Source: a virus. From it: 58,825 bases of DNA. A program made the position numbers and the translations under genes. The notes beneath the pieces are model-generated. The model had not been told where the DNA came from, ran no database searches, and was given only the letters and a program-made list of their open reading frames with translations. Below, piece by piece: positions 1 through 58,825 of this stretch. The first letter of the stretch is position 1. Every line of letters begins with the position of its first letter. The DNA lies in the IMG/VR virus record IMGVR_UViG_3300048996_000263, positions 1 to 58,825 of that record; one strand, given 5' to 3'.

Positions 1-165
1 CTAGCGGGTGAGCGACCTCAACAGCGATCCCCACCCAGACCGGGTCACCGGTAGGGTGACACCCGGGTTCTTCGAGTCACGCAACCCGTCGAGCGTGTGA
101 GCCACCTCGACACAGTTGTCTGTCCCCTGTGATCGACTGGACTTCTTCCAGCGTCTGTCCTCCAT
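1..165 (-). CDS. DUF397 family protein
   Basis: Small protein of 54 residues opening with the RWKKSSRSQGTDNCVEVA signature of DUF397, then a DSKNPG stretch typical of the family. In actinomycetes such genes lie directly downstream of a DUF5753 helix-turn-helix regulator, as here (11 bases apart). The pair is thought to act as a regulator with its small partner, sometimes in a toxin-antitoxin-like way; that role is inferred from the family. The TAG stop is the first three bases of the window, so the gene is complete. The C-terminus differs from the family's usual LxFspxeWxaF ending, so the tail may be degenerate. Confidence 0.85.
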   Translation of the reverse strand: MEDRRWKKSSRSQGTDNCVEVAHTLDGLRDSKNPGVTLPVTRSGWGSLLRSLTR

Positions 166-176
166 GAGTTCCTCCG

Positions 177-992
177 TCAGGTGATGCGCCTACGGAGGAT
201 CGTCGCAGACTCTTGATCGTCGGCGGCGGACTCCCAGAGATCAGCGAACGCTTTCAGGTAAACCTCGGTCTCGTCCGGCTCGTGGATGTACGTCGCGTCC
301 GTCAACCCTTCGAGGTAGACGCGAGTGATCGAGGCCGGGCTGGCGACCTTCACGATCCGGAACCCGACACCCAACGCCCGGTGCGCGCCAGCCGAGAACG
401 GCATGATCCGGATCGACACCGACGGCAACTCGGCCACGTCGAGCAGATGCCGCAGCTGCTGGCGCATCACCTCGGCGCCGCCGACCAGCGTGTGCACCGC
501 CGCCTCGCCCAGCAGGATCTTCACAGTCGGAGGGTCCGGGCGCTTCAGGATCGACTGCCGCGCCACCCGGTCGGCGACTCGCTCGCCCAGCTTCACCGTG
601 GACGATGTCCCCAGCAGGGCGCGGGCGTACCTCTCCGTCTGGACCAGGGAATGGATCAGGATGTCGTCGAAGAACAGGATCTCGTCGGCCTGCCGCTCGA
701 ACGTGATGTAGCTCTGCGCGAAGTCCGCCACATGCGCCGGGCTCTCCCGCTTCCGCGCCGCGATGGCCAGCAGGCGCAGCGTCGCCGCATCCTCAGCGTC
801 CAGCTTGTACAGCTCGGCGAGCCTGGCCGCTTCAGCCGGCACAATCCCGCGACCGCCGACCTCGACGCGACTGGCCTTGCCCTTGTACCAGTCGAGCTCT
901 TTCTCGACCTGGTCGGTGTCCAGTCCTGCCCGCTGTCGGAGGTTGCGCAGCATCTCGCCGAGGGCGGCCCGCTGCGGGTTGTGTGTCGCCAA
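177..992 (-). CDS. XRE-type helix-turn-helix regulator with DUF5753 domain
   Basis: DNA-binding regulator. The N-terminus has an XRE helix-turn-helix (LGEMLRNLRQRAGLDTDQV, then KASRVEVG). The rest is the DUF5753 domain, with its SYITFERQADEILFFDDILI and LVQTERYARALL stretches and a VYLEGLTDATY segment near the end. The reading frame is open from 1067, but a GGAGGG ribosome site sits four bases before a TTG at 992, giving a 271-residue protein of the usual family length. That start is preferred; an upstream ATG at 1025 is possible. It pairs with the DUF397 gene downstream and is divergent from the plus-strand cluster, so it may control that cluster. Confidence 0.88.
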   Translation of the reverse strand: MATHNPQRAALGEMLRNLRQRAGLDTDQVEKELDWYKGKASRVEVGGRGIVPAEAARLAELYKLDAEDAATLRLLAIAARKRESPAHVADFAQSYITFERQADEILFFDDILIHSLVQTERYARALLGTSSTVKLGERVADRVARQSILKRPDPPTVKILLGEAAVHTLVGGAEVMRQQLRHLLDVAELPSVSIRIMPFSAGAHRALGVGFRIVKVASPASITRVYLEGLTDATYIHEPDETEVYLKAFADLWESAADDQESATILRRRIT

Positions 993-1239
993 TGTCCCTC
1001 CATCTGTCTGTCCGCTGCACATCATCCCCCGACGGCTCGCTATTCTGCATTCGCCCGATCGGGCCATCGCTTATTAGCCATCGCTCGTTGTACCGTGCTT
1101 GTAGGCCAACGCCGCTTTCGGTTCCTCCGGGACTGATGCGCCAGCGGCAGGCCCGGGACGGTGGCCGGTTACGCCGGTCATCGTTTCCCGGTAACCCAAA
1201 CGGGGTAGCCGGTATGCCTTTTCGGGGAGGCGAACGCAC
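993..1239. promoter_or_regulatory. Divergent intergenic region
   Basis: About 250 bases between the DUF5753 regulator and the first plus-strand gene. No convincing -35/-10 pair stands out, but the divergent arrangement means promoters for both directions should lie here. A GGGGAGG ribosome site precedes the ATG at 1240. Nothing else is seen in it. Confidence 0.35.
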
Positions 1240-1494
1240 ATGGCCATCACATGGCTACCAGGCTGGGAAACGATCCACATCGGTGACACCTACGGGAATC
1301 CGGTCACCGGCAAGGTCGGCCTAGTGCAGGTCGGGCGACAGACCAAGATCGGCGTCAAGTTCTGGCCGGGAACCAAGGTCGGTCCGAGCACCGACCCGCC
1401 CGACCAGACGATGGACCTGTACACCATCTCGGACTGTTTGACGTCGCTGAACAAGATCCGCAGTCAAGCGATCGCCCGCGGACTCCTGTCGTGA
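1240..1494 (+). CDS. Small protein, unrecognised
   Basis: Protein of 84 residues with a GWETIHIGDTYGNPVTGKVG opening and a YTISDCLTSLNKIRSQAIARGLL end. The first half looks like a small beta-strand-rich domain and the end an amphipathic helix; this is inference from composition. A GGGGAGG ribosome site lies nine bases before the ATG. First gene of the plus-strand cargo cluster; its stop overlaps the next GTG. Function unknown. Confidence 0.7.
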   Translation: MAITWLPGWETIHIGDTYGNPVTGKVGLVQVGRQTKIGVKFWPGTKVGPSTDPPDQTMDLYTISDCLTSLNKIRSQAIARGLLS

Positions 1495-1931
1495 CCGCCA
1501 CCGAGTGGCTCACCATCATGCTCATCGTGCTGACGGTCGAGCTCCTCTACCTGATCGGCGAGGCGCTCTACCACGCGTTCCGCCGCGAGCTCAACGCTGA
1601 CACTCTGCGCCACGTCCAGTCTGAGACCGCGCACTACGACTTCCTATACGGAGGCTCCGCCGCACAGGGCGTTGAGACTCCACTGTCCGCGCCCGGGTGC
1701 CCTTCACCACTTCACCCGGGCGCGGACCCCAATCCCCGGACCGCCGCACTCTCCTCCTCCCCTCCTTCCTGTGGAGAGGCCCTCCCCGGCAGTGGCGGTC
1801 CGGGCCAGAGCAGCCGATCGGAGCCGGTGCCCCCCGACCTGGCTCCGGTCGGTGTCGCACCTCACCCCCGAGGTGAGGGTGTCGGCGCGGCCTGCCCCCG
1901 ACAGGTCACGCCGACCATGGACGCGGCGTGA
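1491..1931 (+). CDS. Membrane-anchored small protein with questionable C-terminus
   Basis: GTG start overlaps the previous stop. Residues 6-25 (LTIMLIVLTVELLYLIGEAL) form a clear transmembrane segment, followed by a charged stretch to about residue 60. The last 80 residues are Pro/Ser/Gly-rich and carry a 15-bp perfect hairpin in their DNA (1685-1727), so the real protein may be shorter or the tail may be fortuitously open. Its end overlaps the next gene. Function unknown. Confidence 0.5.
   Translation: MTATEWLTIMLIVLTVELLYLIGEALYHAFRRELNADTLRHVQSETAHYDFLYGGSAAQGVETPLSAPGCPSPLHPGADPNPRTAALSSSPPSCGEALPGSGGPGQSSRSEPVPPDLAPVGVAPHPRGEGVGAACPRQVTPTMDAA
1685..1727 (+). repeat. 15-bp perfect inverted repeat (hairpin)
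   Basis: Arms 1685-1699 and 1713-1727 are perfect reverse complements with a 13-base loop. There is no following T-run on the plus strand, so it is not a textbook intrinsic terminator. It sits inside an open frame. A second, shorter inverted repeat (CTCACC/GGTGAG) follows near 1861-1877. Confidence 0.6.
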
Positions 1932-2302
1932 TGACCTCGCCGCAAGAGGACACTCCCCCGGCGCCCCGCAACGACTGGTTCGACACGCCACCCAAGCCCT
2001 CCCGGTTCGAATGGCGACGCGACCTGTGCTGCCCCTACCTCACACACTTCGCCAACGTCAACCGCTACCTGCATAAAGCCGCTGGGCTCCGCTGGGTGTT
2101 CGCCGTCTGCGACGCCGCCGTCGACCTCGACATGCCACCGGAGTACCCCGGCCTGACCGAACGCTGCCCGGACTGCCTGGACTGGGCACGCCAGCACGGA
2201 CACGAATACCAGGACCCAGCTGCGATGCGCGAGGCACGGCTACAGCGCCAGCAAGACGCCGTGGCCGAACTCGACCAAGCCATCAACGAGGACCGGCAAT
2301 GA
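1928..2302 (+). CDS. Hypothetical protein with Cys pairs
   Basis: Protein of 124 residues, Trp- and Pro-rich near the N-terminus, with cysteines in CC, C and CPDC spacings (RDLCCPY, FAVCDAA, ERCPDCLDW) that could bind zinc. The C-terminal third is a charged helix likely to form a coiled coil (ARLQRQQDAVAELDQAINED). It overlaps the genes on both sides by four bases, so it belongs to one transcript with them. Function unknown. Confidence 0.72.
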   Translation: MMTSPQEDTPPAPRNDWFDTPPKPSRFEWRRDLCCPYLTHFANVNRYLHKAAGLRWVFAVCDAAVDLDMPPEYPGLTERCPDCLDWARQHGHEYQDPAAMREARLQRQQDAVAELDQAINEDRQ

Positions 2303-2550
2303 ACATCGACGCACTCAAAGCCGCGCTCATGGCGATACCCGACAGCCTCGTCGAGCTCCCCACCACCACAGTCGCCGACGGATACCGGGACGCACTGGCC
2401 AAGTTCGACCAGTTGATGAACAACTCCACCCACCCCCAAACAGCGGCGGTGTGGAGCTTGCTTGCCGAGCGCGCACAGCAGGCCTTCTATTTCGAGGGCG
2501 CCGAAGACCAAGTCCGGCTGGCGATGCAACAGCTCGTCGCGTCCCTGTAA
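2299..2550 (+). CDS. Small acidic hypothetical protein
   Basis: Protein of 83 residues, mostly helical by composition, with its ATG overlapping the TGA of the gene before. No recognisable domain. Its ending (FEGAEDQVRLAMQQLVASL) looks like an amphipathic helix. Fourth member of the plus-strand cluster. Confidence 0.68.
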   Translation: MNIDALKAALMAIPDSLVELPTTTVADGYRDALAKFDQLMNNSTHPQTAAVWSLLAERAQQAFYFEGAEDQVRLAMQQLVASL

Positions 2551-2587
2551 CCCCCCCCCGAAAGCTAGTCAGAAAGGCGTCAGACAC

Positions 2588-2734
2588 ATGCCAACCACTT
2601 TCGCGGCACCCGTCGACGAGCCCACCGTGGACATCACGCCCGCAGCGTGTCCACTGACCGCGCAGCAGTGCACCATCGAGAAGTGTTACTACCTGAACGA
2701 CGAGAAAGCTCAAGCCGACTGCGATATCTGCTGA
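2588..2734 (+). CDS. Cysteine-rich microprotein
   Basis: Protein of 48 residues with five cysteines in its second half (ACPLTAQQCTIEKCYY and DCDIC). The last two sit in a CxxC pair, so metal binding or disulphides are plausible. An AAAGG element lies about a dozen bases before the ATG. Spacing of 37 bases to the gene upstream and 72 to the next. Confidence 0.55.
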   Translation: MPTTFAAPVDEPTVDITPAACPLTAQQCTIEKCYYLNDEKAQADCDIC

Positions 2735-2806
2735 CGGTCAGCCCGTAACACCCTGGAGATCACCTAAGACAAGGCGAGGAGACACGTCATGCAGCAGGAG
2801 GTAGCC

Positions 2807-3142
2807 ATGAGCGAGCAGGCAGCGGAAACAGAACGCGCCAGAAACGCGCTCGCCACGATGGAAATCGTGGGCGTCATACTCCTGATAGCTGGCCTGATCG
2901 TCGGGTTCGCTGGTCACAAGACAGCGCAGTTCGGCGGCGCAGACTGCGGATCGGTCCTCGCGGGCGGCGGCGGCGAGCTCACCAACACCGGCTTCGCGTT
3001 GTGCGACAAGGTCATGTCAGCGCCCACTGCGTGGACGTTCATCCTGCTGATCTGTGCGGTACTTCTGCTGATCTGCGGGTGGATCGTCGACGCCGTCCAG
3101 GAGAGTGCCCACCAGGCGAAGCTCCGTAACCAGGCCGCCTGA
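2807..3142 (+). CDS. Two-pass membrane protein
   Basis: Two transmembrane segments (ATMEIVGVILLIAGLIVGFAG near the start and WTFILLICAVLLLICGWIV near the end) enclose a Gly-rich loop with two cysteines that would face outside. A perfect AGGAGG five bases before the ATG at 2807 supports this start (111 residues); an in-frame ATG at 2789 with its own GAGGAG is the alternative. Last gene before the bidirectional terminator. A role in superinfection exclusion or lysogenic conversion is possible from its place, but nothing proves it. Confidence 0.68.
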   Translation: MSEQAAETERARNALATMEIVGVILLIAGLIVGFAGHKTAQFGGADCGSVLAGGGGELTNTGFALCDKVMSAPTAWTFILLICAVLLLICGWIVDAVQESAHQAKLRNQAA

Positions 3143-3150
3143 GAACGCCA

Positions 3151-3193
3151 AAAACGGCCCCACCCTCCCGATTAAGGGAAGGTGGGGCCGTTT
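3151..3193. terminator. Bidirectional intrinsic terminator
   Basis: Strong inverted repeat: the AAAACGGCCCCACC arm pairs with GGTGGGGCCGTTT around an imperfect inner stem and short loop. T-rich sequence follows on both strands. It lies between the converging plus-strand cargo cluster and the minus-strand late operon, so it can end both transcripts. Confidence 0.85.
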
Positions 3194-3214
3194 CAGTTTG
3201 TTCAGTCGACCGGA

Positions 3215-3532
3215 CTAGAAAAACTTGAACTGGTTGGTGCTGATCACCACCGGGATCTCTGGATTGTCGGTGACCCGGGCGCACACCCAAAACCTGCCGG
3301 CGGTCATTACGCCGTGCGGACTACCTGTCCCGACCAGCAGCGCGCCGAAGGTCTGGCCGTCGATGAACTCCCAGATCGCGGTCGACCACAGCACCGGTTC
3401 CACTGTCCGGACCGGCGTGAACCCCATGACGATCGGCAGGCCCGTCGGATCCACCAGGCCGGACGTGTCACGCGCGCCGATGGGCAGCCGCACATAGTCC
3501 TTGGACCACACGGGCATCTCTGTCCTGAGCAT
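3215..3532 (-). CDS. Putative structural protein at the end of the late operon
   Basis: Protein of 105 residues starting MLRTEMPVWSKDYVRLPIG; its ATG shares one base with the TGA of the gene before it. Rich in short beta strands (GTGSPHGVMTAGRFWVCARV), fitting a small virion or fibre-associated domain. It is the last gene of the late module, so a receptor-binding accessory role is possible but inferred only from position. Confidence 0.6.
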   Translation of the reverse strand: MLRTEMPVWSKDYVRLPIGARDTSGLVDPTGLPIVMGFTPVRTVEPVLWSTAIWEFIDGQTFGALLVGTGSPHGVMTAGRFWVCARVTDNPEIPVVISTNQFKFF

Positions 3533-5076
3533 CACTCGACCCCCGCTCGTCCGCTGGACCACTTCACGTAAGCCGCGCCTGCGGTCCACTTCGTTCGTGC
3601 TGAGCCAGCCGACCACTTCGCGTGTGCCGGCCCGGCGGTGAGCATCAGGTCCCGCTCTGGCACGAGGCTTGCCGTCAGCAGGCTGACTGCTATCAACGCC
3701 GCGGCGGCCGATGCTGTTCGTGTCGGCCCGGCGGTGAGATTCGATGTTCCGGCGAGGACTGCCGCCCCGATCGCCGTCACGACAGCGCCGGCCTGCAAGA
3801 CGCTGTTAGCCGCCAGGTCGGCGCCGGCCGGCCGGGACGGTGTGCCCGCCGCAGTCAGTGCGGACAAGGCGGCCAGGGTCGCTGCCCCGGTTACGCTTCC
3901 GCCCGGTGCGGCTGTCACCGACGAGTCCGCGGATAGGGTCGCCACGGCGAACCGGACGGCCATCGCCGCGGCCGTGAGCGATGAGGTAGCGGACAGCGTG
4001 GCGGCGCCGGCAGAGACCGCGGTCCCGGCGACCGTGAGTGTGGACGTCGCGGCGAGAGTGGCGTCTGCGGGCAGGATCGCGCCGGAGCTGGCGGTCAGTG
4101 TGCTGCCGGCAGTCAGGGTGGCCGCGCCGAACGTGGTCCGGTCGGCGGCCGCCGTGAGAGTCGAGCCCGCGGACAAGGTCCCCGCGCCCGTGGTCGTGAC
4201 TGTTCCGGAGGTTGTAAGGCTTGAGGTGGCGCCGAGCGTTGCCGCGACCGGCTTGACCACAACACCAGCTGTCGTGACAGTCGAGTCCGCGGTGAGGGTC
4301 GCAGCAGGTAGGACGATCCGGGTGGCCCCGGCCGTCAGCGTTGAGTCGGCTGTCAGGGTCGCTGACGAGATTGCGATGACGAACCCGGCGACCGTCAGGG
4401 ACGAGGTCGCGGTGAGCGTGGCGTCCCCGTTGACCGTGCTGCCGCCGGCGGCCTTCATCTCCAGCGCGATGGCGACGAACTTCAGGCCGGTGGGCGCGCT
4501 GTAACCGACGGCCTTGGACACCGCGGTCCCGGCGTCGAGGTGGTGCGTGACGTACCAGCCGTACTGGCCCGTGTTGAAGCCGACCTCATCCTCAGTTGCG
4601 GTACCGGCGTTGGTGCGCGCTGTGCGCGACGCGTTGGAGACCGCGTTCCAATCTCCGACGCCGAAGATGACGCAGCTGTTGGCCTGCTGCGGGGTGATGT
4701 TCAGAGTTGACGCGCCGGTACCGTTTCCGGTGGCGGTCGCACCTGGACCGGACGATCCCGAGACGACGAGGCAGCTCGGTCCCCACTGGTTCGACGTCGC
4801 CGACCGGGCGACTGTGAGCGTGGATGTCTGCCCGGAACCGACTGCCGTATGCCAGGCGGAGATCCAGCAGTTCGCGCCCACGTTGACCGGGCCGACCTGT
4901 GTCCACGAGAGACCCGTACCGCCTGTGGGCGCGGTGGCCGTGGAGGTCTGGTCAGCTGTGATAGCGAAGACGACGACGTAGTCACCGGCGACCATGACGA
5001 CGTTGTTGAAGGTTTTCGGCGTAGTCGTGGTGTTGAACGCCGCGGAGGGCGTGTACTTGGTTGCGGTGATCGCCAC
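3532..5076 (-). CDS. Repeat-rich tail fibre-like protein
   Basis: Protein of 514 residues. Residues 1-210 resemble a beta-sandwich domain with WISAWHTAVGSG and YVTHHLDAGTAVSKAV stretches. Residues from about 217 to 455 are a dozen 20-residue tandem repeats of the form ATLTADSTLTAxxxxxxxxx. The last 40 residues hold three copies of a nine-residue AGxAxxKWS unit. Regular repeats near the end of a tail operon fit a fibrous, surface-exposed shaft. The domain could bind host glycans; this is inference. Low sequence complexity makes homology searches unreliable here. Confidence 0.7.
   Translation of the reverse strand: MAITATKYTPSAAFNTTTTPKTFNNVVMVAGDYVVVFAITADQTSTATAPTGGTGLSWTQVGPVNVGANCWISAWHTAVGSGQTSTLTVARSATSNQWGPSCLVVSGSSGPGATATGNGTGASTLNITPQQANSCVIFGVGDWNAVSNASRTARTNAGTATEDEVGFNTGQYGWYVTHHLDAGTAVSKAVGYSAPTGLKFVAIALEMKAAGGSTVNGDATLTATSSLTVAGFVIAISSATLTADSTLTAGATRIVLPAATLTADSTVTTAGVVVKPVAATLGATSSLTTSGTVTTTGAGTLSAGSTLTAAADRTTFGAATLTAGSTLTASSGAILPADATLAATSTLTVAGTAVSAGAATLSATSSLTAAAMAVRFAVATLSADSSVTAAPGGSVTGAATLAALSALTAAGTPSRPAGADLAANSVLQAGAVVTAIGAAVLAGTSNLTAGPTRTASAAAALIAVSLLTASLVPERDLMLTAGPAHAKWSAGSARTKWTAGAAYVKWSSGRAGVE
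3710..4430 (-). repeat. Coding tandem repeats, about 60-bp period
   Basis: About twelve diverged copies of a 60-base unit encode the 20-residue ATLxAxSxLTA repeats of the fibre-like protein. The copies are not identical at DNA level, so the repeat is old or under diversifying change. Confidence 0.75.
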
Positions 5077-5090
5077 GCCAAATCACCTCC

Positions 5091-5390
5091 TCAGAAGAAG
5101 CCCGGACCGAGGGCCTTCTTGATGCTGGTCCGGAAGTTCTTCGTCGAGGCGAGGGTGGCGTTGCCGCGGTAGATCTGCTTCAGTTGGTTCAGGTCCGCGA
5201 GCATCGCCACCACATCGTCTGCTTCGGCCGGCGAGTAGTTGAATGGCGCCGCCTGGAACTGGGCGCTGGTCATTCCGCCGACCGCGTCGGTGTGCTGATC
5301 GATCTGCGCCAGCACGTTCTCCAGCCCTCGCGCGATCCGGCCCAGGGCTTCGTTCTCGGTCGACTTGTCCTGCTGGATACCGATTGCCAC
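5091..5390 (-). CDS. Small helical phage protein
   Basis: GTG start at 5390 chosen because AGGGGG lies just upstream and the previous gene stops at 5399; gives 99 residues. Mostly helical (NEALGRIARGLENVLAQIDQ, EADDVVAMLADLNQLKQIY), with a basic C-terminus (STKNFRTSIKKALGPGFF). Lies between fibre-like genes, so a small tail-associated or chaperone role is possible. Not recognised. Confidence 0.65.
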   Translation of the reverse strand: MAIGIQQDKSTENEALGRIARGLENVLAQIDQHTDAVGGMTSAQFQAAPFNYSPAEADDVVAMLADLNQLKQIYRGNATLASTKNFRTSIKKALGPGFF

Positions 5391-5398
5391 GATGCCCC

Positions 5399-5791
5399 CT
5401 AGCCAAGTGCGAGTGTGATTGCCCCGACCGCGAACGACAGGGTGTCGCCGAGCGCCGTGGTCTTCGATGCTGTGAGCGCGCCGAACCATGCGCGTCGTGG
5501 CGAGCCGTTCGAGTCGTACACCTCAACCGAGGTCGTCGTCGCCGCGGGCATGTTGGTGAAGTTGATCGCCCCGGTTGTCGTGATGGTCCCGTTGGTCGAG
5601 TTCGCAGGGAGCGCGGTGGTCAGGTTCTGTCGCGCGTAGCTGCCGCCGACCACCTCCGTGCCCGCCGCCGACGCGGTGCCGGTGGTGGTGAAACAGCCCA
5701 ACATCATGGGTGTGGTCGGCGGGGTGAACGTGGCCTTGCCGAGCGAAGCGTCGGTGAGACGCCCCGCTTCGGCCTGGGCGAGAGCAGGCAT
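5399..5791 (-). CDS. Putative minor tail / fibre protein
   Basis: Protein of 130 residues with an EVVGGSYARQNLTTALPA stretch that recurs in short actinophage tail-fibre proteins, and a VEVYDSNGSPRRAWFGAL strand pair. Beta-rich composition. Expected on the virion surface at the tail tip; the family role is not established. Confidence 0.65.
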   Translation of the reverse strand: MPALAQAEAGRLTDASLGKATFTPPTTPMMLGCFTTTGTASAAGTEVVGGSYARQNLTTALPANSTNGTITTTGAINFTNMPAATTTSVEVYDSNGSPRRAWFGALTASKTTALGDTLSFAVGAITLALG

Positions 5792-5792
5792 G

Positions 5793-6005
5793 TCAGCCGT
5801 CCTTCGTGGTCAGGTGGACACGGAGCTCGTCGCCGATCACCCCGTCAGCACCGGAGATCTGCGCTGCGCACACCTCGCAGCCGGTGGCCAGGGCGTGGCA
5901 GTCCATGTGCCAGTACACGTCCGAGCCGTCGGGTAGCCCGACGACGTGACGGGGATGGTCATCGGACTGCGTGCAGCCGATGCACACCCTGATCGGGTTG
6001 ACCAT
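5793..6005 (-). CDS. Small zinc-ribbon-like protein
   Basis: Protein of 70 residues with a CIGC pair and an HMDCHALATGCEVC cluster, enough Cys and His ligands for a zinc site. Sits between tail and lysis genes. Function unknown. Confidence 0.65.
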   Translation of the reverse strand: MVNPIRVCIGCTQSDDHPRHVVGLPDGSDVYWHMDCHALATGCEVCAAQISGADGVIGDELRVHLTTKDG

Positions 6006-6008
6006 CGA

Positions 6009-6263
6009 TCAGGCTCCGTAGGTCGGGGGCTTCGCCGAGCCCAGCAGGAGACGGGTGAGCCAGTCGGGAAGCTTCGCCTCGACCGCGCGCAGCAGCGGGT
6101 ACACGACAGCGAGGACGGTCGGGTAGGCCACGGTCTCCCAGAAGACGTTGAGCGTGACGCCGACGCCCTCAGGCAGTGCGAAGTGGACCATCAGGTATGT
6201 GACGAGCGCAGCCCACGCGCCGGGCAGGACAGTGCGCAGCCACGAGATCACCTTGTCAGACAT
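6009..6263 (-). CDS. Putative holin
   Basis: Protein of 84 residues immediately downstream of the endolysin gene. It has two hydrophobic stretches (WAALVTYLMVHFALPEGVGV and TVAYPTVLAVVYPLLRAV) and a polar C-terminus, a layout seen in actinophage holins. It would make the membrane lesions that let the amidase reach the peptidoglycan. Two other membrane proteins upstream in the same cluster are alternative holin candidates. Confidence 0.75.
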   Translation of the reverse strand: MSDKVISWLRTVLPGAWAALVTYLMVHFALPEGVGVTLNVFWETVAYPTVLAVVYPLLRAVEAKLPDWLTRLLLGSAKPPTYGA

Positions 6264-6266
6264 GGG

Positions 6267-7130
6267 TTAGCTTCCTTCCGTAGCGGCGCGACCAAACGCG
6301 CCGAGCACGATCTCTTTGACCTGAGCAGGGGTCACGCCTGTCACGCCGCGCGCTTCCAGTTCGGCGGCAAGCGCCGCTTCATCGACGTCGGCCACTGGCC
6401 GGCTCTTCAGCAGGTTCACGTCGGCGCGTAAGGAGGCCAGCTCGGTGAGGATGGTCCGGGCGTAGCTCTGGGTGTTGGCCAGCGTCGAGCCGACGGTGTC
6501 CTTGATTTCAGCGGTGTTCGGCCAGATGAACGCCCGCATCGAGTCGTTTAGGTCCACGTCTTCCTCCTGTGGTGCGTCGAGTCCGGCGAGGACGCGGGCG
6601 CGCGGGATGATGACTTCGATGAGTTGCCGGATACGGCGGTCGCCCGGACAGACCTTGCCCACCGAGGACGACCACAGCTCTCCGCCGGAGACCCGGCCGC
6701 CGAACGCGTAGCCGCCGAAGTTCCCGTCGCAGCCCTGCCGGTGGTAAGCGATACCTCGCGACCCCGGCCGGGAGTCGGGGCACAGCACGATCGGGATCCC
6801 GTGCGCCCGGTGACAGAACAGGATGATCAGTGCGATCGCCTCGCACTGTTGCGCCGTGAACGCCGGGACGTTCGAGCCTGACCAGGAACCGTAAGCGGCG
6901 CCGTGGTCCTCATTCTCGATCGCGATAACCCTGGGGTTTCCGTTCAGGTTCGCGGCCGACCTGTACTGCGTGTCCCGCGACTGGATGATCTGTCCGCTGG
7001 CGCGCGTGGAGAAATGCGCAGCCGAGGCGGGTGCGTAGCCGACGATCGTGTGCACACACACGATGTCGTAGCGAGCCATGTTCGTTCCGGCGCCGATCAG
7101 TTGGTGCGTAACCCCAGGCATCAACGCCAT
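6267..7130 (-). CDS. Endolysin, N-acetylmuramoyl-L-alanine amidase
   Basis: Protein of 287 residues. Residues 1-180 form an amidase_2/PGRP domain that cleaves the bond between muramic acid and the stem peptide. Visible zinc ligands are His27 (CVHTIVGY), His130 (AYHRQGC) and Cys161 in GKVCPGDRRIRQL, with Glu72 in IENED as a further conserved acid. The last 100 residues lack a known wall-binding repeat but contain short acidic helices that may position the enzyme. It abuts the holin gene and overlaps the preceding small membrane protein by one base. Confidence 0.93.
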   Translation of the reverse strand: MALMPGVTHQLIGAGTNMARYDIVCVHTIVGYAPASAAHFSTRASGQIIQSRDTQYRSAANLNGNPRVIAIENEDHGAAYGSWSGSNVPAFTAQQCEAIALIILFCHRAHGIPIVLCPDSRPGSRGIAYHRQGCDGNFGGYAFGGRVSGGELWSSSVGKVCPGDRRIRQLIEVIIPRARVLAGLDAPQEEDVDLNDSMRAFIWPNTAEIKDTVGSTLANTQSYARTILTELASLRADVNLLKSRPVADVDEAALAAELEARGVTGVTPAQVKEIVLGAFGRAATEGS

Positions 7131-7495
7131 CAGATCTCCCTTGCCTGACGGAGTCGCTCGTTTACTTCTTGCTGCTCGGCGAGCTCCTTACTCATCTGAC
7201 CGACCTGGTTGCGCAAGCCCTGGATCTCGGACTGCGCGGATTGGAGTTGCTCGCCGAGGCCGTCTGCACGTTTGTTCGCCGAGGCCAGCTTGATTTCCAG
7301 GAGTTCGATCTGCTTCTGCGCCGGCTCCAGCAGGCTGACCGCGGCAGCAGACAGGACCTGCGCGGCGTCCGCCTCAGTCTTACGTCCTTCGGCGGTCAGC
7401 TTCTTCAACTGGCCGCGCACGGTGAACAGCGCGCCCAGGCCGCTGAGGGCGCCGATGACTGCGACTGCGACTGCGACCCACAGCGATGCGTTCAC
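7130..7495 (-). CDS. Membrane-anchored coiled-coil protein (lysis cassette)
   Basis: GTG at 7495 overlaps the TGA upstream (GTGA), giving 121 residues. One N-terminal transmembrane segment (WVAVAVAVIGALSGLGALFTV), then a long charged coiled coil (KQIELLEIKLASANKRADGL, QLQSAQSEIQGLRNQVGQM). That topology resembles Rz/spanin-like or holin-accessory proteins. In a Gram-positive host an outer-membrane spanin is not expected, so the role is uncertain. Confidence 0.65.
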   Translation of the reverse strand: MNASLWVAVAVAVIGALSGLGALFTVRGQLKKLTAEGRKTEADAAQVLSAAAVSLLEPAQKQIELLEIKLASANKRADGLGEQLQSAQSEIQGLRNQVGQMSKELAEQQEVNERLRQAREI

Positions 7496-7926
7496 CCATC
7501 CTCCACTTGTCTTGTTGAACCGATTAGGGTGGCTGCGGCTTGAACCCGCTTCATCTCGCGTCCGATCTGGACAGACCGCCAGATCGCGGCGGCGGCGAAT
7601 CCCCACAGGAAGCCGCCCCAATACAGGCCGCGTTCTCCCACCGTGGTGAGCAATCCTCCGAACAGGACCCAGAGCCCGGCCAGCATCACCAGTCCGGCGC
7701 GTTCGATCAGTGGTCCAGCGAGGGACGGCCAGAACGTGCCGACCAGCGTGACCGCTGACCCTGCCACAGTCCCGCCGTAGAGGATGTACCCGAATAGGTC
7801 AGGGAATTGACCGAAGACGGTGGACGCCGCCCGCTGGTAGTTGATGATGCTGTTCACGCCGGACACGAGACACCAGGCGAGGATCATGACCTCGAACGGA
7901 TGGCGTCCAGATTTGATCACGATCAT
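7492..7926 (-). CDS. Multi-pass membrane protein near lysis genes
   Basis: Protein of 144 residues with about four transmembrane stretches (FEVMILAWCLVSGVNSII, LFGYILYGGTVAGSAVTLVG, GLVMLAGLWVLFGGLLTT, WGGFLWGFAAAAIW). Its place just upstream of the amidase suggests a second holin or lysis-timing protein; this is inference. Confidence 0.68.
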   Translation of the reverse strand: MIVIKSGRHPFEVMILAWCLVSGVNSIINYQRAASTVFGQFPDLFGYILYGGTVAGSAVTLVGTFWPSLAGPLIERAGLVMLAGLWVLFGGLLTTVGERGLYWGGFLWGFAAAAIWRSVQIGREMKRVQAAATLIGSTRQVEDG

Positions 7927-7957
7927 GCGGGCCCCCGATGGCCGGTAGTCGTGTAGG

Positions 7958-8593
7958 TCAGATGGCGTTCAGGTAAACCGGTGTGCAGTAGGCGTTCAGG
8001 CCAGTCCCGACCGCGGACCTGCGCTGCATGATCCGGATCGCGTAGAACTGACCGGCCGCCGCAATCGGAAGAGTGAACGTCCCGCTGTACACCGTGTACA
8101 CAGTGGACGAGTCGGACACGTCATCGTTAGACAGGAACGTTGAGTCGGCGACCACAGTCCACGGCTGTCCAAACCCAGGCGCCCACTCAAGCCTGCACTC
8201 GGAGAACGTGTCCGAGAACTCGGTACCAGCCACGTACGCCCATTCGACGGTTTGGGTGTAGGCGTATCCGGCCCACAGCCACATCTCCGTGAAGGTCGTG
8301 GTGGTGGCTTTCATCAACGGCAGGAACGGGTACACGGGGTAGGCGTTGGTCGGCGCGGCCAATCCCCATCCAGACACGGTGTCGTTCTTCAGCAGGTCGT
8401 TGCCGGACGAGTCTCGGACGACCACCGAGGACTTCCCGGGGTCTGCCGGTAGAGGCGTTACCTCCAGCAGTGCTGTTCCCGTGGCGGGGTCGGTCACGGC
8501 CACGTTGCTGACGGTGCGCCGCTCCCATTCCCTTGCCCGCTGCAGCAACCGGTCCAGGCGAGCCGACTCTCCCTCAGATCCGGGGGTCATCAT
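7958..8593 (-). CDS. Minor tail protein, paralogue 3 of 3
   Basis: Protein of 211 residues. Its N-terminus (LLQRAREWERRTVSNVAVTD, then SSVVVRDSSGNDLLKND) matches the two genes upstream, so the three are tandem duplicates. The shared part is a short helix followed by beta strands, as in collar or fibre-attachment domains. The C-terminal beta-rich part is unlike the others. Likely a tail-tip component. Confidence 0.72.
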   Translation of the reverse strand: MMTPGSEGESARLDRLLQRAREWERRTVSNVAVTDPATGTALLEVTPLPADPGKSSVVVRDSSGNDLLKNDTVSGWGLAAPTNAYPVYPFLPLMKATTTTFTEMWLWAGYAYTQTVEWAYVAGTEFSDTFSECRLEWAPGFGQPWTVVADSTFLSNDDVSDSSTVYTVYSGTFTLPIAAAGQFYAIRIMQRRSAVGTGLNAYCTPVYLNAI

Positions 8594-9186
8594 TGTGGGC
8601 CCCCGTACAGCCGGATCGGTCCGAAGATGGCCATGTCGTTGAGAGGGTCACCCGTGCCGGGACGGACACGTGCCTGGAACAGGACGTTGATGCGGTCGCC
8701 GAAAAAGTCAGTGGGCCAGACGCACTCGAACGAGTAGGTCACGGTCGACGCGGTCGTGTTCACGGAGTCGGCGATGAGGACGGGGGCGCCACCGTTGACG
8801 GTGTAGGACACCTGCACGTCGACTATTCCGCCAGTGACCGAGTCCGATGTGGCCTTGACGGTGAAGAACATGCGCGCCTGGTTGGGATAGAACGTGGCGG
8901 TCGCGGTGTTCTGCATCGCCCCGGTGAGCGCGTTGCTGATCAACGGTGGTGTGGCGGGGAACGCGACGTAGTTCTGCCACGGGTTCAGGTATCCCCACGA
9001 CGAGGCACTGCCCAGGATCAGTGTCCCGTTGCTGTCGTAGATCCACACCTGGCCGTTGGAGATCTGCACGTAGGTGATGCCGTCCACCGGGTTCGTCACG
9101 GAGAGGGTGGACATGGTGCGGCGTTGCATCTCGTCGAGTCGGCGTTCAAGCGCGGTGAGCTTGTCCTCTTGGGATGCGGTGATCAC
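8590..9186 (-). CDS. Minor tail protein, paralogue 2 of 3
   Basis: Protein of 198 residues with the same N-terminal pattern as its neighbours (LERRLDEMQRRTMSTLSVTN, then QVWIYDSNGTLILG) and a shared YSFECVWPTDFFGDRINVLF segment that parallels the SFAFTWPSDIFDTQVEVLL segment of paralogue 1. This extended similarity shows that paralogues 1 and 2 are the closer pair. Beta-rich; predicted virion protein. Confidence 0.72.
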   Translation of the reverse strand: MITASQEDKLTALERRLDEMQRRTMSTLSVTNPVDGITYVQISNGQVWIYDSNGTLILGSASSWGYLNPWQNYVAFPATPPLISNALTGAMQNTATATFYPNQARMFFTVKATSDSVTGGIVDVQVSYTVNGGAPVLIADSVNTTASTVTYSFECVWPTDFFGDRINVLFQARVRPGTGDPLNDMAIFGPIRLYGGPQ

Positions 9187-9795
9187 TCACCCTCCCAGGA
9201 AGTACATGGGGCTGGCCACGGCCGAACCCGCTCCGATAGACATCCTGGCCTGCAGCAGGACTTCGACTTGCGTGTCGAAAATGTCGGACGGCCACGTGAA
9301 CGCGAACGACTTGGTGCTGTGACCCACGCCGACCGAGGTGGCAAGGCTGGCGTCGATCGTCACCGGGCCGGCGCCGATGTCGTACTGGACGCGCGCTTCC
9401 ATCGTTCCGCCCGCGGGCGCGAGGTCGCCGTACCGGTAGCTGACTTGGATGGCCGAGCTGTTCACCAGCGTCCGGAACACGTACATGGTCACCCACGTCG
9501 CGCTGGTGGCTGTCAGGCCGCCCGTGTACGGAATGGACGGGTACATGGGCATCGGCATTCGGAAGCCTTCGATCCCGATGTCCGGGTTCAAGTGGTTGCC
9601 GTAGATGACGTTGCCGTTGCTGTCCCGCAACCTGACCTGGTACTTGTCGCCGACCGGCCCGACTTCCAGGTTCTGCACTCCCGTAGCCGGGTTGGTGACC
9701 GCGAAGTTGGAATAGGTCTTGCGGTCCACCTCGTCCAGGTAACGTTCGGCCCCGGCGAGTTTCGCGTCAAAGTCGTCGGCCGTGGGCGAGATCAC
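9187..9795 (-). CDS. Minor tail protein, paralogue 1 of 3
   Basis: GTG at 9795 overlaps the stop of the hub-like gene (GTGA) and gives 202 residues; the frame is open further upstream but inside that gene. N-terminus AERYLDEVDRKTYSNFAVTN then YQVRLRDSNGNVIYGN defines the family. Predicted beta-rich tail-tip protein placed next to the hub gene. Confidence 0.72.
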   Translation of the reverse strand: MISPTADDFDAKLAGAERYLDEVDRKTYSNFAVTNPATGVQNLEVGPVGDKYQVRLRDSNGNVIYGNHLNPDIGIEGFRMPMPMYPSIPYTGGLTATSATWVTMYVFRTLVNSSAIQVSYRYGDLAPAGGTMEARVQYDIGAGPVTIDASLATSVGVGHSTKSFAFTWPSDIFDTQVEVLLQARMSIGAGSAVASPMYFLGG

Positions 9796-10937
9796 GCGGC
9801 CCCCTCGGTGGCTTCGAGGAGCAGCTTCACCCGCTGCGGCCCACTCAACGACCAGCCCAGAATCCGCTGCCGGTACAGACCCTTCGGGATCCACGCGTGG
9901 GACTGCATGTTGAACAGTCCACTGTCGCCAGGGAGATAGGTGCCGAGCATCGGGGCGGCGTCGGCTTTGACCTCCGCCTCCCACGTCTCGACAGCGTTGC
10001 GGTAGAACCGCACCCACTCGTTGGCGTGCGACTGGAGAGTGTCGAACACTTCCACCGACTGGTGTGAGGTGTCGACGGTTTCCAGGACCGGCCAGCCCAG
10101 CGGGACGAGGTCCCGGTTGGACGCCCACGCCACCTGCGACGCGCGCTCTGTCGCGTTACCCCTGCCGAACACGTCCGTCGCCATGGATGCGGCGTTGTTG
10201 TCGACAGTGCACGTGGTGATGGAGGAGCCGTAGTCCCAGATGAGGTCTTGCCCGATCTGCGTGAGCGACGGTGTCCCGGTGCGCATCGCGACCCGAACCA
10301 TCCCGCTGTCCGAGAAGTACGGGTTCCAGTCGATGTCCGGCCCGGCCTCAACCTGCGTCAAGTCCTTGACCCGTTGCCCGACTGTGGCCAGGTCGTACAC
10401 CGGGTAGTTCCGGTCATGCTCACCCACCGAAGGGGACGGGAGGTCGATCGGAAGCTCGAACCCGGTACCTCGGGAGAGCGTGTCGTCGACGAGTTCCCGC
10501 GCGATCCCCCACAACGTCATGCCCAGATACTTGGCGTCCATCGCCTCGTCCATGCTCAACGGCGAGGACACGACACCGAGCGGGTTCAGCAGCAGCCTCC
10601 GTGCGAGCAGCGCCCACATGGAGCCGGCGCCGACCGTCAGTACGCCGCTGGTGTCGTCGAACTTGTGGGCCATGATCGGCCCGTAGGAGAGGATCGGCGA
10701 ACCGACCACCGATGGCCCGTAGGACACCGCGATACTGAACCGCCAGTTGGAGATCAGCTGCCGCAGTGTCCCTGCTTCGGGTACTCCTCTGTCGCCGACT
10801 GCGATCTGGATTTGGATCGTCGAATCGTCGTTGATCGACCGGTTGCAGTCCGGCACGACCATGACGGGCATTTCGTTGTGGACGACCCTGCCGGTTCGGG
10901 TTTCGACGATGTGGACAGCCAGCCGTGGGCTATCCAT
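9792..10937 (-). CDS. Minor tail protein, putative tail hub component
   Basis: Protein of 381 residues, second gene after the Dit-like protein. It contains LSMDEAMDAKYLGMTLWGIA and a LPSPSVGEHDRNYPVYDLAT stretch followed by VKDLTQVEAGPDIDWNPYFS, a pattern of actinophage minor tail proteins resembling siphophage hub/tail-lysin N-domains. No catalytic domain is seen. It would form the tail tip together with the Dit-like protein. Its ATG lies inside the last codons of the preceding gene, so the two overlap by eight bases. Confidence 0.75.
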   Translation of the reverse strand: MDSPRLAVHIVETRTGRVVHNEMPVMVVPDCNRSINDDSTIQIQIAVGDRGVPEAGTLRQLISNWRFSIAVSYGPSVVGSPILSYGPIMAHKFDDTSGVLTVGAGSMWALLARRLLLNPLGVVSSPLSMDEAMDAKYLGMTLWGIARELVDDTLSRGTGFELPIDLPSPSVGEHDRNYPVYDLATVGQRVKDLTQVEAGPDIDWNPYFSDSGMVRVAMRTGTPSLTQIGQDLIWDYGSSITTCTVDNNAASMATDVFGRGNATERASQVAWASNRDLVPLGWPVLETVDTSHQSVEVFDTLQSHANEWVRFYRNAVETWEAEVKADAAPMLGTYLPGDSGLFNMQSHAWIPKGLYRQRILGWSLSGPQRVKLLLEATEGAA

Positions 10938-12174
10938 AGTCCCTGAACCTTAACTGCCGACCGGGCCCGGTGGTGGTGCCGTACACCGTTCCAGATGAGA
11001 GCCCGGGGCCTACGAGGGCGCTGATGCCGACAGTGAAGACGCTCGTGCTGGGGGCGGTCCAGCTGAACGCGAAGTCGAAGTCACCGATGCTTCCGTTGCC
11101 GAGAACGTATCGGGGCCCGGCGACGGTAGACGCTGCCGTGGTGACCGACCCGCCGGATGCGACCCTCATGTTGAAGATCGCGTTACCCGAGGTGTTCAGG
11201 GAGAAGCAGCCGCTGTACCGCAGTTCGTATTCGTGGCCGACGATCCCGTTGAACGAGAGCGTGTCCCGCATGGTGTCCACAGTGTTCAGCGCGTAGTCGC
11301 CCGCAGGGGTGAGCTTGCCGTTGGCGCCCAGGGCAAGGTCCCAGCCGGAACCGCCGTAGCGCCACAGCTTGTGTTGATCGGTCGTCCACGCGAGCTGATC
11401 CACGAACGGCGTCGGGAGCGCGGCGTCCCGGGCGGCAGTGCTGGTGTAGACAGGGATGCCGACCGGTTTCCATCCCGTGCCGGACCAGACGTACACGCCG
11501 CCGTGCGGGTCGGTGATGCTGTACTTCAGCTCACCCGAAACAGCCCCAGCGTCCGCGGCCGCATCGCCCGGAAGTAGGGGCCGTGCTCCGCTCGGGGTGA
11601 ACGCGATCTTCCTGCGGTCGGTGATGTTCGCGTTGGTGATAGTCGTCGCGTTCTGCGCAACCGCCACCTGAGCGAGCGGGATAGACCCCGTCGGAACGGC
11701 AGGCGCAGAGGGCGATCCAGCTGCTGTTCCTGTGACAGCGCGGATCACCAGGCCGCCAGGAGAGGCCAGCGCGGGAGTGGTGGGCATGCCGTCGCCGAGC
11801 GCAGCGTCGTACACCTGCGCGACGATCAGGTCGATGCGCGGGTTGACCGTGTCAGCTGCCGCCAGCGTCAGCGTGCCCTGTGTTGCCAGGTAAGCCAGAA
11901 ACGGGCCCTGGCCACTGCGCGTGATCACGCAATGCCCCGGCTCGCACAACAGGTTCAGCGACGGAGAGACGGCCTGCTTGATCATCAGGTCCGACGGGAT
12001 GTTGTTCGACCCGTTCTGGTTCGTGCTCGCGACAACACCGTCACGCCACCCCGACATGCCCGTCACCGCAGCGGCGGACGGCAGGAGAGCGCCCATGTGC
12101 AGCCGGCCGATCAACGCGGTGATGACCTGTTGCTGAGTCCAGGCAGGTGCCGCGTTCAGGTTGGTCAGCGCCAT
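10930..12174 (-). CDS. Minor tail / baseplate fibre protein
   Basis: Protein of 414 residues with a clear GGGGGTG ribosome site. The first 200 residues read like a baseplate-attachment domain (VNPRIDLIVAQVYDAALGDG, then ITNANITDRRKIAF). Residues about 225-290 contain a YSITDPHGGVYVWSGTGWKP segment, and the last 120 residues are a beta-sandwich-like head (YELRYSGCFSLNTSG, FDFAFSWTAPSTSVFTVG) that could bind receptor. Domain roles are inferred. Confidence 0.72.
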   Translation of the reverse strand: MALTNLNAAPAWTQQQVITALIGRLHMGALLPSAAAVTGMSGWRDGVVASTNQNGSNNIPSDLMIKQAVSPSLNLLCEPGHCVITRSGQGPFLAYLATQGTLTLAAADTVNPRIDLIVAQVYDAALGDGMPTTPALASPGGLVIRAVTGTAAGSPSAPAVPTGSIPLAQVAVAQNATTITNANITDRRKIAFTPSGARPLLPGDAAADAGAVSGELKYSITDPHGGVYVWSGTGWKPVGIPVYTSTAARDAALPTPFVDQLAWTTDQHKLWRYGGSGWDLALGANGKLTPAGDYALNTVDTMRDTLSFNGIVGHEYELRYSGCFSLNTSGNAIFNMRVASGGSVTTAASTVAGPRYVLGNGSIGDFDFAFSWTAPSTSVFTVGISALVGPGLSSGTVYGTTTGPGRQLRFRDYG

Positions 12175-12187
12175 TCGCGCACCCCCG

Positions 12188-13087
12188 TTACCAGTAAGCG
12201 ATGAACGCGGAACCCTGAAGTGAGGCCGCGGCGTTTGCTGCGTCAGCGGTGAAAGCCACCACGCAGGTTGTGTTCTCGGGGATCTGGAACCATTCGGCTA
12301 CTGTCAACCGGGTCCGGACGTCTTGGCCGCCGTTCAAGATGACGCTGCGGGTGAACTCGCTCGTGTCGATCCGGAGCGTGTCTCCGGCAGTCAGGGTCCC
12401 GTTGTAGCGCAGGCGTTGCCCGGTGCCGATGTTTGTGATCGTCGGGTTGATCAACGTCCCGGTTGGGCAGGAGATCAGGAACACCGGGTCGCTCGGGGCT
12501 GTGCCGGGCAGGTTGTCGAACGCCAACTGTCCGGTGCTGGTGACCGTGCCCCAGTCCAAACCTGGAACCCAGTTCAGGCCGCCGCCGGTCACCCAGTCCA
12601 AACCGCCTGTGGAGGAGCCGAGTCCGACGTTGCCGCCGATACTCTGGCCTACCCCGTACTTGCGGTAGTCGGGGGAAGCGAACTGGAACGAGAAGATCCC
12701 GTCCCGTGGGCTTTTGTCCGGCTGCACAAGCGGTTTCGCGTCGAGTTCCATCATCGAGAACTTCTCGCCCAACGCGGTCGCGCACCGAACCTCGAACAAG
12801 TCGTTCGGGCCGCGGCCGATCGCGTTCAGCTTGTCCTCTGCCCGTGACCGCGCTATCGCGTCCGGGCCCCAAAAGTCCCCCGCCAGTACGGCGACGAGAC
12901 CCGATGCGAAGTTGGGTTGACGGTCCTCACCGGACGAGTTCGGTTTGGGGGAGCGGGATGGGCGAGGCGCCGCACCACCCCGCCATCCCGAGTCCGTGCA
13001 CAGATACCGGCATCCCGTTTCGTCAGGCAGGTTGTCGTTGAACGTCAACCCGTACAAAGGGAGGCTCCACACGCCGTCGGCGCTCAA
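12188..13087 (-). CDS. Distal tail (Dit-like) protein
   Basis: Protein of 299 residues directly after the tape measure, where siphophages encode Dit. It has the FEVRCATALGEKFSMMELDA and FQFASPDYRKYG segments typical of Dit-like minor tail proteins, then a C-terminal galectin-like beta half. The start is a TTG at 13087 overlapping the tape-measure stop (TTGA), supported by a GGGGGAGG ribosome site five bases upstream. It would cap the tail tube and anchor the hub and fibres. Confidence 0.78.
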   Translation of the reverse strand: MSADGVWSLPLYGLTFNDNLPDETGCRYLCTDSGWRGGAAPRPSRSPKPNSSGEDRQPNFASGLVAVLAGDFWGPDAIARSRAEDKLNAIGRGPNDLFEVRCATALGEKFSMMELDAKPLVQPDKSPRDGIFSFQFASPDYRKYGVGQSIGGNVGLGSSTGGLDWVTGGGLNWVPGLDWGTVTSTGQLAFDNLPGTAPSDPVFLISCPTGTLINPTITNIGTGQRLRYNGTLTAGDTLRIDTSEFTRSVILNGGQDVRTRLTVAEWFQIPENTTCVVAFTADAANAAASLQGSAFIAYW

Positions 13088-16000
13088 TGCAGCCTCCCCC
13101 TGAAGTCACGCAGACGCTGCACTTCCTGTGCCGTTCCGAACGGATCGGCGCGCTGACCGATGATGAACGTGTCCCCACCCACCTGAAGCGGAGTGCCCGG
13201 GAGGGACTGCTGTGTGGAACCGCTAGCCACCGCGACACCTCCCGACGCGAACCGGCGAAGGAGCGCGAACCCCATCTGGTCGGCCGTCTGCCGCAAGATC
13301 GCCTGGGACCGAGACGACCGGTTGATGGGGATATACGCCTCGTCATCCCGGAGCCGATCACCCAAAACACGCCACGTGTTCGGCCGGACGACTTCAGCGA
13401 TTCCAGTCCGCATCGGAGTCAGCTTCCGCTCGAACCCGCCGTCCGCGAATGCTCGGACGATGCCGCCGTCGTGCTTGACGACTCGACCGCCGCCGGGCTG
13501 CCGTGCAACACCTACTGAGGACGATGTGGTCACTGCGGCACGTATGGTGATTTGACGGTTAGCGTTCTCGCGAATGAACCGGTCGAGATCGGCTTGCGCA
13601 TTGCCGGTTTCGGCATGGACAGCGAACCGGCCGTCAGGCAACCTTGTCACCTTGAAGCCAATCTCTTCTAGCTTCCGCTTCGCTTCGTCCGTGATCGAGT
13701 TGATGATCACGTCTTTTCCGGGCGGGGTTCGCTGCAGCATCCCCTGAAAGATGACGAGTTCTTTCTGTGCGGTCGTCATTCCGGGGGTCTGGATCACGGT
13801 CGCGACCTGCTCGGGGATGAGACCCATCTGGTCAGCCAGGATCCCCGCCTGAGTGGCGCTAAGACCCATCTTCCCAGCCATCGCGATGAACCGGTCGCGG
13901 CTATCCTGAACGACCTTCTGTGCGTCAGTCAGGCTTCCAGTCATGTCGAACGTCCTCTGGGCAACGTTCAACGTGGACGAAGTGATCCCTTCGAGGCTGT
14001 CCCGAAGCGTTCGGCCGTTCTCGGATGCAGTGTTGATCCGGCCAGCGCTGGTAAGGAGCTCGTTGCCGAATCCCTTAGTCTTGTCAATGTTCGCGCCGAA
14101 CGTGACCCCGAGCCGGTCGAACTGCTCGTTCATGTTCGCGAGGGACTCATCTAGACCGACCTGGCCGCCAGAGAAGGCATCCAGTGCCTCCTTCAGAGCT
14201 CGGGCCTTGTCGTCCGCCGTCGCGGTTCGATCGCCCAGAGTCTTCATAGCGGCAGCGAAGGTGCGCCCGGACTCGGTGGCGTCCAGCATGGAAGCCGAAC
14301 CGTTCTTGATGGCGTTCTCGAGGTCCCTGTTCTTCTGGACCGCTTCCGCGTACTGCTTGTTGGTTAGCCCCAACTGTTCCTTCAGGTTCAGGGCTGACTG
14401 TGCGGACAGGTCCATGACCTGCTGCTTACCGGACTCCGTGTCGATGACCGACGTACCAGCCGCGATCATTCTGTCCAGCTGACTGTTGACCAGGGACTGT
14501 GCCCCGGCGCTGCCCAGATAGCCCTCAGTCAACAGGCCCTGTTCAACACCGAGCTCACGGGAAAGCTGGAGGATGTTCTTGCCCGTACTGAGAACCTGGG
14601 TGTCCTGCAACGTCTTCGCGGCCGTGGCCCGGACACTGGCGTCCAGCGCGCCCTTGCTTTCCCGGAGCACGGTCGCCAAACCGTCCACACCAGCCGAGTG
14701 CTCCTTGGCCTTCTGCGCTGCACGCTCTTGGGCGTTGGCCAGGAAACCCAGGCCGATAGAAGCGCCTGCGATGGCCAGACCGAACGGCCCGCCGAGCGCA
14801 CCCATGAGTCCGCCTGCGGCCGACTTCAATCCGGTACCCGCAGCTGAAGCTATTCCCGCGACAGTGCCGAACCGGGACGCCCCATCGGCAGCACTGCGGA
14901 ACGAATCCCGCATCGCCGAGAGGGCAGGGCTGCGCTCCGTCAGCGTGCTGATCGCGGCACCCATGCGGCCGATCGGCTCGCCGGCCGCAGCAGCGCCTTC
15001 GCGGATCGCGACCGTCTGGTCCCGGAAGTTCCGCAACGCTGCAACGGCAGGGATGGTGGACGTGTTGAACGCGGCGTTGTACGCGCTCAACCGGCCGATG
15101 CTCTGCCCGTACTTGTCTGCGTCGCCTTGCGCTGAACGGAACCCGTCTGCCTGCAAGCTCAGGAACGCCGAGCTTCGCTGGGCGATCGCCTGCTGCGCGG
15201 TAGCTTCCGCGTTGAACTGGCGGAACGTGTTCGCCGTAGCAGTGAGTCCTGACGCGACCAGCTTGACCGGTGCGGCAACCAGACCCATTGCCCTACTGAA
15301 AAGTCCGGTCTTCTGGGCTGCCTCGTCCGCGTCCTTGCCAGATCCCGACAGCGCGCCGCGCAGTCCGGACAGGATGGACGGGCCGACCTTCAACGCCAGC
15401 AGTGCGAGAGCGGCGGTTTGGATCGGGCCGGGCAGGTTCGCGAAACCCTCAACCAGATCAGCCACAAGACCGATCACCGGGGACACGATCCCGACGACAC
15501 CCTTGATGATGTCGTACGCGATCCCCAATGCGGCACCGAAAGCACCGATCGGACCGTCAGCCCTGTTGAACGACTCGACCACGTTGCCGATGCCGATGGC
15601 CAGTGGTTCGACCGCGTCCACAGTGTCGTGCACGACTTCAGCGAAGTCGCGGAACACCTGGACACCGATCTCGATGCCACTGTTGAGCGTGTCCTTGAGG
15701 CCCTGCACGAGCGGGCTGACAAGCTTGCCGGCCACTTCGGACAGGGCGGAAGCCTTGGAACCGATCGCCTTGGCCAGATCCGGGCCGAACAACTGCCCCG
15801 CTGCTACCGCCGAGTCGAGGCCGCGCTTGACCGCGGGCGTGAACTTCTGGACGAAGTCCGATCCCTTGCGGACGATCGACTCGAGCGGGCCGTCGATGGA
15901 CTCGAAGATCTCGATACCGGCTGTTTCCAGCTGGGACTTGAAGCCTTCCCAGGCGCCGCCGAGACCCTTCATTTTCGCCGCGGCGACATCTGCAGCGCCG

Positions 16001-16950
16001 CCCTGACGGCCGACAGCGACAGCCATCTCATCGAACGCCGGCGCACCAGACTCAGCGAGTGCCACGATCGCGGCCAGAGGTTCACGGCCGAACGCGGTCG
16101 CGGCCGCCGCAGCGAACTGCTCCTGCGTCATCTTCTTCTGCGCTACCGACAACTGGTCGATCACGGACCTGAAGCCGACGAACTTCCCGGCGCTGTCGAA
16201 CGCCTCGACACCGAGCGCGTTCAGGGCTTTCGCGGCAGGCTTCGACGGCGCCGCCAGTGAAGCGAGCATGCCTCGTAGGGATGTGCCCGCCGTGTCTGCC
16301 TGGATGCCTTTGTTGGCCAGCAGGCCGATCGCTGTGGCGGTGTCCTCGATGGACACGCCGACAGACTTCGCGACCGGGCCCACATACTTCAGGGCGAGCG
16401 CGATGTCACCGATCGAACCGGAAGCCGCGTTGGCGGTGTTCGCCAAGACGTCGGCGACCCGGCCTGCGTTCTCCGCACTTAGACCGAACTGGTTCAACGC
16501 GTTCGACTGGATCTCTGCAGCAGCAGCCGCGTCGATCTGCGCAGCCGCCGCCAGCTGCAAAGTTCCCTTCGCGGCCTTCATCGACTGGTCTACCGACAGG
16601 CCGCCCTTGGCGAGCTCGAGCATCGCCGCCGCCGCGCCCGCCGCGGAGGTGGCCGGCAGAGTCAGGTCGGAGCCGAGAGCCTTGGCGGTGTTACCCACCT
16701 GGGCCATTTGCAGGGCCGTCGCGTTACTGACGGCCTGCATCTCGTTCAGCTTGCCGGTGTACTCGATCCCGAGGTTGATGACCGACTTCAAGCCAACTGC
16801 GGCCACAGCTGTGCCGGCGGCGACAGCGAGTCCGAGTCCTTTGCCAGCCGAGGACGCGATACCGCCGAGGCTGTTGAGTCCTTTGCCGAGCTTGCTTCCG
16901 AACCCGCGTAGGTCCGGTTCAACCAGGATGTCGATCTTGCCGCCGGGCAT
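13084..16950 (-). CDS. Tail tape measure protein
   Basis: Protein of about 1288 residues; the longest gene of the window. Residues 60-320 match the TP901/PhageMin_Tail core (MAQVGNTAKALGSDLTLPAT, then AATAFGREPLAAIVALAESG). The middle is long amphipathic helices with hydrophobic stretches around residues 450-530 and 720-750. The C-terminus has a basic segment (RSSRSQAILRQTADQMGF). It sets tail length, about 190 nm at 1.5 angstrom per residue, and passes into the cell at injection. ATG 16950 is preferred over GTG 16956 because GGGGGTG then has proper spacing. Confidence 0.95.
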   Translation of the reverse strand: MPGGKIDILVEPDLRGFGSKLGKGLNSLGGIASSAGKGLGLAVAAGTAVAAVGLKSVINLGIEYTGKLNEMQAVSNATALQMAQVGNTAKALGSDLTLPATSAAGAAAAMLELAKGGLSVDQSMKAAKGTLQLAAAAQIDAAAAAEIQSNALNQFGLSAENAGRVADVLANTANAASGSIGDIALALKYVGPVAKSVGVSIEDTATAIGLLANKGIQADTAGTSLRGMLASLAAPSKPAAKALNALGVEAFDSAGKFVGFRSVIDQLSVAQKKMTQEQFAAAAATAFGREPLAAIVALAESGAPAFDEMAVAVGRQGGAADVAAAKMKGLGGAWEGFKSQLETAGIEIFESIDGPLESIVRKGSDFVQKFTPAVKRGLDSAVAAGQLFGPDLAKAIGSKASALSEVAGKLVSPLVQGLKDTLNSGIEIGVQVFRDFAEVVHDTVDAVEPLAIGIGNVVESFNRADGPIGAFGAALGIAYDIIKGVVGIVSPVIGLVADLVEGFANLPGPIQTAALALLALKVGPSILSGLRGALSGSGKDADEAAQKTGLFSRAMGLVAAPVKLVASGLTATANTFRQFNAEATAQQAIAQRSSAFLSLQADGFRSAQGDADKYGQSIGRLSAYNAAFNTSTIPAVAALRNFRDQTVAIREGAAAAGEPIGRMGAAISTLTERSPALSAMRDSFRSAADGASRFGTVAGIASAAGTGLKSAAGGLMGALGGPFGLAIAGASIGLGFLANAQERAAQKAKEHSAGVDGLATVLRESKGALDASVRATAAKTLQDTQVLSTGKNILQLSRELGVEQGLLTEGYLGSAGAQSLVNSQLDRMIAAGTSVIDTESGKQQVMDLSAQSALNLKEQLGLTNKQYAEAVQKNRDLENAIKNGSASMLDATESGRTFAAAMKTLGDRTATADDKARALKEALDAFSGGQVGLDESLANMNEQFDRLGVTFGANIDKTKGFGNELLTSAGRINTASENGRTLRDSLEGITSSTLNVAQRTFDMTGSLTDAQKVVQDSRDRFIAMAGKMGLSATQAGILADQMGLIPEQVATVIQTPGMTTAQKELVIFQGMLQRTPPGKDVIINSITDEAKRKLEEIGFKVTRLPDGRFAVHAETGNAQADLDRFIRENANRQITIRAAVTTSSSVGVARQPGGGRVVKHDGGIVRAFADGGFERKLTPMRTGIAEVVRPNTWRVLGDRLRDDEAYIPINRSSRSQAILRQTADQMGFALLRRFASGGVAVASGSTQQSLPGTPLQVGGDTFIIGQRADPFGTAQEVQRLRDFRGRLH

Positions 16951-16968
16951 GCTCACCCCCGGCTGCGT

Positions 16969-17912
16969 TTAGATTCCCAAGAGGGCGTCGAAGTCATCCG
17001 AGCTGATGAGTTGTTGGCCTGTTTCTTCGACAGGCAGCTGATATTGGGACGCCAGCTCGATGTAGTCGCTGACCGCCCGGTCTCGCAGGGAAGGCGGCCG
17101 CGCCGCGACCGGTTGGATCAGGGGGAACGGCGGGGGTTTGACCCCCGCCTTTTTGTGCTTACGCCGTAGGGCTTCAACCTCGTCCGGGTCGGCTGTCCAG
17201 TTCGAGTATTCGTAGTTCAGCCACGCCTGCATGGTGTCGACGAGTCGCGCGACGTTCTCGGCGAGGTATCCCCAGTCCGCCTGGTCGCCGAGCTCCTCCC
17301 GTGCGAGCTGGGAGCCGGGCGGGAGTTTCCGGACCAGCGACACGATCCGCTGGACCGGCCACGTGTCGATGACGTCCCCGAGGTTGACGCCGTAGTAGTG
17401 CAGGAAGTCTGCTGCGCAGGCGTCCCACCGCGGTCCGAGGATCGCGGCTAGGACGCCTGCGATTCCCCCTCGGGCTTCTCCTCCACATCCATGCCGCTGC
17501 GACGCAGGATCTCTTCATCGGAGACCGCGAAGTCCGCGAGCGCCTTGGACGCCCGGTAGATGTTCGCGGAGGCGATGGCCTGATGCAGCCGGGGAAGCGT
17601 GTCGATGAAGTCCGACAGTGCCTGCCCGGTCTTGCCGGCCGGAAGGTCGATCTTCTTCTCGTCGGTCTCGTTGTGGCGCATGGCGTCGGCCAGGTCGGCG
17701 CGTTCCTTCACCGTCCCGACGAGGATTGTCATAGCCTGCGGCGCCTGGTCGGTGGAGACCAGAGCGAGGACCTGGTTGGTTTCCTTGACGGACAGGTTGG
17801 TGCGGAGCTTGTACGTCTTTCCGCCCAACCGGAACGGGACCGGCTCCAGCTTCCGCTCTGCCAGTAGCGCGTCGATGTCGAGTACGAATCCGTTTTCTGG
17901 GGTGCCCTGCAT
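16969..17912 (-). CDS. Tail assembly chaperone, -1 frameshift product (G-T type)
   Basis: Reading begins in the frame of the upstream chaperone gene and moves to the -1 frame near 17463-17469. The second frame is open without a stop from the slip site to 16969 and encodes AAILGPRWDACAADFLHYYG, a hallmark of second-frame chaperone proteins, then VDTMQAWLNYEYSNWTADPD. The second frame lacks a good ribosome site of its own; a GTG at 17343 is internal. The fusion helps assemble tail tube subunits around the tape measure encoded next. The efficiency is not visible from sequence. Confidence 0.85.
17448..17912 (-). CDS. Tail assembly chaperone, unshifted product (G type)
   Basis: Protein of 154 residues placed between the tail tube gene and the tape measure, the conserved place for this chaperone. 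The first half binds tube subunits in the family (FRLGGKTYKLRTNLSVKETN); the end is helical and acidic (ILRRSGMDVEEKPEGESQAS). The last codons hold the slippery site that makes the longer product. Confidence 0.9.
   Translation of the reverse strand: MQGTPENGFVLDIDALLAERKLEPVPFRLGGKTYKLRTNLSVKETNQVLALVSTDQAPQAMTILVGTVKERADLADAMRHNETDEKKIDLPAGKTGQALSDFIDTLPRLHQAIASANIYRASKALADFAVSDEEILRRSGMDVEEKPEGESQAS
17463..17469 (-). other. Programmed -1 frameshift site
   Basis: On the minus strand the heptamer is GGGGGAA, read as GGG-GAA in the zero frame, seven codons before the stop of the short chaperone. P-site GGG can re-pair perfectly one base back; the A-site match is imperfect, so it is not the canonical XXXYYYZ. 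Position and frame change agree with other siphophages. Confidence 0.7.
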
Positions 17913-17927
17913 GATGTTGCGCTCCGA

Positions 17928-18491
17928 TCAGACGAGCGGGTTCGAGTTGGTGAACTTCTGGATCGCCTGCACGCCACCGGTCGGGGCGAGCGGGAACAGC
18001 TCCAGGTCCCAGCCTTCGAGGTCGTCATCGTTCATGACTTCCTCAGGGATGGCGCCCAGCTCACAGCGGGCGATGTAGTAGGCCTTCTTCTTCGTGCCGT
18101 CCAGGACACGCAGCAGGAGTGAGAACTCCTCGTCGGTGCCGGTGGTCCACTTGAAGATGCCCGAGCCGACGCCGGTCTCGGCGATGGATCCGCCGCGCAG
18201 CAGAGTCAGCGCGGTCGCCTTGGACATGTCGACCGGACGGAACTTGATGGAGAACGTGGGCGGCTTCTTCGAGCGCCGGTACGGTGCACCGGACTCGTTG
18301 TTCCACACGTCCAGGTCGGTGATGTCCTGCGACGGGGTGATGGTGAAACCGGCCTTGATACCACCGAAGGCGTCGAGGCTGGGCAGTGATGTCGCGAACG
18401 GGTCGGCAGGCACAGCGGCGTTCGCCACTCCGCGAAAAGCGTCACCGTCCAACCAGAGAGCCGCCTTGGCGGAGTCGGCGTACGTGGACAT
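17928..18491 (-). CDS. Major tail tube protein
   Basis: Protein of 187 residues just upstream of the chaperone pair. ATG at 18491 has AGGAGGA nine bases before it, so the short upstream extension is rejected. Segments GIKAGFTITPSQDITDLDVW and RPVDMSKATALTLLRGGSIA fit the tail-tube beta-sandwich fold of actinophages. Hexamers stack to make the tail tube. A gap of 117 bases upstream, with a GC-rich inverted repeat, separates it from the connector genes. Confidence 0.88.
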   Translation of the reverse strand: MSTYADSAKAALWLDGDAFRGVANAAVPADPFATSLPSLDAFGGIKAGFTITPSQDITDLDVWNNESGAPYRRSKKPPTFSIKFRPVDMSKATALTLLRGGSIAETGVGSGIFKWTTGTDEEFSLLLRVLDGTKKKAYYIARCELGAIPEEVMNDDDLEGWDLELFPLAPTGGVQAIQKFTNSNPLV

Positions 18492-18608
18492 GCAGTCCTC
18501 CTGCACTAAGGGCCCGCTCGGCGGCGGGTCAGCTTGTTTCGGTTGCCCTGCATGCGCCCTGCTGTAGGTGTCCCGCCTCCCAGGCAGGGCAGCCAGGAGA
18601 CGGGACGA

Positions 18609-19034
18609 TCAGGTGGTGTGGGCCTTCAGCTCGGCGCGGATCAGGCACCGGCGCAGCGGAGACGCTGTCCCGCGTGAGGTATCGACGTCCTCGAGGGGAC
18701 CGTCGGTGACACGTCCGGAGTAGGACATGTTTTCGAACGTGACATTCCGCGCCCTGCCGAGAACTCGCCCCGCTTCTGCGGCGATCCTCCACACCAGGCG
18801 TCGCGCGTCTGGATAGCTCTTAGGCGCGTAGCCGTCCACTTGAACCAGTGGGGACCAAGCCACACCGTCGCCAGACAGAGAGAAGTTCCCTGGCGCCTGG
18901 ATGACCACAAACGGCGACGTGACGTCCAAAGGCGACTCGAAACCAACTCGCTCGGCTTGCGGTACTAGCCCGGCGAACACGGGGTCAGCGAGCAGAATTA
19001 CCCGGGCAGCGCCCGGGATCCATGGGAGGGACAT
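18609..19034 (-). CDS. Tail terminator protein
   Basis: Protein of about 141 residues between the gp10-like gene and the tail tube gene, the usual place for the tail terminator that caps the tube. Segments FVVIQAPGNFSLSGDGVAWS and LVQVDGYAPKSYPDARRLVW match this family's layout. ATG 19034 has GGGGGTGA at proper distance; a GTG at 19040 overlaps the previous stop. Confidence 0.75.
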   Translation of the reverse strand: MSLPWIPGAARVILLADPVFAGLVPQAERVGFESPLDVTSPFVVIQAPGNFSLSGDGVAWSPLVQVDGYAPKSYPDARRLVWRIAAEAGRVLGRARNVTFENMSYSGRVTDGPLEDVDTSRGTASPLRRCLIRAELKAHTT

Positions 19035-19036
19035 GG

Positions 19037-19345
19037 TCACCCCCTGGGTTGCATCCCGCTGTACTTCCCGTACTGCCGTGCCGCGTCAGTGAGAGTGGCG
19101 TGTGCTGGAGTGTCAGCTGTGCCGTACTCCTTGAACCCGGCCTCGGGGTCTTCGTCGACAACGGACACATCGTCTCCGCTGACTTTCACGCCGATCCCGC
19201 CGCGGTATTCACCGGTCAGGACCGGGGCGTTGCTGATCGCGGTGCGAGCTACCTGTTCCGCGATCTTGCCGCGTTCCTCGGTGGAGATCTTCCGCGCCTC
19301 GCGGATCGCTTCGGCTTCGTAGACCGTGACCCGGATTCCGGCCAC
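19037..19345 (-). CDS. HK97 gp10-like head-tail component
   Basis: GTG start at 19345, just after the stop of the gene before it, giving 102 residues. The NAPVLTGEYRGGIGVKVSGD and EAGFKEYGTADTPAHATLTD stretches are characteristic of HK97-gp10-like proteins, which join head and tail. Neighbouring connector genes agree. Confidence 0.8.
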   Translation of the reverse strand: MAGIRVTVYEAEAIREARKISTEERGKIAEQVARTAISNAPVLTGEYRGGIGVKVSGDDVSVVDEDPEAGFKEYGTADTPAHATLTDAARQYGKYSGMQPRG

Positions 19346-19347
19346 GT

Positions 19348-19677
19348 CTACACCTGGTAGGCGATGTACGTGATCGTGCTCACCGACGCGGTGAACGTGA
19401 CCACGCTTCCGTAGTACGACACCGGGAATCCGCCGACGACCTTCGTCTGCGCACCGGTGAGCGTGTACACGACCGACGCCGGCGCCTGGCCGTCCACGTA
19501 CACCGAAGCTGGGAAGCTCACGGTCACGGTGCCGCCGGCCGAGGAGGTCAGCTCGAGGATGAGGGTGCCGCCGTTGATGGCCGAGTTTCCGTTGACGTTG
19601 TCGCATGCCACCGGGGTCGGCTTCACCAAAGCGGTCTTGTGGTCGAGGTTGTTCACGGTCACCGCGGTTGCGGGCAT
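19348..19677 (-). CDS. Small structural protein of the connector region
   Basis: Protein of 109 residues, beta-rich (GTLILELTSSAGGTVTVSFP, then YYGSVVTFTASVSTITYIAY). Placed among head-tail connector genes. Could be a minor capsid or tail-associated beta-sandwich protein. No specific family recognised. Confidence 0.68.
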   Translation of the reverse strand: MPATAVTVNNLDHKTALVKPTPVACDNVNGNSAINGGTLILELTSSAGGTVTVSFPASVYVDGQAPASVVYTLTGAQTKVVGGFPVSYYGSVVTFTASVSTITYIAYQV

Positions 19678-19686
19678 GGCGTACTC

Positions 19687-20046
19687 CTATTGCATGTCGG
19701 AGATGAGCCGCGCCGCGGCGGCGCGGAACAGGGGTTTGTGGAATGGCCGGTCGGCAACGTCACCGGTGATCTGGAAGACGCGCTCGGTGCCGTCCTCGGT
19801 GACCACTCTGGATGTGGAATCCATTGGCACGTCCGCGGTAACGAGGACCGACCAGAGGCTGATGACCGTGTTCTGGTCGGCCAGCAGCTCGACTTGGGAG
19901 CCGACGTTAGCTACGGCGACCTGGCTTAGCCTTGCCCTCGTCTGAACGATCGTCGCCGGACCGGCCGTCTGCAGGCCCGTTGCCGGGTCCACTGTCGACT
20001 TCCACGGCGTTTCCACTCTCACCGGAGTCGGTAGTTTCGGTCGCAC
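19687..20046 (-). CDS. Head-tail stopper (head closure) protein
   Basis: Protein of 119 residues. GTG at 20046 has GAGGAGG eight bases upstream. Order (adaptor, stopper, gp10-like, tail terminator) and the RVFQITGDVADRPFHKPLFR segment fit the small beta-barrel stopper that closes the DNA channel. It overlaps the gene before it by 140 bases in another frame. Confidence 0.7.
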   Translation of the reverse strand: MRPKLPTPVRVETPWKSTVDPATGLQTAGPATIVQTRARLSQVAVANVGSQVELLADQNTVISLWSVLVTADVPMDSTSRVVTEDGTERVFQITGDVADRPFHKPLFRAAAARLISDMQ

Positions 20047-20179
20047 TGGCCGCCTCCTCTGCGAGAGTCAGCGAGCCGTCGGCGAGTCCATCCCGCAGGA
20101 TCGGACTGCCGGACCCGTAGTAGTGGACGTTTCCCTTGCCATCCTTGACGACGGTCACGGTTGGTTCGGACATACTCAC
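19907..20179 (-). CDS. Small head-region protein overlapping the stopper gene
   Basis: Protein of 90 residues. GTG at 20179 overlaps the adaptor stop (GTGA). The first 40 residues (TVTVVKDGKGNVHYYGSGSP) look genuine and beta-rich; the rest is an acidic, Ser/Gly-rich disordered tail encoded within the stopper gene in another frame. Either the protein ends in this tail or a frame change shortens or fuses it. Function unknown. Confidence 0.55.
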   Translation of the reverse strand: MSMSEPTVTVVKDGKGNVHYYGSGSPILRDGLADGSLTLAEEAASATETTDSGESGNAVEVDSGPGNGPADGRSGDDRSDEGKAKPGRRS

Positions 20180-20556
20180 CCCGGGACGATTGAGAAGGCA
20201 CGAGCACGGCCCTCGGTTTCAGGAGTCAGGTCAGCCAGTTCGTCATCGGTCAACGACAAACCAGCAGCGGCCGCTTTGGATAGCCGATAGGACCACTCCG
20301 GGTAGGTCTCCGACTCGACGCCGGCGCCGTGCTCGATGGAATTTATGAGCCGGGCGACCACCTGAACGGTGACCGCCCGAACCCATTCCGCGTCCAACTT
20401 GCCGGCGGCGATCCACGAATCGATCAGCGGACGACGCTTCCGGATCAGCAACGAGACATCACCGAGCAGGGCCTCCATCTGTGCGATGTCGCCCTGTTCG
20501 GTGATCTTCACATTGAGCCGGGTCTCGTAGTCCTCAACTTCCGCGAACGCCTCCAT
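20176..20556 (-). CDS. Head-tail adaptor (Gp15/gp6-like) protein
   Basis: Protein of 126 residues, all-helical, with VSLLIRKRRPLIDSWIAAGK and YPEWSYRLSKAAAAGLSLTD, matching the connector family that docks under the portal. Next gene after the capsid and a small head protein, the expected place. Confidence 0.8.
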   Translation of the reverse strand: MEAFAEVEDYETRLNVKITEQGDIAQMEALLGDVSLLIRKRRPLIDSWIAAGKLDAEWVRAVTVQVVARLINSIEHGAGVESETYPEWSYRLSKAAAAGLSLTDDELADLTPETEGRARAFSIVPG

Positions 20557-20559
20557 CGG

Positions 20560-20892
20560 CTACTCCTCGTCGGCGAGGTCGACCGCGGCGATGATGTCGT
20601 CGCGGTTCATGTCGTCCTCGACGTCGATGTCCCGGACTTTGGCGTAGTCGGCCCACTTGTCGCGAGACGCGTTGCCGCGCGGCCGCTCGAGAACCTGCTC
20701 CACCTCGACCTTGACCGGGGTTTCGGGGATCAGATCCCCGTCATCCAGCTGCCGCACCGGGACTTCCTGCGACTCGGGGTCGACTTCCCACACCTTGGGG
20801 TTGTCGATGAGGTCCGCGATCTCGTCCGGGACATTGCCCGGACCGTGCCACGAACCGTCGACGAAGACCCAGGTGTTGAGACGCTTTCCCAT
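20560..20892 (-). CDS. Small head protein with C-terminal helix-extension-helix motif
   Basis: ATG at 20892 with AGGGGG upstream; 110 residues. The N-terminus (WVFVDGSWHGPGNVPDEIAD) forms a short beta unit; the end (KWADYAKVRDIDVEDDMNRD) resembles HeH/Rho-N-like motifs found in actinophage head-associated proteins. It lies between the capsid and adaptor genes. Confidence 0.65.
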   Translation of the reverse strand: MGKRLNTWVFVDGSWHGPGNVPDEIADLIDNPKVWEVDPESQEVPVRQLDDGDLIPETPVKVEVEQVLERPRGNASRDKWADYAKVRDIDVEDDMNRDDIIAAVDLADEE

Positions 20893-20901
20893 CACAGCCC
20901 C

Positions 20902-21918
20902 CTACGCGACGTCGGCGACGAACGACAGGTCCGGGTCTCCCAGGATCGGGATGCCGATCGCGGAACCGATCGTGAACACCCGGATCGGTGTCGTGGACTG
21001 CTTGAACGCACCCACCACCACGCCAGGGTGATCCGCCGGAGCGATGCCGTACTGCGACTCCTGCGCTTCGAGCGTGGTGCCCCACAAAGTGGCGCCCAGC
21101 TCGGTGCCGTCCGGCGGCAGGAACAGCAGCTTGTCATCCGCGATGACCCTGCGCGACACGCCGGTCTGGTCGATCGCGCGAGCGTCGAACACGCGGATCG
21201 CCGGCAGACCGAAGTCGGTCATCACCGCGTCCAGATCGGACCTTCGCACCTGCGTGACCGTGGATCCGACCGGCAGGACCATGGAACGGACCTGCGCGTT
21301 GCGCACCAGATAGTTCACGACCCGGGTCGAGGTCATGATCACACCTGGGGGCTGGCCGTTCGTGTCGACATACACGTCGCGCCATGCCTGCAGGTCATCG
21401 ATCGGAGTCGATGCGGCGAGGTTGGACCACAGGGTGACTGGCGCCACCGAGTGTGTCGCGAGGCGACCGAAGTCGACCTCGGCGACCACACCGTCCTCGT
21501 TCAGCGTGACCTTGCCCTCCACGAGGGCCTGGCCGCGCGCGAACTCGAACCGGGTGTCGATCGCGCGGGCGATCCTCGCTGCGTCACGCAGGAGCAGGTT
21601 CCGGATCTGCTCGTTGGCCTGACGCAACCGCAGCTGGTCGTACTCGCCCAGGACGTACTGCTGGCCGATGGCCGGCAGTTCGCCGGACACCCGGGTGAGG
21701 CCTTCGCGCTTCCCGAACCGAGGCTCGGCGTCGTAGGCCCGGAAGCTCGCCGCAGCCGCGAGACCGCCGCCACCGCGGTTGAATCGGTAGTTCAGGTCGT
21801 CCACCTGCTGGTGCGGCAGGATCTCGGACAGCTGCAGAGCGTTCTCCGGCCGGTCGGCCAGCGCCTCGCGGGCGTAGCCGGTCAACTCTGCCGGGGTGAT
21901 CAAGTCGAAGATGTCCAT
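20902..21918 (-). CDS. Major capsid protein (lambda E / HK97 fold)
   Basis: Protein of 338 residues of the Phage_cap_E type. Indicative segments are LTPAELTGY-like opening, FGKREGLTRVSGELPAIGQQ, GEYDQLRLRQANEQIRNLLL and the C-terminal ESQYGIAPADHPGVVVGAFK. Length is normal for the family. Placed after decoration and scaffold genes. It assembles the icosahedral shell. Confidence 0.95.
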   Translation of the reverse strand: MDIFDLITPAELTGYAREALADRPENALQLSEILPHQQVDDLNYRFNRGGGGLAAAASFRAYDAEPRFGKREGLTRVSGELPAIGQQYVLGEYDQLRLRQANEQIRNLLLRDAARIARAIDTRFEFARGQALVEGKVTLNEDGVVAEVDFGRLATHSVAPVTLWSNLAASTPIDDLQAWRDVYVDTNGQPPGVIMTSTRVVNYLVRNAQVRSMVLPVGSTVTQVRRSDLDAVMTDFGLPAIRVFDARAIDQTGVSRRVIADDKLLFLPPDGTELGATLWGTTLEAQESQYGIAPADHPGVVVGAFKQSTTPIRVFTIGSAIGIPILGDPDLSFVADVA

Positions 21919-21930
21919 TGGTCACCCCTC

Positions 21931-22620
21931 TCAGTAGAAGATGATTCGGCCGGCCACGTCGGCCTTGCCGTTGGCGTCGATGGGCATGGGGAGCTTGGAG
22001 TTGACGACCTTGCAGTGGTCGAACATCGCGCCCACCACGTCCGTGGTCGTAGCCGCGGGAGCCTTCACGGAGAAGGCGAGGAAACCCCACAGGGTTTCCT
22101 GTCCGCCGCTGCCCTCGGTGCCGCCTGCGACGGTCGTGGCGACTGTCACGGTGCCGGTGCCGCCGGTCGGGGTGGTGGTCATCGCGGCGACGTTGCTGTC
22201 GGCGAGCGTGCCACCGAAGGTGACCGTCCACACGCCACCGGGCGAGCCAGTGACCGTCACGTCCCCGACGCCGATGTTCGACAGGGCCTCGAGTGCGGCC
22301 TGGACCTGAGCGGCTGTCGCGGCGGCAACCAGCGAGCTGGTGGTCTGACCGTTCCACGTGATCGTGAACGACGTCAGGCCCGAACCGCCAACGGTCAGCG
22401 TCTGCACTTCGTCGGTCACGCTGTACGGCCCGTACAGACCGGTCGCGGTGATCTTCGCCAAAGCGGTGCCGGACTTGAAGAAACCGTCCGGGTAGTGAAT
22501 CGATGGGGTGAACGCGGAGGTGTCGAGCGTGACGCTGACGGCCTCCCCGAGCCCGTGACGAGACGCCAGCCAGGACTGGTCGTCCACGCCGAACGTCTCG
22601 GTCCTCAAGCTGAGGTCCAT
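21931..22620 (-). CDS. Head decoration protein with an inserted Ig-like domain
   Basis: Protein of 229 residues. Residues 45-70 (GFFKSGTALAKITATGLYGP) and 172-229 (LWGFLAFSVKAPAATTTDVV, ending GKADVAGRIIFY) are the two halves of a lambda gpD-like decoration protein. Between them, residues 72-171 are a separate beta-sandwich repeat (FTITWNGQTTSSLVAAATAA, ALEALSNIGVGDVTVTGSPG, VWTVTFGGTLADS). The insertion doubles the family's usual length. It would trimerise on the capsid with the Ig-like domain pointing outward. Confidence 0.88.
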   Translation of the reverse strand: MDLSLRTETFGVDDQSWLASRHGLGEAVSVTLDTSAFTPSIHYPDGFFKSGTALAKITATGLYGPYSVTDEVQTLTVGGSGLTSFTITWNGQTTSSLVAAATAAQVQAALEALSNIGVGDVTVTGSPGGVWTVTFGGTLADSNVAAMTTTPTGGTGTVTVATTVAGGTEGSGGQETLWGFLAFSVKAPAATTTDVVGAMFDHCKVVNSKLPMPIDANGKADVAGRIIFY

Positions 22621-22639
22621 GATGGATCCCTTTCAGGGA

Positions 22640-23257
22640 CTAGGATTTAGGTTTCTTGCGCTCCTGATAGAGAGCGCGCCCCGCGTTCACGTCAGCTTTT
22701 CCTGGCGCGGCGGGCGGTGTCCCCTGACCGGGGTTGGGCGCGAACGTGGGAACAGTGACCGCCTGCTTGACCAGATACGGCTTGTCCTCCGCGAGCTTGT
22801 TCACCATCGCCTTCACGGCGGCCTCATCGACGTCACCGGAGGCGGTCACAGGGATCTCGCCGAAGCGGGATTCCAGTTGAGCCACAGCGTCCGCCGAGTC
22901 GTTGAACCCAGCCGATGCCGCGGCCGCCTTGACCTCTGCTCGGATCAGGCGGGTGTTCGCCGTCGCGGCGACCTCCGCCTTGCCCTCTTCGCGCGCGGCG
23001 GCGAGAGCTTTCTCCTGATCGGTCTGGCCAGCTTCGCGGATCTGCCGCAGTTCTTCCTCGGCGGCGTCGGCGCGCTGCTTCTCCGCGGCGCGCTGCCGGT
23101 TCGCTTCCGCCGCGGCTTCACGCTCACGTTGGATAGCCGACCGGCCGCCTTCGTTCAATCCGTCGTCCGCGGGGGGCGTCGCGCCTCCACCGCCGGCCGG
23201 TTGACCGGGCTCGCCGTCACGAAGTAGCCGTGCACGCAGTTTCTTGGTGGTGAACAT
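22640..23257 (-). CDS. Capsid scaffolding protein
   Basis: Protein of 205 residues from the ATG at 23257, which has GCGAGGA upstream. Highly charged coiled coil (REREAAAEANRQRAAEKQRA, then EEELRQIREAGQTDQEKALA), a GFNDSADAVAQLESRFGEI segment, and a Pro-rich end. This layout and its place before the decoration and capsid genes define phage scaffolds, which shape the procapsid and leave it before packaging. Confidence 0.88.
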   Translation of the reverse strand: MFTTKKLRARLLRDGEPGQPAGGGGATPPADDGLNEGGRSAIQREREAAAEANRQRAAEKQRADAAEEELRQIREAGQTDQEKALAAAREEGKAEVAATANTRLIRAEVKAAAASAGFNDSADAVAQLESRFGEIPVTASGDVDEAAVKAMVNKLAEDKPYLVKQAVTVPTFAPNPGQGTPPAAPGKADVNAGRALYQERKKPKS

Positions 23258-23324
23258 GCTTGTCCTCGCCATTGGGCACCGCGCGTCACGCGTCGGGCCG
23301 TGGAACTGCTCCACCCATCACGGG

Positions 23325-24347
23325 TCACAGCAGGTATGCGAAGCGCCGGAGTTGTCGCAACGTCTCGGCGCGGTCCCAGCCGAATTCCTCGGCCAGGCGG
23401 TAGATCTCGTCCGGCAACAGCCGGGGAGCTTTAGCGGTACTCAGACGATTTCCCCGCAGCTTCTCCAGTTCGGAGTCCGGGCGCCGTCGCAGCGTCCCGT
23501 CCTCCAAAACCTCGTAGCCGCCGAACGTGGCCCGTCTAGTGGTGCCCACAGTGGTCACTTGGATCTCGCGACCGAACATGGTCACGGTCTTCACGCCCTG
23601 CTCGGCGTTCACGACCTGGTTCATGGTCTTCGACGACCCACCCGAGTGACGGATCGCTCGGGCGTTGCCAGCGCCGAACACCTTGTCCTGCTCCTGAGTG
23701 GACAGGGAACGGAAGAATGTCTTCGGGTTGGTTGCCCAGTTGCCCGAGTTCTCGCCAGCCGGGATGTTCCTGCAGTCGCAGTTGCGGTGACGTTTGAACG
23801 CCACCATCGACCGTGACCGCTTTCCGGCGAGAATGGCGCAGCGTGCGCAGGTTTTCCCGGTCAGCATCCGCACGTACCACTGGACGGCCGGCCTGGATAT
23901 CATCGCCGCCTGCACTGCGGACCGGTCGGTGTCCTGCATTCCGGACAGGACAATGGAGCTGGACAGATACCGGACCCGGCTGTTCAACGCTTCGCTGGAC
24001 AGGCCTTGTTTCGGGATGGCGTTGACGGCATGCACCAGATTCAGGAGCCAACTGCCGCCGCCGTCGGTGAAGTCCATCCACGCATCCGGGATCACCGTCG
24101 CTTCAGCGGCGAGCGATTCGCCTTGCGCGTCGAGGATCTCGTCCAGGTAGCCGTCCGCCGCGCCCGCCGCCGCAACTTGCAGTGTTAGGAGGTTGGGGCC
24201 GATGCGGGCGACCGCGTCCCGCCACGCCTCCGGGTTACGCGCCCGGTTCGTGATGGACAGCGTCACGCCGACGGCTTGCTCAGCGAGCGCGGCTTGTTCG
24301 GCCGCGTGCCGCTGGGCGACCCTAAGAACCTGCGCCGGCGGCGGCAC
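23325..24347 (-). CDS. MuF-like minor head protein
   Basis: Protein of 340 residues from GTG 24347, overlapping the portal gene by 26 bases. The segment VQWYVRMLTGKTCARCAILA with the following RHRNCDCRNIP is the Cys/His signature of phage Mu gpF-like minor head proteins. Such proteins sit inside or at the portal vertex. No protease or toxin domain is visible at its C-terminus, which ends in a helix-turn-helix-like FGWDRAETLRQLRRFAYLL stretch. Confidence 0.85.
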   Translation of the reverse strand: MPPPAQVLRVAQRHAAEQAALAEQAVGVTLSITNRARNPEAWRDAVARIGPNLLTLQVAAAGAADGYLDEILDAQGESLAAEATVIPDAWMDFTDGGGSWLLNLVHAVNAIPKQGLSSEALNSRVRYLSSSIVLSGMQDTDRSAVQAAMISRPAVQWYVRMLTGKTCARCAILAGKRSRSMVAFKRHRNCDCRNIPAGENSGNWATNPKTFFRSLSTQEQDKVFGAGNARAIRHSGGSSKTMNQVVNAEQGVKTVTMFGREIQVTTVGTTRRATFGGYEVLEDGTLRRRPDSELEKLRGNRLSTAKAPRLLPDEIYRLAEEFGWDRAETLRQLRRFAYLL

Positions 24348-25722
24348 CGGTCACCTCAGCCTGACGGACCCGATCGATAATGGCCCTCGGGTCCTGTGGC
24401 TGGCCAGCGGCACGATCACGCATCGCCTTACGCTGACCATCGGTCAGGCCGTAGAGCTCCTGCGCCAGCTCCGTGTCCGCCAATCCTTCTGCGTGCAGCT
24501 TCACCGCGGCGTCAGCCTTCTGGGCCTGCGTTGGTGTCGCCGGGTCGCGCCATACGGTTTCGATCCGATCACCGCCGGCCGGGTCGCGTTCCATGATGGC
24601 CAGCACGATCCGCTGAACCTGCTCGTGCGGATCCTCCAGAACGACCTGGCCACGCTCGGCGCGTTTGATCAGCCTGGCCTCGGACGCCTTGATGCCCTCC
24701 GCCGAGGCGGGGTTGTCGGCGAAGTAGCCCATGTACTGCTGCGGCAGGCCGTACACCGAGCCGGCGAGGTTCGCCAGCTGCTTGATGGAGTTGTGGAAGT
24801 TCGTCATGTCCGCTGCGGAGAACTGGCCGACCTTGATGTTCTTGTCCTCTTCGGTCGATTCGCCGCGCAACGCCCATACCGCGCCGGTCGCGATCATCCA
24901 CGCCGGCAGAGGCTTGCCGTTCGAGTCGACGAAGTCCTCTTCCCGCGCGCCGATCGCCCATTTCCTCGGCAGGGCATGGTGCTCGAGGCCGGCCATCATG
25001 TTCGTCGCGGTCTGGTTCACTGCGTTCGCCAAAGACATGATGTCCCGCAACTCCGTGCGCCCAACGCCGCGCCGCGGCTTCCACGTCACCGGGACCACCG
25101 GGACGAGCGGGGATGTCTGGTGGTGCTCGAGCGCGGAAGTCCATTCGGTGGACGAAGACGAGATCGGCTTGCCTCGCTCGAACTCGATCATCCGGCCGGG
25201 CAGCATCAGCAGCCCGCGGTCCTCACCCAGCAAACCGGGAAAGTCCGGGTCATCAGGCCACACCTTCAGTGCAGCAACGACACGACGCGAACGCGGGTCG
25301 ACCTCGACCGAAACCTGGTCCGGGTATTCCACTGTCACCAGCGGATACCGTCCCTCACCGGGGCCGACCATCATGTACGCCTCGCGCGTCACCATCGACG
25401 CGACATGCAGCTCGGTTGCACGGGCGTCCATGTTGTTCGCCTGCCACGTACCTGCTAGGTCGTCGTCAGCCGAGTCGTCCCCGTTCAACCGGAAACCCTC
25501 GATCGTCAACCGCTCCTCAAGAGCGTCGATCACCAGAGCCGACCAGTTGACGCGCAACGCCGGGAACCTGTCCTGCTGTTCCCGGATGATCCGCGCGACG
25601 TAATGAAGGGCCTGCTCGCCGTCGTAGTAGGCCCACATTTCCGTCTGCCGCATCAAGTCGCACGTGCGGCGGAGGTTCAACCGAGCGAACCACTGCTGAT
25701 CGGTGAGGTCGGACAGTTTCAC
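24322..25722 (-). CDS. Portal protein (SPP1 gp6-like)
   Basis: Protein of 466 residues, normal for the family. Segments RTCDLMRQTEMWAYYDGEQA, NWSALVIDALEERLTIEGFR and GMLEHHALPRK-like motifs are characteristic. It makes the dodecameric ring through which DNA is packaged. Directly follows the terminase, with 13 bases between. Confidence 0.93.
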   Translation of the reverse strand: MKLSDLTDQQWFARLNLRRTCDLMRQTEMWAYYDGEQALHYVARIIREQQDRFPALRVNWSALVIDALEERLTIEGFRLNGDDSADDDLAGTWQANNMDARATELHVASMVTREAYMMVGPGEGRYPLVTVEYPDQVSVEVDPRSRRVVAALKVWPDDPDFPGLLGEDRGLLMLPGRMIEFERGKPISSSSTEWTSALEHHQTSPLVPVVPVTWKPRRGVGRTELRDIMSLANAVNQTATNMMAGLEHHALPRKWAIGAREEDFVDSNGKPLPAWMIATGAVWALRGESTEEDKNIKVGQFSAADMTNFHNSIKQLANLAGSVYGLPQQYMGYFADNPASAEGIKASEARLIKRAERGQVVLEDPHEQVQRIVLAIMERDPAGGDRIETVWRDPATPTQAQKADAAVKLHAEGLADTELAQELYGLTDGQRKAMRDRAAGQPQDPRAIIDRVRQAEVTGAAAGAGS

Positions 25723-25735
25723 GCCTCACCCCTTT

Positions 25736-27376
25736 TCAGTTCAGCACCATCACCTTGCGGCGTCCTGGTGGCTTGTTCGCGCCGGCGGCAACCGCGTCAC
25801 AGCGCGCTTCGTGCGCGAGGACCGTGCACATCGCGAGGTCGATCTTCTGGCTCTCCGACGGTTTCCCGAGGATGTAGTGATCGCCCGGCTTGGGCACACG
25901 GCGCGCATTACCGATGTGCAGGTCGGTCGACTTGCATCCGTCCTGCGTGATCACAGTGGACAGGTCAGTCACGAACCGTTTCAGCGACGCGTGCATCGCC
26001 GGGATCCGGTTCGTCTCCCACTTCACGACCCGCTTCTCACCGAACTTCAGCTGAAGGCCCTCGATATCGGTCTTCCACTCCCGCACGTCGCAGTAGGCCC
26101 GGACAACGACGAACCGACGGAACAGCTCGTCGAACGCAGCGAGGACTTCGCTGCGAGGGATCTCACCCTCGAATAGTCCCGGGTCCCAAAACGTCGGCAG
26201 CTCGTCGGGCCCGTACGTGGGTGTGAAGCTGTACCCGTCCAAGGTCTCTGCGCGGATGCCGGTCCAGTCGCTCGAGTCTGAACCGTCAAACCCGAGGCAC
26301 ACCTTCGTCTTGTCCGGCACGAACAGCGACCGCTTCCGGCCGTCCCACAGACCATCCTTCAACCATGTGCCGGCGCCGGACTTCGCGCGGTTCCCGAAGA
26401 ACCGCTCGGCCTGTCCAGGGTCGACCTCGAGTAGCTCGGCGGCTTCGGCCTCGATCGAGTCGAGGTCGATGTGACCGCCGCGCTCCTTGAGTGACTCGCC
26501 GTACACGTGGACGTGGATGCGGCGTCGTTCCCGCTTGTCCCGGTACGACAGTCCCTTGGGAGCTTGCGGGTGGTAGCGGAAAATGTCGGTCCGGGTGGAC
26601 TCCGCGGTGCGTTGCGCCACCGACTTGTCCGCCGGCGACCAAGCGTTCGTCGTCTCCTCCGCCCGGCCGCCCATGCCAGCCAGGCCGCGCCGCTGGGTCT
26701 CGGCGACTTTCACCATCCGGTTCGTCTCCGTCCAAATCCCCGTCTCGTCCTGGGGAACGAACGTCACACGCTGACCCAGCCGGGACTGCGCCGAGCTCGT
26801 CACCACATCAATGCGACCGTCGTTCGGGAGGCGAATGAACTCCTCGCCCGTCTTCGGGATCACGTCCCGCAATGGGCCTTGCTCGATCATCGGCCGCAAC
26901 GCCGCGTACACGTTGTCGGTCTGCTCCTCCGACGTCGCCGTGATTTGGATCAGTGGTGTCGGCCACGGCATGCCCATCGGCTCGCCCGGCTGGTACTCGT
27001 ACACCCAGCCACAGTCACAACCATGGTCACTGCAGTCGTACGTCTCGCCACCCTGCGCCCAGCCCGCGAACAGTGCCGGCCCGACGCCTTCAAGGCAGAC
27101 ATGCGCCGCGGTGTAGGGGCCCTTGCCCGCCTTTTGCGGAAGAACCACCTGCGACCGGCGATAGAAGAACGCCGGCGCGAGGACTGGATTGTTCGGCACC
27201 CACAACGCATCCGGCTTCACGCGGTAGAAGTTCGCGAAACACCAACCCTGCCACCCCAACAACTTGAACGGGCTTCCCTTGCGGAACCCGTCCGGAATGA
27301 CACAGTGCGCCTCGACCCAATCCAGCGACACCCACAACGTGGGGAAGTCAATGACGAACTCAGGCTCCGTCTGCAT
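25736..27376 (-). CDS. Terminase large subunit
   Basis: Protein of 546 residues. ATPase core shows the deviant Walker A region QVVLPQKAGKGPYTAAH and the acidic FVPQDETGIW motif. The nuclease half has LGFDGSDSSDWTGI with metal-binding acids, and later VVVRAYCDVREWKTDIEGLQ. It packages DNA into the procapsid. Overlaps the small-subunit gene by 17 bases. Confidence 0.94.
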   Translation of the reverse strand: MQTEPEFVIDFPTLWVSLDWVEAHCVIPDGFRKGSPFKLLGWQGWCFANFYRVKPDALWVPNNPVLAPAFFYRRSQVVLPQKAGKGPYTAAHVCLEGVGPALFAGWAQGGETYDCSDHGCDCGWVYEYQPGEPMGMPWPTPLIQITATSEEQTDNVYAALRPMIEQGPLRDVIPKTGEEFIRLPNDGRIDVVTSSAQSRLGQRVTFVPQDETGIWTETNRMVKVAETQRRGLAGMGGRAEETTNAWSPADKSVAQRTAESTRTDIFRYHPQAPKGLSYRDKRERRRIHVHVYGESLKERGGHIDLDSIEAEAAELLEVDPGQAERFFGNRAKSGAGTWLKDGLWDGRKRSLFVPDKTKVCLGFDGSDSSDWTGIRAETLDGYSFTPTYGPDELPTFWDPGLFEGEIPRSEVLAAFDELFRRFVVVRAYCDVREWKTDIEGLQLKFGEKRVVKWETNRIPAMHASLKRFVTDLSTVITQDGCKSTDLHIGNARRVPKPGDHYILGKPSESQKIDLAMCTVLAHEARCDAVAAGANKPPGRRKVMVLN

Positions 27377-27815
27377 CGGGCACGACCTTGAACCGGTCCC
27401 GCGCGGACGGCTGCCGCGTCACCTTGGCCTTCGGCTTCGACTGCTCGGCCGCGGCGATCCGCCACCGGTTGTTCCGCAACCCCGGGGTCGTCAACCCCAA
27501 CGAGTCCGACATCTGCCGAACCAACGTCGACAAGTTCACGCTCGACGCCTGGAACTCGGCCTCGGCGAACCGGCGAACGTACAGCGCCACCTCGAGTTCC
27601 TGGCCGTACCGATCCCACATCAACGCCTGCGGCTTCGCCCACAACTTGACCCACAGGCTTGTCTCGCGATCGGACTGAGAATCGAACGGCCACTCCGGTG
27701 CGGGACCGGACCGGCCTGCCGGCGGCAGGATCGTCCACTCCCCAGCATCTCGCTCCCGAGCCAGAGCATTCGGATCCGGAGGAGGACCAGAATTCGTCCG
27801 AGCACCACCCCTCAT
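27360..27815 (-). CDS. Terminase small subunit
   Basis: Protein of 151 residues beginning MRGGARTNSGPPPDPNALAR, the typical opening of actinophage small terminases. ATG 27815 has GGGGGTGG upstream. A helical core (EVALYVRRFAEAEFQASSVN) follows and a basic end. It would recognise the packaging site, likely close by upstream. Confidence 0.85.
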   Translation of the reverse strand: MRGGARTNSGPPPDPNALARERDAGEWTILPPAGRSGPAPEWPFDSQSDRETSLWVKLWAKPQALMWDRYGQELEVALYVRRFAEAEFQASSVNLSTLVRQMSDSLGLTTPGLRNNRWRIAAAEQSKPKAKVTRQPSARDRFKVVPDADGA

Positions 27816-27924
27816 GATCACCACCCCCTGATCAAGTTCTGAACCCTCCGGACCCGCGAGACGCCTTGCTCACGGCGGGGCGTCGTGGGTGGGGGAGAGT
27901 GGTCTCCCCTGGGGGGTGCTATTT

Positions 27925-27951
27925 GATCTTGAGGTGATCCACTTCAAGATC
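27925..27951. repeat. 27-bp imperfect palindrome upstream of the terminase
   Basis: Outer arms GATCTTGA and TCAAGATC are perfect reverse complements, and the inner 11 bases are also largely symmetric. It lies in the 198-base non-coding stretch 27816-28013 between the small terminase and an HNH gene. A packaging (cos/pac) or terminase-binding site, or an operator, is possible; no gene is seen in the rest of the stretch. Confidence 0.6.
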
Positions 27952-28013
27952 CATTGCAGCGTTACGGAACGGCGTCACGCCACAGGTGTGCACCCCGTGC
28001 CTCCGACCTTGGG

Positions 28014-28355
28014 TCACCGTCGCGCTGCCTTGCGGCTGTTCGCCGATCGACACAGCACTCGTAGTGGTCCGTCGGGTGAACCACCTGCAGCTACCGGTGT
28101 GACGTGGTCCGCGGTCAGGTCAGTGGACACGTGAGGGTCGTGGCCTTGTGTCTCATCACCTGGGCACCAGTCGCCGTGCTGTCGCCTGTGTGCTGCGACC
28201 ACTGCTGCTCGGCGTTGGCGTTCGTGGTGTGAGCGTGTGGCCTTGGTCGGGACCGTGCGGTGCTGGTGTGCGTTGTGCGCCTTGGCGTGAGCACGGCACT
28301 GGCCGCGGTAGGCGGAGTACTCGGGGCAGCCCGGCCTGGAGCAGACGCCGGACAT
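28014..28355 (-). CDS. HNH endonuclease next to the terminase
   Basis: Protein of 113 residues. An N-terminal zinc site (CSRPGCPEYSAYRGQCRAH) is followed by an HNH core with TADHVTPVAAGGSPDGPLRV and CRSANSRKAARR. The TADH His and the SANSRK Asn are the core ligands. The usual paired cysteines of the second knuckle are partly missing. HNH proteins next to terminase assist packaging in HK97-like phages; this is the family-based guess. ATG 28355 overlaps the upstream stop region. Confidence 0.82.
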   Translation of the reverse strand: MSGVCSRPGCPEYSAYRGQCRAHAKAHNAHQHRTVPTKATRSHHERQRRAAVVAAHRRQHGDWCPGDETQGHDPHVSTDLTADHVTPVAAGGSPDGPLRVLCRSANSRKAARR

Positions 28356-28356
28356 G

Positions 28357-28566
28357 TCAGTGAACCTTCGTGATGACTGGGTCCCGTGCGTCCACCAGTG
28401 CCACCACGGCAGGCGTGCAGTCACACCCAGTGCACCGGTAGTGCAGGGTGTCGTTACGGATCAGGCCGGGCTGGATCTCTTTGCATGGGACTGTCCACAC
28501 CGTGCCGAGCCTCGGGCAGTGAGGCTGGTTGCACATCAGGTGGTAGGCGTGACGGGTTGACTTCAC
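28357..28566 (-). CDS. Zinc-ribbon microprotein
   Basis: Protein of 69 residues with CNQPHC and YRCTGCDC cysteine pairs spaced as in a zinc ribbon. Packed between an HNH gene and another small gene, overlapping both closely. Function unknown; DNA or RNA binding is plausible. Confidence 0.68.
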   Translation of the reverse strand: MKSTRHAYHLMCNQPHCPRLGTVWTVPCKEIQPGLIRNDTLHYRCTGCDCTPAVVALVDARDPVITKVH

Positions 28567-28835
28567 TCGTCCTCGCTGTCGTGCACCCAGCGCCTAGCGT
28601 TCTCACGCCATGCCACATCACCGAGCGCGAGCAGGCCGAGCGTCTCGTGTGTGCGTGCACCGTTGTTCGTGAGGAACGCGGTGCAAACCTTGCCTTCACT
28701 GTCGAAGTAGGTAGCGCACAGGACGAACGCAGCGGGCATGCCGTTCGTGTCGTCGCCCAACTCGCCGGCTTTGATCGCCTCGCCGATGGCCGAAGTGATG
28801 CGGTCGGATGCGGCGTCGAGCTTCTCGTCAGCCAC
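28563..28835 (-). CDS. Small acidic hypothetical protein
   Basis: GTG 28835 lies within the last codons of the gene before it (8-base overlap); 90 residues. Has a helix (DAASDRITSAIGEAIKAGEL) and a beta part (FVLCATYFDSEGKVCTAFLT). No family recognised. Confidence 0.65.
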   Translation of the reverse strand: MADEKLDAASDRITSAIGEAIKAGELGDDTNGMPAAFVLCATYFDSEGKVCTAFLTNNGARTHETLGLLALGDVAWRENARRWVHDSEDE

Positions 28836-29181
28836 CCTCGTCCTCACCCTCGTCCAACTGCGTCTGCCTGCGGTTGATGACAGCCATGGACTCCGACAGC
28901 ATGCCGCGCACCACGTACGTGGGTAGGCCGTCACCGCTGACCAGGTGGATGACCGAGCCGCCGCCATCGAACCTGCGGGTAGCCGCGAGGACTACCCAGT
29001 CAGTGATGACCTCGCCGTCATCCACTGCGTCTTCGGCGTAGGTGCGGATGGCTTCGTCGAGGACAGCGCGGTGCTTGTCGTCTGCGGTCACCGGGCCGCC
29101 TTCCTGCTGTTGCAGGTGCGGCACTGGCCAGGCCGGGACTGTGACGTCCTTCAGGCTGTGGTCCACGTCGCTCCTCGCCAT
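28828..29181 (-). CDS. Hypothetical protein
   Basis: Protein of 117 residues. DEAIRTYAEDAVDDGEVITD and LAATRRFDGGGSVIHLVSGD suggest an alpha/beta fold seen in small phage proteins near packaging genes. Starts directly after the tRNA-like gene. Its ending EGEDEGG is acidic. Unknown function. Confidence 0.65.
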   Translation of the reverse strand: MARSDVDHSLKDVTVPAWPVPHLQQQEGGPVTADDKHRAVLDEAIRTYAEDAVDDGEVITDWVVLAATRRFDGGGSVIHLVSGDGLPTYVVRGMLSESMAVINRRQTQLDEGEDEGG

Positions 29182-29183
29182 AA

Positions 29184-29267
29184 CTCACCGGGCAGGATTT
29201 GAACCTGCGCTTCCACCTTCGACCTCCCGGCGTCGGGTGGCGTCCTGGGCCGCTAAACGACCGGTGA
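29184..29267 (-). tRNA. tRNA-like gene (Glu-type scaffold) with an enlarged anticodon arm
   Basis: On the minus strand, the acceptor arms TCACCGG and CCGGTGA pair perfectly over seven bases. The D arm (GTTT...GGAC around AGCGGCCCA) resembles tRNA-Glu, and the T arm GCAGG-TTCAAAT-CCTGC is canonical. The anticodon stem CCACC/GGTGG is intact, but it encloses 18 bases (29218-29235) instead of seven. Those bases can form an inner CGAC/GTCG helix. No normal T33-anticodon layout can be read. The discriminator is G and CCA is not encoded. It is 84 bases long, eleven longer than normal. Could be a pseudogene, a regulatory tRNA mimic, or one needing processing. Confidence 0.7.
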
Positions 29268-29274
29268 GCCTGAC

Positions 29275-29637
29275 TCATCTTGCACCCTTGCGGCCGTTGC
29301 ACGACCTGCACATGGGTACGACTGGTTGCATCGGGTCGCCGCCCCTCGCGATCGGGACCGGGTCGTCCGCTGTCATCTCGCACGGGAACACGACGTGTGG
29401 TGGTCGACCGTAGCCAGGGCAGATGACCATGCCGTCCTCTGTCTGGTGCTCACTGTTGTGGGCTTGGACAGCGGTGGCTCTGTGCTTCCTGACCGCGGTG
29501 GTGCGGGCCCGCTTGGTCGGTGTCGTGCGCCTGAGTGCGGCTTGACGCCGGGGTTCGCAGCGTTCAGCGCAGTACCCGGATGGGGTAGCGGTGTTGTTGC
29601 ATCCTGGGATGGAGCAGCGCTTGGTGGCGCGGCGCAT
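29275..29637 (-). CDS. HNH-like protein with altered core His
   Basis: Protein of 120 residues. Same plan as the HNH gene at 28014: an N-terminal zinc site (RCSIPGCNNTATPSGYCAER) and a C-terminal core TADDPVPIARGGDP with CRSCNGRKG. Here the core reads TADD where the paralogue has TADH, so the catalytic-looking His is replaced by Asp. The second zinc knuckle is intact, opposite to the paralogue. May be a degenerate or different HNH subtype. Confidence 0.75.
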   Translation of the reverse strand: MRRATKRCSIPGCNNTATPSGYCAERCEPRRQAALRRTTPTKRARTTAVRKHRATAVQAHNSEHQTEDGMVICPGYGRPPHVVFPCEMTADDPVPIARGGDPMQPVVPMCRSCNGRKGAR

Positions 29638-29640
29638 GAG

Positions 29641-29913
29641 TCAGTGCAGCTGTGTGTCGATGCGTCGCCGCAGGATCCGGTCCGCGATGTCGGCGGCTGC
29701 GTCCGCACCTGCGTCGACGGTGATGTTGCATGCGCCTGACGCCTTGGCCAAGTCCTGTTCGGTCATGTCATGCCACGACGTGAGCCACTTCTGCGGGACG
29801 ACCCCGTACTCGGCAAGTGCGATCAGTGAGTGCGCCATGCTCGCCATCGCGTTGCCTTCGACCAGCTCACGCTTGGCCTCGGCAACATGGTCCACGTTCA
29901 GGTTGTCGGTCAC
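29641..29913 (-). CDS. Hypothetical helical protein
   Basis: GTG 29913 with GGAGGTAGC upstream; 90 residues. Contains AMASMAHSLIALAEYGVVPQ and a C-terminal helix (AAADIADRILRRRIDTQLH). Stop lies just before the HNH-like gene. Family not recognised. Confidence 0.65.
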   Translation of the reverse strand: MTDNLNVDHVAEAKRELVEGNAMASMAHSLIALAEYGVVPQKWLTSWHDMTEQDLAKASGACNITVDAGADAAADIADRILRRRIDTQLH

Positions 29914-30080
29914 TGCGCTACCTCCGTCAGTTCGCGCCCGTCGAGCGAGGCGTGCACCGTGACCCAACCCATGCTGCCGTCATCCCGGATCACCGACTGA
30001 TCTTGCGGTCCACACGGGCAGGGGTCGGTGAGTTCGTGCTCGATCAGGTCGCCGACAGGTACGACGTGAAGGGCGTCCAT
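29910..30080 (-). CDS. Small conserved-looking phage protein
   Basis: Protein of 56 residues with AGGTG before the ATG and a GTGA overlap to the next gene. The ELTDPCPCGPQDQSV and WVTVHASLDGRE stretches recall short proteins common in actinophages, with a CxC that may bind metal. Function unknown. Confidence 0.68.
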   Translation of the reverse strand: MDALHVVPVGDLIEHELTDPCPCGPQDQSVIRDDGSMGWVTVHASLDGRELTEVAQ

Positions 30081-30083
30081 CGG

Positions 30084-30182
30084 TCACACCTCCGCTGTCT
30101 GTGCGGTGCCGACCGGTCTTAGGCCCGCGAATCTGGCCAACCGAGTCCGCCGATGGTCGACAGACATCGGGTCAATGGTCAT
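30084..30182 (-). CDS. Possible microprotein of 32 residues
   Basis: Starts at an ATG overlapping the upstream TGA and ends just before the next ribosome site, so it fits the packed operon. Basic (DHRRTRLARFAGLRPVG). Too short to judge from sequence alone. Confidence 0.4.
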   Translation of the reverse strand: MTIDPMSVDHRRTRLARFAGLRPVGTAQTAEV

Positions 30183-30346
30183 GTGTCGACGGTCTTGGCG
30201 AGCCTGGACAGCAGCTGCATCCGCAACCCGCGCGCCTGCGTGAACCGCCTTCGGTCCCACGCGTCGAGCGCCTTGTCGATCTCAGCGTTCGCCGACCGGA
30301 GCTTGGACTCCAAGATGCTGCGCTCCATGTCGACCGGGGTGCTCAC
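30179..30346 (-). CDS. Small coiled-coil protein
   Basis: GTG 30346 overlaps the upstream TGA; 55 residues. Nearly all helix (ILESKLRSANAEIDKALDAW, then RFTQARGLRMQLLSRLAKTV). Follows a membrane protein gene. Function unknown. Confidence 0.6.
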   Translation of the reverse strand: MSTPVDMERSILESKLRSANAEIDKALDAWDRRRFTQARGLRMQLLSRLAKTVDT

Positions 30347-30609
30347 CGCCGCCGCCGAGGAATGTCCCGAGGACCCCAACCCAGCACAATGTGCCCCACG
30401 AACCAGAGCCAGAACGCCGAGAACAGCGGCACCAGAACAAACCGCCTGCGAGCTGAGGGTTGGATGCCGACAGCCCACCGCCACCACGCCGTGTACGCCT
30501 CGCTGGGTTTCTCCGCGGTGATGGGCTCGCGTAGGGCGTGGGCTTCGATGGCTATCAGGGTCGAGCTGGCGGCCACGCTCCAGATCGTCCAGCGTGTGCG
30601 TGCATTCAC
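30343..30609 (-). CDS. Membrane protein
   Basis: GTG 30609 is chosen because GGAGG lies five bases before it; 88 residues. Two transmembrane stretches (WTIWSVAASSTLIAIEAHAL and FVLVPLFSAFWLWFVGHIVL). A Trp-rich loop between them. Unknown function. Confidence 0.65.
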   Translation of the reverse strand: MNARTRWTIWSVAASSTLIAIEAHALREPITAEKPSEAYTAWWRWAVGIQPSARRRFVLVPLFSAFWLWFVGHIVLGWGPRDIPRRRR

Positions 30610-30648
30610 AACCACCTCCGGAGCGTGCATCCCCCGAGTGGACAGGAG

Positions 30649-30960
30649 CTAAGCGCAGGGTGTAGCGGCGGCTGCCTCGTGTTGGGAGAACGCCTCGTGC
30701 GGCATCCAGCATTCGTTCTCGTCGCTGTCGAACATGGACCCTGGCAGGAAGCACGCCGTGCCCATCTCGTGCACGTAGCCAGCTGACAGGCGCATCACGT
30801 CGGTGTGTTTGTCGCAGGACGACATCGCGCGGTCACCCAGCTCGGGCAAGATCCCGTGCCAGCGGGCAGGCGTCATGCAGGCCGGATCGGTCGCGTGCTC
30901 CATGTAGCCGCAGGACCATCGCAGCGACGGGTCAAGCTCGCCGTAGGTTCGGCCTGGCAT
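30649..30960 (-). CDS. Cys/His-rich hypothetical protein
   Basis: ATG 30960 has GGAGGTGG upstream; 103 residues. Many Cys, His and Met residues (WSCGYMEHATDPACMTPARW, SSCDKHTDVMRLSAGYVHEM). Metal binding plausible. A terminator precedes it, so it may start a new transcript or be read through. Confidence 0.62.
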   Translation of the reverse strand: MPGRTYGELDPSLRWSCGYMEHATDPACMTPARWHGILPELGDRAMSSCDKHTDVMRLSAGYVHEMGTACFLPGSMFDSDENECWMPHEAFSQHEAAAATPCA

Positions 30961-31004
30961 CCGCTCCACCTCCAGGTGAACTACCCCGAATGCCGAAAAG
31001 GAGT

Positions 31005-31033
31005 ACCCGGGCCGCTTCTACGACGGCCCGGGT
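31005..31033 (-). terminator. Intrinsic terminator
   Basis: Ten-base perfect stem ACCCGGGCCG/CGGCCCGGGT with a nine-base loop, followed on the minus strand by a short TTTT run. It lies downstream of the gene ending at 31046. Confidence 0.75.
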
Positions 31034-31045
31034 CTCGATCAGGGT

Positions 31046-31393
31046 TCAGTCGTCCAGGTTGACGCCGAACTCTTCCGCCACGCTCTCCAGGCTGTAGCGC
31101 CGCTGGCAACAACCGTCGCAGCCGTGCACACCGGACTCAACCTCGCCGACCCTGCCGGGATGCTGGAGCACGTACGCCATGTGGTCAGGGTCGGGGTGGC
31201 CGATGCCGTGCAAGCAAGTGCGCTCCATGAGGCCACGGTCTGCGCGCCAGTTCTGCGGCCAGTCCCGCATGTGATGGTCGCTTGGGCTGTGGATGCAGCA
31301 CGCGGTGGCTCGGCAGGCATGTACAGGATGGACCTTGTGTATGACCTGGCCACCGGTGAGGGTCGCGGTCTCCATGAGGTCTGCGTCGGTCAT
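31046..31393 (-). CDS. Cys/His-rich hypothetical protein
   Basis: Starting at ATG 31393, after a GAGGTGACC element carried by the repeated gene junction; 115 residues. Contains CRATACCIHSPSDHHM, CLHGIGHPDPDHM and GCDGCCQRRYS clusters, so zinc or other metal binding is likely. Resembles other Cys/His-rich phage proteins of this segment. Unknown function. Confidence 0.65.
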   Translation of the reverse strand: MTDADLMETATLTGGQVIHKVHPVHACRATACCIHSPSDHHMRDWPQNWRADRGLMERTCLHGIGHPDPDHMAYVLQHPGRVGEVESGVHGCDGCCQRRYSLESVAEEFGVNLDD

Positions 31394-31398
31394 CGCGG

Positions 31399-31563
31399 TC
31401 ACCTCAGCTCGATCAGCTCAGCGGCCTGCTCGCGCCGGGCCTGTCGCCGGTACCGCAGGCGCGCGAGCAGATGCGGGTCGTTCCAGGAGTTACACATCGG
31501 ACGGTCCACGTACTGGCAGCACCAGAGCGACCGGTGACAGCGCCAGCGACGGAGGAGCCTCAC
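31399..31563 (-). CDS. Small basic protein
   Basis: GTG 31563 by analogy with the other two repeated junctions; 54 residues (a GTG at 31572 is the alternative). Arg-rich (RLLRRWRCHRSLWCCQY, LLARLRYRRQARREQAAELI), with three Cys. Nucleic-acid binding plausible. Ends in the shared LIELR. Confidence 0.55.
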   Translation of the reverse strand: MRLLRRWRCHRSLWCCQYVDRPMCNSWNDPHLLARLRYRRQARREQAAELIELR

Positions 31564-31568
31564 GGCGG

Positions 31569-31730
31569 TCACCTCAGTTCGATCAGTCCGGATGTGGCGG
31601 GCAGGGCGGATGTTTGGGACTGTGAGCGCCACCAGTCCGCTGCCCGTTCGTTCCGCTCACGGTCCAACCTGCGCTGAGCACCGATCAGCTGCTCCCACGC
31701 CTCGTCGCCGAGATGACATAGCCAGCACAT
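31569..31730 (-). CDS. Small CxxC protein
   Basis: Protein of 53 residues, MCWLCHLGDEAWEQLIGAQR at the start and PATSGLIELR at the end. GAGGTGACGCC lies before its ATG. The CxxCH may bind metal. Its C-terminal ten residues are the same as those of the large gene just upstream. Confidence 0.6.
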   Translation of the reverse strand: MCWLCHLGDEAWEQLIGAQRRLDRERNERAADWWRSQSQTSALPATSGLIELR

Positions 31731-31734
31731 GGCG

Positions 31735-32904
31735 TCACCTCAGCTCAATCAGGCCGCTGGTGGCGGGCATCGTGCCCACAGGCCGCTCGTTGGGGTTGAC
31801 CGTGACCCGCCCGGTCTCGAACTCGCGTGTGCACAGCCCTGAAGGCTGGGTGACGTACGGGGCTTTGGGTTGGCCGAGGAGCTTCGCGGTGTCCATCGCA
31901 GGCGTCCACCAGCCCTGACCGGCGCCGTAGCTCTGGTTCTTCCGTGCAGCGAACCGCGCCTTCCCCGTGGTGGCCAGCAACAGGCACGTGAGGGCGTAGT
32001 CGACTTCAGCCTGCGTTTTCGCGTCCGCCTGACACGCCGTGACCTTCCCGGCCTTCTCATTCCACGCCAGCCAATCCAGCTGGGACTTGAACTGGCCGTT
32101 CTCGGCAGATGCCACATGCCACGCGTCCGGGCTGTTCACCGTCCACTGGACGAACCCGAACTCCACGTGCGAACCGTCCACCGCGGCCATGACGTTCTTG
32201 CGCCACTGGTTGTCGTTCGACGCCAGATTCACGTGACACTCAAGCCCGGCCGAGCGCAAAGCGCCCGCAACGTGCTGGATGTACGCGAGCTGGGCGAGCT
32301 GGAACCGGTAGTCGTTCAGGTAATCATCGGTGGGAACCAAGTAGCCGGCGAAGTCCAGGTACTCGTTGATCTCGTCGAGGTAGACGCCGTCCCAGCCTTG
32401 CTCCAGACAGACACGGATCAGCCATGCCGCCGACGCCTTCTGGTAGGCGAGCAGGCCGACATTGATCAGGTAGTTGTAGTACCGCGTCCCGTTGTGGACG
32501 CCGGAGTCGAACTTCGTGGACCGCACCGGTTGCTTGCCCCGTTTGGCCAGCCAATCCCGGTTGAACGTCACGGGGTCGGCGCCCATCCTGTACGCGGCGT
32601 GCGGGTGGTCGGTGAACGTGACGGGGAACGTGTACCGGTATAGCCGCGACACGCCAGCCTGACGAAGCGCTGGGAGGCGTTCCACGGTGCCGGGCTGGCC
32701 CTGCAAGGTCTGAGTGGTCCAGTGTGCGTCCACAACCGGGTCGTTGTAGCAGAACAACGCGTATTCGACCGGGGACAGCGGTTTCGGCGGTACCGGAGGC
32801 TGGTAGTTCTGCAGGGCGACCGTGATCTCGTTCACCTCGACAGCAGCACCGGCGAGGGTCTTGTTCACGGCGTGCATCCGGGCACGGAGGTCGTCAAGGC
32901 TCAT
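31735..32904 (-). CDS. GHL15-like putative glycoside hydrolase
   Basis: Protein of 389 residues. A helical N-terminal 45 residues ending in PPVPPKPLSP leads to a TIM-barrel-like domain of the putative glycosyl-hydrolase family GHL15. The strand-end signature WDGVYLDEINEYLDFAGYL (from about residue 171, acids Asp172, Asp177 and Glu178) lies where catalytic acids are expected. Further conserved-looking parts are ECHVNLASNDNQW and EFGFVQWTVNSPD. No signal peptide. In the virion it could degrade a surface polysaccharide, but it sits away from the tail genes. Ends in the shared PATSGLIELR. Confidence 0.75.
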   Translation of the reverse strand: MSLDDLRARMHAVNKTLAGAAVEVNEITVALQNYQPPVPPKPLSPVEYALFCYNDPVVDAHWTTQTLQGQPGTVERLPALRQAGVSRLYRYTFPVTFTDHPHAAYRMGADPVTFNRDWLAKRGKQPVRSTKFDSGVHNGTRYYNYLINVGLLAYQKASAAWLIRVCLEQGWDGVYLDEINEYLDFAGYLVPTDDYLNDYRFQLAQLAYIQHVAGALRSAGLECHVNLASNDNQWRKNVMAAVDGSHVEFGFVQWTVNSPDAWHVASAENGQFKSQLDWLAWNEKAGKVTACQADAKTQAEVDYALTCLLLATTGKARFAARKNQSYGAGQGWWTPAMDTAKLLGQPKAPYVTQPSGLCTREFETGRVTVNPNERPVGTMPATSGLIELR

Positions 32905-32946
32905 CGCGGAATACCTCCTCCGTCTTCCCGTTTGTCCACCAGGCGA

Positions 32947-33414
32947 TCAACCAGGTATCGCGAGTTGATCCATGTCTGGCCACGCAGGCGTCTCTACTCC
33001 CTGCACGCGGCGCAGCGGGATCTCCAGGTGTTCGAAAGCGTTCTTGGGTAAAGGCGCGCCGAACGGGCCGCTTGTGATCACGTGCCTCGCTTTGAGCGTC
33101 AGGATGGCGGCCGGATTCAACTTTCGATAGCGGGCATAAATCAACGAGGGTGGCCGAAGACCGCACCCGTCGTGACCCTCGCGGCCATTGCAGCTGTAAC
33201 AGAGAAGGCCACGGATCAGGCCCGTCCGGTGATCGTGATCCCGCACCAGAGAACCGCGCCGGCTGCCCGGAACGGCTGGAGCGGCGCAGATCGCACATTG
33301 GCCACGCTGCCAGTTCCAGAGCAGGTAGTGAGCGAAGTTCTCAGGGCACCTGTCGACCACGGCCCAATGAGCTTCGGTCGCCGGCCACATCCAGCACGCT
33401 GGCTTGTCTGTCAT
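32947..33414 (-). CDS. Recombination endonuclease VII-like protein
   Basis: Protein of 155 residues, ATG overlapping the upstream stop (ATGA). Has the His-Me finger pattern CAICAAPAVPG, then LVRDHDHRTGLIRGLLCYSC and NGREGHDGC. The two CxxC pairs hold structural zinc and DHDH gives the catalytic His. Such enzymes cut branched DNA or act as homing nucleases; family-based. Confidence 0.85.
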   Translation of the reverse strand: MTDKPACWMWPATEAHWAVVDRCPENFAHYLLWNWQRGQCAICAAPAVPGSRRGSLVRDHDHRTGLIRGLLCYSCNGREGHDGCGLRPPSLIYARYRKLNPAAILTLKARHVITSGPFGAPLPKNAFEHLEIPLRRVQGVETPAWPDMDQLAIPG

Positions 33415-33620
33415 CTGTCCTTGCCGTCTCGGATGCGGGCCACGTACTCCCGGGTCCAGCCTGTCGCTTCGGTCACCTCTGTCAGTCGCCCGCGCACCGG
33501 TGGGTCGCCGCGCTTCTCGGGGAAGACCTGAGGGATTAGCTCCAAGAGCTTGGCCCGGTCGCGTGCGATGCGTTGTGCCAGCTTGCGGATCTCTTCGATC
33601 TTGGCCTCGTCGCTGCTCAT
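33411..33620 (-). CDS. Small helix-turn-helix protein, leaderless start
   Basis: Protein of 69 residues: an N-terminal helix (IEEIRKLAQRIARDRAKLLE) then LTEVTEATGWTREYVARIRD, a helix-turn-helix-like end. First gene of the leftward transcript from the divergent promoter; the predicted start of transcription falls on the A of its ATG. It may regulate the divergent promoters. Confidence 0.7.
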   Translation of the reverse strand: MSSDEAKIEEIRKLAQRIARDRAKLLELIPQVFPEKRGDPPVRGRLTEVTEATGWTREYVARIRDGKDR

Positions 33621-33626
33621 GCACCC

Positions 33627-33656
33627 ATTTTACGCGGACAAAGTTTGCCAAGTCAA
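33627..33656 (-). promoter_or_regulatory. Leftward promoter
   Basis: Minus-strand TTGACT (33651-33656) and TAAAAT (33627-33632) with an 18-base spacer. The predicted transcription start, seven bases downstream, coincides with the ATG at 33620, so the mRNA would be leaderless. Confidence 0.65.
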
Positions 33657-33670
33657 TGTGCCCTCACCTC

Positions 33671-33700
33671 TTGACAACGCCAACTCAGTTGGCATACTAT
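33671..33700 (+). promoter_or_regulatory. Rightward promoter
   Basis: Consensus TTGACA (33671-33676) and TACTAT (33695-33700) with an 18-base spacer, upstream of the plus-strand genes at 33731-34564. The spacer carries a perfect palindrome. Confidence 0.7.
33679..33693. promoter_or_regulatory. Palindromic operator in the promoter spacer
   Basis: GCCAAC-TCA-GTTGGC, a perfect 6-3-6 inverted repeat lying between the -35 and -10 of the rightward promoter. A dimeric repressor bound here would block the polymerase. Which protein binds is unknown. Confidence 0.6.
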
Positions 33701-33730
33701 TATTACATCAGCAAGGGAGGGGAGCCCGAA

Positions 33731-33898
33731 ATGCGAACCAACATCCCCGCCAAGGACATCAAGCCCGGCGACACCCTGAACCTGGAGAAGGTCACCGAAG
33801 TCAAGAACGGCAACGGCTCGGTCACCTGGAAGACCAAGGAGTCGGGCTGGATGGTCCAGCCGATCAACCCGAACTTCAGGGTCAACGTCGAGAGGTAG
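33731..33898 (+). CDS. Small beta-rich protein
   Basis: Protein of 55 residues behind AAGGGAGGGG, in line with the rightward promoter. Reads MRTNIPAKDIKPGDTLNLEK then SVTWKTKESGWMVQPINPNF, a small beta-barrel-like unit. Followed by a terminator-like hairpin, so it is probably highly expressed alone. Unknown function. Confidence 0.65.
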   Translation: MRTNIPAKDIKPGDTLNLEKVTEVKNGNGSVTWKTKESGWMVQPINPNFRVNVER

Positions 33899-33905
33899 CG
33901 GACCA

Positions 33906-33925
33906 GCCCCCGGGAAGCCGGGGGC
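33906..33925 (+). terminator. GC-rich terminator-like hairpin
   Basis: GCCCCCGG/CCGGGGGC with a four-base loop just after the stop of the 55-residue protein. Followed by ACCTCTTCC rather than a T-run, so partial termination or attenuation is likely. Confidence 0.6.
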
Positions 33926-33989
33926 ACCTCTTCCGACTACTTGCTGACCCTAACTAAGCATTGCCGTGTCCGGCCTGGAAGGAAAAGCT

Positions 33990-34115
33990 GTGCTCACGCG
34001 ATTCAACCGCCTGGTCGGCGAGATGCCGCTGGCGCAGGTGCCACGCTTGTGGGCGCACTTCGCGGTCACCGCTGTGATAGCTGCCGCCGTGCTCCTGGCG
34101 TACCTCGTCCCCTAG
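33990..34115 (+). CDS. Single-pass membrane microprotein
   Basis: GTG start behind GGAAGGAAAAG; 41 residues. The second half is one transmembrane segment (FAVTAVIAAAVLLAYLVP) after an amphipathic N-terminus. Unknown function. Confidence 0.55.
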   Translation: MLTRFNRLVGEMPLAQVPRLWAHFAVTAVIAAAVLLAYLVP

Positions 34116-34165
34116 CCGTGACCAGCTATTCCGATCAGTGTCCCGCCCAACATCAAGGAGAGACC

Positions 34166-34564
34166 ATGACCGAGCAGGAGTTCAACGCGTGGGCCTACGA
34201 GCACGTCAAGCACTACCTGGACGACACGCTTCTCTTCACCGCCGAGGAGAAGCGCGGCGTCGGCCGGGTCAAGGCGTTCGTAGCCGGGCTCGAAAGCAAC
34301 CGGCAGATCCTCGTCAAGGAGGACCGCCCAGAGATGAAGTGGTGTGCGACCGGCCGATCATTCACCAAGGGAGACTCGTTCCCCGCTGGCATTCAAGGCC
34401 GGTGGATCGTCGTCGATCCAGACGGCGCCGTGTGGGAGCTGCTCAAGTTCAACAACGACGGGGTGGCTGTTCTGCACTGCCGTTCGACGGACGCGACTCG
34501 CACGTGGGTCGATCTGCTCGACGAGCACGGCACACTGCGCGAGCTCTCAGAGGTCTCGGATTAG
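34166..34564 (+). CDS. Hypothetical soluble protein
   Basis: Protein of 132 residues behind AAGGAGAG. Helical start (MTEQEFNAWAYEHVKHYLDD), then a beta-rich part (FPAGIQGRWIVVDPDGAVWE). Third gene of the rightward unit. Nothing is seen in the 173 bases that follow, up to the converging GIY-YIG gene. Confidence 0.68.
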   Translation: MTEQEFNAWAYEHVKHYLDDTLLFTAEEKRGVGRVKAFVAGLESNRQILVKEDRPEMKWCATGRSFTKGDSFPAGIQGRWIVVDPDGAVWELLKFNNDGVAVLHCRSTDATRTWVDLLDEHGTLRELSEVSD

Positions 34565-34737
34565 CTATTCCGCTCGGTGTCCGGCCCCGCAGGGCTAACG
34601 GGTTATCTCTCCCGCGGGACGCCACCAAGCCTGGGAAGGAGCCGGTGGGCGGGACCGGACAGCGAGGAGGCCAGCACACCATGCACCCCGCGAGGGTGTC
34701 GTGAGGGCCGTTCTTCCAGCCGAGGCGATGGCGGAAG

Positions 34738-35334
34738 CTATGCGACGTCAGGCATGAACTTGACGATCGGTTTCGCCCCGGTCTTGCGGCGGATCTTGTT
34801 GATGTGCTCGATCAGTGCCGGACCTGGCCTGAACCATTCCTTGCCTTCAGCCAGGTACTCGGCGAACTGGATCAATCGTTGGGACTCCGCAGCCCAACTT
34901 GAGTCGTGTTCAAGCGCCAGTACCCGCCTGTACGGCGGATAGGCAAGGAGCCGACGCTTCAGGTTCTCGGTGCACCCAATCTTCACCAGGTGTCCGACCT
35001 GTACGTAGTACACCGTGACCGGACGATCAGGCTCTGGCAGCTTCGGCTGCTTGATGCCATAGAACTCGTCCAGGCCGCCTATCGCGATCAGACGGGCGAA
35101 CATTGGGTCCTTGTCGTGCACGTCCATGATCCGTTCACGGACAGCCCTGTAGGCCTCGGTCATGTGGCCTACACAGATGGGGAATGGAGCGTCCTTCGCG
35201 GACGGTGCATCACAGAATGTCCCGTTTCGACGCTGGACAGTGCACCTGGACGTGCGGATATAGTCGACCACGTTGGCCTGCTTTCTCAGGTTGACCGCAC
35301 CCCGGGGCAGTGGCAACTGTCGCCGGGGCTTCAC
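34738..35334 (-). CDS. GIY-YIG-like (T5orf172-type) nuclease
   Basis: Protein of 198 residues. The C-terminal half has VTVYYVQVGHLVKIGCTENL with KRRLLAYPPYRRVLALEHDS, then GKEWFRPGP, matching the T5orf172/GIY-YIG fold: tyrosines in YYV, KIG, an Arg and the final Glu in KEWF. The N-terminal half has a Cys/His zinc-like region (CTVQRRNGTFCDAPSA, CVGH). Start GTG 35334 lies six bases after a strong hairpin. Probably a mobile homing-type nuclease. Confidence 0.8.
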   Translation of the reverse strand: MKPRRQLPLPRGAVNLRKQANVVDYIRTSRCTVQRRNGTFCDAPSAKDAPFPICVGHMTEAYRAVRERIMDVHDKDPMFARLIAIGGLDEFYGIKQPKLPEPDRPVTVYYVQVGHLVKIGCTENLKRRLLAYPPYRRVLALEHDSSWAAESQRLIQFAEYLAEGKEWFRPGPALIEHINKIRRKTGAKPIVKFMPDVA

Positions 35335-35339
35335 ATGAA

Positions 35340-35375
35340 AGGAGTCCCGGGAGCAAGCGCTCGACCGGGACTCCT
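35340..35375 (-). terminator. Strong hairpin abutting the GIY-YIG start
   Basis: Eleven-base perfect stem AGGAGTCCCGG/CCGGGACTCCT, with an inner GAGC/GCTC stem, followed on the minus strand by TTTC and, six bases on, by the GTG of the nuclease gene. It can end the upstream transcript or limit expression of the nuclease. Confidence 0.7.
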
Positions 35376-35441
35376 ATAGCAATTAAAACAAATCTAACGT
35401 CCGCGCAGGTCGGAGCGCAAGCTTCTCGACCACACGGTGTG

Positions 35442-35759
35442 TCACGCCTCTACGGGCGTGTCCCGACAGTCGATCCAGACCGGCCACGACACCGCCACAC
35501 CCTTGACAGTCTCGGCTGCTTTGATGGCTTCCGTCTCGTCCATCTTCGCCCCGACGCGGCCCGTCGCTGGGTCGATGACCAGGAACACGCTCGCTGTGGA
35601 CAGTGGCAGTCGTTCTGACCGGTCCTTCGCCCGGAGCTCGTCCTGGATCTCGCGGCACTCCGAGCACACCAGGAACTCTTTCGGGTTCATGTTCGAGACC
35701 AGGTGGCGTTTCCGCTTGCACATGTCACCGATGACCTTGGCGGCCTCGTTGCCAGTCAT
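35442..35759 (-). CDS. Hypothetical protein with CxxC
   Basis: ATG 35759 overlaps the upstream stop; 105 residues. MCKRKRHLVSNMNPKEFLVC with SECREIQDELRAKDRSE suggests a Cys-based metal site followed by a beta part (TASVFLVIDPATGRVGAKMD). Last gene of a long early transcript, ahead of the hairpin. Unknown function. Confidence 0.65.
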   Translation of the reverse strand: MTGNEAAKVIGDMCKRKRHLVSNMNPKEFLVCSECREIQDELRAKDRSERLPLSTASVFLVIDPATGRVGAKMDETEAIKAAETVKGVAVSWPVWIDCRDTPVEA

Positions 35760-36103
35760 GCTGGCTTCCCGACTTGGCCAGCAGGTTGGCGGCTTGCTTC
35801 GACGCCGACACTGACTGCATTGAGGTAGATCCACGCCACGTCGTACGGGTAGGGGCCGCCGCTGTTGACCGTGCCGATCCGCATCGCGAGGGAGTTGTAC
35901 GGCTGGTGCCGACCGAGCCGGAACGAGTACTCGTCGCCCGAGTGCTCGAACGCCTCGACCGTGAGCCCGGTGTCAGCCGCGACCACAGCGGCATGCCATG
36001 CGATCTTGTCGCGTTCGGACCGGCCGTTTCCCAGTGGCGGTTCGATGTGCGACCCCTCGTCCGTGTGGACGCGCTGCACCTGAGGGAGGTCGAGGTACTC
36101 CAT
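35756..36103 (-). CDS. Hypothetical protein
   Basis: Protein of 115 residues. RSERDKIAWHAAVVAADTGL is a helix; EYSFRLGRHQPYNSLAMRIG and DVAWIYLNAVSVGVEASR are strands, an alpha/beta layout. ATG shares a base with the upstream stop. No family recognised. Confidence 0.65.
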   Translation of the reverse strand: MEYLDLPQVQRVHTDEGSHIEPPLGNGRSERDKIAWHAAVVAADTGLTVEAFEHSGDEYSFRLGRHQPYNSLAMRIGTVNSGGPYPYDVAWIYLNAVSVGVEASRQPAGQVGKPA

Positions 36104-36306
36104 CAGTGGTCTCCCTTCACGATCAGTCGCGTCCCGGCCACGACCACGAATAGGCCTACGAGCTCCAGTAAGAGAGCGAGTGAAGCCCACACCCACTGCC
36201 ATGTGACGCTGTCGCTCGCACCGCCTGCGCAGAGCGGGAGGACGCCAAGGGCGACGCACGCCGCTGCGATACCGAACAGTGCTTCACCGCGATCGCCCGC
36301 GCTCAC
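36103..36306 (-). CDS. Two-pass membrane protein
   Basis: GTG 36306 in a GTGA overlap; 67 residues. Transmembrane stretches ALFGIAAACVALGVLPLCAG and WVWASLALLLELVGLFVVVA. Unknown function. Confidence 0.65.
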   Translation of the reverse strand: MSAGDRGEALFGIAAACVALGVLPLCAGGASDSVTWQWVWASLALLLELVGLFVVVAGTRLIVKGDH

Positions 36307-37142
36307 GACGCCTCCTCGACTGGGTGTCTCCGTTGAACATACGACCTCAACACGTCCACCACCCGGAACGTGGCCCGCCTGTCCGAACCACCCCGAACCC
36401 ACCCGTCATGCGAAGCCCAGTTCCTCAGCGTGCTGACCGGGACCTTGAACCAGATCGCCAGATCCGGGTAGGTCAGCTCGGTGCTTTCCCGCATCGTGTC
36501 GACCAGGTCCAGCCATGGCCGGTCCCAGCAGGCACCGCAACCGTGGCAGCGGATCAGGTCGTCGTCGATGCCCGCCCGCAACGGCGCCTCACACCGGACG
36601 GTCTGGTCTCGGAACTCGCTGATCACCGTCGGGCATTCGCCGATCTTCCGCTTCGGTTCCGCGTGTCCCCGCAACTGGACATACAGGTCCCGCACGTCAC
36701 GTGCGTAGTCGGCGGCGCAGTCCTGCTGCATCAACCAGTCCGTCCGGCGCCGGAGAAAAGCGAACCCCTCCCCGACCGTCCCTGGCAGACCATCCATGCA
36801 CTCCGGGTCCCGCCACACGTACTCCGACCACTCCCCCACCACGGCAGGCACCGACATGGGGGCACCCTCCCGGTCGTCCCGGTGCACCGCGTTCGCCGCG
36901 GACCTCCAGTCCAGCATCGCGATCACGTGGTCGTTCGCCGGCGACTTCGACCCGAACGCCCCCGAACCGCCGCCACCGAACGGGGCCGAGGCGGGTGTGG
37001 TGTTGAGGCGTTCGAAGTCGTCCTGGATCGACCCCCACCACCTCAGCACCTCGTTGCGGCACCGGTCACACGCCCGATAGAACCCGGTGATCTCGCCGCA
37101 CTGGCGTACAGCCAGAACCTCACACGAACGGATCAAGGTCAT
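36303..37142 (-). CDS. Phage protein with zinc ribbon and C-terminal helix-turn-helix
   Basis: Protein of 279 residues. N-terminal CGEITGFYRACDRCRNEVLR has Cys ligands; CHGCGACW forms a second site. The C-terminus LTYPDLAIWFKVPVSTLRNW is a helix-turn-helix resembling DNA-binding phage proteins found in actinophage early regions. A Gly/Ala-rich linker lies near residues 50-65. Probably binds DNA; target unknown. Confidence 0.7.
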   Translation of the reverse strand: MTLIRSCEVLAVRQCGEITGFYRACDRCRNEVLRWWGSIQDDFERLNTTPASAPFGGGGSGAFGSKSPANDHVIAMLDWRSAANAVHRDDREGAPMSVPAVVGEWSEYVWRDPECMDGLPGTVGEGFAFLRRRTDWLMQQDCAADYARDVRDLYVQLRGHAEPKRKIGECPTVISEFRDQTVRCEAPLRAGIDDDLIRCHGCGACWDRPWLDLVDTMRESTELTYPDLAIWFKVPVSTLRNWASHDGWVRGGSDRRATFRVVDVLRSYVQRRHPVEEAS

Positions 37143-37513
37143 CAGCGGGCCTCATTCTCTTGCTGCCTCAGCCACTCACGCGCCTCGGTGTGCATGCCAT
37201 CCAATTCCAGGCCGTGAACGAACGGGTTCGGGCGTGACTGCCTACGGCGGTATTCCACGATGCTGCCGTCGACGAAGATCCGGAAATGGGGTGACGGCCC
37301 GGTCGGCACAGTGTTCCCGCAGAAGTCGGCGGCGACAGTCCAGCGAGGCGCCGTGTACTTCTCCGCCCATCGCGGTGCTCCGACGCGAAGTGCTGACCAA
37401 GTCGTCTGACAGTCCTCGGAGCAGAACAGGTCGGATGGGCTGCTGCCGAGCGGCCCTTCACACTGCTGGCAACCAGTCGCTGCGTCGATCAAATCCAGGA
37501 TGTCCCGACTCAT
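37142..37513 (-). CDS. Zinc-finger hypothetical protein
   Basis: Protein of 123 residues. TGCQQCEGPLGSSPSDLFCS with EDCQTTWSALR is a treble-clef-like CxxC...CxxxC zinc site near the start, the same kind as in the gene ending at 40486. The rest is beta-rich (FRIFVDGSIVEYRRRQ). ATG overlaps the upstream stop. Confidence 0.68.
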   Translation of the reverse strand: MSRDILDLIDAATGCQQCEGPLGSSPSDLFCSEDCQTTWSALRVGAPRWAEKYTAPRWTVAADFCGNTVPTGPSPHFRIFVDGSIVEYRRRQSRPNPFVHGLELDGMHTEAREWLRQQENEAR

Positions 37514-37767
37514 GGCTTCTCCTGTGGTCGGTCGCTGCACGGAACCTGAACGTGATTCTCGGCCTGCCACGCCTCCACCTCCGTGCGTGCAGCGTCGATC
37601 CCGTCAAGGTGACGCATCGGGGACCCGTTCAACAAGCACATCTCCCGGTAGATCCCGAGGACCGCTGGGAGCATGACGTCCTGGGCGCGGAACACGAACA
37701 CCGGTTCGTCGAAGCCGATGACGCCGTTCTCAGGCGTGAAGTGCCCGTACTTCCGGTCAACAGCCAT
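37510..37767 (-). CDS. Hypothetical protein
   Basis: Protein of 85 residues with GGAGGAGA before the ATG. FTPENGVIGFDEPVFVFRAQ and AVLGIYREMCLLNGS suggest a small alpha/beta domain. Its ribosome site lies in the repeat at the end of the Thg1-like gene. Unknown function. Confidence 0.65.
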   Translation of the reverse strand: MAVDRKYGHFTPENGVIGFDEPVFVFRAQDVMLPAVLGIYREMCLLNGSPMRHLDGIDAARTEVEAWQAENHVQVPCSDRPQEKP

Positions 37768-38546
37768 CACGTCTCCTCCGTTGGTCGTTGACTGACAGGC
37801 TGCAAGACCGGAAACCCATCCTCAGCAGTGAACAACGGCGCGGCATCCACCGTCCACACCCGACGCTCCACACCCTCAGCGACACACGTCTCACCCGAAC
37901 GGCGATCGACGTATTCGACCGACCCGAGCTCTATCCGAGACGACACGAGCGTTCCCCGCTTGAACCTCGGGTTGTAGTCGTTCCAGTTCACGCCATGCTG
38001 AGACCACAGCATGTCCTGCATCTCACCGGACGACTTGCCGTGCAGCTGCTTGTGCGAGAAGCACGCTTGCGCGGCCATGGAGATCGAGTTACGGGTAGCG
38101 TCCTTCTGCCGCCACACGAAGTAGTTCCTCACCTCCACCGGGTCGGAGATGGTGAACACGCGTGAGTCGAAGAACGCGAGCTTGCCGGGACGAAGCTCGT
38201 TGAACTTCGCTGTGGCGAGCGACGCTGAGATGCTGACGATCTTCTGGATGTTGCCGTCGAACCATGCCTGCGTCTTGGTGGTGCCGAAGTCCATCAGCAG
38301 GAGGCTGATCTCGTCGGACTGCGTGTACGCCATGCACGTCCCGGCGATCTCCTTGCACAGGAACGTCGCAGTGGCCGCCATGTCGAGCATAAGCGGCGCG
38401 TCGTACGGCCGGTTCAGTCCGCGCGTGTACGTGTGGAACGCCTTCCCGTCCAGGCGGATGATCGTGTACGTGCGTCGAGGGAGGGCATAGCGGGTGCGGT
38501 TCTCGTACGAATCCTTCATGCGGTCACCGAGCGTGTCCCGGTTCAC
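37767..38546 (-). CDS. Thg1-like 3'-5' RNA polymerase
   Basis: Protein of 259 residues from GTG 38546 (AGGAGACGAC upstream). Adds nucleotides to RNA 5' ends, opposite to normal polymerases. The N-terminus MKDSYENRTRYALPRRTYTI leads to IIRLDGKAFHTYTRGLNRPY, with the metal-binding Asp33 and Gly34, and then YTQSDEISLLLMDF, with Asp78 and Glu79. NSISMAAQACFSHKQLHGKS matches the family's C-terminal part. Eukaryotic Thg1 adds G-1 to tRNA-His; bacterial and phage relatives repair 5'-truncated tRNAs. All catalytic acids are present. Flanked by 18-bp direct repeats, so likely acquired as a cassette. Confidence 0.92.
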   Translation of the reverse strand: MNRDTLGDRMKDSYENRTRYALPRRTYTIIRLDGKAFHTYTRGLNRPYDAPLMLDMAATATFLCKEIAGTCMAYTQSDEISLLLMDFGTTKTQAWFDGNIQKIVSISASLATAKFNELRPGKLAFFDSRVFTISDPVEVRNYFVWRQKDATRNSISMAAQACFSHKQLHGKSSGEMQDMLWSQHGVNWNDYNPRFKRGTLVSSRIELGSVEYVDRRSGETCVAEGVERRVWTVDAAPLFTAEDGFPVLQPVSQRPTEET

Positions 38547-38567
38547 GTCGTCTCCTCCGTTGGTCGT
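37771..38567 (-). repeat. 18-bp direct repeats flanking the Thg1-like gene
   Basis: The plus-strand sequence GTCTCCTCCGTTGGTCGT occurs at 37771-37788 and again at 38550-38567. Each copy encodes the (R)PTEET ending of one gene and the GGAGGAG ribosome site of the next. Confidence 0.85.
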
Positions 38568-38689
38568 GGCCCGAACTCGGTGACCGTGTCGACATCCGCC
38601 AACTCGCCGGCTGCCCTGTCGTCGAAACCCACGTTCCTGTAGTCCTCCCGTATCCGGTGCCAGTGGATGTCCCACACCTCCGGGGTCAC
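38543..38689 (-). CDS. Small acidic protein
   Basis: Protein of 48 residues from GTG 38689 (GTGA overlap upstream) to a TGA overlapping the Thg1-like GTG. VWDIHWHRIREDYRNVGFDD is a helix; ends FGPRPTEETT, similar to the end of the Thg1-like protein because of the direct repeat. Unknown function. Confidence 0.6.
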   Translation of the reverse strand: MTPEVWDIHWHRIREDYRNVGFDDRAAGELADVDTVTEFGPRPTEETT

Positions 38690-38922
38690 GGGCTCTTCTC
38701 CCACAACGAACAGATGCAGGCGAACGGATGGAAGCAGCGCTTCGCCTGGGCTGCCTTGACATCGTCAGCGATGCGCGCGAATGCCTGCCGGATCGCGTCC
38801 TCGTTGGCCTTGGCCGACCTGTAGAACCCCGCCAGGTTCAGACTCACTTCGTAGACCACGTCAGGTGGCGGGCGGAGAATGCCGAGCCTGCGTGCGATCC
38901 CTCGTCTGATCGGCACGTTCAC
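38686..38922 (-). CDS. Hypothetical helical protein
   Basis: Protein of 78 residues. Basic N-terminus (RRGIARRLGILRPPPDVVYE), then helices (ANEDAIRQAFARIADDVKAA) and a Cys-containing end (CFHPFACICSLWEK). Unknown function. Confidence 0.65.
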   Translation of the reverse strand: MNVPIRRGIARRLGILRPPPDVVYEVSLNLAGFYRSAKANEDAIRQAFARIADDVKAAQAKRCFHPFACICSLWEKSP

Positions 38923-39191
38923 GCCTCCTCCAGTCCGCTGACGTTCCGCTCGTAGTCAGCCGCCGCCCGCACAAGGACTGTGAGCGACAGGCTGCCTCGA
39001 TTGGTTCGGCGCAGGGCATCCAGGACGATGTCCGTCGCGGTGAGAGTGGACAGACCCTGCTGTTGACCGATTTCCGGTACAAGCAGAGCGAGTCGTCGGA
39101 GACCATCGGCCATCTCCCGGTAGTCGGCTGCCATGTCGTTGAGGGCTGACGCGATGACTTCCCCGAATGCCTCGGCCTTGTCGATCTTCAT
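38919..39191 (-). CDS. Hypothetical helical protein
   Basis: Protein of 90 residues behind GGAGGAGACGCC. Helices EVIASALNDMAADYREMADG and LTATDIVLDALRRTNRGSLS. Flanked by shared TCCTCCAGTCCG junction sequences at both ends. Unknown function. Confidence 0.66.
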   Translation of the reverse strand: MKIDKAEAFGEVIASALNDMAADYREMADGLRRLALLVPEIGQQQGLSTLTATDIVLDALRRTNRGSLSLTVLVRAAADYERNVSGLEEA

Positions 39192-39535
39192 GGCGTCTCC
39201 TCCAGTCCGTAACCACGAGCCAAACAGGCAAGCGCGGAGCGATATGCGAACCGGTACACATCGGCCATGACTGCCGACATGTGTTCGCTCTGCCTCAGGC
39301 CACGCTGCTTCTCCACCGCCTCGATCTCGGCGCACTTCTCGGCGGCCTTGACGTACATCGCCACCAGGTCCCGGTCCGCTGCGCAGCGACGGAGAATGGC
39401 CGTGCGGTCGGCGAACCGTTGCGTCGCCGTGATCGCGCGCTCGTCGCCTTCAAGCCAGCAGTCACCGCTGAGGTCTTCGGCGCACTCCTCGTCGGCCGCA
39501 ATGGCGGCTAGCAGTTTCTCCACGATGTCGGTCAC
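39188..39535 (-). CDS. DUF6221-like protein
   Basis: GTG 39535 in a GTGA overlap with GGAGG upstream; 115 residues. TDIVEKLLAAIAADEECAED, then CAADRDLVAMYVKAAEKCAE and AYRSALACLARGYG give the layout of DUF6221 phage and actinomycete proteins (a leader helix, a CxAdR segment, and a C-terminal helix). Function of the family unknown. Confidence 0.72.
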   Translation of the reverse strand: MTDIVEKLLAAIAADEECAEDLSGDCWLEGDERAITATQRFADRTAILRRCAADRDLVAMYVKAAEKCAEIEAVEKQRGLRQSEHMSAVMADVYRFAYRSALACLARGYGLEETP

Positions 39536-39843
39536 CGGAACCACCTCCGTAGCCAGCCGCCCTTCCGCTCCACCGGGACAGCCGTGAACTCAGCCCACGC
39601 CCAACCCTCACCCGTCGGTCTGACCACAGCCGAGTAGCCGCGCCTCATCGCGATCAGATCCGCCTGCGGTTCGCTGTCAGCCTGGATGAACTGCTCATGG
39701 ACCGAAGGACGTTGACGGTCCAGCAGCGCGTCCAGAAGACCCATCTCCCAACCAGCCGTGTACGCGTCGTCGTCGTGCGGGCCGCCCTTCGAGGTGACCG
39801 TCACGAACGGCATCACCAGATCGAAACCCTGCTCCTCGCTCAC
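39532..39843 (-). CDS. Hypothetical protein
   Basis: GTG 39843 in a GTGA overlap; 103 residues. Beta-alpha layout: FDLVMPFVTVTSKGGPHDDD, YTAGWEMGLLDALLDRQRPS and GYSAVVRPTGEGWAWAEFTA. Basic Trp-rich end (WLRRWFR). Unknown. Confidence 0.66.
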   Translation of the reverse strand: MSEEQGFDLVMPFVTVTSKGGPHDDDAYTAGWEMGLLDALLDRQRPSVHEQFIQADSEPQADLIAMRRGYSAVVRPTGEGWAWAEFTAVPVERKGGWLRRWFR

Positions 39844-40310
39844 GCCGCCGCCACCTGTCCGTCCACATCGAAATTCCACAACCCGAGCCGACCCTTCGCC
39901 GCGACCGGAACGAGCAGGCGCCGGACGTTGGCGAGCTGCCAATGCTTGTGACCGCCCATCGCCCACGGGCCACAGTCACAGCCCTCGCCGTCGCAGATGC
40001 CAACCAAGTCCACGACGGCCAGGACACGGCCCATGTCGCTGTACGGCAGGTCGTCGGCCAGGTATGAGGGTGTCTGGATGTCGAGGTCCCGCATCGTGTG
40101 CACGACCTTCGTGAGGGCTTCCAGCGCGTGGTCGTCCCAGCGTTTCGCCGAGTGGATCGCCAACGGGCCCCGATAGTCGGTGCCCCACGTACGGTTCTCG
40201 ATCGTCTTGTGGCCCATGGCGATAGCCCAAGCCCACGGCTGGCGAACTGTGATCACCTTCATCCGAGCCACCTCTTCGGTAGCCGTGCAAACAAACCAGG
40301 GCGCGCTCAT
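39840..40310 (-). CDS. ASCH-domain protein
   Basis: Protein of 156 residues. MKVITVRQPWAWAIAMGHKT, then IENRTWGTDYRGPLAIHSAK and GRVLAVVDLVGICDGEGCDC are the strands of an ASCH (PUA-like) beta barrel that binds RNA or modified nucleic acids; the TIENRTW motif is the family's core. A start at the internal MKVI is also possible. Near the Thg1-like gene, so a shared RNA role can be imagined but is not shown. Confidence 0.86.
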   Translation of the reverse strand: MSAPWFVCTATEEVARMKVITVRQPWAWAIAMGHKTIENRTWGTDYRGPLAIHSAKRWDDHALEALTKVVHTMRDLDIQTPSYLADDLPYSDMGRVLAVVDLVGICDGEGCDCGPWAMGGHKHWQLANVRRLLVPVAAKGRLGLWNFDVDGQVAAA

Positions 40311-40489
40311 GGCTTCCTTCCGACGGATCGCACCAAGGCGACGGCCAGCACACCCAGTAGGAGTAGTTGAGTCGTGACGAAGTAGACGATGCACCACTGC
40401 CACGGCAAGACCTCGCTCACGAATCTGTATGCCAGCCAGGAAACTGGCGCGCCGACGGACGCGACTCCGGCCATGCCCTTCGGGCTCAT
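40307..40489 (-). CDS. Two-pass membrane protein
   Basis: Protein of 60 residues, start overlapping the upstream stop. Hydrophobic stretches AGVASVGAPVSWLAYRFV and WCIVYFVTTQLLLLGVLAVA. Unknown. Confidence 0.64.
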   Translation of the reverse strand: MSPKGMAGVASVGAPVSWLAYRFVSEVLPWQWCIVYFVTTQLLLLGVLAVALVRSVGRKP

Positions 40490-40857
40490 CCGATCACCTT
40501 CTTGAAGGTGCGGGCCATCCAACTAGGGCGCAGGTACGTGTCAGGAGGTTGCGCGTGCAAGACGGCCTCGAACTCAGCGAGTGTGACCGTCCGAGATGGC
40601 TCATCTTCTTCTGGGATGACACCAGCAGGGTGGGTGATCCCGAACGCCTTGCTCGGCGGCGGGCCAGCGTCCGGGTGAGGGCCGACAGTCACGATCGGGG
40701 CCAGCGCTGGCGCCACCGGTTCGCCGGCTCGGTCCCGGCCGTTAGCGAGGCACCACGCTTGGCGGCAGTCGTCGGAACAGAACACGGGAAGCCATGAGGC
40801 GGGAGCGAACTCGCCTTCACAGTCCGGGTTACGGCACGGCCTCGGGTCAATCGCCAT
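40486..40857 (-). CDS. Zinc-finger protein
   Basis: Protein of 123 residues behind CAGGTG. N-terminal CRNPDCEGEFAPASWLPVFC with SDDCRQAW is a treble-clef-like zinc site (CxxxxC...CxxxC) of the kind seen in phage DUF proteins. The rest is Pro-rich and then helical (AEFEAVLHAQPPDTY). DNA binding plausible. Confidence 0.68.
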   Translation of the reverse strand: MAIDPRPCRNPDCEGEFAPASWLPVFCSDDCRQAWCLANGRDRAGEPVAPALAPIVTVGPHPDAGPPPSKAFGITHPAGVIPEEDEPSRTVTLAEFEAVLHAQPPDTYLRPSWMARTFKKVIG

Positions 40858-41140
40858 CGGACACCTGCCCATGTTTCGCGTCCCATTCAGACAGTAGGCG
40901 CTGCCCGTCGCCCGTAAGGACCATCGGCCTCTCGCGTGCCCAGCCGCGCTTGGCCGGGAGCCACAGGTTGCGCCACTGCTCTTCGCTCAGGTAGTTCCGA
41001 ACGCGGTTATTCGGGTGGATCGGATACCAGACAATGCCAGTCCAGTTGTCGGGAATCGACGTCACTCGGCATGGGTAGCAGCCGACCGATCCGGCCGAGA
41101 TCCACGTCAGCATCCGGTGACGAAGCAGGGTTCGGTTCAC
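40847..41140 (-). CDS. Hypothetical protein
   Basis: GTG 41140; 97 residues. WTGIVWYPIHPNNRVRNYLS, EEQWRNLWLPAKRGWARERP and GDGQRLLSEWDAKHGQ suggest a small mixed fold rich in Trp. Overlaps the gene after it by 11 bases. Unknown. Confidence 0.64.
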   Translation of the reverse strand: MNRTLLRHRMLTWISAGSVGCYPCRVTSIPDNWTGIVWYPIHPNNRVRNYLSEEQWRNLWLPAKRGWARERPMVLTGDGQRLLSEWDAKHGQVSDGD

Positions 41141-41439
41141 TCGGTTACCTCTATCCCGCACTCACGCACGATCTCGACGACGTCCTCAGGGTGAACAACC
41201 CACACCTCTTCGCCCGCGTGGTCCTTGGGGCAAGCGTGGGACCGGTTGCCGACCATCTCGGCGAGCCGAGTCGCGTCCACTGCCGGTCTCGGTCCCCAGC
41301 CGTGAGCGATGTAGGCGTCGGTGATCATGTACGCCTCTTTGGCGACCGGGAGGTACGGCGTCTCCGGGTTGTCGAAGACGCACTTGGTTTCAAGGATCAT
41401 CTGGATCGCTGCTTCGCGGTCTTCGTTGCTGACGGTCAT
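41137..41439 (-). CDS. Hypothetical helical protein
   Basis: Protein of 100 residues behind GAGGAG. NEDREAAIQMILETKCVFDN, EAYMITDAYIAHGWGPRPAV and VVHPEDVVEIVRECGIEV. No family recognised. Confidence 0.66.
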   Translation of the reverse strand: MTVSNEDREAAIQMILETKCVFDNPETPYLPVAKEAYMITDAYIAHGWGPRPAVDATRLAEMVGNRSHACPKDHAGEEVWVVHPEDVVEIVRECGIEVTE

Positions 41440-41771
41440 ATCTCCTCCTCGGGGTCATCGCTCGCCGTGAACATCACACAAGCGGCGCCACGAACAGGGT
41501 CGTGGTCCCAAGAACGCTCGCCGCGGTAGAACGAGTCCCGCACCCAACCCCTCTCCGGATTAATCGCGTGCTCACAGCCGTGGAAGGACCGGCAGGCTTC
41601 AACCGCCATCGGATGGGCGAGTGCGACGTCATGGGTGCCGATCACGATCACGCCGCGCTCGTACTCGTGCTTCCAGCACACTGCGCGTATCTTGACCGGC
41701 TGGTAGGGCTTGCCGTTCGGGCGGATGATCACCGGTAGGCGCGGCGGTTGCGGTTCTGTGTACGGGCTCAC
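41436..41771 (-). CDS. Hypothetical protein
   Basis: GTG 41771 in a GTGA overlap; 111 residues. Pro-rich start, then VKIRAVCWKHEYERGVIVIG and AVEACRSFHGCEHAINPERG with Cys/His that may bind metal. Unknown. Confidence 0.65.
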   Translation of the reverse strand: MSPYTEPQPPRLPVIIRPNGKPYQPVKIRAVCWKHEYERGVIVIGTHDVALAHPMAVEACRSFHGCEHAINPERGWVRDSFYRGERSWDHDPVRGAACVMFTASDDPEEEI

Positions 41772-42163
41772 CGGGAACCTCCCCGCTTGCTGCTCAAGTC
41801 GTTCTCGCTGTAGTTCAAGGCTGCGAGGATCGACGCCGCCAGTTCCCGGGCTTCTACGTACGGCATCGCCACGACATCGCCCGGGTAGTGATGTTCGGGG
41901 TAACTGCTGCGCAAGCTGTGCGGCGTGTGGATGTACACGCACCGAATCGGCTCCTGGTCCTCCTCGGACCGGGCGACAACCGTCCACATGCTGTGCTCTG
42001 TCCCGATCTCCCATTGCAAGCCGTCCATGTCATGACCCTGCTTGACCTGCCTGGTCGGCTCGGGAAGTCCGGCCTTGCCTGCCGGGTAAAGGCGTCGCTC
42101 GTGGTCGGCGAGGAGCTGGCGGATCGAGGCCAACTCCTCCGTCACTTGGCTACCGTCCGTCAC
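41768..42163 (-). CDS. Hypothetical protein
   Basis: Protein of 131 residues. N-terminal helix VTEELASIRQLLADHERRLY then a mixed region (WEIGTEHSMWTVVARSEEDQ, VAMPYVEARELAASILAALN). A 60-base gap upstream may hold a promoter; none is clear. Confidence 0.65.
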   Translation of the reverse strand: MTDGSQVTEELASIRQLLADHERRLYPAGKAGLPEPTRQVKQGHDMDGLQWEIGTEHSMWTVVARSEEDQEPIRCVYIHTPHSLRSSYPEHHYPGDVVAMPYVEARELAASILAALNYSENDLSSKRGGSR

Positions 42164-42223
42164 AGCTCGTCCGCGTGCTTATTGATCCTCTGTGAGCGTC
42201 TTGTCGGGTTGGGGGTTGGTCAG

Positions 42224-42868
42224 TCATCGGTCAAGCCCTCCCGATTCGGAAGCGTTTTTGTTCCACCAGTCAGCGCGCGTCTTCGTCGGATCCGGTGGCG
42301 GCATACCCCATACGAAGTCCCGCTCGACCATCCCGACCGTGACCGGGTCGAGGCATGCGCCGTGCTTGCCTCGGTTGCTGCGGTGCCGGTCGAAGTTGCC
42401 GACCGTGCTGAACGTCCGGTGGCACGCGCCGCAGTGCGCGATCCGAGTCCGGCTCCAGCGGGCGGGGCAGCCGCCGCAGGATGCCGATTGCTGCTGACGC
42501 ACAGGCGCCTCTCGCTGAGTTTCAGCGGTCTCCGGTGTCATCCACTCCACCTCGGGGGTTGAAGGGCTTAGATCGCCACTCAGGGCTTCGTCGGTTTTGG
42601 GAACCCAGATCGCCCACCGTCCGCATCCCTCGCAGCGGGTTTGCTTGTGCGTCCTGGAAATCTGCTCAGCCCACTCGTGCCACGCGAGGTACCCGTCCGG
42701 TTCGGGCGCGTGCCGCTCGGCTTGCGGACAAGCAGCCTTGATGCGCTTGAGGCAAGGCGTCCGCGCGGTCTTCCCGCCTCGCACGCACGGTTGACCGGAG
42801 TCGGCACCGCATGTCGGGCACGGGACGTGGATCACCTCGGCGTACAAGCCATCCGAAGGGCGACTCAC
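42224..42868 (-). CDS. Multi-zinc-finger protein with FDXHR-type end
   Basis: GTG 42868; 214 residues. Three metal sites: CPTCGADSGQPC at the start (a common opening in actinomycete proteins), CEGCGRWAIW in the middle, and CGACHRTFSTVGNFDRHRSN with GACLDP, the FDXHR-type putative zinc-binding motif of phages. Probably nucleic-acid binding. Ends GLDR after a Trp-containing helix. Confidence 0.78.
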   Translation of the reverse strand: MSRPSDGLYAEVIHVPCPTCGADSGQPCVRGGKTARTPCLKRIKAACPQAERHAPEPDGYLAWHEWAEQISRTHKQTRCEGCGRWAIWVPKTDEALSGDLSPSTPEVEWMTPETAETQREAPVRQQQSASCGGCPARWSRTRIAHCGACHRTFSTVGNFDRHRSNRGKHGACLDPVTVGMVERDFVWGMPPPDPTKTRADWWNKNASESGGLDR

Positions 42869-43257
42869 GACGGATCCTCGTCGGGCAGAACCACGCCCAT
42901 GACTGGCTTGCCTGGGAACTGGTTGTGGAAGTCCTGGATCGGGTCGTGAGTGCCCCACGCGTGCGGCGCGGGTTGGACCTCGTGGTATTCGCCATACTCC
43001 CCAGCGGACCAATCCAGCCACGCCATCAGGTCAGGCAGATCAGCGCCTTCCGGTGGTCCGAAGTCCTTCAGCCACGGGTGCTGCAACAGCAGCTCGGGCT
43101 GCATCGCGTCACAGGCGAGCGGCAGCTGGTGGGTCATGATCACGTCGCCGGTCATATGGGAAAGCAACCGGGCCACGCCGTCGATGTGGTCGGGGGAGAG
43201 CAGGCGGCCGTCCGTGATGGACAACAGATCGCCGATGTGAAAGCGGGTGTCGCTCAT
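42865..43257 (-). CDS. Hypothetical protein
   Basis: Protein of 130 residues; FHIGDLLSITDGRLLSPDHI and VARLLSHMTGDVIMTHQLPL resemble a conserved actinophage early protein family with an N-terminal KVGDVLSITTGRLVS-like unit. Role not known. ATG overlaps the upstream stop. Confidence 0.75.
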   Translation of the reverse strand: MSDTRFHIGDLLSITDGRLLSPDHIDGVARLLSHMTGDVIMTHQLPLACDAMQPELLLQHPWLKDFGPPEGADLPDLMAWLDWSAGEYGEYHEVQPAPHAWGTHDPIQDFHNQFPGKPVMGVVLPDEDPS

Positions 43258-44009
43258 GCTGGTTCCTGTCGTGGGAGTGGCTGGTGGTCACAACGCACGT
43301 ACGGCGACATCGGCGTTGCACGGGATCCGGGGACGAGCCGCTGCCCGTCGGTAGTGCACAGCTGGCAAGCCCGGACCGCGAACCGCTCCGCCTCGACCTG
43401 GCGTACAGCGCGGGCGCCACCGTCGGCATCCCAGGCTTCACGGGCACGCCGGGCATCCGCACATCCACCGCACGCCGGAGGGTTCGGGTTGTTGAGATGC
43501 CTGGGGCAGCGGAGGGAGGGGGGCTCATCTCCCCCCCTCCCCTTCTCCTCTCCTCCCCTTCTCCCCCCCTCCCCTTCTCCGGGCACTGAGGTTCCGTCGA
43601 GGTCTTCACTGCCTGATTCACTGCCAAGCTCACTGTCAGATTCAGTGAGCTGCACGTGGTTCGGACATGGAGGAAGGCGAGAGGGTGTCGGACGATTGGG
43701 CTTCTGATGTTCCTTCCAGTTCACTGTGTGCACGTAGCGGATGCCGTCCACCTCGTACCGGCAGATCGGGCCCTCCTTGTCGTTCCTGCCCAGCGTCATG
43801 CGGTCAAGCCACTTGTCCACCTTGGACGCCGTGATCTTCTCGTCATGCGGGAAGCAGTCCCCGGCGATGGTCTTCGGGTTGTCGAAACCCCGCCCCTTGT
43901 CGTCCAGGTAACCCCACAGCAGCACGAAGAAGTAGCGCATCTCGAACGGCCAACTCGCGACCAGTTGAGAGTTTCGGAGGTCCGGCTTGACCGAACGAAT
44001 GCGAGCCAC
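43254..44009 (-). CDS. Replication-initiator-like protein
   Basis: Protein of 251 residues. The first 110 residues (MARIRSVKPDLRNSQLVASW, RYFFVLLWGYLDDKGRGFDN, RYEVDGIRYVHTVNWKEHQK) form the winged-helix unit found at the N-terminus of actinophage replication initiation proteins. A Glu/Gly-rich linker follows, with G-rich DNA runs near 43520-43580. The C-terminus has CPRHLNNPNPPACGGC and CQLCTTDG zinc sites. It probably binds the origin. Confidence 0.76.
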   Translation of the reverse strand: MARIRSVKPDLRNSQLVASWPFEMRYFFVLLWGYLDDKGRGFDNPKTIAGDCFPHDEKITASKVDKWLDRMTLGRNDKEGPICRYEVDGIRYVHTVNWKEHQKPNRPTPSRLPPCPNHVQLTESDSELGSESGSEDLDGTSVPGEGEGGRRGGEEKGRGGDEPPSLRCPRHLNNPNPPACGGCADARRAREAWDADGGARAVRQVEAERFAVRACQLCTTDGQRLVPGSRATPMSPYVRCDHQPLPRQEPA

Positions 44010-44386
44010 TAGGCCACAGCCCCTCTCAAAACGTTCACCGTGAGTCCCAAACGCTCACGGATGCGGGCTGTTGTGTACGTAGTCATGCGGGTCCAGGACG
44101 CGATCTCCACGTCCGTCCACCCGTTCGTCCACAGCTCGTGAACTAGCCAGTCCCTCGCATAGGACGGCAGGATCTCGGCCGGTTCTTTCCCTGCCCTGCA
44201 CTGCTTGAACAACCGGTCCACGTGGTCGCCGACGACTCTCCGTCCACCTGCCATAGTCTTCTGTTCGTGGCGTTGCGGCCGGAGCGTCGTCCCAAACCGG
44301 CGTAGCCACGAGTAGTGCCGGTTGCACAGGTCACGCCTGATCGGGCCACGGACACAGTCTTCGTCGTCCACGAGGCACTTCTTCAT
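44009..44386 (-). CDS. Helix-turn-helix protein
   Basis: Protein of 125 residues. Cys-rich N-terminus (CLVDDEDCVRGPIRRDLCNR then HYSWLRRFG) typical of HNH-accessory or zinc knuckle proteins, and a C-terminal helix-turn-helix (GWTDVEIASWTRMTTYTTAR). Probably DNA binding. Confidence 0.7.
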   Translation of the reverse strand: MKKCLVDDEDCVRGPIRRDLCNRHYSWLRRFGTTLRPQRHEQKTMAGGRRVVGDHVDRLFKQCRAGKEPAEILPSYARDWLVHELWTNGWTDVEIASWTRMTTYTTARIRERLGLTVNVLRGAVA

Positions 44387-44438
44387 GGCTTGACGTCGCC
44401 TCCTCTCGCGGTGTTGTGGGGTACAGGCCGAAGGTCAC

Positions 44439-45188
44439 TCACGACGCACCGCCAAACAAGTCCGGTTCAGCAAGGTGCTTGGCTGCCTTCTCGCAGTGCT
44501 CCTCGTCTGCCTCGATGCCGATAGCGCGGCGACCCAACGAGCGGGCAGTGAGCAGCGTGGACCCACTACCGGCGAACGGGTCCAGGACCAATCCGCCGGC
44601 CGGCACGCTGTACTCAATCAACGGGGCCAGTACCGACGCCGGCTTCTCCGTCGGGTGGATGCCGCCACGGACGCTCTTGGCTTTGATGACCGAGCGGACC
44701 ATGCGGCGGCCGTCGTCTTCGTATACGTGGCCGCCGATATCGCCGTAGTGCTCGCCCTTGCTTCCTCGCGCCCTAGCGTGCTTGTCCGGGCCGTGATAAG
44801 CCTCCCGGACAGCCTCGTGACGCACCGCACCCCATGCGCCCTGATAGAAATGCAGGACGTGCTCGTGGACCCGCTTGAACCGGTCTACCGCGAACCCGGT
44901 CCCGTTGTGTTTCTCCCACACCACATCCTGCGACAGCTTCCAGCCGCCCTCCAGGAACTCAGTCCAGCGTTCGGTGAACATCCGGAACGACCCGAAACAC
45001 CACATGGACGAGGAGTGCATCGACAGCAGCGCGGGCCATTGGCGAGGCCACGAGTCCCACGGCAGCGCGGTTTCGCCGTAAGGCGGGTCTGTCACGATCG
45101 CGTCCGCGGTCATGTAGTTGCCGGCGAAGAAGCTCGTGATGTCACAGTTGTAGAGCGCGACTTTCTGGTCGGAATAGTATGGTTTCAC
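44439..45188 (-). CDS. DNA methyltransferase (N6-adenine/N4-cytosine, beta-type order)
   Basis: GTG 45188; 249 residues. Motif IV IVTDPPYGE (residues 31-39) comes first and motif I VLDPFAGSGSTLL (about 201-213) last, with HPTEKP just before. This order is the beta class. Transfers methyl from S-adenosylmethionine, probably to protect phage DNA from host restriction; no partner nuclease is adjacent. Its opening PYYSD recurs at the start of the HNH gene before it. Confidence 0.92.
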   Translation of the reverse strand: MKPYYSDQKVALYNCDITSFFAGNYMTADAIVTDPPYGETALPWDSWPRQWPALLSMHSSSMWCFGSFRMFTERWTEFLEGGWKLSQDVVWEKHNGTGFAVDRFKRVHEHVLHFYQGAWGAVRHEAVREAYHGPDKHARARGSKGEHYGDIGGHVYEDDGRRMVRSVIKAKSVRGGIHPTEKPASVLAPLIEYSVPAGGLVLDPFAGSGSTLLTARSLGRRAIGIEADEEHCEKAAKHLAEPDLFGGAS

Positions 45189-45853
45189 TGGGCTGCGCTC
45201 TTCTTCTTGGCGCGCCGCTTCTGAGCGCTGACGCGAGCGTAACGACGGGCGCATACCCGGCATTGCCGCCACGTCACGCCTGGTACGAGGTTCTCTTCGC
45301 TCAGCGCGTGTCCGTTGACGCAGTGCGTCTTTCTCGCGTTGACGGCTGCGGCGCCTTCACCGCGAAGGATGTTCGTCTTCGAGGTCACCGGTTCCAGGTG
45401 ATCTGGATTTACGCAACGCCTGTTCCGACATAGGTGATCGAGAACGAGATAGTCAGGCACCTCTCCGTTGATGGTCGCGTAAACGGCCCTATGCGCTTGC
45501 CGTGAATGACCTCCGATGCGCGCGACGCCATAGCCGTTCGGGTTCACATATCCCCGCCATTCCCAGCAATCGTCGGCCATGTCGATGTGAGAGTCCAAGT
45601 ATGGGACACCGGTCGGCTTGGTGCGGGGAGCCGCAACGCGGTCGGATTGGCGCTCGGTTCGCAGTCGGGCATAGCGTTCGCGACCCCTTAGCCGGCCACA
45701 CGCACGGCAGATTCGAGCTCCATCGGTCTTCCGGAACATCGTGTTCTGATCGTCGTAGGGATGCCCAGAGGGGCAACCCGTCTTGGCCGCGTTCGCTTCA
45801 GCAAGAGCTGATCGCTGGACCATGCTGTCGCTGTAATACGGATCCAGACTCAC
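45185..45853 (-). CDS. HNH endonuclease, probable mobile element
   Basis: GTG 45853; 222 residues. A Cys-rich N-region (CPSGHPYDDQNTMFRKTDGA with CRACGRLRG), then an HNH_3 core: CWEWRGYVNPNGYGVARIGG, RQAHRAVYATINGEVPDYLV, LDHLCRNRRCVNPDHLEPVT. All core His/Asn residues are present. C-terminal HCVNGHALSEENLVPG with CRVCARRY. The first residues DPYYSDSMVQ look like a methyltransferase start, suggesting insertion into that gene. Confidence 0.9.
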   Translation of the reverse strand: MSLDPYYSDSMVQRSALAEANAAKTGCPSGHPYDDQNTMFRKTDGARICRACGRLRGRERYARLRTERQSDRVAAPRTKPTGVPYLDSHIDMADDCWEWRGYVNPNGYGVARIGGHSRQAHRAVYATINGEVPDYLVLDHLCRNRRCVNPDHLEPVTSKTNILRGEGAAAVNARKTHCVNGHALSEENLVPGVTWRQCRVCARRYARVSAQKRRAKKKSAAQ

Positions 45854-46029
45854 GGCTGAACCTCCCGTCGTTCGCCGACCTCCGGCATCTCGCCCGGCCG
45901 CACAGGACACGGCGCCGCACCCGTGTCGTTGTGGACAGTCACCCGCCTGCCGTCCACGATCAGGATGTGCCGCGCCAACGACCCGCAACGACAGCACGGA
46001 CCGAACATCGAGATCATGTGCCGGGTCAC
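45850..46029 (-). CDS. Small protein with Cys cluster
   Basis: GTG 46029 (GTGA overlap) to a TGA overlapping the HNH GTG; 59 residues. ISMFGPCCRCGSLARHILIV carries a CCxC metal-like site, then RRVTVHNDTGAAPCPVRPGE. Unknown. Confidence 0.62.
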   Translation of the reverse strand: MTRHMISMFGPCCRCGSLARHILIVDGRRVTVHNDTGAAPCPVRPGEMPEVGERREVQP

Positions 46030-46295
46030 GACGCCACCAACCCGGTCGCTCGAGCCCGGTACAGCGCGCGATCCAAAGCCTGCAACGACATGCCCAACGA
46101 CAGGGCGCAGTCAGTCCGGGACATCCCGGTGTCCGTGAAGAACCGGTACTCCTCAACAACGTCGGTCAGTCGACGGTTGGACCGCGGCCAGTTGGAGACC
46201 GTCCCGTTCTTGCGGCACGTGCTGTAGCAGTTCGAGCAGAGACCGCGTGCCAGCAGATCCCTCGACCGTCGGCAGCGAGCGCAGGGGCCGGTCAC
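46026..46295 (-). CDS. Zinc-ribbon and helix-turn-helix protein
   Basis: Protein of 89 residues. CARCRRSRDLLARGLCSNCY gives a four-Cys site; YRFFTDTGMSRTDCALSLGM with LQALDRALYRA is a helix-turn-helix. Probably DNA binding. Confidence 0.72.
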   Translation of the reverse strand: MTGPCARCRRSRDLLARGLCSNCYSTCRKNGTVSNWPRSNRRLTDVVEEYRFFTDTGMSRTDCALSLGMSLQALDRALYRARATGLVAS

Positions 46296-47119
46296 CGCTC
46301 CTCCTCTGCCGTTGAAGCAGAACCGGAAACGACCTCAGTCAGTGCGTATCCGCCTAACCGGTCAGTGAGTTCGCTCCAGGTGAGCGGCTTGCCGATGCCT
46401 GCCTGCCACACGTCGACGGCGACGCGGCGGCGCGTGAACACCTGACTGTTGGTGTGACGGACCGCATGGACCTCCGGGCTCGGCTCGGGGTCTCCCTTCC
46501 GCCACACGCGTGGCTTCGTAGGCTGGCTTTCATTCTCGGTGCCGGAATGCAAGGGTTCGGTGTCCGGCCGCCCGGCCGATTCGATCTTCACTGAATGCCC
46601 GTACACCACCGACACCGACTCGCCGACCTCGAACACGCCCTCCGGGTCATGAACGCCCTCGAAGGACTCCACAACCGACAGCCAGCACGCGCCGCCATTC
46701 GGTTTGATTAGGCGAGCGGTGAACACGCAGCCGTGCGCGTCGTACTTCACCAGGTCGCCCGGTGCCCAGTCGCCAGTCTGTTGCGCTGGTTCCTCCTCGG
46801 CAGCTGTCTCGTTAGGAGCATTCGAGGAGGACTCCGGTTCGGTCCAGCCGACTTGGTTGGTGTGCCGCCCCGAGTGGCCTTCCGGGCGTAGGCAGCAAAC
46901 CGCCTGCCCGTCTCCCGTGTCCTGTGTTCCGTTGCTACCGGACACCGAGGCGTTCACCAGATCGCAGATCAGCTTGCCCAACGCAGGGTCGAACGTCGAA
47001 GCGGCCTGATGCCCGGACGCGCAAGCAATCACGTGCCCGTACTCGCGCTCCTCGGCCATGCGCCACGGCGTCGGATAGGCGACCTCCGGACCAATCAGCT
47101 GACTGTGGTCACTGGCCAT
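46292..47119 (-). CDS. Hypothetical protein with adaptor-like domains
   Basis: ATG 47119; 275 residues. Contains a HVIACASGHQAASTFDPALG part, a CCLRPEGHSGRHTNQVGWTE segment common in actinomycete proteins, and a GDLVKYDAHGCVFTARLIKP beta unit. An acidic linker separates parts. Looks like a mosaic. Function unknown. Confidence 0.65.
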   Translation of the reverse strand: MASDHSQLIGPEVAYPTPWRMAEEREYGHVIACASGHQAASTFDPALGKLICDLVNASVSGSNGTQDTGDGQAVCCLRPEGHSGRHTNQVGWTEPESSSNAPNETAAEEEPAQQTGDWAPGDLVKYDAHGCVFTARLIKPNGGACWLSVVESFEGVHDPEGVFEVGESVSVVYGHSVKIESAGRPDTEPLHSGTENESQPTKPRVWRKGDPEPSPEVHAVRHTNSQVFTRRRVAVDVWQAGIGKPLTWSELTDRLGGYALTEVVSGSASTAEEER

Positions 47120-47348
47120 CGGAGTCCACCGCTTTCGGCTCGACCAGCAGTCCGGCATCGAACAACTGGTACGCGATCATGTACGAGTGGTTGCGGGAAG
47201 TCGTGATCGTCAACAGCGCACCCGCTGCCATCGACACCACTCGCGGGTGAGGCGGCTTCAGTAGCGTCTCCCACGGCTCTCTGTCTGTGTCGGGGACGAG
47301 CCGCATACCGGCTTCCTCGTTGAGCGCAAGCTCGGAACGGTCAGCCAT
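47109..47348 (-). CDS. Hypothetical protein
   Basis: Protein of 79 residues; EEAGMRLVPDTDREPWETLL, then a central hydrophobic part AAGALLTITTSRNHSYMIAY. Unknown. Confidence 0.62.
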   Translation of the reverse strand: MADRSELALNEEAGMRLVPDTDREPWETLLKPPHPRVVSMAAGALLTITTSRNHSYMIAYQLFDAGLLVEPKAVDSDGQ

Positions 47349-47589
47349 CAGACCTCACCGCCTCCGTGGACACGAACCGGACCACGATGTCCTCGTCACC
47401 CGGGATCATCGTGATCTGATCGTCAGCAACCTTCGTGTCTTGCTTGATCAGGCCGAGGCTTTCCATTTCCTTGATGCAGCCCTGGATCGCCTTTTGGACC
47501 TCGACCCAGTTGATGCCGTCCGAGTGCTTCATCGGCACCACGTACTCGACCCGCTTGGTTGTGACCTCGCGTCGGAAGTAGTCAGCCAT
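47341..47589 (-). CDS. Small protein
   Basis: Protein of 82 residues, beta-alpha-beta: FRREVTTKRVEYVVPMKHSD, INWVEVQKAIQGCIKEMESL, then ITMIPGDEDIVVRFVS. Unknown. Confidence 0.66.
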   Translation of the reverse strand: MADYFRREVTTKRVEYVVPMKHSDGINWVEVQKAIQGCIKEMESLGLIKQDTKVADDQITMIPGDEDIVVRFVSTEAVRSDG

Positions 47590-47843
47590 CACGCTTTCCC
47601 TTCGGCAGCCTCGAACTCGCGGACACGCTGCAACACCGAGGCAAGCTGTGCGTGCGTAACCAGCACCTCCCGGGCGCGTGACCCGTCAGCCGGACCGACG
47701 ACCCCGAGATCTTCCAGTTCGACCAACAGGTTCGCGGCTTTCGCGAAAGCCATCCGCAGCTTCCGCTGGATCATCGACGTCGAAGCGATCTGGTTGATGA
47801 CAACAAACTCCGCTACCTCTTCGAGCATGGACTTGGTGCTCAC
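47589..47843 (-). CDS. Stand-alone FtsK-gamma-like winged helix
   Basis: Protein of 84 residues. VVINQIASTSMIQRKLRMAF, then AKAANLLVELEDLGVVGPAD and SRAREVLVT follow the FtsK gamma domain closely. In FtsK this winged helix reads polar DNA motifs (KOPS/FRS) and activates XerD. Here it stands alone without a motor. It may bind host FRS-like sites or phage DNA. Overlaps the RuvC-like gene. Confidence 0.8.
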   Translation of the reverse strand: MSTKSMLEEVAEFVVINQIASTSMIQRKLRMAFAKAANLLVELEDLGVVGPADGSRAREVLVTHAQLASVLQRVREFEAAEGKA

Positions 47844-48385
47844 TTAAGTACCTCCGGAAGGGTCGGCCACGCGACCTTGGCGCGGGCGTCGGCGTGATGC
47901 GCACGAGACGGCACAGGCAAGCCGATGTGCTGCGCGCCCATCGTCGCCAGCGCCAAGGCATCCCACTCGTTGTCGTTGCGGGCCGACGCGTCCGGCCACA
48001 GCTTGGACATGCCCACAGCCACAGCGGTCTTGTCGGCATTCCCCGCGCCCGCAGCGAACTTCTTCACCGTGGCAGGCGCCGCGACCGCGATCAGGTGACC
48101 TTGGCTCAGGAGCGTGTCAACGACGGCACCGTAGAGCCACGCCCGGTCCCAAGACCCGACACTGCTCGACCCGTAGGACGGTCCCTCGATCACCACGAGC
48201 ACGGCGGGGATGGCGAACTTGGCGACGTCAGCGACGATCCTGTTGATCCTGTCCCGGCGCTGTCGCAGTGTGGCGTCCGGGATGCTGGCCGACTTGATGG
48301 TGCCGACTCGGACGTCACCGATGTTGACGAGGCTCGCACCTGTGGCGGTCATGCTGATGTCCAGCCCTACGACCGTGGCAGTCAT
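47840..48385 (-). CDS. RuvC-like Holliday-junction resolvase
   Basis: Protein of 181 residues. VVGLDISMTATGASLV holds catalytic Asp9, VLVVIEGPSYGSSS has Glu67, and ARNDNEWDALALATMG the C-terminal acids (Asp138, Asp142). PATVKKFAAGAGNADKTAVA is the usual Lys-rich segment. RNase H fold; would resolve branched DNA before packaging. Confidence 0.88.
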   Translation of the reverse strand: MTATVVGLDISMTATGASLVNIGDVRVGTIKSASIPDATLRQRRDRINRIVADVAKFAIPAVLVVIEGPSYGSSSVGSWDRAWLYGAVVDTLLSQGHLIAVAAPATVKKFAAGAGNADKTAVAVGMSKLWPDASARNDNEWDALALATMGAQHIGLPVPSRAHHADARAKVAWPTLPEVLK

Positions 48386-48762
48386 GAGTTCACCGCCGCT
48401 ATGAGACCAAGCTCCTTAGCGATGGAGACCACCGTGTCGCACGGATACGGGTACGGCTCACCCTCATACCAGTTGCCGCACACCGCACAGGCAGGGTTCT
48501 CTCGGTCCGTGTGCGCGTGCATCGGGATGGTCTCGCCGTGGTGTTCTTTCTCGAACACGCTCAACGGTTCCCCGTAGCCGTCGCACATGCAGCACTTCCC
48601 GGTCTTCGCCGAGACCGAACCGTGTTGAATGTCAGGGCCGTGGATGTCGAGCACCGCGAGGATGGCCGCCTTGCCTTTGGCCGCCGCGCCTGACGTCTCG
48701 GTGCTCAGCTTCCAGTACCCGCGCTCCAGCTCGGCGCGGATCAGGTCAACGAGGTCAGCCAT
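48382..48762 (-). CDS. Zinc-binding hypothetical protein
   Basis: Protein of 126 residues. KCCMCDGYGEPLSVF and CAVCGNWYEGEPYPYPC form two Cys pairs. The ending YPCDTVVSIAKELG is common in actinophage proteins related to DUF6221. Unknown. Confidence 0.7.
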   Translation of the reverse strand: MADLVDLIRAELERGYWKLSTETSGAAAKGKAAILAVLDIHGPDIQHGSVSAKTGKCCMCDGYGEPLSVFEKEHHGETIPMHAHTDRENPACAVCGNWYEGEPYPYPCDTVVSIAKELGLIAAVNS

Positions 48763-49013
48763 CACGCACCGCCTCTCGGCAGCAGCGAGCCCGGCGCGAC
48801 ATCGAACGCTTCAGCTACCGCAACCAAATCAGCCACGGAGATAGCCCGATCACCAGCCTCCCACCCAGACACTGTCCGGGGGCCCACGTCCACCATCACC
48901 GCGAGATCCGCTTGGGTCCAGCCGATCCCTATGCGTAGGGCCCGGATGTGCCATCCGATGAACTCGTTCAGTTCGGCCCGGTCTGTGGTCACAGACTCAT
49001 CGACAGCGGTCAT
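48762..49013 (-). CDS. XRE-type helix-turn-helix regulator
   Basis: Protein of 83 residues. IGWHIRALRIGIGWTQADLA, MVDVGPRTVSGWEAGDRAIS and LVAVAEAFDVAPGSLL form a complete Cro/CI-type domain with no other part. Lies deep in the early operon, far from the immunity region, so it likely tunes early or late expression. Confidence 0.86.
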   Translation of the reverse strand: MTAVDESVTTDRAELNEFIGWHIRALRIGIGWTQADLAVMVDVGPRTVSGWEAGDRAISVADLVAVAEAFDVAPGSLLPRGGA

Positions 49014-49318
49014 GGGGACACCGCCGGAAGGTTCGCCACGATCCACGCCAAGACGGCAGGCAGCTCGCAGTGGACACGGACACGCTCGGCCTCGGACAGG
49101 TGCGGCAACAACTCCGCCAGGTCATCCAGCACGTCGCTGTTTCCGTACGGCCGCTTCGGGTCCATCGACGCGGCACCGAACTCGCAGTCGTTCCAGCTCC
49201 ATGCCGCCGCGCGCAAGGCACGAAGGTGGTCCTCGGTCGGCTGCAACGGGCCCCTCCGCTCAACCTCGCGGGCGTAGTCGAAGCGGTCGTTCCAGTTGCT
49301 CACCAGGTCGTTGCTCAT
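49010..49318 (-). CDS. Hypothetical helical protein
   Basis: Protein of 102 residues. NWNDRFDYAREVERRGPLQP, LDDLAELLPHLSEAERVRVH. Unknown. ATG overlaps the HNH stop. Confidence 0.66.
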   Translation of the reverse strand: MSNDLVSNWNDRFDYAREVERRGPLQPTEDHLRALRAAAWSWNDCEFGAASMDPKRPYGNSDVLDDLAELLPHLSEAERVRVHCELPAVLAWIVANLPAVSP

Positions 49319-49797
49319 GTCGTCGCCTCGCAGTCACAGTGGTCGTCTGATGTCCAGATGGCACACCCAGCGGTGTGCATGTCGCTCCCCAACCGCTTGC
49401 AGCCGCCAGCGTCATCCAGCCGCACAAGCCCGTAGTGGAGCCGAACCGGAAACGTCAGCGAGTCGAAACCGTCCGAGATCAGGAACCCATCACCGATCGC
49501 TTCAAGCCGCCTGCTCTCCACACGCTCATGACACGGGTTGCAGATCCACACCAGGTTCGATGCCGCGTTCACCTCTGGCCGGCTAGAGCCACCGGCGCCA
49601 CGCGGGTCACGGTGGTGAATGACCTGCCCGCGTGCGAGGCCGCATCGTTCACAGCCGTAGTTCGCGCGCTGCTTGACCAGTTCTTTCGTGTCGTCGTCGG
49701 GCCCGGTGTCGACGTAGCGCTGGGTTTTGGGTGTGCCGCGTTTGATTGGTGCCTTGGCGCGCAGCCCGGTCTTGCGCGACAGCGAGGAGCGCCTCAT
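49315..49797 (-). CDS. HNH endonuclease
   Basis: Protein of 160 residues. CERCGLARGQVIHHRDPRGA, then NLVWICNPCHERVESRR give both zinc knuckles, the catalytic HH and the Asn. The 60-residue C-terminus carries CKRLGSDMHTAGCAIW with CDCE. Sits between small early genes near ERF. May help processing of recombination or packaging substrates. Confidence 0.87.
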   Translation of the reverse strand: MRRSSLSRKTGLRAKAPIKRGTPKTQRYVDTGPDDDTKELVKQRANYGCERCGLARGQVIHHRDPRGAGGSSRPEVNAASNLVWICNPCHERVESRRLEAIGDGFLISDGFDSLTFPVRLHYGLVRLDDAGGCKRLGSDMHTAGCAIWTSDDHCDCEATT

Positions 49798-50150
49798 GAC
49801 CCGAACCCGCGTTCCGCGTTGTACATCGCACGGACGCCCTTGTTCAGGTTCTGCAACGCCGACAGCTCGGCCATGTACACGTCGAGCTTCCGCTTCGTGT
49901 ACTCGAACTCGACACGCGCGAAGTCCAGGGTCTTGCGCTTCTCGTACGCCTCAACCTCAGCGGCGTGCCGCTTCTCCGTCTGCGGACCGTCATGCGCAAG
50001 GAACGCCAGCGACCGTGCGTGCTCCCACTCGGTTTCGGCTTCGAGCATCGCGCCGTGCTTCTGTGAGAAGATCGTCACCCCGTTGTGGCAACGGTTCTTG
50101 ATGTCGAGGATCTGCTGTTCCAGGTCCACCGGGTTCAGTACCTCGCCCAT
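49794..50150 (-). CDS. Coiled-coil protein downstream of ERF
   Basis: Protein of 118 residues, almost wholly helical (LEAETEWEHARSLAFLAHDG, KRHAAEVEAYEKRKTLDFAR, KLDVYMAELSALQNLNKGVR). Directly after the ERF gene with one-base overlap, so a helper in recombination is possible. Confidence 0.68.
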   Translation of the reverse strand: MGEVLNPVDLEQQILDIKNRCHNGVTIFSQKHGAMLEAETEWEHARSLAFLAHDGPQTEKRHAAEVEAYEKRKTLDFARVEFEYTKRKLDVYMAELSALQNLNKGVRAMYNAERGFGS

Positions 50151-50809
50151 TACGACGCCCCCTTACCGCGCTGCATCCTCTTCGCCGGGCGCAGGTAATC
50201 CAGGTACCTCTTCAGGGCCTCTTCGTCCGCGTGCTCGATCTCCATCTCGCCCTGAGACCAGTGCGCGAAGTCATCCGACAGCGCTACATAGGTGTCGTCT
50301 GGGAGGATCCATTCGCGCTTCTTGCCCTCCGTCCAGATCGCGTGCTTCAGGACGGTTAAGGGGTCGGCCGCGGCCCGCTCGAACGCGGCGAGCGCTTCCG
50401 GGTCAGCTTCGCCTGTCGGGATTGCCAGCGCCTGCGTGTAGGCGATCCGCTGTGCCACCGACATAGCCTTCGATACTGCACTCGCTCCGGCGTCCTGCGC
50501 CTCGCCGGGAACCGTGCAAGACGTCTTGTCTCCGGACGGTCCCTCGAACTCGTAGCGGACGATGACGGTGACTTCCCGCATCGTCTCGCCCTTCTTCGTC
50601 GTGACGTCGCGGGACTCCAGGCTCTGCAGATGCGGGGTCGGCACGATGCCGTGCTTCCGGAACGCGGGACCGATGTGGTCCATGACCTGCTCCACACCAC
50701 GGAACGAGAAGTTGTAGAAGTTGTTCCGGCCGCCCTTGCCGATCTTCGTCACGTCTCGCATCACCGCGATCAGCGCGTTGTGGACAGTCACGGCCTCGGT
50801 GTCGGTCAT
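50150..50809 (-). CDS. ERF-family single-strand annealing protein
   Basis: Protein of 219 residues. KIGKGGRNNFYNFSFRGVEQ, VMDHIGPAFRKHGIVPTPHL and GASAVSKAMSVAQRIAYTQA are the ERF core. Anneals complementary strands; pairs with the exonuclease just upstream for phage recombination and circularisation. C-terminal part is acidic then basic (KRMQRGKGAS). Confidence 0.92.
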   Translation of the reverse strand: MTDTEAVTVHNALIAVMRDVTKIGKGGRNNFYNFSFRGVEQVMDHIGPAFRKHGIVPTPHLQSLESRDVTTKKGETMREVTVIVRYEFEGPSGDKTSCTVPGEAQDAGASAVSKAMSVAQRIAYTQALAIPTGEADPEALAAFERAAADPLTVLKHAIWTEGKKREWILPDDTYVALSDDFAHWSQGEMEIEHADEEALKRYLDYLRPAKRMQRGKGAS

Positions 50810-51579
50810 GCCGCACCCCGTGTCATCGGCTGACCGATCAGCTTGTCCAGCTTCTTGCTCTGCACGTTGCTCAGGTAGTTCCGTTGCGCCGTCAGATACC
50901 TCTCGAACGTCGACTCGTCCGCCTGTAGAGGGATCAGGTCATAGGCGCCGGGCTGGATGTGCAGCACCAGGGTGGCCTCGACCGGGATCATGGGCTGCTC
51001 CTTGCCGTCGGCGTCGAGGTACACATCGGCATACCGGTAGGCAGCAACCTGCAACGCCACTTCGCCATAAACCCCGCGCGACGTCTTGTAGTCGACCAAA
51101 GCCCGGCCGACGCCCGGGAGATCCTGGATAGAGTCCAGCGTCCCGGCGTACCCGTGCTTCCGGCTGGCGACGACGAGTTCTTCGTGGACCGACACGGGCG
51201 ACCAGTCGTTGATGAACGCCGCGTATCCCTCGACATACGCGAGCACGTCGTCCGGGACTTCGACCTCCTCACCGCGGATGTACTGCTCGGCGAGCGCGTG
51301 CACTCGGGTGCCACGAACCGCGGCGGTGTCACGGCGCTGGTTCGGAATGCCCTTCAGGAAGTCGATCGTCGGGTACTTGCCGCCGGAGTCGAGCATCCGC
51401 TTGACGTCGTAGATGTTGTCGACCACGTAGGTCGCGACCTCTTTCGCGGCCCACGGCACGAGCGCGTCCTTCGGGATGCCCTTCAACGCGGTGGTCACTC
51501 CGACCGCGCGTTTACCGTCGATCGTGTACGAGTGCCCGTACTTCGTGTCCACACGCTTGATTCCGGTTAGCGGGCTCAC
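50806..51579 (-). CDS. Cas4/RecB-type exonuclease
   Basis: Protein of 257 residues of the PD-(D/E)XK group. Visible residues: His94 (GTRVHALAEQY), Glu134, Asp149 (GYAGTLDSIQDL), Asp163 and Lys165 in LVDYKTSRGV, and Gln177 in LQVAAYRYAD. No Fe-S cysteines, unlike true Cas4. It would resect ends for the ERF protein, as lambda Exo does for Beta. Confidence 0.9.
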   Translation of the reverse strand: MSPLTGIKRVDTKYGHSYTIDGKRAVGVTTALKGIPKDALVPWAAKEVATYVVDNIYDVKRMLDSGGKYPTIDFLKGIPNQRRDTAAVRGTRVHALAEQYIRGEEVEVPDDVLAYVEGYAAFINDWSPVSVHEELVVASRKHGYAGTLDSIQDLPGVGRALVDYKTSRGVYGEVALQVAAYRYADVYLDADGKEQPMIPVEATLVLHIQPGAYDLIPLQADESTFERYLTAQRNYLSNVQSKKLDKLIGQPMTRGAA

Positions 51580-51764
51580 GCCTTCACGTCCTCTCCGTCC
51601 GGTGCTGCCCGGACCACACGCAACGACCGGTGCGGTGGATACCTCGACTCATCCGGGTGAGGCTTGTCCCGCAACCACTCCGGGTTCAGGGCCAGCGTCA
51701 CGCCGATCGCCAAAGCCACGGCCAGGAAGCTGAACGCCATCACCAGCACGATCACGTCGATCAC
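51576..51764 (-). CDS. Single-pass membrane protein
   Basis: Protein of 62 residues; VIVLVMAFSFLAVALAIGVT is a transmembrane segment, followed by a basic Pro-rich tail. Unknown. Confidence 0.66.
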   Translation of the reverse strand: MIDVIVLVMAFSFLAVALAIGVTLALNPEWLRDKPHPDESRYPPHRSLRVVRAAPDGEDVKA

Positions 51765-51922
51765 TCGTCCTCCTCACGGTTGGTGCGAAAGTCCTCAAGG
51801 TCGAACGGGCGATCCTCCGGCGGGTCCTCACCCTGAGGCCCGGCCAGCAGGTAGTACGCGACCGCGAACAGGACCAGGCCGACGAGCGCGACAGCGAATG
51901 CGATGGCCAGCAGGTCACTCAC
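51761..51922 (-). CDS. Single-pass membrane protein
   Basis: Protein of 53 residues from GTG 51922. LLAIAFAVALVGLVLFAVAY spans the membrane; the tail is acidic (EDPPEDRPFDLEDFRTNREE). Unlike its neighbour's basic tail, so the two might interact. Unknown. Confidence 0.62.
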   Translation of the reverse strand: MSDLLAIAFAVALVGLVLFAVAYYLLAGPQGEDPPEDRPFDLEDFRTNREEDE

Positions 51923-52047
51923 TTGTCCTTCTCCCTACGCTTCTCGGCTTCTCTCGCCAGTGCCTCAGCCGCCTCGTCAGCGACCGTCTTGTCCTCGGCT
52001 AACCCGAGAGCGACCGCAGCCTTGTGCGACAAGTCCTTCAGGCCCAT
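51919..52047 (-). CDS. Small charged helical protein
   Basis: Protein of 42 residues (MGLKDLSHKAAVALGLAEDK, then EAAEALAREAEKRREKDK), one amphipathic helix with a basic end. GTG a few codons upstream is possible. Unknown. Confidence 0.55.
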   Translation of the reverse strand: MGLKDLSHKAAVALGLAEDKTVADEAAEALAREAEKRREKDK

Positions 52048-52048
52048 G

Positions 52049-52330
52049 TCATTCACGCCCCGCCGCGTCACGGGTGCGGTCTTCCTGGACCTCGCGAGCA
52101 GTAAGCGCGGCAGTGCCCGGAACGACACCGATCAGCACACCCGGACTGTCGGACTCCGGCAGTCGGCCACCGCAGTTCCTAGCTTCGGACGACTCGATGC
52201 ACAGCCACTCCGGGTTGCGCCACACCTGTTGGCTCGACCCGAATCCGGAGCAAAGGGCACGGTGGACGAGGACCCAGATCGAGTAGCCGCCTTCGTGCTC
52301 TTCGCGGCGGACAGTTCCAACCTCGCTCAC
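52049..52330 (-). CDS. Hypothetical protein
   Basis: GTG 52330 (GTGA overlap); 93 residues. YSIWVLVHRALCSGFGSSQQ, then CIESSEARNCGGRLPESDSP. Basic end. Unknown. Confidence 0.6.
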   Translation of the reverse strand: MSEVGTVRREEHEGGYSIWVLVHRALCSGFGSSQQVWRNPEWLCIESSEARNCGGRLPESDSPGVLIGVVPGTAALTAREVQEDRTRDAAGRE

Positions 52331-52614
52331 GTCGCTCTCCCCATCTTGTATGCCACCCGAGCGGTCACAGCGATAGCGACCACAAACACCACCACCGACA
52401 CCACCGGCAAACCAGTCACCATGAACGCCATCCCCAGCGCTGTCGTGAAAGCAGCCGTCACCAACGACACGACCGAACCGAAGACGTGCCGGCTGAACCA
52501 CCCCGCCAGTAGCAGGAAGGGATGCCACACCCACAACGTCCACGCGTCACCCACGATCCCGAACAGGTCGGCCAGGACCGGGTGCGCGATCTTCTTGGCG
52601 TGCGCCGCGGTCAT
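52327..52614 (-). CDS. Membrane protein
   Basis: Protein of 95 residues with two or three transmembrane stretches (WVWHPFLLLAGWFSRHVFGS, FTTALGMAFMVTGLPVVSVV, VVFVVAIAVTARVAYKM). Unknown. Confidence 0.66.
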   Translation of the reverse strand: MTAAHAKKIAHPVLADLFGIVGDAWTLWVWHPFLLLAGWFSRHVFGSVVSLVTAAFTTALGMAFMVTGLPVVSVVVFVVAIAVTARVAYKMGRAT

Positions 52615-52916
52615 GACACACCCGGCTTGTGGTCTTTGAGTGTCAACTGGACAGTGCCGCTCTTCGCCCAGTGCTGAGAACTCGCCAGGAAGCAGGGCGC
52701 GAACGGGATCAGGATGTAGTCCCCGGCCTCGACGAACTTCTCGCCGGTCTCACCGGTAGCCAGATCAACGACGGTGACCTTGAACCCGTTGACCGGTGTC
52801 CCGACGGCCTCGCAGTCCTTGCCGCCCAAGCGGTGGAACGCGATCTTCCCGTCCTCGACCTTGACGTGGTGCGTGCACTTCGGGCAGGCGATGGTGGTCT
52901 TCCCTGGCGCGGTCAT
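52611..52916 (-). CDS. Zinc-ribbon protein
   Basis: Protein of 101 residues; IACPKCTHHVKVEDGKIAFH gives a CxxC...H site, followed by a beta domain (FKVTVVDLATGETGEKFVEA). Unknown. Confidence 0.66.
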   Translation of the reverse strand: MTAPGKTTIACPKCTHHVKVEDGKIAFHRLGGKDCEAVGTPVNGFKVTVVDLATGETGEKFVEAGDYILIPFAPCFLASSQHWAKSGTVQLTLKDHKPGVS

Positions 52917-53173
52917 CACGCATCCACCCAGACGTCACCGACACGCTTAAGCGGGTAGTAGTCCGGTATAGACTTCCATCCGGTCTCGCCACGGTCGTCA
53001 GCGGTGATGTCGCAGCACGGCGTACGCCACATCGAACAGTCCGTGTAGCGGCCGGTCACGATCACGGCTGCCAAGTCGTAGACGCGTTGGCAGAACTTGC
53101 ATCGAACGGGCCGCGTCATGTCCTCGGCTTCCGGCACGTCCATGGCCCGACCGGACATCCACATGCGGTCCAT
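52916..53173 (-). CDS. Zinc-ribbon protein
   Basis: ATG 53173 behind GGAGG; 85 residues. RPVRCKFCQRVYDLAAVIVT and MWRTPCCDITADDRGETGW give a CxxC...CC ribbon, then KSIPDYYPL. Unknown. Confidence 0.66.
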   Translation of the reverse strand: MDRMWMSGRAMDVPEAEDMTRPVRCKFCQRVYDLAAVIVTGRYTDCSMWRTPCCDITADDRGETGWKSIPDYYPLKRVGDVWVDA

Positions 53174-53538
53174 CACGCCTCCTGCAACTGGACGTGAACA
53201 TCCCACTCGTGCGGGCCAGACTCATCCGGGAACGCGTCACCCGACAGGACATCCCACACGTGCACCGGGACATCAGCGATCCGGCCGAACACAAAGCCGT
53301 ACACAGTCCCCGACTTGCCCCGCTCCGCGCTGCTTGTGACGTTGGCCAGTGTGCGAGCCCATGAGATCATGTCGGCAGGGTTCCGCGTCTGAATGTCCAG
53401 CCCTGACACGAAACCGCCCGGTTTGTAGAACTGCCACTTCAGGTTCGCGAAGGCCAGGTCGGGGTGCTCGTGCATGTGTTGTCCGAGGGTGACGAGCGCG
53501 TCAGCCACCGTCAGTCGGGTATGGTTCTGGTCGTCCAT
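53173..53538 (-). CDS. Hypothetical protein
   Basis: Protein of 121 residues with an alpha/beta layout (LTVADALVTLGQHMHEHPDL, FKPGG-like turn, MISWARTLANVTSSAERGKS, VYGFVFGRIADVPVHVWDVL). Unknown. Confidence 0.66.
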   Translation of the reverse strand: MDDQNHTRLTVADALVTLGQHMHEHPDLAFANLKWQFYKPGGFVSGLDIQTRNPADMISWARTLANVTSSAERGKSGTVYGFVFGRIADVPVHVWDVLSGDAFPDESGPHEWDVHVQLQEA

Positions 53539-53607
53539 GAGGATTGGTCCTTTCTCCTCTGGTCGTGCGGGTCGCTCGGGGCTACGGGCGGCCCGCTTAC
53601 GTTTCGA

Positions 53608-53877
53608 CTACTGGTCTTTGCGAAACCACGACTTGATGCGCTGCCACAACGACGGCCGCGACACCGCCGCCAGCAACACGGCGGAATCGGCATCAGACAG
53701 CGGTGCGTACGCGAAATCCTCTGGCTCCAACGTCGTGTCGATCACGACCGGTTGGCCGTCGGGCCAGGTTTCGATCGGCTCATACAGGTCGGGGTGGTAG
53801 ACGGAGATGTGGGACAGGAGGTCTGTGGTGCGCACATCGGTCTTGCAGATGTCGCAGCGGCCCATACCGGCGCTCAT
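53608..53877 (-). CDS. C2H2-like zinc-finger protein
   Basis: Protein of 89 residues. RCDICKTDVRTTDLLSHISV followed by YH gives a CxxC...HxxxxH finger as in Ros-like or C2H2 units. The end is basic-amphipathic (LWQRIKSWFRKDQ). Possible DNA binding. Confidence 0.68.
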   Translation of the reverse strand: MSAGMGRCDICKTDVRTTDLLSHISVYHPDLYEPIETWPDGQPVVIDTTLEPEDFAYAPLSDADSAVLLAAVSRPSLWQRIKSWFRKDQ

Positions 53878-54089
53878 GCTGGTTCACCACCCGGGACCAC
53901 ACGAAAAGCTGCACGCAGATCACGCGCCTGACGGCACCCCGGTTTGTGACCGTCCCGTACCTCCACCGAACCGTCCTCGACCACGAGCACCGGGTAATGA
54001 CTGCAGGATGGACACATGCGGGCTACCGCGATCTGGCGAGACAGTTCGTTGTGGACCGTCGGAGACAACTGGATCATGATGGCGCTCAT
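53874..54089 (-). CDS. Small CxxC protein
   Basis: ATG 54089 overlapping the upstream stop; 71 residues. VHNELSRQIAVARMCPSCSH and KPGCRQARDLRAAFRVV. Metal binding possible. Unknown. Confidence 0.62.
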   Translation of the reverse strand: MSAIMIQLSPTVHNELSRQIAVARMCPSCSHYPVLVVEDGSVEVRDGHKPGCRQARDLRAAFRVVPGGEPA

Positions 54090-54259
54090 ACCGGTGGCCC
54101 TTCTGTGAGGACCAGCACGGCGCACACCTTCCCGTCGACGGGCGCATTAGTGCGGTGGGCCGCATCGAAGTAACGGATAACGTCCTTGCTGTCGCGCAGC
54201 AGGATGAGCGTGTCGTCGTGGGCGCCGTCGAGGATGTCGAGCAGCTCTGCCTTGGTCAT
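54086..54259 (-). CDS. Small alpha/beta protein
   Basis: Protein of 57 residues. MTKAELLDILDGAHDDTLIL, then VIRYFDAAHRTNAPVDGKVC. Overlaps genes on both sides by four bases. Unknown. Confidence 0.62.
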   Translation of the reverse strand: MTKAELLDILDGAHDDTLILLRDSKDVIRYFDAAHRTNAPVDGKVCAVLVLTEGPPV

Positions 54260-54756
54260 GACGCCTTCACAAACTCACACAAGCTGATCTTGACCAGCTC
54301 GCCCTTTTTGGTCGTGAACCGGGCCGGGCCGGGTCCGTTCACGAGATCGTTCGCGATGATGTCCCCAGCGTCGTTCCGTTGCCGCGCCCAATAGCACCCG
54401 GTCTCCGAACCCGCAGACCGGTACGTGCCCGGTTCCATGTCGGTTCCGACGAGGTAGGTGCCCGGCCCGAACCCGGCAGGTTTCGGTGGTGCGGGCGGCG
54501 TGTACGTCACGGTCGCGGCCGGAAGAGGCGGCGCTGTCACCGTGGCAACGGCCGGGCCGGGCACAGTCACCGTGACCGTCGACACCGGACCAGACACCGC
54601 TGTGGAACTCGCCGGCTGGTCTGGCGCGAAGATGACCGCGGCGGCCACAACCAGCACGACCGCACTGCCGCCGATGACCGCGGCCTTCTTCAGGCGGCTG
54701 GGTTTCTTCGGCGCCGGGGCTTGGTAGGTGGGGTTCGGCCCGTAGTGGTGCGTCAT
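54256..54756 (-). CDS. Membrane-anchored surface protein
   Basis: Protein of 166 residues. Short cytoplasmic start, a basic flank (KKPSRLKKAAV), a transmembrane segment (VIGGSAVVLVVAAAVIFA), a long Pro/Thr/Val linker, and an outside domain with GTYLVGTDMEPGTYRSAGSE and CYWARQRN. That last domain is common in secreted actinomycete proteins. A start at GTG 54807 overlapping the previous stop is possible. Could modify the cell surface during infection; inference. Confidence 0.72.
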   Translation of the reverse strand: MTHHYGPNPTYQAPAPKKPSRLKKAAVIGGSAVVLVVAAAVIFAPDQPASSTAVSGPVSTVTVTVPGPAVATVTAPPLPAATVTYTPPAPPKPAGFGPGTYLVGTDMEPGTYRSAGSETGCYWARQRNDAGDIIANDLVNGPGPARFTTKKGELVKISLCEFVKAS

Positions 54757-54803
54757 TGGTTCAAGCCCTTTCGGTGAGTTGAGCGCACGGGTTGGGTCGA
54801 GGT

Positions 54804-55043
54804 TCACGCGGACGCACCGCCCTCAATGGACAGGCGACCAACCGCGATACCGAGCAGGTTGGACAGCGTGATCACGTCAGCGAACCGTTCGTCCGTCTGC
54901 AACATCGCGGTGACGTCACACACCGACTCCTCGTACGAGCGGCCGTTTGCCTGCAGTGCGCGGATGGTGGCGGCGAGCGCGTTCAGGTAGGGCGCGTATT
55001 CCGCTGCGATCTGGTCGTACTCGGCGATCTGCGCGGGAGTCAC
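54804..55043 (-). CDS. Hypothetical helical protein
   Basis: Protein of 79 residues, all helical (IAEYDQIAAEYAPYLNALAA, SYEESVCDVTAMLQTDERFA). Unknown. Overlaps the antirepressor gene. Confidence 0.66.
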   Translation of the reverse strand: MTPAQIAEYDQIAAEYAPYLNALAATIRALQANGRSYEESVCDVTAMLQTDERFADVITLSNLLGIAVGRLSIEGGASA

Positions 55044-55801
55044 GACGTCACCGCCGCGAGGTCACTCCACACGCGATCGAACAGAGACCGGTGCTTCTCC
55101 GTGTACACCGCGACATCACGCAGCGCGCCGTCCACGAACCGCTTCGTCGACCCCGGCTCACGGTCATACCGATCCCGGTAGGCGGCCTTCAGCAGCTTCC
55201 CGAACTTCGTCGACAGCGACCGCAGTGCCGAGCCGGTCACGCCCTTGTCTTCCAGGTACTCGCCGACCGTCAACGGACGCGTCGCCGGATCAACCTCGGG
55301 TTCCTCGCCGAGCGCACGGGCCGCGACATGACGGGCCTTCGCCTCCAGCCAGTTTTTGTCGACGATGCCCTTGAGCGCGGACAGCACCTTCGCCTGCGAC
55401 TCCGCCCTACGGCTGATCGCGGACAGCTGATCCTCGGTGGCGCGCGGGTTGATGACGCCGCCCTCGGTCCAGTACGACTCGATCGCGTCGGCGACCTCGG
55501 ACTGATAGGCGATCAGCTTCGGCCGGGCCGACTCGGCGACCCGCTTCTCGTCGATCGTCGCCAACAGCATCAGGAAGGTGCGGACGTCGATGGCGGTCAT
55601 CTGCCGCGTCCGGCCGTCTTCCGCAACCGTGTCGACGAGCGACATGGTTGCCCAGGACTTGTCCTTGAGCTTCTCGCGCTGCGCCGGATAGGCGACGCCG
55701 ATGGACTCGAGGGCGGGCTTGAGGATGACGTACGGCTTGCCATCGACCTCCGCCAGCAGCAGCCGGTCGCCGTGGAACTCGAAGGGGATCAACTCGGTCA
55801 T
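55040..55801 (-). CDS. Phage antirepressor (P22 Ant N-domain type)
   Basis: Protein of 253 residues. FEFHGDRLLLAEVDGKPYVI, KPALESIGVAYPAQREKLKD and RQMTAIDVRTFLMLLATIDE are the P22_AR N-terminal domain. The C-terminal half is helical, with ATRPLTVGEYLEDKGVTGSA. It likely counters the repressor and helps induction. Third gene of the leftward early transcript. Confidence 0.9.
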   Translation of the reverse strand: MTELIPFEFHGDRLLLAEVDGKPYVILKPALESIGVAYPAQREKLKDKSWATMSLVDTVAEDGRTRQMTAIDVRTFLMLLATIDEKRVAESARPKLIAYQSEVADAIESYWTEGGVINPRATEDQLSAISRRAESQAKVLSALKGIVDKNWLEAKARHVAARALGEEPEVDPATRPLTVGEYLEDKGVTGSALRSLSTKFGKLLKAAYRDRYDREPGSTKRFVDGALRDVAVYTEKHRSLFDRVWSDLAAVTS

Positions 55802-56025
55802 GACGCCCGCCGCCTCTGCAAGAGCCGGAGGTTCTGACACCCGCACGCCGTCGGCCCGTCCATCCCTCGGATCCACGCGTCCACGGCCTCGGCCGAGAAC
55901 CGCCATGAACAGTTCCGGCGGGGTTGGTGACCGTGCAGCTCACCACTCTCGGCAGCGCGCTGCACGGTGACTAGGTGATGACCGACCTTCTCGGCCACCT
56001 GCTTGGTGGACAGCCAGTCGGTCAT
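55798..56025 (-). CDS. Excisionase-like helix-turn-helix protein
   Basis: Protein of 75 residues. WLSTKQVAEKVGHHLVTVQR, AAESGELHGHQPRRNCSWRF and SAEAVDAWIRG make a MerR/excisionase-type winged helix. May direct the integrase to excise or act as a regulator. Confidence 0.85.
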   Translation of the reverse strand: MTDWLSTKQVAEKVGHHLVTVQRAAESGELHGHQPRRNCSWRFSAEAVDAWIRGMDGPTACGCQNLRLLQRRRAS

Positions 56026-56369
56026 CAGGCCGCGCCCCGCTCGGACTCCCGCTTGGGACCGCTGCCGCCTTTTTCCTTGCGGCGTTCTGGCTTCTCTTTC
56101 GGCTTGGTCTGGTCGGGCGGGTTGTCCGGCACGCCGTCTTCGCTGACGAGGATCTCGCAGACGACCGCACGGAGATCCCTACCGGCGTCTGCCTTGATGA
56201 TCAGGGCGCGAGCCACGTCGTAGACCCGATCCAGAGTGAGTGGGTCCCGACCGGCGATGGCGTTGCGGAGTGACCCCCAGGGGATGCCAGTCCTCGTGGA
56301 CAGCTCCTCGGACGTCACACCCAGCTCTGCCATTCGGTGCTTCACCGCGGGGCTGTCGAGTTTGGGCAT
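56025..56369 (-). CDS. Cro-like helix-turn-helix regulator
   Basis: Protein of 114 residues. RMAELGVTSEELSTRTGIPW, GSLRNAIAGRDPLTLDRVYD and VARALIIKADAGRDL form the XRE domain; the tail is charged and disordered (KPKEKPERRKEKGGSGPKRE). First gene leftward from the repeat array and divergent from the repressor, so a Cro role is likely. Confidence 0.85.
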   Translation of the reverse strand: MPKLDSPAVKHRMAELGVTSEELSTRTGIPWGSLRNAIAGRDPLTLDRVYDVARALIIKADAGRDLRAVVCEILVSEDGVPDNPPDQTKPKEKPERRKEKGGSGPKRESERGAA

Positions 56370-56370
56370 A

Positions 56371-56558
56371 CGCAGAGTCTGCGGTGTTCTGCGGGATTAC
56401 ACAAGACCATCTCCCGCATTTTGCGGGTCACGTCTTGGCATCCTGCGGAGGTCTGCGGTACTCTGCGGTACATGAGAGTCGTTGGGGAGCGGTTCAGGCA
56501 GCGTCGACACGTCAGGCACAAGGCGCGACGGCGGGTAGCGCTCTGCGGAACTCTGCGC
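56371..56558. promoter_or_regulatory. Immunity operator array of CTGCGG repeats
   Basis: CTGCGG occurs at 56379, 56389, 56443, 56453, 56463 and 56543, with CTGCGC at 56553 and TTGCGG at 56422. Within each group copies are exactly ten bases apart. CGCAGA-G-TCTGCG (56371-56383) and CCCGCA-TTT-TGCGGG (56413-56427) are perfect palindromes built from the same motif. The array overlaps both divergent promoters. Confidence 0.8.
56435..56464 (+). promoter_or_regulatory. Repressor promoter
   Basis: TTGGCA (56435-56440) and TACTCT (56459-56464), 18 bases apart. Three CTGCGG repeats overlap the spacer and -10. The start of transcription would fall at about 56471, on the ATG at 56472, implying a leaderless message. 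Confidence 0.5.
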
Positions 56559-57101
56559 CATGATGCAGCGGTGGACCGCAAAGTGCGCACAGGCAACTAC
56601 TCACAGGAGGCGCGCGCCCGCCTCGCCGGCGCCATCGTCAAGGCACGCGAGGCGGCCGGGCACAGGTTCCGGCCCAGCTTCGCCAAGGCGGCCGGTGTCG
56701 GTGTGCGCAGCATCGAGAACGTCGAGTCGCTGGAACCGGGCGCCGCGAGCGTCGGGGAATCTGTCCTGCGCGCGATCGGCCGCGCTCTGCCGACCTGGAC
56801 CGAGGAGACTCCGCGAATCATCTTGGAAGGCGGACCGATCCCGGCCGGGCCACAGACGCCCGTTTCGTCAGCTGTCGAAACAGAGGAACTGGCCCCTCTA
56901 GATGAGGTCCTTTCGACCGACCTTGATGGACTAAAGACCCTTGCGCGGATGTACGCCTGGTATGAGGCAAGGAAGGCGGACCGAGAGCCCAACGCCGCAG
57001 ATCAGGAGCGGTTCATGCTGTGGGCACTTAGGACTCGAGCCGCCCGTACGGAAGCGGGAAACATCAAACCACCCGCGCACGACAATAGCGACATCAGTTG
57101 A
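56472..57101 (+). CDS. Probable phage repressor
   Basis: Divergent from the Cro-like gene. From ATG 56472 the protein has 209 residues, with a basic leader (RFRQRRHVRHKARRR); GTG 56571 (176 residues) is the alternative. Residues after that are a helix-turn-helix: YSQEARARLAGAIVKAREAA, RPSFAKAAGVGVRSIENVES, GESVLRAIGRALPTW. The C-terminal part is helical and acidic, with no visible peptidase dyad, so RecA-type cleavage is not expected. It would bind the CTGCGG array. Confidence 0.75.
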   Translation: MRVVGERFRQRRHVRHKARRRVALCGTLRHDAAVDRKVRTGNYSQEARARLAGAIVKAREAAGHRFRPSFAKAAGVGVRSIENVESLEPGAASVGESVLRAIGRALPTWTEETPRIILEGGPIPAGPQTPVSSAVETEELAPLDEVLSTDLDGLKTLARMYAWYEARKADREPNAADQERFMLWALRTRAARTEAGNIKPPAHDNSDIS

Positions 57102-57264
57102 CCCAACTGTGACCGAGAGTTATTAAGCGCGTGGCACATATTCCCCCATTCAGGTGAATCCCGTACATATGCGTAAAAGGCGGCGATGGAATGAGTATCG
57201 GGAAGAACGCGCAACGCTCACTGGGGTAGGGGCGGCGCCCACCACGAAAGGGTGAGGTCAGCCA

Positions 57265-57624
57265 ATGTCAGACATGCCGAAGGGCCTACACAGGGCAGCC
57301 GGTCTCCGCTGGATCCTCCTTAGTGCAGCCGCACTACTCACAGTAGTCGCGGGCCTGCTCGGATGGATCGAAGTGGCGGACGACTCGGCGCCCGCGCCCA
57401 GAGCGTTCGTCTGGGGTACCGCCATGGTCGTCTGGATCGGCTTCATCAGCCTCTGCTGCATGGTGTTCCACCTCAAACGCCAGGCCATCCGAGACGCCCG
57501 CAACCGCAAGGAGGCCGAGCGCAATACGCAGCGAATCCTCGCCGCGATAGTTGAGCGGCGCCTGACGTCACTGGCCGACCTGCTGGAAGAAGACGTGAGA
57601 TCTGATCTAAACGAGAAGAGGTGA
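57265..57624 (+). CDS. Two-pass membrane protein
   Basis: Protein of 119 residues behind GGGTGAGG. Transmembrane stretches WILLSAAALLTVVAGLLGWI and FVWGTAMVVWIGFISLCCMV, then a charged helix (KRQAIRDARNRKEAERNTQR). Expressed with the repressor side, so a lysogenic function such as exclusion is possible. Upstream 57102-57264 has CAGTT-GACCC-AACTG at the repressor stop and AT-rich parts but no clear promoter. Confidence 0.68.
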   Translation: MSDMPKGLHRAAGLRWILLSAAALLTVVAGLLGWIEVADDSAPAPRAFVWGTAMVVWIGFISLCCMVFHLKRQAIRDARNRKEAERNTQRILAAIVERRLTSLADLLEEDVRSDLNEKR

Positions 57625-57628
57625 CGCG

Positions 57629-58825
57629 ATGGCCTGGACCGTCCTAAGAGTGTCCGGGAAATACCAGGCGTGCTATCGGGACGCGACCGGGGAAACACGC
57701 TCGGCGGGCACATTCACGCAGGAGCGGCAAGCACTGAAGGCCGCGATCAAAGCGGAGGACGAGCAGCGCAAGCCTGGCGCGGTAGACCCACGCGACGGGC
57801 GCGTCACGTGGGGTACGTGGTTCGAGCAGTGGTTCGAGTCGCACCAGATGGCCTACTCCACCGAGCAGTGCTACCGGTCCACCGCCGACTGCCACCTGAT
57901 GCCGAAATGGCGCGAGGTGAAGCTGTGCGACATCAACCACCTTGAGGTGGCCCGGTGGGTCAAGGAGATGCAGAAGCCGAAGAAGAAGACCGTGAAGCCA
58001 GCGTCGGTGTGGACAACCCGCAACTCGCTGATGCTGTTCAAGACGACCTTGAACGCAGCGGTGTTCGCGAAGCGCATCGACCTCAGCCCGGCCGCGCACA
58101 CCGCCTACCCCGACCTGCCGACGGCCATGGAGCGCTACCTCGCCCCAGACGAGGTCGAGGCGCTGGCGTTCCACATGGACGGGTTGAACAGCCTGATCCT
58201 GTGGACCCTCGTGCAGACCGGGATGAGACCCAGCGAGCTGGCCGGGCTGCATTGGCGCCGGCTGGACCTTGAGCGCGGGTCTATCCAGATCGTGGAGAAG
58301 TTCGACCAGAAGGCGGGAGTGATCGACCCGCTGCCGAAGGACAACGAGCAGCGATCCGTGCCGCTGCCCGAGGATCTGGTGATGATGCTGCGCCGCTACC
58401 GGGAGCACGCCGCCCCGAAGCGCGCCGAGACGTGCGGGCTGCCGCACTCGGCCGGTCGGTGCATCGGCGACCTCGTGTTCCGCGGGCCCCGGCTGGCGCC
58501 GTTCCGCTCGAACGAGTGGGGCAAGGGGCCGTTCAAGCGGGCACTGGAGCACAGCGGGTTCGAGGGGCACGCCCGGCCGTACGACTTGCGCCACACCTAT
58601 GCGAGCTGGCTGCTACAGCAGGGCGTGCACCTGGCGGAGCTGGCGCGGATGATGGGCCACTCCGACTGGGAGGTGACGAAGAAGTACGCGCACCTCTCGG
58701 AGCAGGGTTACGACACGGTCCGGCAGGCCCTTACCGATCATCGTCGGATAGCACGGCGGATAGCAGACGCCGGTCAACATCGGCTGGCATCAGCTAGTTT
58801 GTCTAATGACGAACAGGTCGGGTGA
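57629..58825 (+). CDS. int: Tyrosine integrase
   Basis: Protein of 398 residues, complete to the last base of the window. Arm-binding N-domain (VLRVSGKYQACYRDATGETR), SAM-like core domain (WFEQWFESHQMAYSTEQCYR) and catalytic domain. Catalytic residues: Arg200 (TGMRPSELAGL), Lys237 (PLPKDNEQRSVPLP), Arg321 in PYDLRHTYASWL, His344 in MMGHSDWEVT and nucleophile Tyr353. The Box II His is Tyr318. It inserts phage DNA at attB; the att site should lie just past the window end. Confidence 0.95.
   Translation: MAWTVLRVSGKYQACYRDATGETRSAGTFTQERQALKAAIKAEDEQRKPGAVDPRDGRVTWGTWFEQWFESHQMAYSTEQCYRSTADCHLMPKWREVKLCDINHLEVARWVKEMQKPKKKTVKPASVWTTRNSLMLFKTTLNAAVFAKRIDLSPAAHTAYPDLPTAMERYLAPDEVEALAFHMDGLNSLILWTLVQTGMRPSELAGLHWRRLDLERGSIQIVEKFDQKAGVIDPLPKDNEQRSVPLPEDLVMMLRRYREHAAPKRAETCGLPHSAGRCIGDLVFRGPRLAPFRSNEWGKGPFKRALEHSGFEGHARPYDLRHTYASWLLQQGVHLAELARMMGHSDWEVTKKYAHLSEQGYDTVRQALTDHRRIARRIADAGQHRLASASLSNDEQVG

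What the first reader, a model, noticed from the sequence alone, without database searches (positions are those of the whole stretch)
29184..29267. tRNA-like gene with an 18-base anticodon region
Acceptor, D and T arms and the anticodon stem are fully paired, yet the loop holds 18 bases instead of seven and lacks a readable T33 and anticodon. Decay would be expected to damage stems first, so selection may keep this shape. It could be a tRNA mimic, a tRNA with a small intron-like insert, or a decoy for host tRNA nucleases.
Basis: partly seen in the sequence, partly recalled or inferred. Interest (0 to 1): 0.75.

Follow-up and report, generated by a model that had tools for sequence, protein, structure and literature searches.

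The report
Phage tRNA-like RNA without an anticodon
A bacterial virus carries a gene for an RNA built like a transfer RNA whose code-reading loop has been replaced by an unrelated insert, and because four other virus records keep the same body with different inserts, it looks like a small family of non-decoding tRNA mimics rather than one broken copy.

Summary
On the minus strand, 29267-29184, lies a tRNA-shaped element (Rfam tRNA 42.6 bits, E 2e-9) with intact acceptor, D and T arms, a 5-bp anticodon stem and an 18-nt loop without U33 or a readable anticodon.

It is not a lone damaged copy. Four other IMG/VR records carry the same body with 29-, 29-, 31- and about 51-nt loops. The exact 21-nt D-arm occurs in viral contigs only in expanded-loop copies. 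One (82-kb contig) shares neighbours with the window: tRNA body 63/66 identical, flanking genes 63-67%, insert unalignable. Compensatory changes occur in acceptor and anticodon stems; two inserts fold far better than chance, the window's own does not. The body matches actinobacterial tRNA-Glu, whose host copies span a normal length. Deleting one contiguous block never restores U33, so an intron is unlikely.

Best reading: a non-decoding tRNA mimic derived from actinobacterial tRNA-Glu, matured like a tRNA and acting outside translation, perhaps as a decoy for host tRNA-binding or tRNA-attacking proteins. Expression and function are untested; slow decay, an RNA-processing signal and a hairpin-carrying scaffold remain possible. 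Novelty: a variant of phage tRNAs and pseudo-tRNAs.

The parts
29184..29267 (-). tRNA-like RNA gene (Glu-type body, anticodon loop replaced by 18 nt)
   Evidence: RF00005 42.6 bits; family model R1 83 bits
29261..29267 (-). acceptor stem 5' strand UCACCGG (C29268 could also pair with G73)
29242..29258 (-). D-arm GUUUAGCGGCCCAGGAC, Glu-type; identical in L053, L055, L062
29236..29240 (-). anticodon stem 5' strand CCACC
29218..29235 (-). 18-nt insert in place of the anticodon loop, CGACGCCGGGAGGUCGAA; weak CGAC/GUCG helix; contains GGAGGU
29213..29217 (-). anticodon stem 3' strand GGUGG
29192..29208 (-). T-arm GCAGG UUCAAAU CCUGC
29275..29637 (-). HNH-type endonuclease ORF; stop codon 7 nt upstream of the element; 66% aa homologue upstream of the tRNA-like element in the 82-kb contig G052
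   Evidence: (PHROG 144/8660)
28828..29181 (-). small ORF downstream (phrog_4307, weak DUF7213); true start probably the GTG near 29090; 57% aa homologue in G052
25736..27376 (-). terminase large subunit (used to collect relatives)

Best explanation
The element is a phage-borne, non-decoding tRNA mimic derived from an actinobacterial tRNA-Glu. Shown: the tRNA body (acceptor, D, T, elbow bases, anticodon stem) is kept while the anticodon loop is replaced by inserts of 18 to about 51 nt that differ between phages. Inferred: it is transcribed with the upstream gene, cut out by host RNase P and a 3' tRNA processing enzyme, given CCA, and folds into the tRNA L-shape, but cannot decode and is unlikely to be charged normally. 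It would then act outside translation, most likely as a competitor or decoy for a host factor that recognises the tRNA elbow or acceptor end; the replaced loop would keep it out of the ribosome and make it a poor substrate for anticodon nucleases. The target is unknown.
For: Five family members from five metagenome records (window, L053, L055, L062, G058) score 73-84 bits with model R1; other tRNA-like sequences in the fetched loci score 53 or less. The 21-nt D-arm occurs in viral contigs only in expanded-loop members. Window and G052 share neighbours (HNH 66% aa, small ORF 57% aa); body 63/66 identical, flanks 63-67% identical at DNA level, inserts 18 and 31 nt; 3 or fewer changes in 66 at flank divergence has P about 2e-8. 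Compensatory changes in five stem pairs, 98% of cells paired, none of 500 shuffles as good. G058 and L062 inserts fold better than shuffles (p 0.001 and 0.0005; L053 0.03, L055 0.025). Closest host sequences are tRNA-Glu with normal loops, and every R1 match listed in 396 actinobacterial genomes spans 73-74 nt.
Against: No expression data. The window's own insert does not fold better than chance. Only five members in two pairs plus one. In the G049/G051 pair the element lies in a block that is conserved as a whole, so it gives no extra evidence of constraint. The closest terminase relatives L002 and L003 have no tRNA there. The shuffle control does not correct for relatedness. A decoy role is not tested by any result here.
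Confidence: 0.42

Rival explanations
1. Decaying captured tRNA: a tRNA-Glu gene picked up by phages whose anticodon loop was broken by insertions and which has no current function.
For: Degenerate tRNA-like sequences occur upstream of the terminase gene in more distant relatives; the region is hypervariable and lacks a tRNA in the nearest terminase relatives; the window insert is not significantly structured.
Against: Body 63/66 identical between window and G052 while flanks are 63-67% identical; compensatory stem changes; no normal-loop relative with this D-arm in viral contigs; long paired arms in G058 and L062.
Confidence: 0.25
2. RNA punctuation: the tRNA shape is a processing signal in a polycistronic phage transcript; RNase P and a 3' processing enzyme cut there, so only acceptor, T and D arms need be kept.
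For: The element starts 7 nt after the HNH stop codon; in G052 it starts a few nt, in G051 17 nt, after an upstream stop codon. RNase P recognition rests mainly on acceptor and T arms (general knowledge).
Against: In G049/G051 the gene immediately downstream is convergent; tight spacing is normal in phage genomes; it does not explain why the anticodon arm is elongated rather than lost.
Confidence: 0.13
3. Natural tRNA scaffold: the tRNA body protects a hairpin payload (antisense or protein-binding RNA) placed in the anticodon position.
For: Inserts form long hairpins in G058 (16 bp in two blocks) and L062 (8 bp); engineered tRNA scaffolds carry inserted RNAs in the anticodon arm (PMC3753655; details from general knowledge). 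The window insert contains the Shine-Dalgarno-like GGAGGU.
Against: Insert sequence and length differ completely between the syntenic pair window/G052; no target was identified; the window hairpin is weak.
Confidence: 0.13
4. Functional tRNA with a small intron that is removed by splicing.
Against: No single contiguous excision yields a 7-nt loop with U33 in any of the five members; no bulge-helix-bulge geometry; 11 nt is far too small for a group I intron (general knowledge).
Confidence: 0.02

Closest known systems
Phage tRNAs with anticodon-loop mutations that evade anticodon nucleases (PMC10264068)
   Same: Phage-encoded tRNA genes altered in the anticodon loop; actinobacterial hosts
   Different: Those keep a loop and anticodon able to decode; here the loop is 18 to about 51 nt with no U33 or anticodon. 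The words insertion and loop size do not occur in the held text.
tRNAOther pseudo-tRNA of Bacillus cereus (PMC3399842)
   Same: tRNA-like RNA thought to act outside translation
   Different: tRNAOther keeps a Trp anticodon and is chromosomal; here the anticodon is gone and the carrier is a phage
tmRNA tRNA-like domain
   Same: tRNA acceptor and T arm with the anticodon arm replaced by other RNA
   Different: tmRNA lacks a normal D-arm and carries a tag reading frame; ARAGORN finds no tmRNA here
Engineered tRNA scaffold
   Same: Hairpin inserted in the anticodon position of an intact tRNA body
   Different: Man-made; here it occurs naturally and function is unknown

Membership tests
Canonical tRNA (RF00005) | Acceptor, D and T arms and anticodon stem with tRNA tertiary bases | tested here: met
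   42.6 bits, all 71 model positions
Canonical tRNA (RF00005) | 7-nt anticodon loop with U33 and a readable anticodon | tested here: not met
   18-nt loop; no excision restores U33
Canonical tRNA (RF00005) | Aminoacylated and used by the ribosome | not testable with these tools
   needs charging and polysome assays
tRNA with archaeal-type or group I intron | Excision gives a normal anticodon loop | tested here: not met
   0 of 5 members
tmRNA | Tag reading frame and tRNA-like domain without a normal D-arm | tested here: not met
   ARAGORN tmRNA search negative; D-arm intact
Pseudo-tRNA such as tRNAOther | Expressed tRNA-like RNA acting outside translation | not testable with these tools
   no expression data
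Expanded-loop phage tRNA family (model R1) | Shared Glu-type body with an anticodon loop much longer than 7 nt | tested here: met
   83 bits with R1 (the window is in the training set); loops 18-51 nt in five members
Anticodon-nuclease decoy | Binds or inhibits a host tRNA nuclease | not testable with these tools
   needs binding or plaque assays

The most novel reading that the evidence does not exclude
Phages maintain a class of RNAs that are complete tRNA bodies with the anticodon arm turned into an elongated hairpin, used as anti-defence decoys or regulators. Similar architectures in a second phage tRNA family (L158, L165) and in Streptomyces chromosomes would then be convergent instances of one strategy.
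Probability: 0.3. Interest if true: 0.82.

Novelty: new variant of a known kind. Interest (0 to 1): 0.6.

Why it matters
Why phages carry tRNA genes is a long-standing question. A conserved tRNA body that cannot decode separates translation from every other possible use and gives a clean genetic test: any effect of deleting it cannot be codon supply. Such elements are missed by default tRNA finders, so the class may be under-counted.

Tried and rejected
Spliced intron: rejected, no excision restores U33. Lone damaged copy: rejected, four more members. Constraint in the G049/G051 pair: first looked strong (3 of 95 changes), then withdrawn because about a fifth of control windows are as conserved (431 of 2075). 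Link with the window's Thg1-like gene: not supported, no homologue in the fetched parts of G049, G051 or G052. Members in named phages or plasmids: none convincing; the Mycobacterium plasmid hits are normal tRNA-Met in tRNA arrays. Nannocystis hits of the genome scan look like ordinary type II tRNA-Ser. A promoter or terminator next to the element: none found with a sigma-70-type scan. Attachment-site origin was considered and judged unlikely: the integrase is about 28 kb away and the whole tRNA, not a 3' part, is present; this was not tested further.

Full report
What is there. The window is a 58,825-base IMG/VR virus record encoding a tyrosine integrase, terminase and structural proteins. 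The element lies on the minus strand at 29267-29184. Rfam aligns it to the tRNA family over all positions at 42.6 bits, E 2.4e-9 for the record. Acceptor, D and T arms and the anticodon stem pair; the D stem has two G-U pairs. The loop is 18 nt, CGACGCCGGGAGGUCGAA. Default ARAGORN and gathering-mode Rfam both miss it.

Relatives at the same place. Fifty-one terminase relatives were fetched. The nearest two, L002 and L003 (75% aa), have no tRNA upstream of the terminase. Several others have ordinary tRNAs there, and some have degenerate tRNA-like sequences. So the region is a variable slot where tRNA genes come and go.

Relatives of the element itself. Pattern scans of 2.9 million viral contigs found L053, L055 and L062 and, through the T-arm, G058. 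All have the same body but loops of 29, 29, 31 and about 51 nt. The exact 21-base D-arm occurs in viral contigs only in expanded-loop copies. A covariance model of the five bodies (R1) scores members at 73-84 bits and all other tRNA-like sequences in the fetched loci at 53 or less; the members are its training set, so only the gap to the rest is informative.

Origin. The closest host sequences are actinobacterial tRNA-Glu genes with one mismatch in the D-arm and normal 7-nt Glu anticodon loops. R1 matches in 396 actinobacterial genomes reach 71 bits and every match listed spans 73 or 74 nt, that is, a normal loop. The phage family therefore derives from tRNA-Glu but carries different acceptor and T stems.

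Constraint. The 82-kb contig G052 shares with the window an HNH gene (66% aa) upstream and a small ORF (57% aa) downstream of its element, so this is probably the same locus. The tRNA body is 63/66 identical; flanking DNA is 63-67% identical; 3 or fewer changes at that divergence has P about 2e-8. The inserts, 18 and 31 nt, do not resemble each other. Horizontal transfer of the element alone could mimic this, but the inserts would then have had to change completely in a short time. In the G049/G051 pair, by contrast, the element is in a generally conserved block and adds nothing.

Structure. Five stem pairs show changes on both sides, mostly in G058, and 98% of cells pair against 92.5% in shuffles; MAFFT misplaces one D-loop base of G058, so a sixth is likely. 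The inserts of G058 and L062 fold far better than shuffled inserts (p 0.001 and 0.0005), L053 and L055 moderately (0.03, 0.025), the window's not (0.36). The shuffles were mononucleotide with stems fixed.

What it cannot be. In none of the five does deletion of one contiguous block give a 7-nt loop with U33, which argues against a spliced tRNA. No tmRNA is found.

Wider pattern. Similar tRNA-like genes with replaced anticodon loops appeared in passing: a second phage family, L158 and L165, with an 18-nt hairpin-forming loop, 85/88 identical between phages that are 74-92% identical elsewhere; other phage Glu-like elements L058, L060, L063, L064; a Streptomyces and Actinacidiphila chromosomal Glu-like element capped by a UUCG hairpin, found in 4 of 81 Streptomyces genomes; and Deltaproteobacteria MAGs with longer inserts. 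At least 120 viral contigs carry Glu-like tRNAs of normal or near-normal spacing (scan stopped at its limit) against 10 contigs with the expanded spacing, so the expanded form is a clear minority.

Interpretation. The body is tRNA-Glu, held under constraint in at least one comparison, while decoding is impossible. I favour a non-decoding mimic acting outside translation, possibly a decoy; the mechanism beyond the anatomy is inference. Decay, punctuation and scaffold remain open. No literature found in the held library describes natural hairpin-for-anticodon replacement in phages; the nearest are phage tRNAs with anticodon-loop point changes (PMC10264068) and the B. cereus pseudo-tRNA (PMC3399842).

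Noticed in passing
window 37767-38762 (-): Thg1-like protein (tRNA-His guanylyltransferase family, PF04446, E 1.9e-25) encoded by the phage; no homologue in the fetched parts of the other contigs that carry the element.
   Followed up: partly
L158 1540-1627 (-), L165 7059-7146 (-): Second phage tRNA family with an 18-nt hairpin-forming loop in place of the anticodon loop, 85/88 identical between two diverged phages, in clusters with other odd-loop tRNAs.
   Followed up: partly
L065, L067, L069, L070, L082, L084, L086, L088, L091, L093, L094, L097: Streptomyces/Actinacidiphila chromosomal Glu-like tRNA gene whose anticodon loop is replaced by a UUCG-capped hairpin; in 4 of 81 Streptomyces genomes.
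   Followed up: partly
L066, L071, L078, L083, L085, L098: Deltaproteobacteria MAGs with a tRNA-Glu-like gene carrying a long insert in the anticodon loop.
   Followed up: no
G058 (IMGVR_UViG_3300005471_000004) 28364-28434; L165 8954-9026: Phage tRNAs with shrunken anticodon loops (about 4 nt, GAGA and UCAC).
   Followed up: no
L136 2125-2616, L137 1068-1562: HNH endonuclease gene sitting between tRNA-Met and tRNA-Asn inside the tRNA arrays of mycobacterial plasmids.
   Followed up: no
window 29268 and 29184, and the same positions in the four relatives: Base -1 can pair with base 73 in all five members (C-G, U-A, U-A, U-G, U-G by eye), so the acceptor stem may be 8 bp; could be chance.
   Followed up: no
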